Assembly: GCF_020283565.1 (NCBI RefSeq)
Contig: NC_060060.1
Coordinates: forward strand, 10,974,001 to 11,038,000
Source: Trifolium pratense
Taxonomy: Eukaryota; Streptophyta; Magnoliopsida; Fabales; Fabaceae
Direction of reading: 5' to 3'
DNA length: 64,000 bases
Made by a program: the position numbers and the translations under genes. Under the pieces are notes generated by a model. That model saw only the letters and a list, made by a program, of their open reading frames with translations. It had not been told where the DNA came from and ran no database searches. Each line of letters starts with the position of its first letter. The first letter of the stretch is position 1. Positions 1 to 64,000 of this stretch are shown here, in pieces.

Positions 1-1
1 A

Positions 2-1723
2 GACAGATGGACAATATTCGTCGACGGAGCATCGAGCGCCACAGGAGCAGGAGCAGGAATTATCCTGGAAAACGAAAACGGGATCATCATCGAAGTATCC
101 CTAGCACTCTCCTTCCCGACATCGAACAACCAGACAGAATATGAGGCCTTCCTAGCAGGGCTACGGTTGGCCGAGGATATGGAAGCTAAAGAAATAAAAA
201 TCTATACAGATTCACAGCTTGTCGCGTCACAAGTGTTGGGAGAATATCAAGCCAAAAACGATAATCTCTCTGAATATTTAGCATTAGTGAAAGAAAAAAT
301 CACTAAGTTTGAGTCCGTGGAGGTGCAACACGTTCCACGCGAGCATAACAAACGGGCAGACATCCTGTCCAAACTGGCCAGCACAAAAAAGAAAGGCGGA
401 AACAAGTCCGTCATTCAGGAAATACTCCCTCGACCAAGCATCGAGAAGGCGACCAACGTCCTCAACATAAATGTCATTGGCGACAAAAACTGCTGGATGA
501 CCCCCGTTTATAACTTCCTCGCGAACGGAACCCTCCCCGACGATCAAAAAGAAGCAGAAATAATTAGACGTCGAGCATGCGCATATGTCATCCTCGACGG
601 AAAGTTATACAGACGAGCATTCTCAATCCCACTCCTAAAATGCGTCGACGAGGAAACAGTCGACTACATCCTGCGCGAGGTACACGAGGGGATCAACGCC
701 CAGCACCTGGGAGGAAGATCGCTGGCCAGAAAAGCTCTCCGAGCAGGATACTACTGGCCCACCATGCAGCAAGACGCTAAGGACCATGTGAAAAAATGCG
801 ACAAATGTCAACGACATGGGGACATGCACCTAGCTCCTCCCCACGAGCTCAAATCTATGTCGTCGCCATGGCCCTTCGCTTGGTGGGGCATGGATATACT
901 TGGCCCTTTCACAAAGGGTCTCCACCAAAACAAGTTTCTAATAGTCGCCGTGGACTACTTCACCAAGTGGGTAGAGGCAGAACCCCTCTCCGACATAACG
1001 TCGTTTAGGATACTCCGTTTCTTCAAACGCGACGTGCTCTGCCGATTTGGGATACCACAAGCCGTCGTCACGAACAACGGGACACAATTCACGAACAAAG
1101 GATTCCAAGACTTCCTCGCTGCCTTGGGGACCAAGCAACATTTCACTTCCGTGGAACATCCCCAAACAAACGGGCAAGCCGAAGCCGCCAAAAGAGTAAT
1201 CCTGCGCGGCCTACGACGAAGATTGGACCAAAATAAAAAGAAATGGGCCGAGGAGCTCGAGAGCGTCCTTTGGGCCTATCGCACAACACCACACTCCACA
1301 ACCGAGGAGACTCCATTTCGAATGGTATATGGAACAGAAGCAGTTATCCCCGTGGAGGTTGGCGAACCATCTCGCCGAACCGAGCAACCGCTCGAAGAAG
1401 AAATGAACGACGAAGCTCTCCGCGAAGAGCTTGATCTCGTCGAAGAGATTCGTACGGGGGAATCCCTTCGGGAAGCCACCCTTAAACAAAAAATAGCTGC
1501 CCGGCATGACGTTAAAGTCATCAAAAGAGAATTTGAGGTGGGCAGTCTCGTCTTAAGACGAAACGCTAAGGACTCCCAGGATGGTAAGCTGGCGGCCAAC
1601 TGGGAAGGACCATATCGCGTCATCGATAAAACGGAAAACGACGCGTATTATCTCGAGGACCTCCGAGGAAAGAAACTTCCTCGACCTTGGAACGCCCAAA
1701 AATTAAAACAATATTATAGCTAA
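2..1723 (+). CDS. Retrotransposon polyprotein C-terminal part: RNase H and integrase
   Basis: Open from the window edge to a stop at 1721-1723. The first ~110 residues are RNase H with its acidic residues in IFVDGAS, TEYEA, YTDSQ and KRADILSKLAS. Integrase follows: an HHCC zinc finger (HEGINAQH ... CDKCQRHG), the catalytic core starting WGMDILGPF, and the third catalytic residue in HPQTNGQAEAA. The second catalytic aspartate, normally in TDNG, is asparagine here (codon AAC at 1073-1075), so the integrase is probably inactive although the frame is open. The C-terminal WEGPYRV ... WNAQKLKQYY tail is typical of Tat elements and there is no chromodomain. The true start lies left of the window; the first internal ATG at 167 is not the start. 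Confidence 0.93.
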   Translation, partial: DRWTIFVDGASSATGAGAGIILENENGIIIEVSLALSFPTSNNQTEYEAFLAGLRLAEDMEAKEIKIYTDSQLVASQVLGEYQAKNDNLSEYLALVKEKITKFESVEVQHVPREHNKRADILSKLASTKKKGGNKSVIQEILPRPSIEKATNVLNINVIGDKNCWMTPVYNFLANGTLPDDQKEAEIIRRRACAYVILDGKLYRRAFSIPLLKCVDEETVDYILREVHEGINAQHLGGRSLARKALRAGYYWPTMQQDAKDHVKKCDKCQRHGDMHLAPPHELKSMSSPWPFAWWGMDILGPFTKGLHQNKFLIVAVDYFTKWVEAEPLSDITSFRILRFFKRDVLCRFGIPQAVVTNNGTQFTNKGFQDFLAALGTKQHFTSVEHPQTNGQAEAAKRVILRGLRRRLDQNKKKWAEELESVLWAYRTTPHSTTEETPFRMVYGTEAVIPVEVGEPSRRTEQPLEEEMNDEALREELDLVEEIRTGESLREATLKQKIAARHDVKVIKREFEVGSLVLRRNAKDSQDGKLAANWEGPYRVIDKTENDAYYLEDLRGKKLPRPWNAQKLKQYYS

Positions 1724-2375
1724 GTTATTGCCAAACTAAAAAACACTACTAAAAGGCTGCTCGGATCGTCTAGCAACGAGCCCGACACCTCGACAACGGA
1801 AAGCATGCGGGCACACGTGCTCGATCCAATAATTGAAAAGGAGATACTCTAGCTCAGGAAGGGCAGAGCGTCTCCCTGACGAGGATGACCTTTGAGACAA
1901 ACTCCTCGTCTTCGTGCCAAGGCTTAACGCCCAGCTCGCGATGGGAAGTTCAAGCCGCGGGGGCGGGCACAACAACGTGTCGGCGTCCGTATTAGCCTCA
2001 GAAACAACTCTAGGCGCTTAGACAGTTCCCTAAACTGTCTAAGTTAAATCCGAGGACGACCTCCTCGACGAAACGCGCTCGAAACAAAAACTTGCAAATA
2101 TAAAAAACGGTTTTGTCGGGCAAGCATAAAGACATGCATATTACGAACAGGCATAACTTAGCAAAACAAAAGCAGTAATTTAAACATACAAACGAGGAAC
2201 ATGAAATAAACGAGCAGGATTAATAAAACGGGCACTGTCATAAAATACCGGGCATAAGAACCCACTTGTTCGGATATTACAAAAACCGGGCACGCAGGCC
2301 CCCAAAAAATTGTTATGAAAACAAATAAAATACAAAGTAAATAGCGTGCAGGCCTAAATAGTTTGTCGAGGAGGT
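1724..2375. other. Retrotransposon spacer between pol and the antisense gene
   Basis: About 650 bp without a supported ORF, lying between the tail-to-tail polyprotein and antisense gene stops. It probably holds 3' untranslated sequence of both. I see no other structure. Confidence 0.5.
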
Positions 2376-4442
2376 TCAGCTACTCTTGTCATGACCTTCT
2401 TTGTCCCCGTCGGGACCCTTCTCCTCCTCGACTTCCTCCTCCTCGCCATCCTCATCCTCCTCATCATCATCATCATCCTGCTTCTCCTCCTCAAGGGCCA
2501 TCTCCCTGTACTTCTCCGAAATAACAATCTGCCCATTCTCAACCCTTTTGAGCTTGTGAATGCCATCAGTGATCAAACCATGCTCGGCATTCACAATCTT
2601 GAGTTGGGCAATCGCATTCTTCCACCCATGTACCATGCTCGCCAACATCAGGCCCCCGAGCCTCTTGATTTCCTTGACCAGGTCTGCTCGACTTACCAGC
2701 CTGGAAGTCTCAATTGCCTCATCAGCAGCAGGAGTAAGCTTGGACTGCAGGTCGGCTATCACCTCATCCAGTTTCTTCTTCTCCTTGACTCTACCAGCCC
2801 TCACCTCTTCGAGCTCTTTCTTGGTAATTTCCAACTCGTCCCGGGTCACCCGAATATCTTCCAACAGATTCCCATAATTCTTCTGCTTGCCCCTAAGATC
2901 AATGAGCTCACCCTCCAGCTTCACAATATGCCCCTCCAGCTTGGCATTCCGGGCAGCCAACTTCTCCACCTCATGAGTTGGCCCCCCTCATTCAGAACCA
3001 AGGCCGTCTCCGCCAGCCGGATGACAGCAGCAATATCTTCATTAAGCTGGTTCTGTCGGGCAGTTGAAGAAACACCCAGAACATAATTCTTCTCCGATGC
3101 AGGCACCTGGAGGGGATTCTTATCAAAAAACTTCCGGTTACTCAAGCACGCGGGAAGAACAAAGCCACCGTCCCCCTCTGACAGGTCGACGATAGGCGTC
3201 ATCTGTTCCTCCCGCTGCCTCTTTGCACGACCTCCCGAGGTTCTCGCTGAGCTTCCCACCGGCGAGGATTGGCTGATGCTCCCCGAAGCAGTTTGTTCAG
3301 CAACCAAAATATTAGGCTTGGACCTCCTCACCTTTTTCTTTGGTTTCTCTCCCTTGTGCTCAGCAGCTATCCTCATCAGCTCGGAAGCAAGATCAGCCAT
3401 TCTACCTGCAAAGTCAGAAACGTGGTTAGAAACACGGGGAGAAACTCAAAACATCAAAAAAATGTTGAATATAAAGTAGAAAACGGGCAGGAATTAAAAT
3501 AAAATACCCAGCAAAGTATTCTCAGCTGCAACAGTCTTGCACGACAATAGCAACTTTGTATTCACAAAACGAGGTTCGATCCTCGGTTTACCATGCTTGT
3601 CTAGTGCAACGTCCCCTAGACTGGTTATAACTTTACAAGGCTTAAAGCCATCGACATACACCTTCGTCTTCTCAAAACCCGCCATCTCTGCCGGGGACAG
3701 GTCCTCGCCAGCCGTTAGGTACTCATCGGTTCGCAATAAGAAGTGCTCCGACGACCATGACAGCGAGAAATGAAGGCTCCACTCCGTTACCTGCTCCCCC
3801 TCCTCGTCCAACTGAGGAGACCCATCCTCGAGGAATACAGGCCTGTCCATATATAGAGGTCAAAGTAAACTCCGTCACCGGCTTCACCACGTAGTATCTC
3901 TCCTTGAAACCCCGAGCAGACTCCACGAACATCTTAAATATTTTGCTCGACTGATGCTTCAAGGAAATCCAACCCTGCCGGTCCCCGACTTTCTGTCGTT
4001 GAATTTGGAAGATGTAGAAAAATAAGGAAACAGTGGCTTCCACCTCCAGATACCGACAAAGGATCTGGTACGCCCGGATGAACGCCAGCGAGTTTGGATG
4101 AAGCTGGGAAGGAGCCACCTTTAACCGGCCAAAAATCTCAGCTTCAAGGTTGTTGAAGGGCAGCCGATATCCCATCTCCTTAAACGCCATCTCGTACATA
4201 GTAAAGCAACCTTCCGTGTACGGCGAACAAATCCGCTCCCCTTCAGCAGGTGTGTGAACCTCCCAGTTGACCGCGTCAGCCTCCTCAACGATAGTAAAAA
4301 GCCGGGGATCCTGGGCAGTAATCGTCGAAGCAATGGCCCGACGCTCGGGCGCAACCCAAGCCAGCTCCGGATCGGTGATTGTGTCGACCAACTTATGTTT
4401 TGACGCCGCTTGGCTCCCCGTAGCCTCCTCTGTGTCTGACAT
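2376..4442 (-). pseudogene. Antisense retrotransposon gene (putative gypsy-type transposon / Transposase_28-like), frameshifted
   Basis: Two exons read on the minus strand. Exon 1 runs 4442 to 3508 and exon 2 runs 3405 to 2376; the 102-bp intron has GT at 3507-3506 and AG before 3405, and joins in frame (ENTLLG to RMADLA). Residues ~80-200 (KVAPSQLHPNSLAFIRAYQILC ... GWISL ... GFKERYYVVK) resemble the 'putative gypsy type transposon' family found in Tat elements. The middle is basic (KPKKKVRR), followed by a long coiled coil (KLEGHIVKLEGELIDL) and an acidic C terminus rich in D and E. Two frame breaks show decay: one near 3850 and one in a G run near 2980. Function is unknown; proposed roles in retrotransposition are inference. 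Confidence 0.8.
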
Positions 4443-4451
4443 TTCGAATAC

Positions 4452-5360
4452 CTGAAAAGCAGCGAAGATAAAGTGAATTCGACAGTTATATCAAATCCAC
4501 CCTTTCACCGCAATTCAAGTGAAAGGGCGTGAAATAGGGCGGGGACGCTGTCCCCGACATAAAGCCCTTATCAAAATGGCAAAACAAAAACAGAGGAGAC
4601 GAGGAGAACCATTTAACAAAGAATAAAAACGGGGAGAAGGTCCCCGACACAAGCTAGCAACAGTGCTCGACACTTAGAAGCAAACTCAGTTTTGCATATC
4701 TCAAGTTAAAAACGAGGAGAAGATCCCCGACAAAGAGTTTCTACAAACTCATTTATCTACCAAATTTCCCAACGAAACAACGGGGAAAAGATCCCCGACA
4801 TACATACAATTCGCAAAAGACACTTAAAAGATTCGCGAAGCCAAAACGGGGAGAAGCTCCTCGACACAAGGTTTAACTAACCTAGCTTTTTGCTACAACA
4901 AACAGGGAGAAATAACGATTCGATTCTCCCCGACGAAAAACGCATAGAATTCCAGAAGTTGAAGCAATATTCATCGCGTTCTTCGCAAACCCAGGAACTG
5001 ATGAACACTCATGCATGTTCTCCGCGTTCGTCACCATTTTCCAGAAACTCATGCATGTTCATCAGTTCTCCAGCAATATTCATAAACATTCATACATCGT
5101 CATAGCAAGTTCCCAGAAAAGGGAAGAAACACCAAATCTTACTAGAAGCAATGACCAAAATCACCAAACACACAAGCAAATAGGGGTCACGAATAACCAT
5201 AAAACATGCTTCAAACAAAACCCAAAATAAACAAAATGGGTATAAAAGCAAAGCATCAGAATCTACTCCAATCAAAGCATACTCAAGGGGCTAAAGCGCA
5301 CAAAAATGCAAACACAAACAGGTTGAAATAAGCCAAAGCAAAGACAGTTGAAGAAATTAC
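4452..5360 (-). other. Likely 5' UTR intron of the antisense gene, with hairpin repeats
   Basis: On the minus strand a donor (TTTAAG/GTAATTTC) sits at 5361/5360 and an acceptor (GCTTTTCAG/GTATTC) at 4452/4451, 9 bases before the ATG at 4442. The right half of the stretch is AT-rich. The left half, about 4540-4940, holds six degenerate copies of a self-complementary word of the form GGGGAGAAG-TCCCCGAC, spaced about 60-80 bp. Confidence 0.55.
4541..4936. repeat. Six spaced hairpin words (GGGGA..TCCCCGAC)
   Basis: Copies near 4541, 4628, 4710, 4779, 4844 and 4905. Each pairs a GGGGA-type half with a TCCCC half and is followed by GACA or GACAC. The loops vary while the arms are kept, suggesting retained hairpin structure in the element. 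Confidence 0.6.
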
Positions 5361-5509
5361 CTTAAATCAAGCAAAAATTGAAGCTTTAAGTGAAGGAAAG
5401 GAGCGCAAAAACCTTGAAGTTTCCTGAACTTTGAACTTTGAGGGAGGAGCCAATAATGGCAGCGTAAATAGAGAGAGAAGAGAAAAGTGAAAATGAATTG
5501 CTTCTCCTC

Positions 5510-5517
5510 TATTTATA
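5510..5517 (-). promoter_or_regulatory. TATA box of the antisense retrotransposon gene
   Basis: The minus strand reads CTATAAATAGAGG here. About 30 bp downstream begins a CT-rich leader (TTCTCTTCTCTCTC), typical of a plant transcription start, and then the 5' UTR donor at 5361. It gives the antisense gene a promoter independent of the LTR. Confidence 0.65.
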
Positions 5518-5915
5518 GACTTGCCATAACCCTGCACCTGCATCACGAAATGGTACGCCCCATCGCTTCACAACCGTTGATCAAAATCCAATGGTTGCGA
5601 TCAAGATCTATCTAAGGGCTCTGAATTAACCTCCCAAGAAATCAAAAGACGCGTTGATCCAACGGCTGAGAAACTCCCTCGTCAAACGAGGCGTTTAGCG
5701 CCTATTCCCAAGGCAATAATGGCGCCCCTTCATAGCCCACACACGTGGCGCTATCAAACGAAGCATCATGTCTTTTCATATCCCATCGAGCAGAACCACG
5801 CGCCTCACGAGGGATTCGTCGCTATCCCCAACGTAAATATCTCCCCGACCTTGCGGACAAGCGCGAATTACGGGCAAGCGAAACGAACGTAAATAAACGT
5901 GCCCGCAAATACAGG
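5518..5915. other. Retrotransposon 3' non-coding stretch left of the CACTA insertion
   Basis: No gene. Upstream of the antisense TATA box it carries short CG-containing words (CGAGGCG, CCCCGACC) like those of the LTR region. It may hold the polypurine tract and the left part of the 3' LTR, but I cannot place the LTR start without the 5' LTR. Confidence 0.4.
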
Positions 5916-6298
5916 CACTACAACAAATTAAGGCCTTTAATAGCGCTTTTTTTAGCTTTTAATAGCGCTTTAAAGCGCTATTACTGATACCGCTATTATA
6001 AGTTCGGTGCCTACAATAGCGTTTTATAAGCGCTATCAAATGTCGACTTTTAATAGCGCTTCTTGCAAAAACCGTTATCGTATGTAAGTTGGTGCCATCT
6101 ACTAGGACTTTGGAAGCGAGTTTTAATAGCGTTTTATTCTAAAAGCGATATTATATGTCAGTTATTTAATAGCGCCCGTGTGTAAAGCGCTATTATAGTC
6201 CTTCCAGCAAACAACTTTTAATAGCGCCCGTGCCCAGAAGTGCTATTATAAGTCCTTTTTCAAATTAAAAAAAAATATCTTTTTTTGTCTAAATTTTG

Positions 6299-6453
6299 TA
6301 ATATATTGTACTTTGATAACAAAAAAAAAACTAAACAAATTTTATTAATCAACAACACATAAAAAATAAGTGACTTTAATATATTGTACTTTGATAACAA
6401 AAAAAAAACTAAACAAATTTTATTAATCAACAACACATAAAAAATAAGTGACG
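6299..6453. repeat. Tandem duplication of ~78 bp inside the CACTA element
   Basis: The unit beginning ATATATTGTACTTTGATAAC and ending AAAAAATAAGTGAC occurs twice back to back, essentially identical, so the duplication is recent. Confidence 0.85.
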
Positions 6454-7104
6454 TGCACTACAACATAACCAAGTATGGGATATAAAATAATCCAACAACA
6501 AAATACAACTCAAAATTTCAAACTTAATCAATCCTTTGCTTATAGCATGTATGAATGACATCACTCAGTTTCTAAATCGTTGATCTTTAGTACAAGAGAA
6601 AAGCCTTAGTTTAGCTCATGTGGTGCCTGAGTACTAATGCTTAGAGGCATATGCAATTACACATAATCAACAGAGTCACCTAAAATGTCTACAGATGAGT
6701 GCAACGTGGACCATTTTTTCCCATTTAACTAAGTCACTCTGTCATTAGATCTTTTTCGACTATTTGATTTAATCTTTCCTCTAGATGTAGAGCTTCTTAA
6801 CCTGAAAGTTATTCATAGTATACAAGATACAAGAAAGAATTTAAATTCAATGACTCCCTAGGGGTTACAATTGAAGAAAAATCACTGGCTCATAATATGC
6901 TAAAGCACAAAATGTAAACAAATTTGACATACCTCTAGAAAATTGTCATTGAACTACCCATACAGAATTACATCAAATGTCATTTGACCTTCACCACATC
7001 AAGCTAATTCTTTGAAAGCTATAAGACAAGCTTGTAACTCTTTAAAAAATTTACTGCCAAAGAACCAGAAAATCCATCACTTAGTGTTCAAACTTGAATG
7101 AAAC

Positions 7105-7218
7105 ATGAATGAGAACATGAAGTTATTACTATTATCATGAATAAGACTTTCAAATGTCTTGAAACAAAGACTACAATGAACATGAATGAGAACATGAAGT
7201 TATTACTATTATCATGAA
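7105..7218. repeat. Direct repeat inside the CACTA element
   Basis: The stretch CATGAATGAGAACATGAAGT, continuing TTATTACTATTATCATGAA, occurs at about 7105 and again about 72 bp later. Confidence 0.8.
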
Positions 7219-9800
7219 CTTACTCATGTGATATGAATATAACAGGTCCTATCGAGGCATTTGACAGTTAAAGAAAAACTTGTGAGCGTTTAGGATGTGC
7301 CAAATATATTCAAGACATAAGATACACCCCTCGGTCTCTGCTAGAAGACAATACGTGAAAACTTTGATTGCTTATGTATCTCTTGTTTATTGTTTTTCTC
7401 AAAATTGAACATGGTTATGTGCTGAGACTTATCTTAATTTACTAAAAACAAAACATCCAGCATACATAAGTGAGTGATACTTTGTTTCCATGACCAAAGA
7501 AGTCCAACATTAGAGAACATACCTTGACTAAAGAGTTCTTTGAATATAATAATAACCCTGAAGTAAAAGACTAGCTATGTGGATATTAAAAGAGAAATCA
7601 TCATTTCTAACACAAATTGAATCACTGATGTACATTAAAAAAAGGCTCTAATACACAGGGTTATCTAAAGCCCCTGCATACATTTGGTCGCACTTATGAT
7701 CGAAGGAAATGATCAACTAAAAGTGGACAAACAAATTTTATCCTACAATAAATAAGTCCAAATCAAACACTTGAAATTTATAACAACGCATAAATTTAAT
7801 GAGAAACTTATGATATACAGAAAATGGTGAATGGAGTGCATTAACTTAATCAATTTAGGACATGTGCAGTGTAACTAAAACATGTCTAGATTAATAACTT
7901 CAGCTCATTCCTACATCAGTATATAGTAACTTAAATAAATGAGTGGAGTAAAGAAAACTTGAAAGAGCGGGCATTCCAAAAACAAATCAGCAGATACTCA
8001 CAATAGGATGGGCAAGTAGCTCTCTAAAATTCTAGTTGTAGATGATTTCTCCCAGCAGGGCAGAAAGAGACAAGTGATGAAATGCAAAATCCTAAGAGTT
8101 CACAAAAAAAGGTGCATTCAATAATATCATATATGCAGATATATAGAAAATATATCATAGACTACTATGAACTATCCTGTAACCTCTAAAGCGGAAGACC
8201 ATTTGTTGCCCCAATTGATAAAGGAATTGCCTTAGCTACAATATTTTCCTTAATTATGGGGAGTAATTAGTAAAGACAAAATGATAGTAGGATCTACAAC
8301 TAATTGCAAATATAACAAAAAGGCTATATCAATATATATCATGTCATGCAAATCTACTATATCCATTGTTACCTTGTTTAATACAAGATTGAGGCAGTTC
8401 TTTGCTGCATCAACACTTATATTATTTGACAGAGATGTTCAAAATACACTCAACACAAAAGCAACTAATTAAATTGTTGGAAAATCACTCTATCAATGAA
8501 TTACCTTCAATTCTACAAAGAGCAAGAAAAAAAAAAGATGGTGAATCAGAGCAAAAGGAGGAAGAAGAATAATATCCAATTTCAAGGAACAAAAAAATAC
8601 AGCTAGCTAGCTGTATGTTTCATTTCTTTACTACAATTATATAACCAACACACTTATTTTCAGATTATTCTTTATTCATAAACCAAATATTAAGATTAGT
8701 TACACAACATACCTTTGGCAAAATGAGTTGCAACCCTTCTATCTTGTTGATTTGCTTTCACAAGAGACACACCACACAAATCTACAAAACATTGTTTAAG
8801 AAAATGAACTTAAAATTAGAAAAAATATAAACATTGCGAGCGAGACTGTGAGGAAAGCTAAATAGAGATGAGAGTGATCTTGTGTGAGACTATGAATGAA
8901 TGAAACTGTGAGCATAATGGTGACGCAATTGCGGGTAGACGCGAGGCAGGAGATGCCATAAACCAAATAAATACTCTAGAAATAAATTAAGTGGTCATTC
9001 CATGGCATATAAGTTTTCCTTTTCAGCCGTTGATAAGTTGTAAGTAACCATTTCTAACTTAACTAGGCACAAGAAAACAGTATCATACTTTCATAACATT
9101 TATAATAATAAAATCTAAAAGATACATGTTAACTAATCAGAGAAGTAGAAACAGCATAATATCATAAGCTATAGTTAGAAAATAACTAATATGTAAAGAA
9201 AACCAGTAGGAAGCAAAGATGAGCTTTGAGATGAAAGAGAACAAATTGACAAACCTAGAAACTTCATTCTAACCACACACCTTATCCAACTTTTCAAGAT
9301 CCAAACCTTAAAAAAAATTCAATACAAGGTGTGAAATGATATTTGCCATCCTTAGACTTTCCAATATTACCTACAATACAAGATATATACTGCTGAGAAA
9401 TGTATTCATGAATTGAGTTACTTTCAAATTAAATGAAGTATTTTTTTTGTATAACATTTACCATTCATAGTATATATTATATACCATACCCTATAAGTAA
9501 GTGGCAATATTTTTATCAAACTCCATGTCAATGGAATCTTCCCTGCATCATTGTTCTGCCTGCAGTAATATGTTCAGTTTTTTTCACTTATTAATTAAGA
9601 TATTAATGTTGAACACAGAGGGTTAATTAACTACTTAATTATAATTATTAGGAATTCTATGATGGGGACAAAAGTGCTTACTTTTTTTGCTTCAAGAAGT
9701 TTCTGGTCATTATTAGGTATAGTACTTGAGAATCCAAGTAAGAACTAGGAGGCAAAAGAAAGAAAACTAGGAGCACCCTTAACTAAAACAAAAACTACAA

Positions 9801-9825
9801 AAACACACACACACACACACACAAA
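9801..9825. repeat. (AC)n microsatellite
   Basis: About eleven AC dinucleotides in the CACTA interior. Confidence 0.9.
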
Positions 9826-10493
9826 CCAACTAACCAAAACAAGAAAACCAACGGGCAGCACTGACTCCACACTAGACCTGTACCATGACAGGAACACACC
9901 AAACACCACGCCACACCAGCACTACTAGCTACTCAAAGCAAACTGCAAAGTTTTACAAAGCTATATTCCATTGCGATGCAACTTTGATCTAAATCATGTA
10001 GAAATTTGACAAAGAAAGTGAATTTATTATATATTTTTTGACAAAACAACGAAAGTAAAATTGAAATATGATAATCACATGTCATGCCCCTGTTTCACCT
10101 TATAAAGAGTATAGATTGGCCAAAATTATTTGTGTAGAATATAGATACTGATTTTTCCCTAGATATGTTGAAGGTTCTTTATAATATTAGGAGTCATTGA
10201 TTTCTCACATTTCCTAATGTTGACTCTTCCTACCCAACTACTCCTCGATTATATTTCTGTTACCAATCATTTAGCATTAATAGCTGTGAACAATAAAACA
10301 GACCAAGAAAACAACTTCAGACTTGGCCACTAAACTAACACCACACAAGCCTAATACAAAAATACAATATATCAAACATAATTTATTGAGTTCATGACTG
10401 GCCCTGCAATTTTTGTAAATACTAGTCAAATTGAAAATTCACAATAACAATACAATCATTAGTTATTACAATATAAATCAATTGAATGTACTC

Positions 10494-10860
10494 ACCTTGT
10501 ATAGTTCCAGGGTTGAAAAAAAATTGTGTTCATCATTTAGAAAAAGTAGATAAATTGTTGAGATATAAGGGTTGTTGCACAGAGAATTGTCGTTCCAGGT
10601 ATACTGAGAATCACGGGATTTAGGGCTCGAAGGATATGGAGGTGTTGGGCCGAAACGAAGGACCTAGGGTTCGACAGAGATTGAGGTTAAACGAGGGTAT
10701 AAGGAACTAGGGTTCGACGGCAAGGTGTTGGGTCCAAACGGAGGTTTTTGATAAGGATGGAGATGGAGGATTAACGAGATGTCGCTGTGAGAGTAGAGAA
10801 AATCAGAACAAAGGAACAGAGGAACGATGCAGTTGTGAACTTGTGAGGGTAGGAGATAAG
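10494..10860 (-). other. Possible spliced leader exon within the CACTA element
   Basis: Read on the minus strand this is a CT- and CCCTA-rich stretch with several AACCCTAG-like words, ending in a good splice donor (ATACAAG/GTGAGTACATT) near 10494. It looks like the first exon or 5' UTR of a plant transcript, either the remains of the element's own transposase gene or a captured host gene start. No coding exon follows that I can recognise. Confidence 0.35.
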
Positions 10861-11940
10861 TTTTTCTTTATTTATTTTTTTAAAAAAATTTGATCTGTTT
10901 TTTTTTTTTATAATTGTATTGTATTATTCATCTACCAAGAGGTATAGGGTTCGACACCCATCCACCCCAGTTTTTAATTTATCAATTTTCTTTACTATAG
11001 CGCTCATGCAAAAACGCGCTATTATAGGTATAATGATTAATAGCGCTTTCTAAAAGTGCTATTATAGAGTTTCACGTTTACGGTTTTAATAGCGCTTTTC
11101 TCAAAAGCGTTATTGTAGTATTCCTGGATTCAAGGCTTTAATAGCGCTTCTACTAAAACCGCTATTATAAGGCTCCGTTTCTAAGTTTTAATAGCGCTTT
11201 TTAATAAGAGCTATTAAATAGGCGCTATTAAAGCTCATTTTTGTAGTAGTGAGGCAGCATCAACTAGATACAACATATGCAATGCTTCCTGGACAATTAG
11301 TCGAGGAACTAGAAAGCCAGTGACTTTCAAAGGCAAAATCTCTTCCCCGTAAGTTCCTCCTCGAACATCGTGGCACGCGATACGAACAAAGGGAAACTTC
11401 CTACTTGGAAAATCCTCCTCGACGTGCCACAGAGGAATTTACGAGCAACAAATAAACTCTCCTCGTACAAACGAGCAACAATCATAAATCGATAAGTTAT
11501 GAACTCCTCTTAGGATTGACGGGGAAAACATTTCCTCGACATGCGGGCCTGGACCTTAAGTCATTACTCCTATGTCTAGGAGCAACGACTTGGGGGGTTC
11601 CTGTTCTGGACTGGGCCAAGAGCTGGCCCAATCGCTTCTGCCCGACATTTGGGGCACGGCTCAATAAGGGGGAGACTTCCCCGACACGTCAGCCAACGAC
11701 GTGCCCTGCTCGACATAATGGGTAAGTAGCACGTTCAACACGTGCTCATCTATCCATGCATATTGATCCACTCCAACATAGCTTAACAGCTAAGCAGCAC
11801 GTTTAGCACGTGCTCCTTTATCCAACCACATCCGTCACGGAGCCTATCCCTTACCCGCGAATAGCGGAACGTCTCCAACCAAGATAGAGGCAAATAACGG
11901 CCTCCCCTACGATACAGGGACTATCTTGGCAGTTGAGTCT

Positions 11941-11965
11941 ATTGGGCCGGTTATCCCGGCCCAAT
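11941..11965. repeat. Perfect hairpin in LTR U3
   Basis: Arms ATTGGGCCGG and CCGGCCCAAT flank the loop TTATC, about 30 bp before the TATA box. Each arm also contains a GGGCC core like plant site II promoter elements. Confidence 0.8.
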
Positions 11966-11996
11966 AGACCAACCTTTGGCCTAGCGTTGGGGGCAC

Positions 11997-12004
11997 TATA
12001 TAAG
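11997..12004 (+). promoter_or_regulatory. LTR TATA box
   Basis: GGCACTATATAAGCTCTCC; a CT-rich leader (CTTTCTCTCTCTTC) starts about 50 bp downstream. Confidence 0.7.
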
Positions 12005-12239
12005 CTCTCCTAGACAGGAGAGCCAGGTATTCTGAATCATTACTCACTATACTTTCTCTCTCTTCTTTTGTATCTCTTGTTCTCTTGCTGACTTAGGCAT
12101 CGGAGCACCTGCAGGTACAAACCCCCCCCTTCGGTGTGGAAGCTTGCTCAACGGACCGGCTATCAACCTTCTCTGATCATCAGGTTAGATCAATATCTTT
12201 GATAATAGGAGCAGAATTGAATACACGGACCGCTTCTCC

Positions 12240-12288
12240 CCTAAATCACAACATTTTTTTTTTTTTGATAAGACCTAAATCACAACAT
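12240..12288 (-). mobile_element. 19-bp poly(T) retroposon stub with 15-bp target duplication
   Basis: CCTAAATCACAACAT at 12240-12254 is repeated exactly at 12274-12288. Between them lie twelve T and GATAAGA. The layout is that of a nearly complete 5' truncation of a SINE or LINE inserted in antisense. Confidence 0.65.
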
Positions 12289-13354
12289 TAAATATGTGTT
12301 TATTAAAACATTATATTTGTCGAACATGATACAGTAATTTCATTTCAGTTAAAAACAAATAATGTGGTTCAGGTGAACCCTAAGAGAGAACTTACTTTCT
12401 GGAAGAGACGCCAGAGATGGCTACACACTTTCCTTGGAAGTGTTTTTGAGATTTAACAAGCCACCAATCGTATAGAGTAACCTATGGATGGACCTGGATT
12501 CAATGCATTCAATTATCCATGCATTCATGCATTGTGAGTCTTTGGATGCAAATTTTGGTGGCCCAGGTTTAAAAATGAATGATTGTGATTAACCTGCAGT
12601 CAAAATTTGACTGCAGGGAATCCAATTCCGTAACTTAACCGTTCGTTGGAAACAAGAATATCCGGTGCCATTATAAGTAGATGCAGTTGGAGTGGTCTCA
12701 GCCATTGAGATTGAGAGAGGTTCAAACTTTAGAACTTCAATTAATAATTATAATAGCAAATTAATAAGGTAAGACAATAAGTTAGCACCATCAGGGTAAT
12801 TAATAAACAACAAAACTAAGCAAATTCAAGATTTGAAAGAAAAAACTAAAGCATTTGCAGAAATCAAAATACACAACTGGGCAATGGGATAATTGTCTCA
12901 AATAAGATTGTCTCGGTTTGGATGGAACCTAAAAAAGCTTCATCGGTTGATTCTGTAGCAAAAATATTTCAGGTGTGAACCTTTTAATACTTGTAGCAGA
13001 AAATTGACATGTTCTTAAATCTTTGAAAGAGGCTAAATTAACATTAATAAGAAAAGATATAGTAAAATACAAAGGAACAAGAACACAATCCTTCACAAAG
13101 CAATATTTTGACATTATCTTTTTGAAAGAGGCTATCTTCATTAATCAAAACACCAAGGAGTGAAGGAGAGCAAAGCAATAACACTTAATGACAGCAACGT
13201 TTTGATCTTTCTTCATTAATCAGATAAGAAAGCACAAAGCAATAACAAATTACCACAATAAGCTAAAACTTAATGACAACAACTCCTTCACTAATCACTA
13301 GCAAACTTAAACCCTAAACTAATTGTAAAAAGAAAAAGAAAAAAAAAACTAACC
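12289..13354. other. Intergenic, no gene seen
   Basis: AT-rich DNA without a supportable ORF. It contains an inverted repeat around CTGCAGTCAAA / TTTGACTGCAG (12594-12616) and a short direct repeat (TTTGAAAGAGGCTA at 13022 and 13122). No function is apparent. Confidence 0.5.
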
Positions 13355-13847
13355 GTGTTTGGTTCAATATTTATGAGGGGAGGGGAGCAAAATCCCTCCT
13401 AAAGCCACTTTTTGCTTCCCCCCAAATTGGAGGGATTTGGAGGGGAGGGGAGGGGAGGAGAGGGGAGGTAAGCTATTTAATACTTAATTAAAATGTCATA
13501 ATTATCCTTATTTATTCATTTTAATTCCAAAATTATCCTCATGATCATCATCAATCACAGTATCAATTTGCCAATTTTTTTATTTTTTATAATCTCTTCG
13601 TCAATCCTAATCATCCTTATTTATTTTCTTTTCCAAATCCTAATTTTAAATCTATTACGTTGCTATTTTGTAAATTAATTATAAAATCCCTCCCCTCCCA
13701 TCGTGAACCAAACACAAATTTAGTTAAAATGTCTTCCCTCCCCTCCTCTTCCCCCTTTTGAACCAAACACATAATAAATAAAATTCATTACCTCACTTCC
13801 CCTCCCCTTCCCTCCCCTCCCCTTCCCTCTATTTGAACCAAACAGAC
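13355..13847. mobile_element. TIR element with GTTTGGTTCAA ends
   Basis: Left end GTGTTTGGTTCAATATTTA followed by G-rich GGGGAGGGG runs; right end is the inverse (CCCTCCCC runs, TATTTGAACCAAACAGAC). Internal copies of TTTGAACCAAACAC lie in the right half. I found no clean target duplication. No coding capacity. Confidence 0.65.
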
Positions 13848-14148
13848 TCTTAGACTAAATTTAGGAAAAATTCGGAAAATGTTCTTTTTCAAGGCATTTT
13901 TTTTTTTGAAAAACAGGTTCCGAATGTTTTTAAGGACCAAACTGATTAACGGGGATGTCTTTAAAGGACCTATTCGAACCTTTTTTTTCTTTCTTTAAGG
14001 GACTTATTCGGTCTTTTTTTTCTTTAAGGGATCAATATTAAACCAAAAATATATTTAAGGGATCATTTTACTAATTAAACCTTAAAAAAATTATATTTTG
14101 AGACGTGATCTATAGTATGTAGCTCAATGGATATTGCGTAACATGTAA

Positions 14149-15070
14149 GGGCCCGTTTGGTGCACAGGATAAGAGACAGGATATGATAACTATATCATAT
14201 TCTGTCTCAATCCAGTGTTTGGTGACACAACAAGATATGATAAGTTAATCCTGAAGTTTATCCTATCATGTTTCTCTAGTTAAAATCCTTATCCTGAATT
14301 TGAGCTGGGTTACCAGCAGGATAGGATAAGAAAAAAAAAATCGTTGATTTATTCTATAAAATATATTTTAAAATAAAAAATTGAAAATTAATAAAATAAT
14401 TTGATAGTAAATTAATAATAAAATAATTAATTTTTAAATATATATGTGATTTTCTCACAAGGGTAATTTTGTAATTTATATAATCTAAAAAATAAAAATT
14501 CTCCTAAAATTACAATATTTTAAATTAAAATAATTATTAAAAAATTGCAAAATAAGAATATTAATTTAAATTTAATAACAACTTAAATATAATTCTTTTG
14601 CAATGGTAGTTTTATTATTTACATATATCATATATTTATTTAGCTTATCTAACATGTATAATTGAGTTATTTATTTGATCATGATTCATATAAAAAATTT
14701 AATTTGTTTATTTTCTCATGATTTGTATTTAAAATTTAAAGTTATTTGATTACTTTTTCTTTTTGTACAATTACTTATTTATATTTTTATTTATAAAATT
14801 CAAAGTATTACGATATAATTTTTAACAAATAACAATTATTTTACGAGGGTAATTTTGTCATTTAAATATGTTATGTATCTTATCATATTGGTATGAACAA
14901 ATATGTATTAAAAATATGATATAATAGTTATCATGTTTGTTATCCTGTGTGCACCAAACACAGGATAGGATAACCGAGGATAACTGATATCCTGCTGATA
15001 TCATATCCTATCACTATCCTGTTATATATCCTATCCTGTCACTATCCTATCCTGCGCACCAAACGGGCCC
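14149..15070. mobile_element. PIF/Harbinger-like MITE, 922 bp
   Basis: Ends GGGCCCGTTTGGTGCACAGG and its inverse (TGCGCACCAAACGGGCCC), flanked by TAA at 14146-14148 and 15071-15073. Further in, both arms are rich in variants of GGATATGATAAC. TAA duplications and G-rich TIRs are typical of PIF/Harbinger. No transposase. A damaged copy lies at 46773. Confidence 0.88.
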
Positions 15071-15764
15071 TAAAAGTATACTCTTCTAGTGTCATACGTA
15101 AGTAAAAAACGGGAATGCTATTAAAAATCTAAGGAAACGCCCCACAAGCCTACTTGGAAAATGAAAACAGCTTACATAGCCCATTGTTTATCTCCTCAGC
15201 TTGTCTTCATCCAGGGGTAATATTTTTTCTTAAAAAAAAAAAAACTGTAAGAATTTGAATAAGGTTGTAGTATCCATGTAAAAGATTCCAACTTTCAAAA
15301 CTTTTCCATCCTAAAAATTAAGATTGTGAGCTGAACTTCAATTTTGAAGACACTCGTACAATATATATATTTGTATTTTATTAGTCAAAACTAGTTTTAG
15401 AAAAATTAAATGAGTTTATGGTAAAGTATGACATCCCCCAAGACAGCCAGCCAGCTGAATCTCTTTGTTGGTTTCATGGTAATGCGATGATGATGAGTCT
15501 TGTACTTTTTGTCCGTTTCACGTTACTAGTGTTTCTAGCCCTTGTTTGAGAAAAACAACAGGAGACCCTGAAAGTGAAACCACTTGCTATGTCATCCTAT
15601 AAAAGAAAAACAACTGGCCTCACATTTTTAACTAATTTATCCAACTATAAAAATAAAAGGTTAGTCATATCCTTATATATTTGAAAACTCTTTCCTAGCT
15701 TCTGCCAATTTCAACACACTCAAGCTTAGCAACATTCTAGCTCCAACAAAAAAAACAGAGAAAA
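15071..15764. other. Upstream region of the small gene at 15765
   Basis: Non-coding. A TATA-like sequence (CCTTATATATTTG, 15671-15683) lies about 85 bp before the ATG, followed by a leader containing CAACACACTCAAGC. Nothing else is apparent. Confidence 0.5.
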
Positions 15765-16061
15765 ATGGCTTTCATGATTCCTAGAGCTGAATCAGGGACT
15801 GAGAAGGTTAGCCTTGATCACCACCAGGAAGACAAGAACTCTACGACAGAGAGTGCAATCTCAAGCGAGCTCCACTTGAAATCGTCCTTGTCGTCCAAAT
15901 CCTCGTCTCAAACCCTGGACAAAGAAGTAGTCCTACAACGCATTCGTCACCACAAGTCCATAAACAGAATCAAAAGTGCTTTTGAAGGTCTTCGTGGGTG
16001 CTCAGCTTCAGCCCAAGAACAGAAGTGGCTACAACAAGATGATGTTTTTTCTTCACCTTAA
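15765..16061 (+). CDS. Small plant protein of unknown function, 98 aa
   Basis: Single-exon ORF starting at ATG 15765 in good context (AAAAATGGC). No signal peptide or membrane segment. The N-terminal half is acidic and Ser/Thr-rich (a run KSSLSSKSSS). Residues ~52-78 hold a conserved-looking basic amphipathic segment, LDKEVVLQRIRHHKSINRIK, followed by SAFEGL. I recognise this style of short, Ser-rich protein with a C-terminal DKEVVL-RIRHHK motif from legumes and other dicots but cannot assign a function. The TATA box and leader upstream support expression. A short downstream region carries an 11-bp retroposon stub. Confidence 0.75.
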   Translation: MAFMIPRAESGTEKVSLDHHQEDKNSTTESAISSELHLKSSLSSKSSSQTLDKEVVLQRIRHHKSINRIKSAFEGLRGCSASAQEQKWLQQDDVFSSP

Positions 16062-16173
16062 ATTTAAGCTGACCACCAAGCATAGTTTTTCAGATATGAG
16101 CAATATCCCTGCCTATATGGAAATTGCCTTATTGCTGAATGGCTTTTAATGTTATTTTTCAATTTACATATTC

Positions 16174-16220
16174 AATATATATGATAATTCTTCTTCAAAA
16201 AAAATATATATGATAATTCT
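16174..16220 (+). mobile_element. 11-bp poly(A) retroposon stub with 18-bp target duplication
   Basis: AATATATATGATAATTCT at 16174-16191 is repeated exactly at 16203-16220; the insert is TCTTCAAAAAA. TCTTC plus poly(A) matches the 3' end of the SINE at 18407-18474 (GCTTCTTCAAAA on its sense strand). Confidence 0.6.
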
Positions 16221-16678
16221 ACAATCGGAATATGTATCATCACTTGTCAAGCTGACCAATCCTAAAAAATTCCTTCCATTTAAAATTTTGTGGTTTAAGG
16301 GTTTTTCACAATAATTAAGAAAAGCAACAAATAACTTTATGAGTGGAACAATTTATCTAAATTGTCCGAGTCTAATCTGTATGTTGTTCACCCATTTACT
16401 ATAGCCATGTTAATATAGCTTTTTATTACTACCGTGCACAACACCCATTTTATTCCATTCTTTGCAAGTAATTCAGGGTTCGTAGAGGTTGTTCTATGAG
16501 GCAAAAACACAAGTGCATAATTAAAGTCAACTAACATTGATGATATCTTAACATTACAATTCAGTACAGTGGACCGACAGAAGCAGCAAAGATGAATTGT
16601 TAAAAATAAATATTGCAACATTAACATCTCACCTTCTTGGCCAAAACAATCTATAAATTTATAAGGAAATAAAAATCC

Positions 16679-19025
16679 TCATTTCTGGCGTATGATCCCA
16701 GAACTAGAAAGAAGACGCAATGCTTGTTTGGAATTCTTCAAAACAGCAGACGATCTTGGAACCGACATTTTCCTCTCTTTCAAGAAATCTAAGGCACTCT
16801 GTAAGCATGGAGGAGGACCTAGTTGGGTCACAATACGAGGTCCAGAACTGCAAATCAAAAAGGAAATATATATAACTACAGGATAAAGTGCAATATGTAA
16901 GCATAATTACAATTATACAAATAGAAAGGATGAAATCCCTGACCCTGAATCCTTGGATTTTCTCTTCCTTGAAGTGGTAGGCTTTATTTCATCTTCATCC
17001 TTGTCCTCATTAGTGTCGGTTAAGAAAGTTTTCCTGCAAACAGAGTATAGCCTCTTAAGAGATTTTTCTAAACAATCATGCATATAATTAGATAAAGAAA
17101 TAAAGATATCATTCATTACTTCTCGCGGGCTGCAAGCATATCAACAATGTTTTGTGGAAGAAATCCCACAGCAGTGTTTGGTTTTTGCTGTGATTCAGTT
17201 CTTGATGTATCTCGAGATTTTTTAGCAGTTTTTGGTTCTTCCTCAGATTCAGTTATTGATACATCTTGAGATTTCTTAACAGCTTTGGATGGTCGAGGCG
17301 TTATATTTTGAGCCCACTTCCTTCGACGTTCTTTCTCTTTAGTATTAACCCTGTCAAGCAAAGTCTTATTAGACAATAGACACCACTAAATGTGGTTGTT
17401 TTGCATGAGTCCAAAATAAAGCCGGAAGAGTGTGCAATCAGATCTTAACCTATGATCATGCATATAAGAGTGAATGAAATGACTGTTGATAATTGCAAGG
17501 ACAACAAATCAAAAGCCAAATGCTAGCTACACTACATCCATCCGTGCTATTCAGTAGTTGGTTCATGATTTAGGAAACTAACTAAAGAGCGACTGTACAG
17601 AAACTGAATAACAGGTGTAACTAATTATAATTAAGAGCTAATTGTAACTAACTGAACTCATTCATTCAATTAGAAGGTGTAATTGTAAGAGTGTTGGTAT
17701 GCATATATAAATACCAGTCACTGTGTATGTATGAGCCAATTCAGAAATTGACTACTCAAATTCTATCAGAACTTTCCTTTACTTTCACTGTAGTTTACTG
17801 TACAGCTACTCTATTACGAACAACATCCTAACATGATGAACACTATCTCCCATCTCATGAATGATGTTGAGCTGAAAAATACTTTTATCTATTCATTGAT
17901 CATATCTCGGTTAGTTCAAATTTACCAGTTTGTTTTTTAAAGTTCTTGAAAACCAATAAGCACCGTGATGCAATAAATTAATAATCAGCACAATGACAAT
18001 GAGAAGCTCATATAATCACACCTTCCTTCAAAACATAGTTTGTAAATCCACTCAGTTAGTATTCTCTGTCCCTACTCAAGCCTGAGATTATTCCAAAATC
18101 TATCAGGGTTCTAAAATAAGTTTTGCGAACCTATGTCTATACAATCAGGCAAATGTAACAACCAGGATCATTCAACAGGTACCAATAACATTCATGATAT
18201 CAAATTTAAATACCTACTCTTTTATTTATTCTATGATTAAAGAGGAGTATAAGCAACATCTAAAGTTGGTTTTGCAAAGTTTAAGGGAGAATCGGCTATA
18301 TGCCAAATTTCCGAAATGTGGATTTTAGCTATAGACATCATGGAATTTCTCGGGTGTGTTGTGTCCAAAGGAGATCTGAGATCTGAGATCTCCTTAAAGT
18401 TTGCTTCTTTCTTTTTTTTTTTTTTTTTTTTTTTTGAAGAAGCTAAATTGCACCGGGGAGAATCGAACCTGCGACCTTAAAGTTTGCTTTGTTTAGTTTA
18501 GTGAATACATCACAGCTGAATTACTGAACAAGAGAGTTCATCAACCGTGTTTCACTTTGATAATCCTCATTATAAACGATCTCAACACGGATATTATTGA
18601 AAAACTTGGAATTTGTATTGATGAATTTATATAAACCCTTGTTACTCAAAAGTTTATTTTCAAAATTTAACTTAAATTAACAAACAGAACTTCATAATAA
18701 CAAAGGAAAGACATTTAACTTATATTAACAAACAGAACTTCATAATAATTAAGTAAACACATGCATTCTTCACAGAGACAAAGTTAAAGGTAAAATGTAT
18801 ACCTAATGGCGTTTTCTCTTTTAATCTTTCGAATCTCTTCATCTAATTTTATACCCTGCAATAAGAACTCTTAGATTAAGTATTCATACTAATCCCAAAA
18901 CAAATGAAAGATCGTAAAATCGATTTGATTCATTGAACAAAAAAAATTGAAAACTAAACGAAAGATACCTGTTCAGCTGTGAATTCCTCAGGGGCGTCAG
19001 AATCGTTGTCTTCTCTATCTGACAT
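16679..19025 (-). CDS. NOL7: NOL7-like nucleolar protein, 199 aa, five exons
   Basis: Exons on minus: 19025-18969, 18855-18803, 17350-17120, 17033-16944, 16847-16679 (stop). All introns are GT-AG and frames join cleanly to 600 nt. The N terminus is acidic (SDREDNDSDAPEE), the middle Lys/Arg-rich. The C-terminal part (AAREKKTFLTD ... LGPPPCLQSALDFLKERKM ... SSAVLKNSKQALRLLSSSG) matches the NOL7 C-terminal (NUC129) domain as I remember it from animals and plants. NOL7 proteins are nucleolar and linked to pre-rRNA processing. The middle exon has a short internal repeat (SQDVSITESEEEPKTAKKS / SRDTSRTESQQKPNTA). The large second intron (17351-18802) carries a SINE. Confidence 0.85.
17570..17830. 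mobile_element. Possible solo LTR in the NOL7-like intron
   Basis: A stretch rich in GTAACTAACT words with a TATA-like ATATATAAATACC and a CT-rich stretch after it looks like a short LTR. No target duplication could be found, so this is tentative. Confidence 0.25.
18392..18489 (-). mobile_element. 5'-truncated tRNA-derived SINE with 15-bp target duplication
   Basis: CCTTAAAGTTTGCTT flanks the insert at 18392-18406 and 18475-18489. On the minus strand the 68-bp insert begins at a pol III B-box-like GGTTCGATTCTCC, continues through CCGGTGCAATTTAGCTTCTT and ends in a ~25-nt A run. The A-box half is missing. Confidence 0.82.
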
Positions 19026-20019
19026 TGTTGCGATTTTGAATCTCTCTTTCAATTTTTCGTCTTCCAAATCGATTCAGTGAAAGTTGAAATTTAGGGTTTA
19101 TGCAATATGTTGTGGGTTTTGTCTTTCTACCATAGCCACGTGTTTTTTTTTTTGTAGCTGAATGAAACTTGATTGAAGTAAGTGGGCACAAAGGCCCAAA
19201 GTTGAACAAAACAGGCCCAAATGATACAATTATTGGGCTTTTGGACCATTAGTTTTTCTTAAAACATAATCGTGCTATTAACACACTCTTATGAATATAA
19301 AATCTTATAAATTTCAACAAATAAGAATATTGGTGTTGAGAAGAGTGTTTTTCTAACATATTTCTTTTATACATAGCACACACGATTTCAAAGTATGGAC
19401 GCCAAAACTATTTTTCAACCTGAGGCAACCATGAAACGGTTCATTATAGTGTGAATCAATTGATAACAACAAAATTACAGTTATATGTGAATTTTCGAAT
19501 TTTACCCATTTTGCGACTCACTCTATTACCATGAGTTAGCAAAAACCTAACTTATTCTCTTATAATTGATCTAAGTACGTGAGAGTGACAAACCTTAGTA
19601 TCCCTAGAGATTTCTCCCTCGATCAGTCAATTGTTTTCTCACAAACTCTGTCATTTTACGTACTAGGAATTAATTGTTCTGAAGTTCTAACCCATTGGTA
19701 AATTCTACTCCAATTTCATCTTCCATTTTAAATCATGAAGTTTGATTTAGTATCTGTCAAATAAGTTTGTGCCAAACAAATATCTACCAAAGAAGTCCTT
19801 GATATGTAAAAGGATGAATTGAAGTTTGATTTAATATTGCATGTGTATATAGGCATGTTTAATGCCAAAAAATACTACTAAAAAATTACCGTAGACTCCA
19901 AGGAATTTTAAAAGAAGTCAAACTAAATAAATACTATTTATTCTAAGAAAATGTTTGTATTTTAGGTTCACAAAGTATTTGACGTATTTTGTCTATATTT
20001 ATAGACTACTTCGTAGGTG

Positions 20020-20100
20020 CCTCACACACGTTTCCCGACGGAGATTAATCGTCGCCAATAACGGTGGAAATTTCGTATCAATATCATGGTAAAAAAAAAT
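20020..20100 (+). mobile_element. SINE 3' half, same family as 33231
   Basis: GGTGGAAATTTCGTATCAAT, then ATCATGGTA and a poly(A)-rich tail, matches the 3' part of the SINE at 33231-33379 (GTGGAAACTTCGTACCAATA). No target duplication was found. Confidence 0.6.
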
Positions 20101-20116
20101 AAAAAATAAAGTTAAT

Positions 20117-20171
20117 ATACAACTATTGTGAATTTTTTTTTTTGAAAAGTAAACATAAAACTGTTGTGGAT
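20117..20171 (-). mobile_element. 21-bp poly(T) stub with imperfect 17-bp duplication
   Basis: ATACAACTATTGTGAAT and ATAAAACTGTTGTGGAT (three differences) flank a T-run followed by GAAAAGTAAAC. Probably an older stub of the same kind as at 12255. Confidence 0.45.
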
Positions 20172-21783
20172 ACTAGTATTTCAAGATATATATGTATGAG
20201 TCTTAAGTGTATCTTAAATGATAAAAATTATAGAGATATTTAATATGGTGAGATATACCAGTTCCAATCTACAATTTTCAACTTCTCATGTGAGTTTTTA
20301 AGATCAATTTTTTTTTAGACTCACTGCTAGCTAGGTTCTTTAAAAAAGAAAAGACATATATGTATGAGGTATACAAAAATTCTACACACAAAATCACCGT
20401 TATCTAAAACTAAAAGATTCTTTCTTTATGCTTTTAGCTGAAGTTCAAGGATTTTACAACTAGGGCTTTTCCCATACCATACATGCAAAAAAAAAAAAAA
20501 AAACAAAGATAGTTAGCATAGATAGGATAGGAGTCTATCTCCGGTAAGAAGGAGACAATCTTCTTATGTTTACAAGTTTTGTTGAAGAAGTCTTGGTATC
20601 ATTTATGTATGCTCTCAGCCAAGAAGGGCAACTATCTATCACAAGATACCTCAAGCGAGGGGTAGGTGGTAGCTTGGCTTAGCCTTACCCCAAGCAAGCC
20701 GTACTACCAATGACAATGAGACCTTGACCAAATATTATGGAGAGCAAATCTCAGTCAAAAGCAAAAGTTTCACCCTCGATATTTTTGACAGTTATACGAT
20801 TCTAGAAAATGATCTAGAATTGAGTTAATCATGTTTATTAGAAATGGACAATAGAGTGGTTGTACCGGGCAAAAATAGTGGGAAATGAAATTGGACTATG
20901 GACTTGTAATTATAGAAATAAATCAACAATAGTGAGAAATGAAATTGGACTATGGACTTGTACTATTTGAATAATTTAATTTCAAAGTTTATTTGAATTG
21001 TCTTAAATTCTACTATTAAAATTCATTGACGATCCTCTTGAATGTCATAATGCGATTTTCTAAATTAATCTAAATTTTTATTTACAAAATCTATAAAAAA
21101 AATGAAGATATCATAGACAAAATTATAATAGTTATTAAAATGTACATACACAGATGGAAGATTCGGAATTTGAATCTCTACCATAATGTACGATCTAATA
21201 ATTTTAATATTTTTATCCGTTGAATTAAAATTTATAGACAAAACACCCTATATATTTTCTATATGAAATTGAAGAGGATCTCTATCCTAAAAGTGAAATG
21301 AAAAATCTAGCAAAAATCCACCAAAGGTACCCTAGAGTCAATTCACATCATCACTACGGCTCCAATTAATCTTTTATATGTCCATTTTGGTCCTGCAATC
21401 ATATATATTGACCATAAACAAACCTCATATACATGCTACTAGTGGAATCAGCTTCGTTAGTGTGCAAGATAGTGGGACTGAAATAACATGAAAAGCAGTG
21501 CATCTATATGCGTGGCTTATATTTTTCTGGGGCACTAAATGTATAAAAAGAGTTTCATTAAAATATTCATAGAAATAGTAGAGTTTCATTTCAATAATCT
21601 ATGACACGAATTAACCTGCTGTGATTTTGTGCCAAAAAAACGAACCCATTTCATCTATATTTTTCAAATTTTCAGTTTTTTTTTTTTTATTATGATGTGA
21701 ACCAGCAAGCTAAGTCACTAAAAATAAATTATTACCAAAGGTTTAAACACTAAAATATCTTTTGTAAAAGAAAAAAAAAATTT

Positions 21784-23200
21784 AAAGGATTTTTCTAACC
21801 CGTGCTTGCACGGGATAAAGACTAATTAATACTCCATTTTTTATGATTTTTTTTTAAATTTGAGTAATGCAGCATTTTCTCTCTCACCACTCCCTCTATT
21901 TTGTCTCTCATCTAAAACTCATAAATCAAAAGCATATCTGCAAAACAAATAGAGAACAAAATGTTTGGAAACACTACAATGATAGCAAGATAACTGATAA
22001 CAATAAAATCGTGAAAACGAAAAATTTTCGGGAATTACTTGCAAAACAAACCTCTAGAGTCAAGATGCATAAATTTTCTACCATTCCTCGTCAACATCAG
22101 AGAAGGGAGAAAGAAGAAATTGAAATCAAGATCAATCATCATTAAATTATTGGTTAAAACTATTTATAATCAACCCTTTCAAAAAAGTCACAATCTTTGT
22201 TACAGGAGTTAAACACTTTTTTGGTCTAAATCTTTTAGGCAACATGTGAAATTGCTTGGGTAAAAGAAAAAAAAAGTGAAGTTGAAGATTGAGGGAGATG
22301 ATTGAAATTGAAGAGAGCACGTCGGTGATGAGAGGAAGTGGGAAGAGAACGACGACATCGCCGGCGATGAGAGGAAGAGGGAATAACATGATGGAGATAT
22401 TTGCAGAGAATAGGGTTGGGAATAGGCCAGACGGCCTACAGGGGCCTTCGGCCTGTATAAGTCTGGCCTGACCTGATTATTAAAAATGTCAGGCTTAGGC
22501 TTTGAAAACGGCCTGTTTACATAAATAGGCCAGGCTTAGGCTTCTAAAAAGGCCTACGAAGCCTGATAGGCCGGTCTGTTTATAATTATTATTATTTATA
22601 TAATATTATTATTATTTATATCTTATAAAAAAATATTATTTATATAAATATTATTAGCTTTTAATTATTGCGACTTTTAGTAATCGTATTTGTTATTTTA
22701 TTAGTTTTTAATTATTGTGTTAATCATATTATTAGCTTTTTCTTAATGTTGTAAAAATTATAAAAATATAAATGTGAACTTTTGAAGGCCTGTTTAGCCT
22801 ATTTAAAAAAACTATATAGAGAAGCTTTAATGTAACACAGACTTTTAAACAGGCTACAAAGCCAGGCCAGACTTTTAAAAGGCTCAGGCCAGGCCAAAAA
22901 AAATAACATTTGATAGGCCACAGGCCAGGCTCAGGCCTGAAAAAAAATCGTAGGCCAGGCTCAGGCCTGTCAAGGCCTGGCCTGACCTGGCCTATTCCCA
23001 ACCCTAGCAGAGAAAGAAGATGAAGAGCGTGTTTTAATTTTTATTGTGCAACTAGAAAGAGAGAGGGAGAGAAAATAGAGCTGCAGTTGGAGTGACGAGA
23101 GAGAAGATGTTGCATTAATCAAATTTAAAAAAATCATAAAAAGTGAAGCATTAATTAGTCTTTATCCTGTGCAATATTGCACAAGTTAGAAAAACCCTTT
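21784..23200. mobile_element. Long-TIR transposon (foldback type) with a nested hAT
   Basis: Arms begin AAAGGATTTTTCTAACCCG on the left and AAAGGGTTTTTCTAACTTG when the right end is read inward. They stay similar for ~130 bp (TAAAGACTAATTAAT, TTTTTATGATTTTTTT, TTCTCTCT). Just inside each end is the palindrome CCCGTGC..GCACGGG (degenerate on the right). No clear target duplication; the right flank is crowded by the MULE at 23223. No coding capacity. The hAT at 22411 lies inside it. Confidence 0.7.
22411..23006. mobile_element. hAT MITE, 596 bp, nested
   Basis: Ends TAGGGTTGGGAATAGGCCAG and the inverse GGCCTATTCCCAACCCTA, with the 8-bp duplication GCAGAGAA at 22403-22410 and 23007-23014. Interior rich in GGCCTG/CAGGCC words. 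Short reading frames across it are spurious. Confidence 0.92.
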
Positions 23201-23222
23201 GTAATTTTACCAAAAAAAGAAA

Positions 23223-24216
23223 GGCTTAAAAGCAGTTTTGCCCCCCCTATTTTGATTAAATCGGAATTTTACCCCCCCTGTTTTAAAACGCGGACTTTTA
23301 CCCCTCCTGTTTTATAATTTTTTGGATTTTGCCCCCCCTAATATTCTGCTTTCGAGTCACAACTTTAAAGTTTCACACACAACTCAATTTTGATCAATAA
23401 TTCACCAAAAGGATACCGAAATGACCGTAATCGAGTTATCTTTTCACATAATCAAACCCCACTGAATTTGGAGTTACAAAGAGAGATTAATTACAGTTTT
23501 AGTGAAGGTATATCCCCCAAAATTCTGCAAAAAATCTGCTTTCGAGTCACAACTTCAAAGCTTCGCATACAACTCAATTTGGATCCATAATTCACCAAAC
23601 GGCTACCGAAATGACCGTAATCGAGTTAGCTTTCCAAAGAATCAAACCCCACTAAATTTGGAGTTACAGAGAGAGATTAATTACCGTTTTAATAAAGGTC
23701 TGTCCAATTACTAATTCTGCAGAAATCTCCTTGTGATCTTCAAATTCAACATCGTCTACCGAACACATCATAACTCCAAATTCGACGAAATTGAAATTCC
23801 AACAAGGATAATTTCGTTAGATTTCCATACATGTAAATAGTATTAAAAATGAGCTACAGGGTGAGAGGAATGACGAAAATACTAGTAGTAGTTTCATACT
23901 ATAATTAATTTGAATAGACCTTCACTAAAACGGTAATTAATCTCTCTCTGTAACTCCAAATTTAGTGGAGTTTGATTCTGTGGAAAACTAACTCGATTGC
24001 GGTCGTTTTGGTACCAATTTGGTGAATTATTGATCCAAATTGAGTTCTGTGCGAAGCTTTGAACTTGAAGTTCAGAAGCAGATTTTGTGCAAAATTTTGG
24101 TGGGGTGCAAAATCCAACAAATTATAAAATAGAGGGGGTAAAATTCCGCATTTTAAAATAGGGGGGGTAAAATTCCGCATTTTTCAAAATAGGGGGGGTA
24201 AAACTGCATTTAAGCC
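23223..24216. mobile_element. Mutator-like element (MULE) with long TIRs, 994 bp
   Basis: Ends GGCTTAAAAGCAGTTTTGCC and, inverted, GGCTTAAATGCAGTTTTACC, followed in both arms by CCCCCCTATTTT units. The TIRs extend for roughly 300 bp. The 9-bp duplication AAAAAGAAA is perfect at 23214-23222 and 24217-24225. The left arm carries an internal ~190-bp tandem duplication (units starting CTGCTTTCGAGTCACAACTT near 23347 and 23538). No transposase; all ORFs here are spurious. Confidence 0.93.
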
Positions 24217-25567
24217 AAAAAGAAAAAAGAAAAACCCTTTGTAAAAATTAAATAAATAAAAAATTCACTATTTTACCACATCATCCCACTTCATAAATGT
24301 ATTTTATTATTGATTTAAAATAACTAGTTCTTATTAGATCTATCAATAATATTGTTAACTTGCTTTGTAAGGAAAAAACAAACTCAACTAATTTACAGTT
24401 GTATCACATGCATAGTTTTAAAACCTAACTCAAACCGACAAGCCAAACCATTCAAACCAAAAATCGGACCTAAACATTGAATCAGCCTTACATCTAAACC
24501 ATTATATACCGTGTGAACAAGCCAATTTTACAAGAAAGCTGGTAAACCAGTGATTTTATAGGTCGAACAATTTTTTGCTTTTTTTTTTATCTAAAAAATA
24601 CTAAAAGAATCAACCATTTTTTTTAATAAAAAACTAACTATGATGCATATTATTAACTACGGGCCCATTAATAACAACTTTTCTAGATCATTATCTTGAT
24701 TTCTCATTTTTTTTTGTGGTGTACATTTTATATTTTATGTAAGAGAAAACTTTACTCTAAGAAGTTTCATATTAAATGTAACACAATTTGAATATGAATT
24801 TATAAAATAGAGATAAATATAATTTTATAAGTTATATTTATATGATTCAGCTAGATTCATCTCATAATTCTAAAATGATATTAAAGTTTCTTCAGCGATC
24901 TGTTGAGTCACATACTAATAAGTTTTTGTTATCGGGTCACGTACGTTTAGAAGTTGCAATCTTCATACTTCAATAGTATAGATTTAGTGGTTAATGAACA
25001 CTCCTTATGACAAACTATTTGAAAGAACTTGAGTATAAAATTCATGAAAAAAATAACTTTTTATTAAATTTTATTTATCTCACGAGACGGGATCTCCTTC
25101 TCATGAATAAAGCAAAAGTAGCATGATAGTGTGATTATTATTATGTTGACGGTGAAGCATTTAAAATAGAGACACTACTAGATGTAGGACCAGAAAACAG
25201 ATTAGTCATACATTGTATGATTTGCCTTTTTTTGACTACTAATAAAGCGTTACATCCTACTAACATGTAATTTGCTGTCAAAACAAAGACTTTTTATGCA
25301 AAACAAAATTCATTCAAGGGCACATTCGTCATTCCACACACAAAATGCACACACACGCATTTTCCATCTAAATCACACAACAAAAACACAACATGAAACA
25401 AGTGTGAACAAATCCAACACAACTTGCTTATGTAGCTTCTTCCTTCATTTGTTTTATTCATTTTCCTTTTTCATACTGCAACTGAATTTACTTCTTCAAC
25501 TGCTACATCACAATAATCACAATATTAGTAATTTCAGTTTTCAAACTTTCCAGAACAAACATTTAAA
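24217..25567. other. Intergenic and 5' leader of the WAK-like kinase gene
   Basis: The first part repeats AGAAAAACCCTTTGTA, also seen at 23196 as the end of the long-TIR element. The last part, about 25270-25567, is C/A-rich and ends at a likely 5' UTR donor (TAAAG/GTATGCATATAG). It is probably the first non-coding exon of the kinase gene; its acceptor is TTTTCAG at 25852. Confidence 0.45.
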
Positions 25568-25918
25568 GGTATGCATATAGTACTTCAATTTTTCATTTTT
25601 TTTCTACCATATCATTAAATTCATCAGTTTCTTCTTCTATGAACAAACTAACATTAATTGATTTTAGATGGCTACCCAACTGTATCATTCACAAGCTTTA
25701 ACTTTTCATTTAATCCATTACCTGAAAAAAACACTTTTTTTTCTTTCTTTCTAACTAGTACTATCTTATAAAGATCAAAACTTTGAGTTATTCAAGCTGA
25801 ATCAAAAATACCACCAAATTGAACTAAACTAAATTTTTTATTTTCTTTTCAGGGTAATGACTAATGATCTTGATCAGTGATTACCATCTTCAAATTCTTC
25901 AGTTGTCATCTCAAAAAA

Positions 25919-28900
25919 ATGCTTCTTCATATTCATCAAAAGATGAACTTTTTAATCATGTTCATAATTTTCTTATTGAGCAAAACAAGAGCACAAATCA
26001 ACAACACAATCTGTTTGAATCGTTGTGGAGATAAAATTCTTGATTACCCTTTTGGATTCTCTGATGGTTGTGGAATTAAGCTAAACTGTATTGATAATAA
26101 AGTCCAAATTGATGAGTTTCTGATTCAGAATATGACCAAAAATAGTATATTGATTTACCTTCCTGCAAAATGCAACCGTAGTATTGAATCTATTCAACCA
26201 CTTTTCAGTGATAATTTTGCTCCAACAAGGAACAATAGTTTTCTAGTTCAAGATTGTTCAGCTCCTTTAGGTGGATGTGTGATTCCAGCTTCAAGTTTTG
26301 TTGGAAATCAGATTGAGGTTGAAAGCTGTGACAGCAAAAGTAGTAACATTAGTTGTTTTACACAGCAATATCATGAGGGAGATGTTGATGTTTTGTCATA
26401 CGAGGAATTGAATAAAACTAGATGTAACTATTTGTTCTCAGCCATTGCTGTTGAACAAAGTAAAGAGATTTCGTTGCAGTTTCAAGCTATTGAATTGTCA
26501 TGGTGGGTTAAAGGTTCTTGTGAATGTTCTAACAATGCTACTTGTTCAAATGTGACTCTACAAGGAAATGGTTCTGGATTTCGGTGTCAGTGTTTGGATG
26601 GTTTCCGGGGAGATGGATTTGCTAATGGCATCGGTTGCCGGAGAGGTTAGTTTAGAATTTTACATTAAATATCTCTGTAGTACCGACACTTCAGATAAAA
26701 AACGTGTTCTTTGACACGTATCAATGTCTGAGACCAATACATATGATTACATTCAATGTTGTTATTTTCTAAGTGTGTGTTTGGTATCACGTTGAGTATG
26801 TCAAAATTACGGTGATACAAGTGATTTTTCAAAAGTTACGCTCCGTCATTATTCTGTCATATTCACTTGTCATATTCATTGTCATATTCACCGTGATACC
26901 AAACACAGGCTCAAATTATTACAATGTCCACGTTTCATAGTTAAATATTTGTTTTTATCTTATTTTAACTGGTATGTGTTATATTCAGGAATGGGTTTTG
27001 TTTTAGTAGTATTATTATGCTTTGATTCTTGTTCTTAGAATAATTATAATGCTATATATAAAAACTCATAATTATGATGCTTTTTGACAAATTGGTTTGG
27101 TGCTGCTTTATATGGTGGCCAATCAAAGTTGCTGCACCTCAATTCTGTTTTCTAGTTAAAGGTTGCTCTTTGTTCAAATTGTTTAAAAGCATATTCAATT
27201 TCAATACAGAAGACTAGTCAATTTCTTGTTGCCAAAAATTATTATTATATTGAAATTTGAGAAGAAAAATGCAAATTTAAAACTGGATTTCTTTTAGCTT
27301 TCATTTAAATTTAAATTTAGGAATGGTCAAAAGGTCAGCTTGTGTTTCATTGCTGGCAAACTAGGGATAAGCAGCTCATATTTTCAGATGTATTTCAAAG
27401 TGGATTTAATGAAATCAAAGTATAAGTTAGCTGTCTTAATCTTTATCTAACTGTCTTAGATCTTTTTATTATGCTTTTACAATGCTAAATTTGATCCACA
27501 CCAACTTTTCCTTTGTGACAAGTTACAAACTATTTTTGGTTATTCATGTGGACCTTGAGGGTCCTCTTAGGCTCCTTTATTTTGAAGTGATATATGGAAG
27601 TAAAGTAACAATTGATTGCTTGGTTTCCTTTTTAGATATTATGCATATCACTTTTGATGCTTCTGATAGTGAAATTCATTGTCATGTTAAAGAGGATGAT
27701 GATATGGGAATTGAATGTTCTTACTTCTTATCTTGAATTAGTTGTTTTTGGTGTGCTGCATGTTTTGAATGGGAACATAACAAAGAAATAATCCTTCAAA
27801 AGTCAACATCAGTGGCTACACATGTGTGTAGCTAAGAATTAGATGTATTTGAATTTTTATTAGCATTGTAATATTGTTGGTGGTCAAAAGAGAGAGGATA
27901 CATTCAAAATCAGAGGAATTAATATTTAGTATATGACCTTACATATAAATATTAATTTACAAGATTACTTTGCTTGTAACTTTAAGCATGCTGGAGACAA
28001 AAATCTTCTTACCTTTCCATACTTTGCTGAGAGAGGAAATTGAGTGTCATGGGAGTTTCACAAATAAACATAAACATCTAACAAACATAAGAACTAAATG
28101 TCAAACATTTGCTGAGCTGTGCCACGTTATTTGCAGCAAGTTTATAGCTTTGTATGAGTTTTAATACTTCTTTATTTGAAATGGTTTACTATTAAAATAT
28201 TGCAGAAGAATATTTTATCAAAATATCTTAAAAGTTAATCAAAACTAAACAAACATTTTGTGATGAATGAATCGTGTAAAGTTCTTTGTGACTCATTACT
28301 CAGTCAGCAAGAAACATTTTAGATACTGTTCATCCAAACCATCCAAATTGGTTGGTTGAGAATAACTATTAATAATGTCATGGTGATTAATTATAATATT
28401 TTTTTGTATGTTCCTTTAGTAAACATTGTCATCTTTTTAATTAGTTTATGGTTGCCTTGTTATCAGCTCCAGGTTGCAGTGCTTCAACACTAACATCCGG
28501 TGGATGTGGGAGTGCAACCAAAATCGGCGTTGTTGTCGCAGGTATAACCTTACTTTCATTCCTCGTACCGATGAAAATAATAAGAAGTTCTTAATGTTTT
28601 GTCTCACTCGTTCCATCAGTCCTACTGTTATATACTGACGAAAACGTTTCGGACTAATATGATGAGTTTTACAAAACGTGAAAGACAAGTTATTAGGATT
28701 AATGCTACATGATTTTTTTTATTAATTCTACATGGTTGTTCACATTTAACAGTGGTCGTAACCGGAGTTGTGATCGTGGCTGCTCTCATTATTCTATGCT
28801 TCTGTGCCAGGCGACGTTTTACTTGGTTGAGAAAACATACCAGAGTAAAGCGCCTACTACGTGAAGCTGCCGGAAACTCTATTGTGCCTCTCTACTCTTA

Positions 28901-30044
28901 CAAAGACATAGAAAAAGCCACAAATTCTTTCTCTGATAAACAGAGGCTGGGAACCGGGGCATTCGGTACAGTCTATTCTGGAAAACTTCACAATGATGAG
29001 TTTGTTGCAATAAAGAAGATACGGCATAGAGATACAAACAGTGTTGATCAAGTCATGAATGAGATCAAGCTCCTTTCTTCGGTGAGTCACCCAAATTTGG
29101 TTCGCCTCCTAGGTTGCTGCATTGAGGAGGGAGAGCAGATACTTGTTTATGAATATATGCCAAATGGAACGTTGTCTGAGCATTTGCAAAGAGAGAGAGG
29201 TAAAGGTCTTCCGTGGACAATACGACTCACCATTGCCTCCGAAACCGCTAATGCGATAGCTTATCTCCATTCTTCAATTCATCCCCCAATTTACCACAGA
29301 GATATAAAATCCAGTAATATATTATTGGATTATAACTACAAATCTAAAGTAGCTGATTTTGGACTTTCTAGGCTTGGCATGATAGAGACATCACATATTT
29401 CAACTGCTCCACAGGGTACTCCAGGCTATGTGGATCCTCAATACCACCAGAACTTCCATCTTTCTGATAAAAGTGATGTATACAGCTTTGGTGTGGTTTT
29501 GGTAGAGATAATAACTGCCATGAAAGTGGTTGATTTTGCCAGACCTCAAAGCGAGGTTAATTTAGCTGCACTTGCTGTTGATAGGATTAGGAGGGGTTCT
29601 ATAGATGAGATTGTAGATCCCTTCCTTGAACCAAATAGAGATGCTTGGACTCTATATTCCATTAATAAGGTGGCTGAGCTTGCATTTAGATGTCTTGCTT
29701 TTCATAGTGACATGAGACCAACAATGATGGAAGTGGCCGAAGAGCTTGAGTACATCAGACGCCGTGCATGGGCAACTATGGAGGAAACCATATGTTTGGG
29801 TTCGTCGATTGGTTCTGCGATTTCTTCGCCTCGCAATGGAAGTGAGAAGTCATTCGGTGGTCTTATGTTAAAGAAAGTAGGGCAAGAGAGTGAGGAATTG
29901 ATTGTTCCACCCAAGAATGAGAACCTGTTGCAATCTATGGAATTGGAGGTGATAGACAGCTCCCCTGTATCGGTGCATAATCCTTGGTCGAGTGGACAGA
30001 GCTCGCCTTCATCAAACAGCTTGTTGGGAAATGTTGTTCGGTGA
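25919..30044 (+). CDS. WAKL14: Wall-associated receptor kinase-like protein (WAKL14-like), 697 aa
   Basis: Three exons: 25919-26645, 28467-28541, 28753-30044. The first in-frame ATG is 25919; the open frame starts earlier at a GTG only. A signal peptide (MNFLIMFIIFLLS) precedes a Cys-rich wall-binding-type ectodomain (CLNRCGDKILDYPFGFSDGC) with an EGF-like end (CQCLDGFRGDGF). The membrane segment is ~262-284. The kinase (~327-600) has LGTGAFGTV, AIKK, an HRDIKSSN catalytic loop, DFG and GTPGYVDPQY, so it is an RD kinase and looks active. The Ser-rich tail ends SLLGNVVR. Length and exon layout fit WAKL14/WAKL20-type kinases (Arabidopsis WAKL14, from memory, about 700 aa). Ligand unknown; the family senses the cell wall. 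A likely 5' UTR intron spans 25568-25852. Confidence 0.92.
26773..26912. mobile_element. Small MITE in intron 1 of the WAK-like gene
   Basis: Ends GTGTGTTTGGTATCACG and the inverse CGTGATACCAAACACAGGC about 140 bp apart, with TGTCATATTCA repeats between. Target duplication unclear. Confidence 0.7.
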
Positions 30045-31185
30045 CATAAGCATAAGCATCCTGCAATGTGAATAATACTAAAGGCATATACATAACAGTT
30101 TTCGTTTCTCTTTCAGCTGTCATTGATATTTCTATGTGTGATTAAGATTCTGGTTTACTAACAATTTCCAAAAGCTTATATGCAAAAATAATCAGCAATA
30201 GATATACAAAATTTTCTATGCAGACAAGATGTAATTGTAAACTATGAATAGTTATTATGTAAAATTTTGAATGGAAAAGACGAACACCTTTGGGCTACAG
30301 TTTTCATATTAAGCAAGCACAACTAGGGTCACCAAGTGCAACACTACATATTTTCGCTATGGTTTTAAATTGCGAATATACATATAAAGGTTTTCACAAC
30401 ATCAGTTATGGTCGTATTAGCCCCATTTGTCTGCAATTTTTCATAATCTCCAAGATTGTAATGCAACCCTGACTATAATTGCAATTTAGAACAATGATTT
30501 TGGCTAAGCCAAGTATTAATGACAGGAATGATGGTTTGGTACCAACTACCATGCTCTATTTTTGCTGCTTGTTTCTTTTTATTTTCCCTTTAAAATATAT
30601 TGTTTCTATTAAGCGGTTGATACTTGATGTTCTGAAATAGCATATGGATAAACGTCTCAGCCATGTTCTGAAAAGTCATTTTAAAATTGCTGAACCAGAA
30701 GACATAGGCCCCTAGAAATGGAAGTGTGTCCAAACAAAAGGTTTTGCAGTAAACAGCAAACAATAACCACTCGATCCAGACATGCATTATATAACTAATA
30801 CAAGTGTCTCAAATTTTTAAAAATGTTAGCAAATGTCATTTAAATTTCGTAGTTTTTGAAGAATCTTGTTTCCACTAAAGCAGTGTTCCGATTGATCAAG
30901 AGTTTAATGAATTTAGTATTGGAGGGTAAACATATATACATTGTTCAAACACAACAGTATTTAGTAATGACCAGAGTAGAGAACTTATACGCATTAAAGT
31001 GCACAAAGATTGTATGAATATAGACATTTGAACTAACAATTGCCATTGATATCTGGTTTTAGATCCTAATCTATATAACAGGCTTGTACAATGTTCATAC
31101 TTTGTCTGTTGAAATGTTGCTCAATGACAAATCTAACGATTAACTGTAATAAAACAGTGAAAAGAAAGTATTTTTATGCTGTCAT
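30045..31185. other. Intergenic between two convergent genes
   Basis: 3' flanks of the WAK-like gene (+) and HCF164 (-). AT-rich; I see no gene, repeat or RNA here. Confidence 0.5.
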
Positions 31186-32980
31186 CTAACCATGACTTCT
31201 TGGATCAACAACTTGATGAACCTTTCTTGCTTCAGCACTTGAATATTGGCCTACAACACGTGCATGAGGTATTTGAGCTTCACCACGAGCAAGTGCGTCT
31301 ACATTTTCAAGCAGGTATTGTCTTGGAAGTCTACCTACTACATTGCCCTCTTCATTCCCTTTTTTATCAAGGAAGGCAAAGTGTGGAATACCCTCCACAC
31401 CAAACTCATCAAGCTCTTGTTCCCAGTTCGTGTTATCCACATTCAACATCACAAAGTTCACTCGATTCCTGTATTGAGAAGCAAAACAAAAGATTGAGAA
31501 TTAGTACACACAAAATCACAAACTATATCAACATTTTACAAAGTGTTGGTATTTCCCCCAAAATAGTATCAAAGGAGGTGAGAAATAAAAGTGATTACTT
31601 GTACTGCTGCTCTATTTTGTAGACATCAGGAGCTAATTCTCGACAAACCTCACACCAATCTGCATAAAACTCCACAACAGTAGGTTTCCCATTCGAAAGA
31701 GCCTGGAACAAGAAGCATCCAAAACCAAAGTACAAACACTATAAGAAAATATGTAGCTGATAGATTTTAACAATCAATAACAACCTCAAATGAACTTAAA
31801 AAACCTGGTGAATATATCAAAACATATAATTGGACATAAGAAATTCACTTTAAAATCATTAGTTTTTCAACTTAAGATTGTAACTTTTCATTTTTTTTCT
31901 CTCTTCAAAAGTGAATTACTCCACTATAAGGCCAATAAGTCATGCCTTCAAAGAAAGATCCCTTTTTTCAGAGGCAGACATAGTTGGGTTTTGGGCACAA
32001 CCCAACCCAATTTTGGCATGTTCGGGTTGACCTGTTAGAATCTATGTACATAAGCACTTATGAGATTATGAGACTGTTTGAGAGAGCTTAATAAAAAGAC
32101 AACTTATGATATGTTCATAAGTTGTTTTCAACTTATTTCCATAAGCTCTCTATGATAACCGATATAACTAGCTTATAACTTACTATATGTAAACAGTTCA
32201 CCTTTATTTTATCATTTGTTATAGAAATAGCTTATACATAAGTACTTATATGATATTCAACTTATGCTAAGTACTTCTGTTCTGAGACTGTTTGGGAGAG
32301 TTTATAGAAACAATTTTCAACTTATTTCCATAATAGCTTATGAAAACAACTTATAACTTATATAAAAAGTACTTATATGATAAACTTTATACTGTAAATG
32401 TAAACACTTAATTAAGCTGTTTATTTATTCAAACAAGACCTAGGGTGTTGATTAAGTGAAGAATGGATTCGGAAAAGAATGAACCTGTTCATAAGGCAAT
32501 GCAACAGCAGAAAGATCTTTCAAAGAAACACCAAAATCCAATCTTGTAAAAACAAAAAGTCCCAAAGCAGCTAAAGTAGAAGCAATTGCAACTTTTCTAC
32601 TAACATCTTTGTTCGGCAATTGAGGAAGAGCAGTAGAATGATCAACACTTGAACTTGTCGTCTCTTTACTAGTCTCAACCACAACTTTTATTTCTTGAGG
32701 CTGAAACCATAATCATTAATTAGTAGTTAAAGTATGAAATGAAATTAAACAACTTTGTTACTTGTTTTGAAGCTAGGATAATATAAATATTTGTGTTTAC
32801 CGTTGTTGATGATGAGGTAATTTCATCGTTTTTGTTGAGGTTTGGATCTGTTTGGCAAGATAAGGTGTGGAATCTGCTGCGGCGGTGGTGGCGAGGATAT
32901 ACGGTGGAATGAGAAGGTTGAAAGCATGGTTGGAATCTATGGAGTTGGAGACCGATTGGATTTATAGATAGACGAGCCAT
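31186..32980 (-). CDS. HCF164: HCF164, thylakoid thioredoxin-like protein, 260 aa
   Basis: Four exons on minus: 32980-32801, 32700-32485, 31702-31599, 31468-31186; all GT-AG, 783 nt. The N terminus ([10 protein letters not shown], Arg/Ser-rich) looks like a chloroplast transit peptide. A single membrane segment lies near residues 94-111 ([18 protein letters not shown]). The thioredoxin fold follows with the active site WCEVC at 148-152 and a cis-proline region (GIPHFAFLD). HCF164 is a thylakoid membrane protein with a lumenal reductase domain needed for cytochrome b6f assembly. Length agrees with the Arabidopsis protein as I remember it. A longer in-frame start exists upstream but the MARL start matches the family. 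Intron 2 contains a MITE-like stretch. Confidence 0.95.
31990..32446. mobile_element. MITE-like stretch in HCF164 intron 2
   Basis: Many copies of CTTATG/CATAAG words (ACTTATTTCCATAAG near 32129 and 32308). Ends are weakly inverted (ACTGTTTGAGAGAGCTTA against CTTGTTTGAATAAATAAAC). It resembles common legume MITEs; ends are approximate. Confidence 0.45.
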
Positions 32981-33230
32981 CCAACCACGCTGTTGCTTTG
33001 ACAAAGGTAGTAACTTACTTGATAGTCCTCCAGAGAGGTAGTAGTAGTAAGCAACTGCAACACTATAACGTGAACTTCGTTGCAACTGCCACCACCGCTA
33101 ACAACAAAAGAAAAAAGAGATATTTAAAATACCAACAAGGATATGCATTATCCATGATTCTTATAATTTATCATTAAATGTATTTTGTTTTTTTAAAATT
33201 AACAATCTATTAAAATAGAGCTCATTTATC

Positions 33231-33379
33231 ACCAACAATGAATTGATTTGAGTGGTGTGGGTCTTGGTCCCCTTAAAATTCACTTTGTGTATTTTACAGG
33301 TTTTCGACAAAGATTAGTTAGTCATTTCTAATGACCGTGGAAACTTCGTACCAATATCATGGTAACAAAAAAAAAAAAA
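33231..33379 (+). mobile_element. SINE with A-box-like start, poly(A) and 14-bp target duplication
   Basis: AGAGCTCATTTATC (33217-33230) and AGAGTTCATTTATC (33380-33393) differ at one base. The 149-bp insert has a start like a tRNA A-box (TTTGAGTGGTGTGGGTC), a TTTTCGACAAA in place of the B box, and ends CATGGTAAC plus poly(A). Confidence 0.82.
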
Positions 33380-33659
33380 AGAGTTCATTTATCTTAACTA
33401 AAGTTCTGAATTCGATCAATGATTTGGACATACAGAAGCGTAGAAGCGTTAAAGCTCAGAGAAAATTTGTCATTCGTCTGGATACACAAGACTCGAGAGT
33501 TAGTCTTTGCAATTGAATGCGCCAAGGATAATTGATTTGTAAGAAAAACAATATTAGTATCATTTTATTTCATCAAAGGTTTCGCCAAGAGCTTGGAATA
33601 AAAAAATTGACTCATTTCTCATTCAGCAGGAATTCTCAAAGATCAAAATGTTGAGTTAA

Positions 33660-34000
33660 GTTAATAGTAGTATGGTTGAAGACGAGGAGGATTATTAGTT
33701 AAGTTAATAGTAGTATATTGAGACTAGAATTCGCGATCAAGTTACTAGAGGAAAATTGGAGGTAGTTCACTGCCCAACTGAACTGAAGCTCAAATGGCTC
33801 ACATTTTCACAAAAGCAGTCAAGGCAGACAAATTGAGAGCTGGTTTGAAAGTAACATTGTTGAAGAAGCAATAGTTTGAATTATGGGAAGATGACATTGC
33901 AAACAAGGTTGCTCAAATCTTTGTCACAATGTTACAACCCAATTGTTATATGCATTCATTCATATAGCACAAAATGAAGGCATATTCTTACAATTGAATG
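33660..34000 (+). pseudogene. Ty1-copia RNase H remnant, right of HCF164
   Basis: Degenerate reading of the copia RNase H end: (R)DQVTRGKLEVVHCPTE, then a frame change, then HIFTKAVKADKLRAGLK. Sequence around it (ATAGTAGTATA, TTTGTCACAATGTTACAA) reappears near 37830-38020. Confidence 0.65.
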
Positions 34001-34921
34001 CCTAAAGGAAGAAAAAGAGTTAACTTGTGTTTTGCTTGGGAGTCTCGGTGGCGGTGAGACTCGCACATCAAGTGTGAAGACGAAAGTAAATCGAATTTAC
34101 ACTCACACATCAAATATTCTCATATAATCTTTTACCATCTTAACACTTACCGGATTAAAACTTTAAATTTATAACTATACACAAAGTATATTACATTACA
34201 TATATCTATACATTTTATACTTGTGCACATGTATCTATTATCAATCAGGGAAGAAAAATGAGAGAAAATGCAATTTTACAAAGACAACAATTATAATTTT
34301 ACACAAAAAAAAAAATCAGGTTCTAGAAACTGAATTTTTTCGTGTGTTTTAGGAGCCTAAAAGAAACTTGGGGGCCCTAAAGAGAAGCTATCCAAATAAA
34401 TAGAGGTATAACAATCTGTTGCAAGAAATGAAAGGATAGACTAAAATTGTGGCAAGAAAAAACCCAAGTAAAATATGATCAAGTTAGTGCCACTTGAACT
34501 ACAATGTTGGGAAAACCAAAAACAGAAAACGACTCCAAAATCATTTTAATGTTTGGCTAACACTTAAACCTTTTAGAGTTTGGACCTCTAAATAATGGTA
34601 TAGATTATAATTATTTCAAGAATGTAATGAAAGACAAAAATTGTATTGCAATCAAATCCTATCTTCATGTGGAGGGAAAATATTAAGGAAGGGAAAGTGC
34701 TTATTTATTTGAATGTACCATACACTGCCATATATCTAAAGTAACTTGGAGGTAAAGCACAAGAACTGTTAATACAAGAAAAACAAATCAAAAGAGTTAG
34801 GCATCAATCAGTTGAAGCCAGTCATTGTAGCGTAGTAACGCGATAGCATGAAAAACAAATCAAAGTGATGATCTTCATAGACATTTACAAATATAATTGA
34901 ATATGTCGCTGCAATTTGCTG
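34001..34921. other. Intergenic, 3' side of the pyrophosphatase gene
   Basis: AT-rich, no ORF or repeat of note. Part of it will be the 3' UTR of the pyrophosphatase transcript. Confidence 0.5.
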
Positions 34922-36919
34922 CTAATCAGTTTTCAAAGAAGTCACTTCATTAAGTTTTTCAACATAATCAGCATATAGATCCCTGCAGGAAAGGGAAAAA
35001 AAAACTCGTGTGAAATCTAAATGAATCGTTTGATCACCAATGGAAAAAGTAGAAACAGTCACTAAAGGATAGCAGCTTACATGGAGTGTTTAATAGCCTT
35101 AACAGCAGATTCAGCTGGTAGAAAGTCTTCAACATTGACTTTTTTGTTTTCATTCTTCTTATCTGGTATGGAAAGTTAAGGATACACAGCATATATGGGA
35201 TTTTTTTTTTTAACAGAACTAACAGAAAAAATTGCAAGATTTATATTTCAATGGCGTAAGCATTTAAAGGGCCGCGGTGAAACGAATCATCTATGAACAT
35301 ATCGTTAATAATCAATCAGTTCTATGTATTAAGATGCAAATAACAGGATACAGTCCTCGAAAAATCTTTTAATTTCAGCAAGCCTTTGTGGAGGAAGCTG
35401 TTTGATGTCCGTGTAATGTTGGTACTCAGGGTCATCAGCACAAACTGCTATGATCTTGTCATCTTTCTCTCCCTGTAGCACATTGTTATAGTATAAAACA
35501 AGACCATTCATTTATTATTTTTCATCTAACAGCATAGTAAGCTTCTAGGATAATTGGTTTATTTACATTGTTCATATTTCAGGCTTACTAAGAGCTCGAG
35601 TTCGGGGCAAGCAAAAGAATAATCTAAAACAATTGCATGTCTTCGTCTAATGGTTTATGCTTATAAGTTGGTTAATGGACACACTTTCAAGCCAATCCCT
35701 CTAATAGTATTGCCAAATGTATTAAACAATTTTCCTTGCCCTATTTTCCTTTTTTCTCATCGGTCTATCGAAATATACTCCTACTCTAATCATATTACTC
35801 CGCAGCTAAAATTGCACAAGCGATTAAAATGTTAAAGTGTGTGTGCACGCGTGCAGTAGAAAACAACTTTTACCTGGTCAATCATGGGCATTAATCCAAT
35901 AGCACGGGCACGCAGCAAACAACCAGGTATCACAGGCTCCTATTCAAGATACAATTGTTTCGATTTAAATACAGTTGTAACTTTCACAGTAAACAACAAT
36001 TTCTGTAAAACACCTTGAATAAGTTCATTAAGCATTGTTACCTGCATCAGAACTAGGACATCCAAGGGATCTTGATCTTCACAAAGGGTTCTTGGAATGA
36101 ACCCGTAGTTATGTGGGTAGACAACTGATGAGTAAAGAATGCGATCAACCTAAGTTATTCTGCCAATTTGTTAGTTATGCTTCAGAACAAATAAACACAA
36201 ATTTCACAGCCAGAAACCAAATCATTATCTACATGAAGCAGGATACACTATTAACATTGAAACATCCTGTAACGCAATAATTATATATGAAGCCCCAGCA
36301 CAAACACATTGATGCACCGGACACCGAACACACCTTCGATTTGAAGTGTGGTGCTACATAGCTCAATACTACAAATATCTTGAAATCACATTGCATTAAA
36401 AGTAATGGCCTTTATATTTTGGCATTGAATCAGATGAATTTAAGCAATGAGAAGCTATAAGAAAGAAGAATGGGAATGGCACCTTTGTAAGTCCACTTTT
36501 CTTGTCCAGTTCATACTTAACCTCGCTTCCTTGTCCAATTTCAATCACCTATAAATAAAATTGCCATAAATAGACACATTTTAAGGGTTCTTGTTAATGG
36601 TTCTTGTAGTTGTATTCATTACAAGATACAAAGAACAAACATTGCACAATAATATGAAACCAAAAATAATTGAGTGATAAAAATGAAAAAAGAAACTTAC
36701 ACAATTGAAAACTGATGGATCTTCTTCGCCTGCAATAATGGTAAATGCACAGATAGATACTGTTAAAACTAATGAGAGATTCTTGAAGAAAAAACAAGAA
36801 TGAGAAAATAATGAATTAATAGAAAAGTGCTTATTGAGATGTGTAAAAGAGAGAAGAGATTTGAACTAACCAATTTCTAAGTCATGCCATGGATGAGCAG
36901 TATTTGTTTGACCAGCCAT
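34922..36919 (-). CDS. PPA: Soluble inorganic pyrophosphatase, 193 aa, eight exons
   Basis: Exons on minus: 36919-36871, 36729-36701, 36548-36483, 36149-36042, 35939-35874, 35472-35352, 35162-35081, 34982-34922; all GT-AG, 582 nt. The enzyme hydrolyses pyrophosphate to phosphate with Mg2+. Family I motifs are present: [20 protein letters not shown], the metal-binding [25 protein letters not shown], and FFEDYKKNENKK near the C terminus. Substrate- and metal-binding residues look intact, so it should be active, probably cytosolic. The N terminus ([17 protein letters not shown]) lacks the ~20 residues (LNERILSS..RRSVAAHPWHD region) present in many plant homologues of ~212 aa; no transit peptide is seen. 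Confidence 0.95.
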
Positions 36920-37439
36920 TTTCACTTGATTGATTTCTCTTTCACAACAGCAAAAAGAAAAAGAAAGAACAAACTGAAGAAGTTGAGAATAGAGAGGTTG
37001 TGAAAATGTGAGGTGTGACTCAGATATTTATATGCTTCTATTCTTTTCAGATACTATTTATTTATTCATGTGAGTGAGTGATCTCAGTTCAGTTATGTCA
37101 ATCTTGAAAATAGGATTCCAATGGAACCTTCCAATTTCAGTGCAACTGTGTCTGTGCTGTAGTTAGTTAGTTAGTTAGTTAGTTAGTTGGTTAGTTAGTT
37201 ACTGATTAGATCCACCTGTCATATTCTCAGCCCTCCAATCTACTACTACTGTTAGATTAGAGTGAAGTCAGTCTCCATATTAACCTACCTACCTTATCTT
37301 ACTCACTTTTATTATGTGCTCCACCTTCACTCCAACTAATTACTACTTATATTTAGTAACTGTTTATTTATTCTTCATGCATGTAATTTTGCACTTTTCC
37401 TTCTATTTAGTATGTGCTCCACCTTCACTCCAAATTTAG
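36920..37439. other. Upstream region of the pyrophosphatase gene
   Basis: Non-coding leader and promoter on minus. It holds a (TTAG)n tract and a direct repeat of TATGTGCTCCACCTTCACTC (37314 and 37411). Confidence 0.5.
37160..37201. repeat. (TTAG)n microsatellite
   Basis: About ten TTAG units with one TTGG variant, in the 5' flank of the pyrophosphatase gene. Confidence 0.9.
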
Positions 37440-37640
37440 TATCTATTTGTGAAGAGGCTGGAAAGATTATGCAGGAACTTTATTTGGGGATCCACATTGG
37501 AGCAAAGGAAGTGTCGCATGATTTTTTGGAGTAAGATTTGTCTACCTAAATATACTTGTGGCCCTAAGCTCTAGCTGATATTCGCTTGAGGCATCGTTGT
37601 TCAAACATTTGGAGAACTATTTGCCATGTTGATGCTCAAA
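37440..37640 (+). pseudogene. LINE (non-LTR) reverse transcriptase C-terminal remnant
   Basis: Reads KRLERLCRNFIWGS ... RMIFWSKICLPKYTCG before stops. CRNFIWGS and W-KIC-PK--GG are typical of the zinc-binding end of plant L1 reverse transcriptases. It is directly followed by a copia remnant. Confidence 0.65.
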
Positions 37641-38020
37641 GAAGTAGTTTGTAGTAGCCTTGGCATCATGTGAGAGTCTAGACTACATAACTGGAGTATA
37701 TGCAGCATGTCAAGCCTTATTAACAGATTCAATTTTCAATTACATGAAAGTTGAAGTTCAGAAACCTATGCAACTGCAGATTGATAACAAATCAACTATT
37801 AAACTTAACTAAGAATCATCTCTCTGGTGTTATAAGTAAATAGTAGTATATTAAAATTGAGACTAGAATTCACTTTCTTCGTGATCAAGTTACTAGAGGA
37901 AAATTGATAACAAATCTTTGTCACAATGTTACAAGCCAATTGTTATAGTTCTAAGATGCATTCATAAATCACATATATAATCACATAACCACATAAATAA
38001 ACACAAAATGAAGTCATATT
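37641..38020 (+). pseudogene. Ty1-copia RNase H remnant, left copy
   Basis: Degenerate EYITGVYAACQALLTD ... EVQKPMQLQIDNKSTIKL ... ETRIHFLRDQVTRGKL, the copia RNase H signature, with stops and frame breaks. Its last ~180 bp resemble 33704-34000, so related sequences lie on both sides of the pyrophosphatase gene. Confidence 0.7.
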
Positions 38021-38040
38021 ATTACAATTATTATAGAGTT

Positions 38041-38143
38041 ATTACATTACATTACATTACAATTACATGATCAATTTTCACAAAAACATACAAAATTGAA
38101 TTGAATTCTAATCATAATATTCATATTCATATTCATATTCATG
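38041..38143. repeat. (TTACA)n and (ATTCAT)n short tandem repeats
   Basis: TTACAT/TTACA units near 38041-38066 and ATTCAT units near 38119-38143, just past the 3' end of the gene at 38166. Confidence 0.8.
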
Positions 38144-38165
38144 AACAAGACTATACTATAACAAG

Positions 38166-38669
38166 TCATGACTTTTGAGCTTCAGGACCCAAAATACCGT
38201 TCACCACCGCCGTAGCAACCAAAACACCGAAAACCTCAGCTCCAGCCACCACACCCGCCTGCGCCAAACTCCCAAACCCTACCGCCGTCTCTATTCCCTT
38301 CTCCGCCGCCTCAAGTCCTTGTTCTGCCGTCTCAAGTCCCTTCTCCGCTGTCTCCAATCCTTTCTCCGCGGATTCGAATCCTTCCCTCACAATCTCCTCA
38401 GCTTTTTCTTCCGCTTTCTTCAGACTCTTCCGTATACCAAACAGAGGAATATCCTGCGCCATAGACACTGATTCCTTCGCCGTCAACGCTGTAGATGCCG
38501 TGAGAAGGAACAACATCTCCCTTCGCCCTGCTTTTGGAAATGCTGTTGCGGAATTCGTAACTTGCGCTTTGCATGAAAACGACGTCGCATTGCTAACGAC
38601 GAAACGGTTAATCGAGAGAGTTGGGAACGATGAGATTGCATACCCAACCATTGTTCCACACTCCACCAC
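38166..38669 (-). CDS. Plastid-type protein with heptad helical repeats, 167 aa
   Basis: Single exon on minus, ATG at 38669. The N terminus (SSFPTLSINRFVVSNATSFSCKA) looks like a chloroplast transit peptide. A hydrophobic stretch with a possible lumenal cleavage site follows (REMLFLLTASTALTA ... SMAQD), suggesting thylakoid targeting. Then comes FGIRKSLKKAEEKAEEIVREG and four to five near-perfect seven-residue repeats of the type AEKGLET. The C terminus is a hydrophobic segment rich in Gly/Ala/Val (AGVVAGAEVFGVLVATAVVNG) ending ILGPEAQKS. I recognise this as a conserved plant plastid protein of unknown function; location is inferred. A second ATG at M7 is also possible. Confidence 0.78.
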   Translation of the reverse strand: MVECGTMVGYAISSFPTLSINRFVVSNATSFSCKAQVTNSATAFPKAGRREMLFLLTASTALTAKESVSMAQDIPLFGIRKSLKKAEEKAEEIVREGFESAEKGLETAEKGLETAEQGLEAAEKGIETAVGFGSLAQAGVVAGAEVFGVLVATAVVNGILGPEAQKS

Positions 38670-38835
38670 TATGATCCTCTTCGTCTGTGGCTACTACTGA
38701 TTCTTCTGCTAACTTTAAAGATTTTTTTGTAATTACTACAATACCCTTTTCTTAATCAATGGTTATCAAACTGACACGTGTAGAATATAATTCAAGAAAT
38801 AGTGTTGGTTACAAACATTAACTACTATAAATTAC

Positions 38836-38853
38836 CCGTGCATTGCACGGGTT
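38836..38853. repeat. Palindrome CCCGTGCATTGCACGGG
   Basis: The same palindromic core, followed by TTAG, occurs just inside the ends of the long-TIR element at 21796 and 23170. Here it probably marks one end of a related or decayed element; no partner end was found. Confidence 0.55.
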
Positions 38854-39205
38854 AGTTTTTACTTATAAAAATATAAATTATTTTATATTATGATATCAAT
38901 TTTTTATAGTATTTTAATAATAATTAGATTAAAATATGACATTTTTTAGTAATAAATTTAAATCTACATTTGTTTATTCTATTTTTGAAAGCATATATAA
39001 TATTTGTTTTGTGTGTTAATCTTTTAGTTCATATGAGAAATAAAATAATTGTTCCACCAAAAAATTGAAAGTGTATATTAATCTCTATACACCCTAACCA
39101 AGGATCAAAGGACAAAATCTTGAAATTTTATTTTTCTACGTTCAAAATTAAATTTTTTAAATTTTAAACATATAAGTAATTTATATTAAACAGTCATTCA
39201 TTCAT

Positions 39206-39248
39206 ATACTTGTAAAAGTTTAATAAAAAAAAATACTTGTAAAAGTTT
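39206..39248 (+). mobile_element. 11-bp poly(A) stub with perfect 16-bp target duplication
   Basis: ATACTTGTAAAAGTTT at 39206-39221 and 39233-39248 flank only AATAAAAAAAA. Confidence 0.65.
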
Positions 39249-39440
39249 CAACCCCGTGGTCTATGAATATAGTTGGTAAATTTTGACATTATTAGGGGGA
39301 CCGAACTTCAAACCCTAAATTCTCTATTTCTCTACATTGAGTCTAGTCACTAATATAACCTATAGAAATTTCATCCCATGTATAAAAATTTGGATGTTCC
39401 ACTCATCATAAATATATCAGAATTTGGATGAACCTTCATC

Positions 39441-39990
39441 CTAAAATATTTCTAGCAAAGTCATTGGTGACTATATTTCCTATTTTTTTGTGGATTCGAA
39501 TTTTCATTGTTCATCTTAATGGTCTCTTAATTATTTTGTGCGACAATTTTAATGACAATATTTCACTCTTTTTTTTTCTTTTATGAATTCATAATTGACT
39601 AATGTGTTTATTGACAACAATATGAATATTAACGAAAATATTTACTAATAAAAATTTAAACGCCGTACATAAAGTGTTTAAAATATTTAGTTAATAATAT
39701 TTATAAAAATTATTTCTTTTGAAAATTTAAATGTATTCATGTTAAAAAAATAGAATAAGATGTCAAAATATTTCCTAAAATATTTCTAGCAAAGACATTG
39801 GTGACAATATTTGCTATTTTTTTATGGATTCAAATTTTCATTGACCATCTTAATGGTCTCTTAATTATTGCGTGGCAATTTTAATGACAATATTTCACTC
39901 TTTTTTTTCCCTTTTATGAGTTCATATTTGCTTTGACTAATGTGTTTATTGACAAAATATGAATATCACGAAAATATTTACTAATAAAAA
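39441..39990. repeat. Two units of a ~330-bp tandem repeat
   Basis: CCTAAAATATTTCTAGCAAA starts a unit at 39441 and another at 39773; shared words continue through TTTTCATTG-CCATCTTAATGG, TTTAATGACAATATTTCACTC and GAATATTA-CGAAAATATTT. A third unit begins near 41189, is cut by the composite insertion and resumes at 43700. Confidence 0.75.
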
Positions 39991-41313
39991 AACAAAGACA
40001 CGTTTGCATGAGTTTGTTGCTACTCCTCTGATCACTCGTAATAAGTTAAATAAAAAATGAGAAAAAATACACGTTTGAGAAAAGAATTGAGACTCCTAAA
40101 TCGAACTTTTTTAAATATGAAATAAAACAAAGATAAATGTGTAATCTAAATAACCACGGGTAATGAAATCATAGATGAAATCTAGGACAAACTTACAACA
40201 TTAGCAATGAGCCTATTTTATAGGGAGGTTGAGCTTAAAAATACAATATTTTTTGTTAGAATGTTTGTGAAACTTTTATCTATACCTTCAAACATATTAT
40301 TTAGTATTAATAGAGTGTGACTTTTATGTAGACCTTGAAAAATATTATTTATTGGTTAGATTTAATTAGACCTTTAAACATATTATTTATTATTAATTTG
40401 TTATTAATATAATGTGTAATTCTACCAAAAATATTAATAATGTGTAATGCATTCATGAGAAAGGATGATCGTAAAACTAAAATAAAAAATGGACTCTCAT
40501 ACTCATTTTAGGATTAAAAAAATTAAGACAAAATCTCCGGTTATTCATTCTTGATATTTACATAGAGTAGAAGTACTATAGTAGTAAAATAACAATCCTT
40601 TATTGCAAAAAAAAAAAAAATAATAACAATCTTAAGAATGGAGATATCTCATATGAATCTTCTTCGCAAAATATTATTATGTTGCGACCTAATTGAATTG
40701 AAAGTAAAATAATTTGAACAAATCAAAATATACATCTCCAAAAAATTTACATATATAATAATTGAAAATTAACAAAATCATTAATAATTGAAAACAGTAC
40801 GTAAAAAAAAAAAGTTTGGGAATGGAACGTTCCATATATCCTTGCTTTAAGAAATATTTAAAAAAATTATCTGAGAACATGTAACGATGATTTCTATGTT
40901 CCAAAAGAGACTACACCCACCAAAACCATATTAATAGGATAAAATAATTACAATAAAATAGGGAGATTAAACCTAACCCTCTCAAAATGAATAGAACATA
41001 TAACTTGACACAAATGAAGTTTGTTATTAACAAAGCTATTACATAAAAACAAAAGAACTAATGAAGAAAATAGTTGGAATCTAACCCTCTCAAGTAAATA
41101 TATTTAATATTATTTTCGAAATTTAAATCAATTTGAAAATTCAAATGTATTCACGTTAAAAAAAAAGAAGAAAAAGATAAGATATCAAAATATTTCTCGT
41201 AAAGGTCATTGGTGGATGAGAAATTCTTAAGTGAGTACTTACCTAACAATTAATGATTAGACACATCCAATAAAATAATTACATGTAATTACATGTAGTA
41301 AAACCATAATAAT

Positions 41314-41931
41314 TAGGGCTGGGCATCGGTTCGGTTCGGTTTGATTTTGGGCTCAAACCCTAGAACCAGTCGAACCAATGAGTGACATATACATAACCAT
41401 AGCGAACCAATTAAATACTCGGTTTGGTCGGTTTATGATTTCTCGCGTTGACTCGGTTTCGGTTCGGTTCAACGGTTTAAACCATTTTTTAAAAATTTTG
41501 TTTTTCTCAAATTTTTAATTAAAATTCGCCAAATACAATTGCAGGTTACTTGTGTCATTTTTTGTTCAAACTTTTTCCCCTAATTTTTAGGCTTTAAATT
41601 TAGCCATATTGTTAGCCCATTATTTTCTATTTTTTTTATCCAAATATCTTGTCCAAATCTTTGGTCTAAATTTTTAATTACTTGTTTTTTCAAATGATTA
41701 TGCTATTAGTAGCTATATGCTTGATAATAATTAATAATAATAAATTAATAACGGTTCGGTTTCGGTTTGCAATGGGTCGAAAGCTTCCAACCGTAAACCA
41801 CCCATTTAATGCCTTAATATCCACGGTTTACACAATTCCAACCCACGATTCCACAGAAACCGACTCGAATGCTCTCTTTCGGTTTGGGCCGAACGGTTTC
41901 AATCAGATTGGGTTGGTTGTGCCCAACCCTA
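41314..41931. mobile_element. hAT MITE, 618 bp, nested
   Basis: TAGGGCTGGGCATCGGTTCG at the left and GTTGTGCCCAACCCTA at the right, with 8-bp duplication ATAATAAT at 41306-41313 and 41932-41939. Interior rich in GGTTCGGTT words. No transposase. Confidence 0.9.
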
Positions 41932-42286
41932 ATAATAATAAGCAAATATGTTAAAAAATGCAATACACATATGAGATCAACCACAAGAAAAGACATTTGC
42001 GTTTCCAACAACGTATAAATTCAATAATTAATACATATATTATTCTTTCTTTTTTTTCTTGTTTTCTTTTTGGGTTAAGTTCAACATATATTTTTTTTTG
42101 TTGGTCAAGCATATATTTTTATTTTATCTAAAAAAAAAAACATCGTGGTACATATTCTTTTGGTATTTTTTTCAATTGTGTATAAAAAGAGAACAAATAT
42201 ATAAGTGTGATTGAAATTGCCTGCTAAGAAATATAGAATTAATGATTTAAAAAAAATTGGAACAAAAAAATTACAGAAGAGCTTAA

Positions 42287-43512
42287 GGGGGGTGTATTGG
42301 ATTAAGATTTTGAAAGACTTTTTTGACAAAAAAAGTCTTGAAGATTTTAAAAGATTTTGTGAGATTATATTAACTTTGTGAGATTTTAACAAACTTTTTT
42401 AAAAGACTTTTTACAATCAGGATTTTTTAATACAGGATTTCAAGAATTTATGACACAGATTTTCAAGATTTCAAAGTAATTTATGGATTTTTAAGATTTC
42501 GTTAAGTCAATAAATTTTAACCAAAAAAAGAAAAACACAAATATCAATAAAGAAAACAATTCTATAAAAAAAATGAGAAGATTTCCGTAAAATAAAATTG
42601 TAAACATTGAATTGTAAAAAAAAATTTGAAGAAACAAGTTAACCTTTTTTTTTTTTGAAGGAGAAAAAAACAAGTTAACCTTGTAAAAAGAATAACACAA
42701 GATTGCATTTTTTTATTTTTTTTGTAAGGAAGTATGATTGCATCGTTGATTGCATTTTTTTAGGGGAGTATTTGATTTTGTGTAGGTGTCAAATGTACAA
42801 CACCGATGAATACGAATTCTTGAACAATAAGCTCTTTTTTAATACTCTTGAACAATAAGCTTAACTAATATGTTATTAGTGATTGAAGCATATGATTTGT
42901 TCTTTGCGATGTGAGTGAACATGAGTTGTTAGATCTATTGATTTTGTAGTGTTAGTTTGTTACATTGAATCACAAAAAGAAATTAACCATAATCATTGTT
43001 AATGAAAACTATATTGGATGGATTAGTAGATATCTGAACACATAGCCCATTGATATCGATAATCTATGTGAACCTATATGAACAATAGTAGCAGTGAACG
43101 TGGTGAAAAGAAAAAAAGATCTTGGCATTCACCGGGGTTTGGAGAAGAACGTATGACGGCAATAGGAAAAAAGTCTTTGAGAGAGTATGAACAATCTCAG
43201 GGTTTGGAGTGAGATTGTTTCAGAAGTGTAGTATTTATATTTTCAACTAAAAAGTCTCATGAAATCCATTCCATAACAAAATCCATCAAAATCGGTAGAT
43301 TTTTGAATACCAATGGACATTTTATAAATGACAAGAAATCTCAATTGAATACCAACAGATTTCATTGCCCTGAAAAAAAATCATAATTGTTTTAATTGAA
43401 TACCACAAGATTTACTTAACTTTTGTAAAAGTCTTGATTGAATACCACATGACTTTTTTAAAAGAAAAAAGTCTTTTAAAATCCCATGAAATCCTAATCC
43501 AATACACCCCCC
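42287..43512. mobile_element. PIF/Harbinger-like MITE, 1226 bp, nested
   Basis: Ends GGGGGGTGTATTGGATTAAG and the inverse (AATCCAATACACCCCCC), TSD TAA at 42284-42286 and 43513-43515. Subterminal regions full of AAGACTTTTTT and AAAGTCTT words. No transposase ORF. Confidence 0.9.
42632..42682 (-). mobile_element. 21-bp poly(T) stub with perfect 15-bp target duplication
   Basis: AAACAAGTTAACCTT at 42632-42646 and 42668-42682 flank ten T plus GAAGGAGAAAA. It lies inside the Harbinger MITE, so it is younger than that element. Confidence 0.65.
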
Positions 43513-43861
43513 TAATTGAATTTGAAACAAATAATAATAAAATAAGAGTGGTTGATTAGTAGTGAGCTATTGGATAAAAAAGATAAACAATGCATTTATG
43601 TCTATTGTCTTTTTAATTTTAACATATTTGTTTATTATTATGGTTTTATTACATGTAATTATCTTATTGAATGTGCCTAACCATTAATTGTTGTAAGAAT
43701 TTTTCTGGATGGATTCAAATTTTCATTGACCATCTTAATGATCTCTTAATTATTTTGTGCAATAATTTTAATGATAATTATTTCATTCTTTTTTTCCTTT
43801 TATGTGAATTCATATTTGCTTTGACTAATGTTTTATTGACACAATATGAATATTAACGAAA

Positions 43862-44114
43862 ATGTTATATTTTCTAGATTGTTTTTTTGGTGTTTTTTAG
43901 TTTTATTCTGGACATGTTGTATCTCTTTGATGTTCTGCTATCATATAAGAACAGGACTGAGCTTATGAGCTCCATGCTTAAAGTTGAGCTTTGGTTTTTT
44001 TGAGGCTCTTATGTACCAGACTTTGCTTGTATTGTGTTTTAGCACTTCTTGTGCTCTTTTCTCTATTTAATTAAAAAAATTGCTTTTCCAAAAAAACTTA
44101 TGTTATATTTTCTA
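43862..44114 (+). mobile_element. 5'-truncated LINE 3' end with 15-bp target duplication
   Basis: ATGTTATATTTTCTA at 43862-43876 and 44100-44114. The 223-bp insert (43877-44099) ends TTTAATTAAAAAAATTGC then TTTTCC plus poly(A), like plant L1 3' UTR tails. It cuts the third unit of the ~330-bp repeat. Confidence 0.78.
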
Positions 44115-46013
44115 AAGAATTGAATTCATTTAAGTAGAAATATTTCAAAATTGCCATTGATATATTTTTTATTAAAATAAAATATTCTCTAATATATTTT
44201 TTATTAAAATAAAATATTCTCTCAATTTATTTTGAATTTAAAATTAAATTTCAAAATCATAGAATATTATTATTATCACATCACATATAATCATGATTCA
44301 TTTTGGTTATGTCTTCAATGTATTTAATTTTTTTTATAGCCATTGTACCCAAGAAAAAACCTAATAGGAAATAAATCATGGACCATGTTAATATTAGATT
44401 GATACGTTTTATAATTAATATATTTAATCATTATGGTATTTAATTTGAATTCATTTAAGTGTATGTGTTTCAAAATTGGTATTAATATGTTTTCTAATTA
44501 ATTGAAAATTTTCATTCTTGTAACAAAAAAACATTCTTTCCATTTAAAATTTCAGAACCATAAAGTCAAAATAAATAATAATTCAGAACCATAGATGACT
44601 CATAGCGTGCCATTTTTTTATGTTCTTTTTTATCAAGTTTTTTCTATGTGAATAATAAACAGGTTTATTTTGCATATAAAAATAAAATAGACAGATTTAT
44701 TTTGCTTATATTAATAGAACAATAACATTAGTTGATACTACTAAATTCTAATTTGTATAAGGAATATTGTCATTCTTCTACATGGATCTGCAAATAAAAA
44801 ATTATATCTCAAAATTAGTACGATTATAATTATTTATAAACATCATTTAAGTACAAAACTTATATCAACAAAAAAATGTAGTAGAAAGATGTAAATTAAA
44901 GATATATACCAACACATTGCAATTTGGATCGTCGGCTTCACTACTACAAATAAAACAATGAAGAGTCACGAAAATTATAAACTTGTGTAATGTTCATCCA
45001 AAGACCTCTTATAGAATAACAAAGAGACATAACAAAGAGACATACCTGAAATCTGATTTGTAATGTTCATCAAAAGACCTCTTATATAGAACAATGAACA
45101 TGAGTATATAAGTAATTTGCCCAAAATGTGTAGTTAAAACCATTACTAAAAATTAATTAAAAATATATTGATTCCTTTTTTTGGAATATATCAATGTTTT
45201 ACACAAAATAAAAATAAAAATTTCACACAAATGAATTATTTGGACGTACATGAATAAAAAAAATTAAATTTGCATAACTAATTAATATAGAAATTAGACC
45301 AATCGTTAGTTGGTCAGTGGTGATTGACGTTGAACTTGTCTCGAACCAGATTAAATTGGTGGTGAAAACAAAAAAATATAGAAATTAGTAATTTTTCGAA
45401 ATTCATAAAAAATTGATTTTTTTTTGAAATAATATATTATAATCTATAATTTTTTTTTTATTTTAACCATTTTGATCTAGCTAATGCAAAAACTATATAG
45501 TAAGACAATAATTAATAATTAATTTTTTAAAATAAGCTAAGAATCTCGTAAAATTGGAATATATTGAATGCATGATCATCAACGGACGTGGTAATGCAAC
45601 TTCAAATATAAAGAAACCACCAAAGTCTCAACCAAGTAAAATATTTCCTTTTAAAATTATTTTTAATAGGTGCATTAAATTCGATTTATAAACAATAATT
45701 GAAAAATGATTGAATTTCCAAATTAGCCAAAGATTCTAAGTAAAATGATATCATCATGTATTAGAGAAATTGCAAAGGCCTTCATAGTTAGCCACATAGG
45801 AATTGGAGAAATATTAGAATGCCACATAAGACATGGATCAAGGAAATGGTGCCACATAGGAATAAGACCATGAGCGAGAAACTCCTAAATATATAAATAA
45901 TAGATAGATTTCTTTCTTGAAAAGAGTATAATATGAACATGTGAATCATGTGCACAAGTTAATAATATCGTTATAATGAATAAGAATTTTATAAAATTTA
46001 TCGTTGGATTTAA
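44115..46013. other. Gene-free AT-rich stretch
   Basis: No gene. It contains a 34-bp tandem duplication (ATATATTTTTTATTAAAATA units, 44159-44222), a direct repeat of AAGACCTCTTATA (45001 and 45080) and a SINE at 45298. Confidence 0.5.
45284..45388 (+). mobile_element. Short SINE with A-box and 14-bp target duplication
   Basis: AATATAGAAATTAG at 45284-45297 and 45375-45388. The 77-bp insert begins with an A-box-like TAGTTGGTCAGTGGTGATTG near its 5' end and closes GGTGAAAACAAAAA. The middle of a normal SINE (B box) seems deleted or degenerate (TCTCGAACCAG). Confidence 0.8.
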
Positions 46014-46207
46014 AGTGTGTATCATATATATTATCTATGTCAAATTTTAAAGAAATTGAAAATCATATGATATGTCATTGACATCCATCAAAATTAATGG
46101 TATTTAATAAAAACTCATAAACCTAATTTTGATGGATGTCAATGACATATCATATAATTTTTAATTTCTTTAAAATTGGACACAAATAATCTATATGATA
46201 TAAACTA
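46014..46207. repeat. Long near-perfect hairpin, ~83-nt arms, 27-nt loop
   Basis: Left arm 46014-46096 and right arm 46124-46207 are inverse copies. The inner ~45 nt (TATGATATGTCATTGACATC / CATCAAAATTA) match almost perfectly and the outer part has scattered changes. It could be a MITE or a precursor of small RNAs; no target duplication was identified. Confidence 0.8.
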
Positions 46208-46648
46208 TTATTCTAACTGTGGAGCCTCCTCCTCGATAGAGGTTGAAATGCAACATTATGTGCAACCTCCTCCTTCATTTTATTGATGGATAATGGGAAT
46301 ACAAGATGCGATTGGGAATAAAGCTACAAGTATTTCATTAGTTAAACAAAAGAGAGAAATAATTAAATAGAAAATAAAATGTGTATTGGTTATACCTTAC
46401 ACAATTAATTAGGGGTATTTAGGTCCAAAAATAATTAATGCAAATAACAATTTAAAAAATCTTATATTATTACGGAACACATAAATTTTCACTCATCATA
46501 ACACTTAAATTCAACATGTACACTTTTCTTATCGTATGTATGTATATCTTTTTTTAGAAAAATTAAAATATCTCCATATTTTTTGTAATAAGGTCTTATA
46601 TATTATTATGGAACAAGTAAGGATTTTACTGATCATGTAAACAAATGC

Positions 46649-47727
46649 CACAAAAATGACAACTTTTTAAGAAGTTTGATAGACAACTTCTTAACATAAA
46701 TTTTCCATTTTTGTTTTCTTGATAAAAATATTTTGAGTTCAATTTAATAGTTCAACTTATTTAAGTTATTAAGGGCCCGTTTGGTGCACAGGATAAGAGA
46801 CAGGATATGATAACTGTATCATATCCTGTCGCAATCCAGTGTTTGGTGATACAGCAGGATATGATAAGTTAATCCTGAAGCTTATCCTATCCTGTCTCTC
46901 TAGTTATAATTCTTATCCTGAATTTGAGCTGGGTTATCGGCAGGATAGGATAAGAAGAAAAACAAATTACTGATTTATTTTATAAAATATATTTTAAAAT
47001 ACATAAAATAAAATTAATAAAATATAAATAATAAAATAATTAATTTTTAAATATATATGATTTTCTCACAGGGGTAATTTTGTAATTTATATATTCTAAA
47101 AAATCAAAATTTTACTAAAATTACAATATTTTAAAGTAAAATGATTATTAAAAAATTGACAAATAGGGATATTAATTTAAATTTTATAAAAAATTAAATA
47201 TAATTCTTTTGCAATAGTAATTTTATTATTTACGTATGAGATATATCATATATTTATTTGGCTTATCTAACATGTATATATTATTGAGTTATTTATTTGA
47301 TCATGATTCATATAAAAAATTAAACTTGATTATTTTCCCATGATTTTTATTTTAAATTATATAAAGTTATTTGATTACTTATTTATATTTTTTATTTATA
47401 AAATTCAAAGTATTAGAAAATAATTTTAAAAAAATAACAATTGTTTTACAAGAGTAATTTTGTCAATTAAATATGTTATATATGTTATCATATTATTATG
47501 AGCAAATATGTATTAAAAACAAAATATAATAGTTATCATGTTTGTTATCCTGTGTGCATCAAACATATGATATGATAACTGAGTATAACTGTTATCCTGT
47601 TGTTATCCTGCTGTTATCCTATCCTATCCTTATTCTGTTTTATATCCTATCCGGTCACTATTTTATCAAGAAAACAAAAATATTAAGAAGTTGTCTATCA
47701 AATTTTTTAAAAAGTTATGATGTAGGA
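46649..47727. repeat. Inverted repeat around a broken Harbinger copy
   Basis: GTTTGATAGACAACTTCTTA (46676) and TTTTTGTTTTCTTGATAAAA (46708) on the left are mirrored at 47664-47720 (TTTTATCAAGAAAACAAAAA; TAAGAAGTTGTCTATCAAAT). The arms bracket the Harbinger fragment at 46773. Confidence 0.7.
46773..47668. mobile_element. PIF/Harbinger-like MITE, second copy, right end lost
   Basis: Begins GGGCCCGTTTGGTGCACAGG after TAA and follows the copy at 14149 along its whole length. It stops at CCTATCCGGTCACTATTTTA, about 25 bp before the expected right end, so the right TIR and its TAA are gone. Confidence 0.85.
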
Positions 47728-48071
47728 GAAGGAAAAAAATACCAAACTTAACGGTTTATTAGTTACTTTAGCCGTTTAACAACAATATCATAAGCGTAAT
47801 TTTTAATATTTTCCTTTTTATAAAAAAACATTTTCCTTATTTATTTGCAAATTTCATGTGGATAAATATCTAACACCTGCAGGGTCAAAATGGTGATTTA
47901 CCTTACCGTTCTTCCATTTTTCATTTCATTATTTTTTTTTCACATTTTGCGCCATAAAGCAAAATCTAAAAACCCCCAAAACCCAAACCCTCATTCAGTG
48001 AAATTGAACCAATCTCATCTTTCCCTCTTCTCGTTTTCTCTCATCGGAACCGAAATTCTCCGAATATCACA
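47728..48071. other. Promoter and leader region of the NASP gene
   Basis: Non-coding; a C/T-rich leader (TCTTTCCCTCTTCTCG) precedes the ATG. No clear TATA box. Confidence 0.5.
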
Positions 48072-51000
48072 ATGGTTGAAGAAGCTCCAACTGCATCTGA
48101 GACTTCCGTCACAATGCCTCAACCAACTGAACCTGTAGCGGTCATCGACGGAACCCTAAACCACGACGAACGCGACAAAAATGGAACCACTGTGAACGCC
48201 ACCATTGAATCCGACGCTGCAACTTCTAGCGATGCTCAGAAGTCTCTGGAATTGGCTGCTGAGCTGATGGATAAGGGAAACAAGGCTATGAAAGAGAACG
48301 ATTTTGCTGAGGCTGCTGATAACTTCAGCCGTGCTCTCGAGATCAGGTCCGGCAACGAAATTATTTTTGTGGAGCTGATTCTGTTTTGATTGATTCGTTT
48401 TTCGCTAATTTCGTTGTAGATTACTCTATCGTATTTGCTGGTTTAATTGTTCGTATGCTTTGAATTTGATCAGTTGGTTAAATTATTGAGAATTGGTTAG
48501 AATTTCGTGTTCTCGGTGTTAGGTTATGGATGTTCTAACTTCTAAGTGTTTTATTGATTAGGCACACTCTATTTGAGTTCAATTCCAGTTTCGGTCACAA
48601 TTAAGTAGTGCTAGGAATGGTTAACCTGCTTAGCTGCTTGGTTATAGACATTTTTATTCTCAAAAGGAGCATGAAATTATTCAGCGCAGGTTTTAAAATC
48701 TGCATTGTTGAGGTTCAAGAATATTGATTGATGGAATGAAATCATATTATCCTTAATTTTATATATTTTATATTTGAAATATATCAGCGAGTATTATGGA
48801 TGACATTTGATGTCAAGTAAACTATGTATATTTATCAATATCTTAGAGATTTCAGAAAACCCTAGGGTTGATATGAAGTATGATGTAGCTTTTGCACTGC
48901 ACCAAATACCAATAGAAAATTATAGCTAATTTGATACTTTGAGATTTAAATTCCACCAGCAGAGTTTTCATTTTTGTTAAACTAACTTCATGATCTTATA
49001 GGACCCCATGTACAAATCAATTATATGTCCAAAGGAGAGCGTCTAAATATTTTCTAAGCTTCGTTTTGCTGTACTCACAATGTTCTGAATGAGTTTTAAT
49101 CAACAGAGTTGCTCATTATGGTGAACTTGCTCCTGAGTGTGTTCACACATACTACAAATATGGCTGTGCACTGTTATACAAGGCTCAGGAGGAAGCCGAT
49201 CCTTTGGGTGCTGTTCCCAAGAAGCAGGATGGGTCTCAACATGGCTCTGATAAAGATGGATCTGGGAAAAGTGCTATGAATGCTGAATCCTCGACTGCGT
49301 CTTTTGCAAGTAATGTTGAGCAGGATGTGACTTCGAATAACCAGGAGTCAGAAGTGGTTAATGGTCAGTGTGTTGCTTCTGCTATTTTTTACTTGCTTCT
49401 AGAGGAATGATAACATTTTACTAATTTGGCTGGCATTTTTCTAAATAAAAGCAAAAATATGTGATGTTCCTTATACTCTATTTTTATGTGGACACGAGTT
49501 AACTTGATTTATGAGTTGTTTACTCAATAAATAGGAAAAAAATGTTCTAAGTTTTCTGTGTCCTAATCAGGTCATTTTTTTCTCTCTGACATGTGCGCAC
49601 AATTGGCACTTATTTTGAGGTTTGCGGATTAAGTCTGTGGCACTGAATAATGCATTTTATACATGAAATTTGTGAACATTAACTCCTGAATTGTAGGGAG
49701 TACACATTTTGTTTCACAATGTCAAGTTGTCAACAATAGTGACCAAATGCGATAGTTAGCAAATATCATTGTTGGGTTGTAGATTAAGTGCATTATTTCA
49801 TTCACTTTACTAGGTAAATTTATGGTTTCATAATCAACTAAGTTGTATTCTGCAGAGAAAACATGTTCTTATTGTTAGTTGCGTTCTTTTGAAATGTGAA
49901 ACAGTGTCTGGTAAGAACGAGCAGGAAGATGATGCGGATAGTGACACTGAAGAGTTGGCAGAAGGTGATGAAGATGAGTCTGACCTGGATTTGGCATGGA
50001 AAATGCTTGATATTGCTAGAGCCATTGTTGAAAAGCAATCTGCCAAGACTATGGAGCAAGTGGATATACTATCAACATTGGCAGATGTTGCTTTGGAAAG
50101 AGGTATTTTTATTCTCTTATGTTTATTTTAAATTTGACCAACACTCTTCCCCAAACACACCTAAAAGGGGATACAGTTATTCTAAAAGTTGAATTGTTTT
50201 TGGGATCTATTTTTTACAGAGGATTTTGAAACATCTCTGTCAGACTACCAGAAGGCACTATCCATCTTAGAACAGCTGGTTGAACCAGATGACAGAAACA
50301 TTGCTGACATGTATCCTTGTCATAATTCTTATTTTGATGAGATATTACTTATGTTTAGACTTTTGCCAGTTTAATTGTTAGGAAAAATAAAACAACATAA
50401 GAGTGTCATTAAATTGCTTACTTCACTTATTTATAAAGTCTCCAATTTAGGATGATCAATTGTGGTCTTTCACTTTAAGCCAGTTTAACTGTTAATGAAA
50501 AATGAAACAACATAAGAGTGTCATTAAATTGCTTAATTCACTTATTAATAAAGTCTCCAATATAGGAATGATCAATTATGGTTTTTCACTGCTAGACAAC
50601 CTTAACTTGTGAATCAAGAAATTTCCGTATATGCTTGTGTTTGGAGGTTGGTTCTAGGCCTGAAGAAGCTATTGCTTATTGTGAGAAAGCGGCATCTGTT
50701 TGTAAGGCACGTTTACATCGTCTCACAAATGAAGTGAAGAGTTTTTCAGATTCGGCATCTTCTGCTTCCAAGTTAGAGGGGGATGAACAAACATTCCCTG
50801 GATCTGAGTCTAATACCTCAATTGTGGATAAACAAGCAGAAATTGAAACTCTTACAGGTCTCGCAAGTGAACTGGAAAAGAAGGTAGACTTCGTAAACAA
50901 ATAAATTAAGTTTGCCTATTTGTCTTAATGTTATTTTGATATAACTTGGAATATATGGAATTGCAGCTTGATGATCTACAACAGTTAATCTCGCACCCAA

Positions 51001-51293
51001 AATCCATTCTCGCTGAGATCCTAGGAATAGCAGCTGCCAAGGCAGGCAATGGAAAGGAACCATCTCTAGGAAGAGTGGGCTCCTCACAGTTGGCTACTGC
51101 CAACAGCAGTGGAGGCTTTGACTCTCCAACCATTTCAACCGCTCACACCAATGGATCTGCTGGAGTCACACACCTTGGTGTGGTAGGAAGAGGAGTTAAG
51201 CGATCATCAAATGCTAGTGCGGCAGAAGCAAGCATATCAAAGAAACCAGCATTAGAAACAACTGAAGACAAAGGTGATGGAGGCGACGCGTGA
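48072..51293 (+). CDS. NASP: NASP-type histone chaperone (SHNi-TPR), 470 aa
   Basis: Six exons: 48072-48346, 49107-49363, 49905-50102, 50220-50310, 50619-50883, 50967-51293; introns GT-AG, 1413 nt, frames continuous. Plant NASP binds H3-H4 dimers and H1 and supplies histones in nucleus and cytosol. The first TPR is near residues 55-92 (ELMDKGNKAMKENDFAEAAD), continued in exon 2 (HYGELAPECVHTYYKYGCAL). An acidic insert follows (EDDADSDTEELAEGDEDESD), then further TPRs (LAWKMLDIARAIVEKQ; EDFETSLSDYQKAL; RPEEAIAYCEKAASV), a coiled coil and a basic C terminus (GRGVKRSSN, SKKP) that may be a nuclear signal. Length is slightly under the Arabidopsis homologue. The exon 5 acceptor (ATCAAG/A) has a weak pyrimidine tract. 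Confidence 0.92.
50367..50590. repeat. ~112-bp tandem duplication within NASP intron 4
   Basis: Units share AACAACATAAGAGTGTCATT, then AAATTGCTTA-TTCACTTATT and AAGTCTCCAAT, with about ten differences. It nearly fills the short intron. Confidence 0.8.
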
Positions 51294-51859
51294 TGTATAT
51301 ACTGGTCCCAGTTCTTGTGTATGGAGTGCACATTTTGAACACTGAATGCTTTCATACAGTTTGGTGAATGTTTGAACTATGGGTATGACCAATTCATGCA
51401 AATTCCATGCTTGATTGATTTCAAGAAAGTGTTATGCCATATTTTTCATCACTGTAGGTTTATGTGTAGCTAATTGATCTCGTCGCAAGTTTCAAAAGAC
51501 TTGAATGTAACAACTTCAAAAACCATGAGATTTTTTTTTATCGATTTATAATCACTGCCCATCATTATATGCATGTTACTTAAATGTTTGGCGCTGGTTT
51601 TAGGTTGAATATGCGATGATGATTATAATGATGATTACATGATGCATTTTTTTGTTTGTCACTAAAAATAAAAGTTTATGGACCAGAAGTTGTCTCCTTC
51701 AACGGTGAATTGGAACCTAACTAAGACTAAAATATATATTTTCTTTAAAGAAAACAAATTGGGAAAGGGTAAAATTTTATTCATTAAAGTGACATTAGCG
51801 GTCATTTTACAAATGTATATTTTTTAACAACATCATCCCTTAATCCTAAATTTATTTAA

Positions 51860-52042
51860 GGCAAATGCTAAATAGTGCCCTAGGGGCACTTGTTAAGGAT
51901 TCAAATTTAAAAAGTTTTACTTGGAAATTGTGTAGTCAATACAACAAAAGTCTATATTTTGACGTTTTCTATGCACAATTTTTATTTTATTTCTTCTTTT
52001 GATTCCTTAACTAGTGTCCCGGGGCACTGGTTAGCAAGACCT
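51860..52042. mobile_element. Mutator-like MITE, 183 bp, 9-bp target duplication
   Basis: TTTATTTAA at 51851-51859 and 52043-52051. Arms: GCTAAATAGTGCCCTAGGGG and the inverse CCCGGGGCACTGGTTAGC, continuing through GTTAAGGATTCAAA / TTTGATTCCTTAAC. Confidence 0.8.
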
Positions 52043-53177
52043 TTTATTTAAAAAATAATAAACGTATATTTTTTAACATCATCCCTTCATCCTAAATTTA
52101 TTTAAAAAATAAAAAATAAAAACGAATGAAGGGACTAATAATTAAACTATGTGTTGTAATCCAATTTTCTCATTCATTCAATAGAGAAAGTATATTCAAA
52201 CTCATTTCTTGATTTCTCTATCATATTACAAATGTTAACAAGATCATCCCTTCTCTCTAAATTTACTCTATAAACAAATGAATAAAGAAACTAATAGTTA
52301 AAATTAAATAAATGGATCTACTTTCCTCCAATCTATAATAGGTAGATTCAGAGGGCAGAATTAAAGAATATTGAAGGTTCAATTAAATATTTAAACGCTA
52401 TGAACCTCAAATATATATATATCTCTATATATTTTGCATTGTGAATCGTTTGAAGGAAAAAACAATTGCACCACTAAAAACAATTGCACCACTAATTCAC
52501 AAGATTTAAACTAATTTCACTTCACCTATTTTTTAAACCCTTGAACCCCATCTGGTCATGGTTACACTACCGAGTAGATCCGTCATTATTTATGCCACAA
52601 TTTTTTCATGTTATTATAAGTGTCTATACATATCCATTATGCACATTATTTTATCCTAGAGATTATTGCGGTATCTACAAGGTCTCACACTCATTGTTGT
52701 GATCCTTAATCTATGCAACTTATCAAGGTTTGAAAGGAAACAAAGTAGTGGGTGCAAAATTCAATCATTAAAATGGAAAATATAAAAAAAAAACTTTACT
52801 TTTTAAATTCATTGTAAAATTGATCAATCTAGATTATAAATTTATAATATAGTCTAAATTCATAAATTTTAAAAGCAAAATTTTTCTTATATACAAGATC
52901 GCAGGGAGTACTAACTAATATCACCAGACATTGGTTAAGGAAGATAAAAGAAATAAATTTCACATTAAAAAAAGTATCTTTTATATTTTTAAAAAGTAAA
53001 ATATACAAGATTGTTTTTTGTTTATTTTTGTATTTACCCTATGATTTCCAGGAAAATGCAACTCCTATAATCGAGTTGAATTTAGTCGTGAGGTAAATAA
53101 AATGTAACCAAAATTATTTTCAACAGAAATTAAACTCTTAATGGAAATAATTAGTGGTCAAACTTTCGGTATTCTAG

Positions 53178-53398
53178 GGTACCGTTTGACCTAGCTTTTT
53201 TTCCTCTTCTTTTGAGCTTATGCAAACAGCTTATGCAATTTTTATGTATTATTATAAGTTTTTTCAAAGTAGTTTATGATAAAATAGCTTATAAAAATAC
53301 AATTTTGACTAGTATGAACTTATAAAATAGCATAAAACCTAATTTATATTGCATAAGCTGTTTGTATAAGCTAAAAAAAGGAAAAAAAAATTAGGCCA
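53178..53398. mobile_element. MITE with AGCTTATGCAAACAGC arms
   Basis: Left GTTTGACCTAGCTTTTTTTC and GAGCTTATGCAAACAGCTTA, right the inverse (TAAGCTGTTTGTATAAGCT, GGAAAAAAAAATTAGGCCAA). Target duplication not resolved. Confidence 0.7.
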
Positions 53399-53662
53399 AA
53401 TTAGTTAACATCTTCCATCACCAAAAAAACTAAGTAAGGCGTTATTATCTTCGGCAAACTAGCCGTCCCCACTAGTGAGTATGGCACATAAGAGACAAAA
53501 ACCATTAACAAAGCAAGCTTCGATGCTATCAAGGTACTAGAATTTATAGGAATATAATATATACACCCCCTAGTATAAAATCATATGATAGTTAGATCGA
53601 ATACTCATACAAGTCATACAACATCAATACACTAAATCAACATTTACAGGTTGCACAAAAAA

Positions 53663-54500
53663 ATGTGTTACAGGGTAGAATGTGCAACCTGTGGTAAATA
53701 CTCCTGGGGGGGATGTGGTAAACATTTGACTACCCTTTATGGAAGTATTGATGAGGGAATGCATTGTATGTGTAGATCATGGCCTGGTGTTGTTATACGC
53801 TCTCAACAACGCTCAAACACATCCAATGATCAACCATCAACATCCAATAACAACTCCTCTAATGGTACAACAATTTTGTTTTGTTTTAGTCTTTTACTTA
53901 TTTGGCTATGTATCAATTACATGTCGACTTAATTTATGAATATTTGAATTGACGGTGAGTTTGACAAATCTCATCGCGTTAGTGTGATTTTGCGAAAATT
54001 CTAGAGTACTATTTGTTTGTGTGTCAAATTAGTAGTTTCATATTCACCCTTATTTACATCGTCTCATCGTGTTATCTAACATGGCGACACATTGTAATTG
54101 TAATTTGGCAAATTTTCATCTTGATATCAAATATAATATGTACTCCTTAAATTTAAGATTTCGTTTAAGAAATCGAAATCCAATTTCACAGTTTGAATTT
54201 TGGAACAATCATAATTGATTACGAGTAAATATGATTTTACCTCGAAACTGGTTCTTAATTTGAAGCTACAATTTGTAGTTATTGAGTTTAAACGCGTTTT
54301 TTACGTACAAAAATATAAACCACTTACTCATTTTAAGTAAAATCAATTTTATAAACTCAAATCATACGTGTTTAATTTTATCTTTTGTGAAAGGTTTAAA
54401 AAAAAAAAATTAGTTTTTGTACCAAATAAAAAAAAAATAGTTTAAACATTAATTGTGGTGTTGCTTTTTTGTAGGAAATGTGGATCCACAAAGTTCTTGA
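53663..54500 (+). CDS. Small Cys-rich protein, 75 aa, two exons
   Basis: ATG at 53663; exon 1 to 53864 (AATG/GTACAA) and exon 2 54475-54500 after TTTTTTGTAG, joining in frame (NG to NVDPQSS). The first 45 residues hold two Cys pairs and a CxxCGKYSWGGCGKHL motif followed by HCMCRSWPGV, suggesting a small zinc-binding or disulfide fold. I recognise this motif from uncharacterised short plant proteins (MC-RVEC--CGK-TWGGCGKH). The tail is Ser/Asn-rich. No signal peptide. If the intron is retained, the frame instead reads a hydrophobic tail to 53932 (TTILFCFSLLLIWLCI). I prefer the spliced form because the new C terminus is hydrophilic and the splice sites are good. Confidence 0.68.
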
Positions 54501-55438
54501 AATAGTTTCGGATCAATGCTGATCTACAGCAGATCATATTTACGATTGATGAACGTGCAGAGGGAAAGTGATTGATATTGTGGGGTTAATTTTATTGTAT
54601 TATGTTACAACAAAGTGTTCAAGGGCCTTTTGATATTAATATAATAATATAATGTAGGATTGGTGATCATGTTATAGTGACCAACATTAACCTGCATTCT
54701 TTTCTTTGTTAATCAGTCTATATATTATTACTAATAAAGAATAAATCCTCTGTTCTTGTGATGTACTATGTTCAAATACTTCAATTCGATCGGGTAGAAA
54801 GCTTTCAATTTAGGAAACTTTGTTTTATATTCTCGGGCAAATACATTATGAGATCTTTTAAGCAATAACGTGACTCAAATTAAACAATGCTATGTGGGTT
54901 AATTGGTGTGATTAGGGGTGTAAGAACCGGTTGCAGCGCCTTTTGAACCAACCCGTTTAACTCGTCATTTATAACAGGCTGGGTTGGAGCGTCAGGTTGG
55001 AGCGTCTTTACATTGACCAATGATATTGTGTCAGGGACGAAAGTACGGATAATAACTATTGTAATGCTACCATGCAAAACCACCCACTTTCTTCTACCTT
55101 TTTGGATTAAAATATTTGTAAAATATAAATTTAGATGTAAGATTAGTGAGACATACTTTAGAGTTTTTAAAAGAATATATGAATATTTAGAAAATATAGT
55201 TGAGCTGTTTAAATAATTTAAAATTATGAAGGGGTTCATTTAAACTACTAAATTGAGTGTTATCGACGTGTATGATTTAAGAAACCAAAGAGCTAGAGGT
55301 AGTAATCAATCTCAAACCTTGTTTTACAAGCATGCCTAAAAGAACACTATAGTTATATAAAAGCATTGGGGGTGTAAAAGTAAAATAGTGTGACAATAAT
55401 AGCAACTACCCGAAGCATAATTTCTTCTACTCCTTTCA
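54501..55438. other. Intergenic between the Cys-rich gene and the snoRNA cluster
   Basis: No gene. Near 54913 a TAGGGGTGTAAGAACCGG stretch with GGGTTGGAGCGTCAGG resembles a hAT end, but I find no matching right end. Confidence 0.45.
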
Positions 55439-55548
55439 TGGGCCAACCATAGCCCAATAATTTCGGGTTAAGGCCCATTAAAATCCCCAAACGTTCACAG
55501 AAACCCTAAAAAGCCTCTCTCCCGTAACGGAACTCGTGCCCTATAAAA
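55439..55548 (+). promoter_or_regulatory. snoRNA cluster promoter: site II, telo-box and TATA box
   Basis: TGGGCC at 55439-55444, AGGCCCATTA (inverse site II) at 55471-55480, telo-box AAACCCTAA at 55501-55509 and TATAAAA at 55542-55548. This combination is known upstream of plant snoRNA and ribosomal protein genes. The first snoRNA starts about 200 bp after the TATA box, which suggests a polycistronic pol II precursor. Confidence 0.75.
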
Positions 55549-55745
55549 ACCAATCATGTCTTTGAGTAGTATCATATCATAGCCACCATCTATGTTTTTT
55601 CCCGAAATCTTAGGTTGAACTTGAAGCATTTGTACTTACTTTCGTCTAGTTTAATGTAACATTTCTTGTCTTTTTCTATGTCTATGTTGTTGTTTTATTC
55701 ATTTGTTCAATTTTTCATGAACAAATAAGATCTAAGTTGTGGTTT

Positions 55746-55825
55746 TCTCTATGATGATGAACAATTGATGACGAGTCTGATCCATTCATAATCATGACGA
55801 CATATCGAGGCATTTGTCTGAGAGG
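55746..55825 (+). ncRNA. Box C/D snoRNA, U15-like, guiding two 25S rRNA sites
   Basis: Box C ATGATGA (55751-55757 or 55754-55760), box D' CTGA 55777-55780, C'-like ATGACGA 55794-55800 and box D CTGA 55818-55821. A 4-bp terminal stem joins 55746-55749 to 55822-55825. The guide before D (CGAGGCATTTG) is complementary to 25S CAAAUGCCUCG and the guide before D' (GATGACGAG) to the adjoining CUCGUCAUC. The fifth-base rule puts the targets at an A and a G seven bases apart, which in yeast numbering would be A2281 and G2288 (from memory). U15 and relatives act on this region. A third match (ATCCATTCAT to AUGAAUGGAU) lies just after D'. Confidence 0.85.
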
Positions 55826-55903
55826 TTTCCACTCTAATTTTTATTTGCTTATTAATTTTGTTTATATAATTTCAAAAATAAATTTGAATGTGTTTTTTAG
55901 GCA

Positions 55904-55984
55904 TGGCATGGTGATGATATTGTTGAACCTTTCCATATGATAATACATATGATTAAGATAACCTCCTACTCATACTGAATGCCA
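55904..55984 (+). ncRNA. Box C/D snoRNA, U24-like guide
   Basis: Box C GTGATGA 55911-55917, box D CTGA 55975-55978, and a perfect 6-bp terminal stem TGGCAT/ATGCCA. The 12-nt guide before D, CCTCCTACTCAT, is complementary to plant 25S AUGAGUAGGAGG (in the GGCCCCGAUGAGUAGGAGGG region, recalled from memory). The fifth base selects the A of AUGA. U24 family snoRNAs guide there in yeast. A second complementarity (GAACCTTTCC to 25S GGAAAGGUUC) lies between box C and a possible D' (ATGA). Confidence 0.83.
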
Positions 55985-56092
55985 TTTCCTTCATATTAAT
56001 TTATTGTTTTAGATAAATAGTTATGTTTAATTTTATCTTTGTTTCTTTCCTTTTCACTAAATCTATTTTTATGGAAAATGGAGAGACATTTT

Positions 56093-56169
56093 GGTGGCTA
56101 TGATGATAGTGATATTATCATTATGTTGAGTTTTTTCAATGATTGTATTTCAAGCACTTTTGAGCTACC
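56093..56169 (+). ncRNA. Box C/D snoRNA, U18-like guide, with a UUGA box D
   Basis: Box C ATGATGA 56100-56106. A 6-bp terminal stem GGTGGC/GCTACC (one G-U) closes it. The expected box D at 56160-56163 is TTGA rather than CTGA. The 12-nt guide ATTTCAAGCACT is complementary to 25S AGUGCUUGAAAU (in AAAGAGUGCUUGAAAUUG, from memory), the region served by U18 in yeast. Stem and guide place it firmly in the family; the box D change lowers certainty of activity. Confidence 0.72.
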
Positions 56170-57274
56170 CTCTACCTCTCTTCAAACCAGTTTGATAAAA
56201 TGTTATTTAATTTGTTTTCTTATTTGTGTTTTTAAACAATTTTACTGTATTGTTTGTGGAGCAAGTATTTCTCTTAATTGAGTTTTAGTTGAGAAATGTT
56301 TTCTTTCACAGTATTTTAAATCAAAATGGTAAGTCTTGCTACTACAAAAAAATAGAAAGAAAAAGAAACAAGAAAGATTAAATGGATTTAATTGTGATCA
56401 AATTATCATTTCAATATATGTATTGTACACTGCCTGACTTGTTAAGATAGTTAGTGTTTGTTGGTGTTATTTAGTTAATTAAAAATCAGTTGTAGTTTGT
56501 TAATCAATTATAGGAGTTGTGCAATTAAACTTTATATATAGAGCTTTTTGTAGGCATTTTAATCATTTTTTTTTTATCAATTTAATGTGTTTTTATTCAA
56601 TTTTATCTCATTCTCATGATCTTTTTACCTCCTATATGAGTTAGAAGTTTATAAGAAACTATATTTGATTGATAAAAGATAAAAATGTCTACAAAGTTGT
56701 CTTTGTTTATAGAGTCTAATTGCACCAACTAATTGAAAAACAAATTACAACGTTGGAAAATTCACCAAATATGAGTTTGAAACACAAATTGAGAAACAAT
56801 ATGACACCAAAAAAACTAAAAAAAAAAGCATTCAGAAAATCAAGTGACTAAAAAGAAATCAAGCCTAGACTTAAAAAATTGCTTTGGAGTATACATGCTT
56901 TGGAGCCCAATTCTATTTTGATTCATCCTTCTCCAATGTGTTGCTCCTGCCTTATCTTAACACGAAATGTCATGTGCCAAGGTCGACACCATCCGAGAAT
57001 CAAGTATAGTAGACGAAGATGGCATCTGGAGCAAAAGAAAATTGACAGAAGCATGAATTGAAATAGAAAAGTAAAAGGCAAATATCCACCATAGAAACAA
57101 AGTTTTGCTGGAGGACTCTGCAGATCACTTAACCATGAATCACAGATGTGTCTTTGCCGGGTTCGAAGACTGCCTCAGGGCCGGGCCTGTTGCCCCTCAA
57201 CCATGAAACAGAGAAAGTGAAAATAATCCTCTTGCAGAACTAAAGCAAACATCACATGGTAGATTTCTGATTAA

Positions 57275-57276
<2 letters not shown>
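56170..57276. other. Downstream of the snoRNA cluster, no gene seen
   Basis: AT-rich. I looked for further C/D pairs and found none with a closing stem. A short GC-rich piece near 57150-57210 (GGGCCGGGCCTGTTGCCCC) is unexplained. Confidence 0.45.

Positions 57277-57344
<68 letters not shown>
57277..57344. repeat. (TA)n microsatellite, about 34 units
   Basis: Uninterrupted TA dinucleotides ending in ATCGATAC. Confidence 0.95.
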
Positions 57345-57348
<4 letters not shown>

Positions 57349-57718
57349 ACTCATTTCATTGAATTAGAAAGCAGTACAACATTACTTATTTATATAACAG
57401 GCTGCAGGAAAATCAAAAAATCTACATTAATAAAACAGAATTCACCAAGTAACAAATTAGTAAACTAAGCAAAGCACATGCACTTCCAGTTGAACCATTT
57501 AGTTTCTTAACAACAGTGCATCAAGCTGAATACACTTCTATTTCCACAAATGATCTTAGAAATTTAGTTCAGCTAATTCAATTGCTAGTTATGAGGGTGA
57601 ACACCTGAAATTTCAATCAAGAAGAAGCACATTATTACCATTGTATTTTGCTTTTTAGGAATTTAAAATGCACAGTAAGATTAATAAAATCAAGTTATAA
57701 CAACATATAATGAAAATG

Positions 57719-58638
57719 TTAGTTTATCTCATCGGTGAGAAAGGCCTTTTTGATTTTGCTAAGCTCTCTAGTGACATCTGCAATATTCATTCTTTCTTTT
57801 GGTGATTCGATAGAACAAATAATTCCAATCCTAAAAAGTGAAACTAAGCACTCTTCAATAGTTGGAATGAGATTCTGACGATTTCCATCATGTATTGCTA
57901 CTTCTACATCTCTTGATACAAGATGTGGGTCTAAAATCTTGATAAGGTTATCAGGAAATGAAATTGCAACAAAATTATGCAGATTTTGACCATCTTCAAA
58001 AACTTCATCAGTAGGTCTTCTACCGGTAAGTATTTCCAACACGAGGATTCCAATTTTCCAAAGCTATACATGTCACCACATGTGGAAACTTCAGAACCCA
58101 TTCCGTACTCTGAAACATTTAGAAAAACCTGTTAATACTATGTATGTCACTAGTAAATTATTGAGTCTGCACCAAAACATAGCAGAGAAACAATGTATGA
58201 TTCAAGAATTTAGAACATACCTGGAGGAGCATACCCAACAGTTCCTTTTATTCCAATTGAACTAGTATCCTTCCGAGAGCTGCCGCCAATGGATAAGACA
58301 AGTCTTGCTATTCCAAAATCACTCACATGAGCAACCATATCATCATTAAGAAGGTCATTGTTTGGCTTTAGATCACAATGAAGGACCAATTGCTCACATT
58401 CTTGGTGGAGATAATGTAATGCATCAGCAACATCGATAATTACGTTTAATCTTTGACCAAGGCCCAATTTTGTTGGATGCTCTTCATTTAAAATCTCGGG
58501 ATGCAACCATTGTTCTAAGCTTCCATTTTTCATGTAATAAAAAACTAAAGCTTTGAATTCTTGACCTTTGTAATCTGTACTAGAACAACAAGTTAAAATC
58601 TTAACTAAATTTCGGTGTCTAATATTTTTGAGTGCATT
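57719..58638 (-). pseudogene. LRR-XII receptor kinase, 3' part of kinase domain (gene A, C-terminal half)
   Basis: On minus it starts at NALKNIRHRNLVKIL directly after the 180-bp element and runs through YYMKNGSLEQWLHP, LHYLHQ, a non-RD-type HCDLKPNN loop, DFGIARL and GTVGYAPP. An intron follows (donor after 58220, acceptor near 58115), then YGMGSEVSTCGDMYSFG and LEILTGRRPTDEVF to the stop at 57719. One base is missing after MYSFG, breaking the frame. Upstream LRR and N-lobe are absent here; they lie inverted at 60864-62408. EFR/Xa21-class receptors are pattern-recognition kinases; this one cannot be made as it stands. Confidence 0.85.
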
Positions 58639-58818
58639 GGATCCAGATTTGCTGCAGTAAATATTAACACAGTTTCCCGCTGTTTCAAATCACAGCCACT
58701 GATTTCTGATCGGACAGCTGTGATCAATCTATCTGTATTCAATCCAAGCCACTGATTCAGATCGAACGGTCCTTGGCTGTTACAGCGTCCTGCTGTAACA
58801 GCAGGAAATCCGTTTCCC
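58639..58818 (-). mobile_element. 180-bp element E, left copy, at inversion breakpoint
   Basis: Reads GGATCCAGATTTGCTGCAGT at the left and ends AGGAAATCCGTTTCCC; it is the inverse of 62409-62611 apart from a 23-bp duplication there. The ends are weak inverted repeats (GGATTTCCTGCTG against AGATTTGCTGCAG). Non-coding. Confidence 0.85.
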
Positions 58819-59026
58819 ACATCTTGTATCAAGAGATGTAGAAGTAGCAATACAAGTTGGAAATAGTGAGAATCATATTCCAACTATTGAAGAGTGCTTA
58901 GTTTCACTTTTTAGGATTGGAATTATTTGTTCAATGAAATCACCGAAAGAAAGAATGAATATTACAGATGTCACTGAAGAGCTTAGCAAAATCAAAAGAG
59001 CCTTTTTCATTAGTGAGATAAACTGA
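58819..59026 (+). pseudogene. LRR-XII receptor kinase C terminus (gene B, displaced end)
   Basis: Reads (P)HLVSRDVEVAIQVGN ... TIEECLVSLFRIGIICS ... SKIKRAFFISEIN and stops at 59024-59026. It is closely similar to the end of gene A (57719-57940) but lies on the opposite strand. Its 3' flank (GTGCTTCTTCTTGATTGAAA, TTTCAGGTGTTCAC) is also shared with the flank of gene A, showing two paralogous gene ends now facing each other. Confidence 0.85.
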
Positions 59027-60863
59027 TATTTTGATATGCTTATTTGAATCAAAACAAACTTATTAATTATATGTCGTTATAGTTTGAATTTGCTAATCTT
59101 ATTGTGCATTTCAAATTCCTAAACAGTAAAATAGAATGGTAATAATGTGCTTCTTCTTGATTGAAATTTCAGGTGTTCACACTCATAATTATAATTAAGG
59201 TTCCTCATTGATCCCTTAACAAAGTCTAAATAAGAAAATCATAGTAATAGTCATAATAAGGTTTACTAGAAAGTTTAAGCCTAAGAATTATAATAAGTTT
59301 TTTTGCATTATGGATATGTAGTCATATGATGAAACCTAAAAAACTATTTGACAATCCTATAAATAATATTTGAGCATTGAAAAATATGAACCAGATTACT
59401 TTTAAAAGAAATACATGTTCAACTTGGATTAGTCAATCTCTCTCAATCAGCAAATTGTTACCTCTAGATTAATCTAAGGGTTGAAAAATTAAAAGTTTGC
59501 ATTAACATAACCATAAAATACTCAAACAAATCCTCTTTATTCAACCAAAATAGACTCAAAGGCGGTTGAGCCGTTTCTTCATCCTCTTCGATCAATTTTC
59601 TCATTCTCTTCGATCAATTTTTCCATGGAGGTGGCTTTGCAAATTCCATCAATTTTTACATCTCTTTGCTATTTTTTATTTTAAATCTTACCTATGACTC
59701 TTGGATGATGTTTTAGTGGTGTTGATTTAAAGCTTGTAACATTTTTTAAAGCTTGTAACATGGCTGTGTTATGATCAACTTGGTGTTGGAGGCTTTTGCT
59801 TACTTACCATTCTCTGCAGCCACATAGCGTGTATAATATACATAGGTATGTATATGAACAAGAAAAGACAAGAGGATGAATATCGAATCACCGGAGTCTG
59901 GATGAGTTGCAGACATGGACAACACATATTCTACGTATCGAGGAGATAGATGCGAACATAAGGGGCCAAAATTGTCACAGGTTGACTTGGGTAAAATTGA
60001 CCTTTTGCAAAAAAGTTAAAAATAAGGGGCAAAAGAATGCTATTTTGAAAATTAACCGGACAAAATTATAAATTTTTAAAATATAGAAGACCAAAAGTGG
60101 AGTTTAATCAAAAAATCAACTCAGATAGCTTGCCCGCCCCACATAGCTTGGCTTTGTCTGCCAGTTTTCTACCCCAAAAGGCACGATGATATCAACTTGG
60201 AAGTTAAAGACGACCCGATACTGAAGACTCACAACTCACAAGTTCTCAAGTCTCGGATTATTTAATCATCAATTATCAAATAATCGATTATCCCAAAACT
60301 TTAAGGTGTTAGGATAGAGTCATATCAATGATTTTATAATATTTCTAACATCAATTCAAATTGTTGTTCCGCTGTTCCTTCATTGTCATCACCATTTTCT
60401 TTGTAACTCACCCCTATATATATTTAAAACAGCAATGTTATACTGGTATTTACTTTCTAAAAAAATTTGGTCCCATGTGCCATACTACTACTCTATATCA
60501 ATTGACTTGACTTTTCAGTATAAATTTTTTTTTTTCTAATCTTACACTTTCTTAAATTAAGGGTATTTATTCATCAACTAATGAGAAGCAATATGAAAGT
60601 CCACATGTGCAAATTCAAAAGTTTGTTACAAATTTGTTGTGAGTACCATATGTAAATCCACTCGTGTGGTTTGTTCTTATGAAATAGTAGAGTAGGCCTC
60701 ACTTTTTTTTGTGTGTGTTTTAATAAAAATTTGAATTTGCATTCTTTGGCACTAGCTCTTGCCACCAGTACTATTTAAATGCATGCCTGTATCCTCTATA
60801 TTCCCACAAAGCTATCAAACACAAACAAAACTAAATAGCAAAAACATCTTTCTTCTAAGGCAA
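59027..60863. other. Intergenic segment inside the inversion
   Basis: 3' flank of gene B followed by the promoter side of gene A's 5' half. No gene. A TATA-like ACTATTTAAATG lies near 60770. The stretch near 60120-60200 is GC-richer and unidentified. Confidence 0.45.
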
Positions 60864-62408
60864 ATGATATCTTTTTCTTTGTTGTCACCTACACTTGTTT
60901 TCATGTTTACCTTAAATTTAATGTGCTTTGACCCAAACAAAATGGTGGCAGTGTCTGCAATATTAGGAAACCAAAAAGATCATTTTGCATTGCTGAAATT
61001 CAAAGAATCAATTATATCCAATGATCCATATGGAACTCTTGAATCTTGGAATTCTTCCATCCATTTCTGTAAGTGGCGTGGAATCACATGCAACCTGATG
61101 CATCAAAGAGTTATAGGATTGAACCTAGAAGGACATGAGTTACATGGATCTTTATCTCCACACACATGTTGGTAATCTCACTTTACTGAAAAATCTCAAC
61201 CTTCAAAATAACAGCTTCTATGGAGAAATCCCACAGGAGTTAGGTAAATTGCTAGAATTGAAACTACTTTATCTCACCAACAACTCTTTTGGAGGTGAAA
61301 TTCCTACAAACTTGACATATTGCTCCAATCTGGAAGACTTAATTTTGGGAGGGAACAATCTAATGGGCAAAATACCAAATGAAATTTATTCTTTGAAAAA
61401 ACTTAAAGTAATGGCGTTTCACAAAAACAAATTAACCGGAGGAATCCCTTCATTCATAGGGAATCTTTCAAGCTTAATGACTTTTTCGGTTTCTTATAAC
61501 AACATAATATGTTCCAAGGAAATATTCCTCCAAGCATAGGAAACTGTCAAAAATTACAATATTTAGAACTTTCACATAATAAGCTTAGAGGAACCATACC
61601 TTCAGAGGTTTTCACTCTTTTTTCTTTATCAAACTTATTGAATTTGTCACATAACTCATTGAGTGGGAGCTTACCAAGAGAAGTGGGTTTGCTGAAAAAC
61701 ATTGATGTACTAGATATCTCCGAGAATCATCTCTCTGGCGATATTCCTACAACAATTGGTGAATGTATAAGCTTAGAATACCTTTATTTGCAAGGTAACT
61801 CCTTCAACGGAACAATACCATCCTCTTTTGCATCTCTCAAAGGTCTTAGATATTTAGACCTTTCAAGAAATCAATTGTCTGGATCAATTCCTGATGTTAT
61901 GCAAAATATCACTCTTTTAGAACATTTGAATGTATCTTTTAACATGTTGGATGGTGAGGTACCAACAAATGGTGTCTTTGGAAATGTAAGCCAAGTAGAA
62001 ATGATTGGAAACAATAAGCTTTGTGGAGGTATTTCATTGATGCATCTACCACCATGCCCTATCAAGGGTACGAAACACACAAAACATTATAAATTCAGGT
62101 TGATAGCAGTGACAGTTAGTGTGGTTTCTTTTATTCTCATACTTTCATTCATTATAACTATCTACTGGATGAGGAAAAGAAATCAAAAACGATCTTTTGA
62201 TTCACCTACAATTGATCAACTAGCTAAGATTTCATACCAAGAATTGCATCAAGGAACTGACGGGTTCTCGCCTACAAACTTGATCGGATTAGGAAGTTTT
62301 GGTTCTGTCTACAAAGCAAATCTTGTGTCGGAAGATCATGTTGTTGCCGTAAAGGTCCTGAACCTCCAAAAAAAGGGAGCTCACAAGAGTTTCATTGTTG
62401 AATGTAAT
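60864..62408 (+). pseudogene. LRR-XII receptor kinase 5' half (gene A), truncated
   Basis: Signal peptide (MISFSLLSPTLVFMFTL), LRRNT (DHFALLKFKESI ... SWNSSIHFCKWRGITC), leucine-rich repeats, LCGG cap, membrane segment (~FRLIAVTVSVVSFILILSFI) and the kinase N-lobe with LIGLGSFGSVYKA and VAVKVLNL, ending at SFIVECN. Frame breaks occur near 61165 and 61505. At the second, FSVSYNN jumps straight to FQGNIPPSIGNCQ, so roughly half of the ~20 LRRs usual for this class are missing. The normal continuation (ALKNIRHRNLVK) lies at 58638 on the other strand. Confidence 0.88.
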
Positions 62409-62611
62409 GGGAAACGGATTTCCTGCTGTTACAGCAGGACGCTGTAACAGCCAAGGACCGTTCGATCTGAATCAGTGGCTTGGATTGAATACAGATAGTG
62501 GCTTGGATTGAATACAGATAGATTGATCACAGCTGTCCGATCAGAAATCAGTGGCTGTGATTTGAAACAGCGGGAAACTGTGTTAATATTTACTGCAGCA
62601 AATCTGGATCC
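62409..62611 (+). mobile_element. Element E, right copy, 203 bp, at inversion breakpoint
   Basis: GGGAAACGGATTTCCTGCTG ... CAGCAAATCTGGATCC. It equals the left copy plus one extra 23-bp unit (TGGCTTGGATTGAATACAGA followed by TAG). It replaces the kinase codons expected after SFIVECN. Confidence 0.87.
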
Positions 62612-63298
62612 CAAGATGTGGATCTAAAATCTTCATAAGGTTATCAGGAAATGAAATTGCAACAAAGTTATGCAGATTTTGACCATCTTCAAAACTTCAT
62701 CAATAAGTCTTCTACCGGTAAGTATTTCCAATACCAGAATTCTAAAACTATACATGTCACCACATGTGGAAACTTCAGAACCCATTTCGTACTCTAAAAC
62801 ATGGAGCAAAAGCTATTAATTATGTCACTAGTAAATTATTAAGTCTGCACCAAAACATAGGAGAATTAATAGAAACAATGTATGGTTCAAGAATTTAGAA
62901 CATGCCGGGAGGAGCATAACCAACTGTCCCTTTTATTTCGATTGTACTTGTATCCACAGTATCCTTCTGAGAGCTGCCGCCAATTGCTAAGACAAGTCTT
63001 GCTATTCCAAAATCACTCACATGAGCAACCATGTCATTATCATTTATCAAGAAGAACATTGCTTGGCTTTAGATCACAATAAAGGACCAATTGCTTACAT
63101 TCTATATGTAGACAATGTAATGCAGAAGCAACATCGATAATGATGTTTAATCTATCTGAGGTTCAAGATTGTTCGAGGCTCTGCATTTATTATCTCTGGA
63201 TGCAACCATTGTTCTAAGCTCCCATTTTTCATGTAATCAAAAACTAAAGCTTTAAATTCTTGGCCTTTGTAATCTGTACGCAAACAACATGTTAAGAT
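62612..63298 (-). pseudogene. LRR-XII receptor kinase middle part (gene B), antisense, decayed
   Basis: On minus, downstream of the copia LTR: TDYKGQEFKALVFDYMKNGSL-type sequence, then a YCDLKPSNVLL loop with a frame break, DFGIARLVL, GTVGYAPP and the PTDE region. It ends at CCACATCTTG (DPHL) where element E begins. The continuation of the gene lies at 58819-59026. Several small gaps and stops; clearly non-functional. Confidence 0.82.
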
Positions 63299-64000
63299 TG
63301 TTGGTGTAAGCCCTAGAGGCCAATTATTTATAATTGCATGATACTTGTATTGGATAATTTACTTATTAAATAAAGACTTTTCTTTATTATGTTTATGTGT
63401 TAAATAATAATAGAGTCCTTAGAATAGTAAGTTCATTGAATGGAACGTTAAGTGTGACTTAATCGTGAGAGTCCATTACACATAAGAACACTATTCTTAA
63501 AACATCCGTAGTCGAGCTTTAATGTGAATTGGGATAACATCAAAACATAGAGACTATTATGTTGGTAGACTGATGATCACATCTCACGGATCATAGATAA
63601 AGAGTTATCAAGTCTTCACATAGATATAAATATTAAGAGTAATATTTATATCGGATTGACCCACCATGAGAATACTACATAGTATGTTATGAAATGTCAT
63701 AGGATATTCTCATAGTGATAAGTGGTGTATTCCACCCTTCGACCTGAAACCACTATGTTCCCTAGATGTAGGAGTGTAGTACTTTGTCGCCATTCAAAGT
63801 TATCCGTAACAGAATGACTATAAAGTTGGTTGATGGGTATTCCACGAATCATGCTAAGGGACATGAGTGACCTAGATGGAATTTACCCCTCCTACATAAC
63901 AGGAGATATGTCTATGGGCCCAATATTGAATTTAACAAGGGTGACGTACTATGCCTTGTGTTCAATATAGACATAAGGGTAAAAGGGTAATTATACACAT
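63299..64000. mobile_element. Ty1-copia LTR, left end, running off the window
   Basis: Starts TGTTGGTGTAAGCCCTAGAG directly inside kinase remnant B; start TG and the following AT-rich body with GACCCACCATGAGAATAC words are typical of a long plant copia LTR. The right end and the target duplication lie beyond the window. Confidence 0.7.

Follow-up and report, generated by a model that had tools for sequence, protein, structure and literature searches.

An inversion of ~3.59 kb, bounded by two copies of a short repeat, element E, appears to have swapped segments between two receptor-kinase genes in tandem, here called A and B, in Trifolium pratense; on the comparisons described below, we put the probability of this reading at about 0.95. 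The inversion lies in the window, the whole stretch of 64,000 nucleotides that was analyzed (C2:10974001-11038000, contig NC_060060.1), in a genome of 413,558,439 bases and 90 contigs. The original prediction had proposed that an inversion between E copies shuffled the two genes, and this is borne out by 28 paralogues, six paralogue loci and a crosswise target-site duplication (TSD).

Breakpoints and gene order

The two genes are arranged head-to-tail on the minus strand, B upstream of A, and the flipped stretch (58818-62409, no strand assigned) reaches from a site in gene B (site B) to a site in gene A (site A). Each breakpoint carries one copy of E. At breakpoint 1, E1 (58639-58817, plus strand) has the gene A kinase on its left and the gene B 3' end on its right; E2 (62410-62611, minus strand), at breakpoint 2, is inverted with respect to E1 and contains an internal 23-bp tandem duplication. 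The copies had been predicted at 58639-58818 and 62409-62611, and they are indeed there, with bounds that comparison with other family members refined to those given here. Their inverted arrangement and the crosswise flanks across 58639-62611 are likewise as predicted.

As the sequence stands, neither copy has a TSD: E1 is flanked by CATT from gene A and CACATCTTG from gene B, and E2 by CACATCTTG from gene B and CATTACATT from gene A. When the segment is re-inverted in silico, the E of gene B gains an exact 9-bp TSD, CACATCTTG, whose halves lie beside E1 (58818-58826, plus strand) and beside E2 (62612-62620, read on the minus strand); an 8-bp duplication had been expected at this position. The E of gene A gains only a 4-bp duplication, AATG (62406-62409 and 58635-58638), and a full new 9-bp TSD is absent from gene A. 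The gene A side of site A (62401-62409, plus strand) reads AATGTAATG, the last four bases of which are repeated as AATG on the minus strand at 58635-58638, on the kinase side; in most paralogues the site reads GAATGTAATGCACTC, uninterrupted. The 9-mer AATGTAATG itself holds AATG twice (AATG-T-AATG), and a 5-bp deletion between these repeats could have yielded the observed 4 bp. Both ends of E adjoin gene A exactly, so the joints in gene A look transposase-made.

A search of the genome for the kinase listed 41 matches, all on C2, C4 or C7 (40 of 71 candidates scored). For comparison we used 28 kinase paralogues (L045-L049 and L051-L073), out of the 39 matches listed besides the window's own two. 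Most of the listed paralogues form a cluster at C2:15.05-15.77 Mb, ~4 Mb away, in which the related LRR receptor-kinase genes are on the plus strand at 15.05-15.30 Mb and on the minus strand at 15.33-15.44 Mb. Site A is uninterrupted in 27 of the 28 paralogues, the exception being L060, which has no recognizable site A in the stretch examined, and site B is uninterrupted in all 28 (in L069 the alignment covered just the right portion of the probe, with the site included). Genes A and B themselves fit this pattern: gene A has no interruption at site B, nor has gene B at site A, which is found beyond an LTR element (see below).

We also compared HSPs longer than 100 nt between the locus and six chosen 10-kb paralogue loci (L074-L079). 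The present order gives HSPs of mixed orientation, minus ones included, and the flipped-back order gives plus HSPs only, at all six loci. After re-inversion the halves of gene A overlap by 4 bp at every locus, and those of gene B overlap by 10 bp at five; at L077 the gene B alignment continues into E. No gene sequence was lost at site A or site B by comparison with these loci. Because the paralogues are uninterrupted at both sites and the six loci align colinearly only once the segment is flipped back, the flipped-back order is the older one and the present order derived. An ancestral present order is ruled out by the counts of uninterrupted sites given above, and a chance origin of the pattern by the exact 9-bp crosswise match together with the colinearity at six of six loci.

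Inverted repeats can mislead assemblers, and the E copies could in principle have caused a false flip. We consider such an assembly artefact very improbable, since E, at ~180-203 bp, is far below long-read length and a near-identical second copy of the locus, or a second haplotype, is absent from the kinase matches listed (40 of 71 candidates scored). The sequencing basis also argues against it, provided that the assembly is the red clover assembly whose available description gives 413.5 Mbp, PacBio HiFi reads at ~55-60x and QV 49 (PMC9650271).

Genes A and B

The 5' half of gene A (60864-62409, now on the plus strand) encodes the LRR region, the transmembrane segment and the start of the kinase, and its frame changes near 61170 and 61505. 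Relative to five of the six paralogue loci, ~0.7 kb of its LRR sequence is missing. The 3' (kinase) half (57719-58638, minus strand) ends in a stop at 57719-57721 and includes an intron in the kinase region that was read by eye. Pfam families LRR_1 and LRR_8 match at 61509-62408, and PK_Tyr_Ser-Thr and Pkinase at 58222-58638; the third piece of the gene, 57722-58048, has no Pfam family match. Gene A thus combines LRR repeats with a kinase domain, as in an LRR receptor-like kinase, and the closest solved chain by sequence is FLS2.

For gene B, comparison with the paralogues places the kinase middle at 62612-63298 (minus strand) and the 3' end at 58818-59035 (plus strand), inverted away from its own kinase middle. 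Its 3' flank (59036-59416, plus strand) is paralogous to the gene A 3' flank as far as 59191, and from 59201 to 59416 to the flank of L078; the predicted extension of the gene-end paralogy into both 3' flanks accordingly holds. In a separate event, gene B was split by an LTR retrotransposon that begins at 63299 (63299-64000 in the window, plus strand) and runs to 71625 in coordinates continued past the window (C2:11037299-11045625). This element has LTRs of 1308 bp that are 99.3% identical and a 5-bp duplication, AAGAT. Gene B resumes directly after it, and homology ends at ~71680. The upstream end of gene B adjoins a stretch (~71684-72200; C2:11045684 on) that by eye resembles a Ty1-copia gag-pre-integrase remnant. 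The LRR half of gene B was not found up to 94000 in the continued coordinates.

Judging from these lesions, both genes are pseudogenes. The claim that re-inversion would yield two complete gene orders was thus too strong, given the frame changes and the ~0.7-kb LRR gap in A and the split in B. As both genes are broken, the functional outcome of the inversion is nil or a loss.

We considered whether the LRR half could be that of gene B; this is ruled out, as gene B has its own uninterrupted site A beyond the LTR element. Across distances to the paralogues, the LRR half correlates with the gene A kinase pieces at Spearman 0.65 and 0.69 and with the gene B pieces at 0.39, 0.51 and 0.57, in a test that is weak and partly contrary, two neighboring gene B pieces correlating at only 0.06. 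One gene B piece tracks the 3' kinase part of gene A at 0.85, which would be expected if the paralogues exchanged sequence.

Element E and the origin of its two copies

In E1 and E2 the element runs from GGATCC to GTTTCC, matching its family members. A genome search for the family gave at least 42 matches (40 of 130 candidates scored), from which 38 further copies were retrieved; 23 of these are full length by the script criterion and the other 15, which are not, were left out. Left ends of the family copies read GGATCC, GGACCC or GGATCT, and right ends GTTTCC or ATTTCC in 21 of 23. The terminal inverted repeats are imperfect, with 13 of 17 terminal bases matching by eye. Exact TSDs of 9 bp flank 14 of the full-length copies and exact TSDs of 10 bp flank four, so that 18 of 23 have the TSD expected of a MULE-type MITE; among the rest, one has a single mismatch in 9 bp, one (L029) a TSD shortened to 6 bp, and three have none. 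A 9-bp TSD is a mark of Mutator-like elements, and because of this duplication E is best called a MULE-type MITE.

Other repeats were observed in passing. One copy of E, L008 (C1:9185675-9185872), has part of one end repeated. Nine E-like ends of 148 nt (L019-L027) have nearly identical flanks, and for this reason an E-like end seems to be embedded in a larger dispersed repeat. Elsewhere in the window, a direct repeat of ~0.85 kb (14146-15002 and 46770-47607, 32.6 kb apart) consists of pieces that are mostly 85-93% identical, and at 23223-24216 repeats of 115-194 nt, some direct and some inverted, overlap in a cluster.

The sole difference between E1 and E2 is the 23-bp tandem duplication in E2; substitutions are absent. 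By comparison, six other young copies (L002-L006 and L008; L007 was excluded, one of its ends being replaced) differ from one another, in all 15 pairs, at 3-7 of 180 columns, or at 2-7 inside the element, the last column being the first base of the TSD. E1 and E2 further share a private A: none of the 23 copies readable at this base among the 38 retrieved has it (12 have G and 11 have C). An exact 34-nt probe with the private A matches only E1 and E2 in the genome, although it would miss a copy with the A plus another change inside the probe. Under random insertion, the expectation for a pair among nine young copies to fall within 4 kb of each other is ~7e-4, rising to 0.015 for 40 copies and 0.16 for 130 copies. 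From the lack of substitutions, the private base and the low expectation of such proximity, E1 and E2 very likely share a recent common origin.

Mechanism and comparison with known systems

We give an even chance to the proposal that a one-step hybrid-element insertion made the inversion. E, flanked by its 9-bp TSD, would first have resided in gene B. Following DNA replication, transposase would have joined the GGATCC end on one sister chromatid with the GTTTCC end on the other, and the joined ends would have inserted into gene A. With each end still tied to its old neighbor through the rest of its own E, the segment would flip and E would be doubled, so that the two breakpoints would end up with identical copies in inverted orientation. 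In gene A, the new TSD, AATGTAATG, would later have been shortened by 5 bp between its two internal copies of AATG, and the 23-bp duplication in E2 would have to postdate the inversion. The origin of the copies, their orientation and the inversion would thus be explained together. The larger claim, that a non-autonomous 180-bp Mutator-type MITE actively made the inversion by a single hybrid-element transposition, thereby rearranging two immune-receptor-like genes in tandem, we place a shade below even odds.

According to the available part of PMC2775673, hybrid-element insertion can produce an inversion flanked by two identical copies, and inversions made in this way look like those made by recombination, except that the copies are identical in the former and chimeric in the latter. 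Apart from the 23-bp duplication, identical inverted copies are what the clover breakpoints carry, and hybrid-element insertion fits the E1 and E2 data at least as well as recombination does. Against the one-step model, the 4-bp duplication in gene A requires that a later 5-bp deletion be assumed, and sister-chromatid Ac/Ds transposition is described, in the part of PMC8225341 available, as giving inverted duplications and composite insertions, with simple inversion not among the products named.

The original prediction favored recombination (NAHR) between E copies that genes A and B already carried in inverted orientation. On this route, which we put at somewhat below even odds, the identity of the copies would stem from gene conversion or from a recent local copying of E. 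Recombination predicts an inverted copy at each breakpoint together with crosswise duplications (PMC2775673 and PMC8225341, in the parts available), and inverted copies with exchanged TSDs are found, with the full 9 bp in gene B but only 4 bp in gene A. The short gene A duplication weakens recombination and hybrid-element insertion equally. The chimeric pattern that would prove recombination is not seen between E1 and E2; this is a weak point against it, because with no substitutions between the copies there are no variable sites at which chimerism could show. The lack of substitutions and the base common to E1 and E2 alone also make two independent insertions unlikely. Recombination needs one event more than the one-step model, and the repeats available to it are only ~180-203 bp long. 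Nevertheless, a local E copy made by ordinary transposition and followed by recombination could give the same flanks and the same identity, as could recombination in which all 180 bp were converted.

Double-strand breaks followed by end joining could also be invoked, in which case E would lie at the breakpoints by chance or have been copied through staggered breaks; breaks of the latter type can produce an inverted duplication at either end (PMC8225341, in the part available). At both clover breakpoints, however, what is duplicated corresponds exactly to E, family ends included and without flanking gene B sequence, which makes this origin very improbable. Reversed-ends transposition from two separate sites is disfavored because no gene sequence was lost.

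Inversions bounded by transposons are a known kind of event, and the T. pratense case is unusually easy to read: it is a natural plant inversion with transposon copies at its bounds, resolved to the base, and empty target sites are kept in tens of paralogues. The locus can therefore help to distinguish active transposition from passive recombination, and a simple population test would be whether E occurs on uninverted chromosomes just in gene B or in gene A as well. It is also an example of the decay and rearrangement that receptor-kinase clusters undergo; a direct effect on the plant is not expected, as both genes are pseudogenes. If the hybrid-element reading is true and comparable events happen often, MITEs within receptor clusters would drive gene shuffling themselves instead of acting as passive substrates of recombination. 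Among the titles and abstract beginnings listed from the open-licence literature, we found no report of a MULE MITE inversion in receptor-kinase genes.

The closest known systems each share part of this pattern, as far as the accessible portions of the papers describe them. In Drosophila buzzatii, inversions with Galileo likewise have inverted copies of a cut-and-paste element at both breakpoints, exchanged TSDs and single target copies at each uninverted site (PMC2775673). The Galileo copies are chimeric, which has been read as strong support for ectopic recombination, whereas E1 and E2 are identical in substitutions; the clover inversion, moreover, is 3.6 kb long and lies inside two tandem paralogues. 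Alternative transposition of maize Ac/Ds likewise leaves element ends at both breakpoints and a TSD that matches across the inversion, and inversions both by recombination and by reversed-ends transposition are described there (PMC8225341). Ac/Ds elements are hAT transposons with 8-bp TSDs, in contrast to the 9-bp TSDs of the MULE-type E, and two linked elements contribute their ends while the intervening fragment is lost, whereas the clover sites lost no gene sequence. For the P element of Drosophila, the hybrid-element model predicts an inversion with two identical inverted flanking copies if ends drawn from sister chromatids or homologues act together (PMC2775673); that element belongs to the P superfamily, and in clover hybrid-element insertion is only inferred. 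VANDAL5 of Arabidopsis, a MULE, is like E a Mutator-like element, and its paracentric inversion (PMC5664140, PMC12312487) placed one end into a gene and left the other at the donor site, similar to the route proposed for clover, although that inversion spans 1.17 Mb as against 3.6 kb and was made with VANDAL5 as opposed to a 180-bp MITE.
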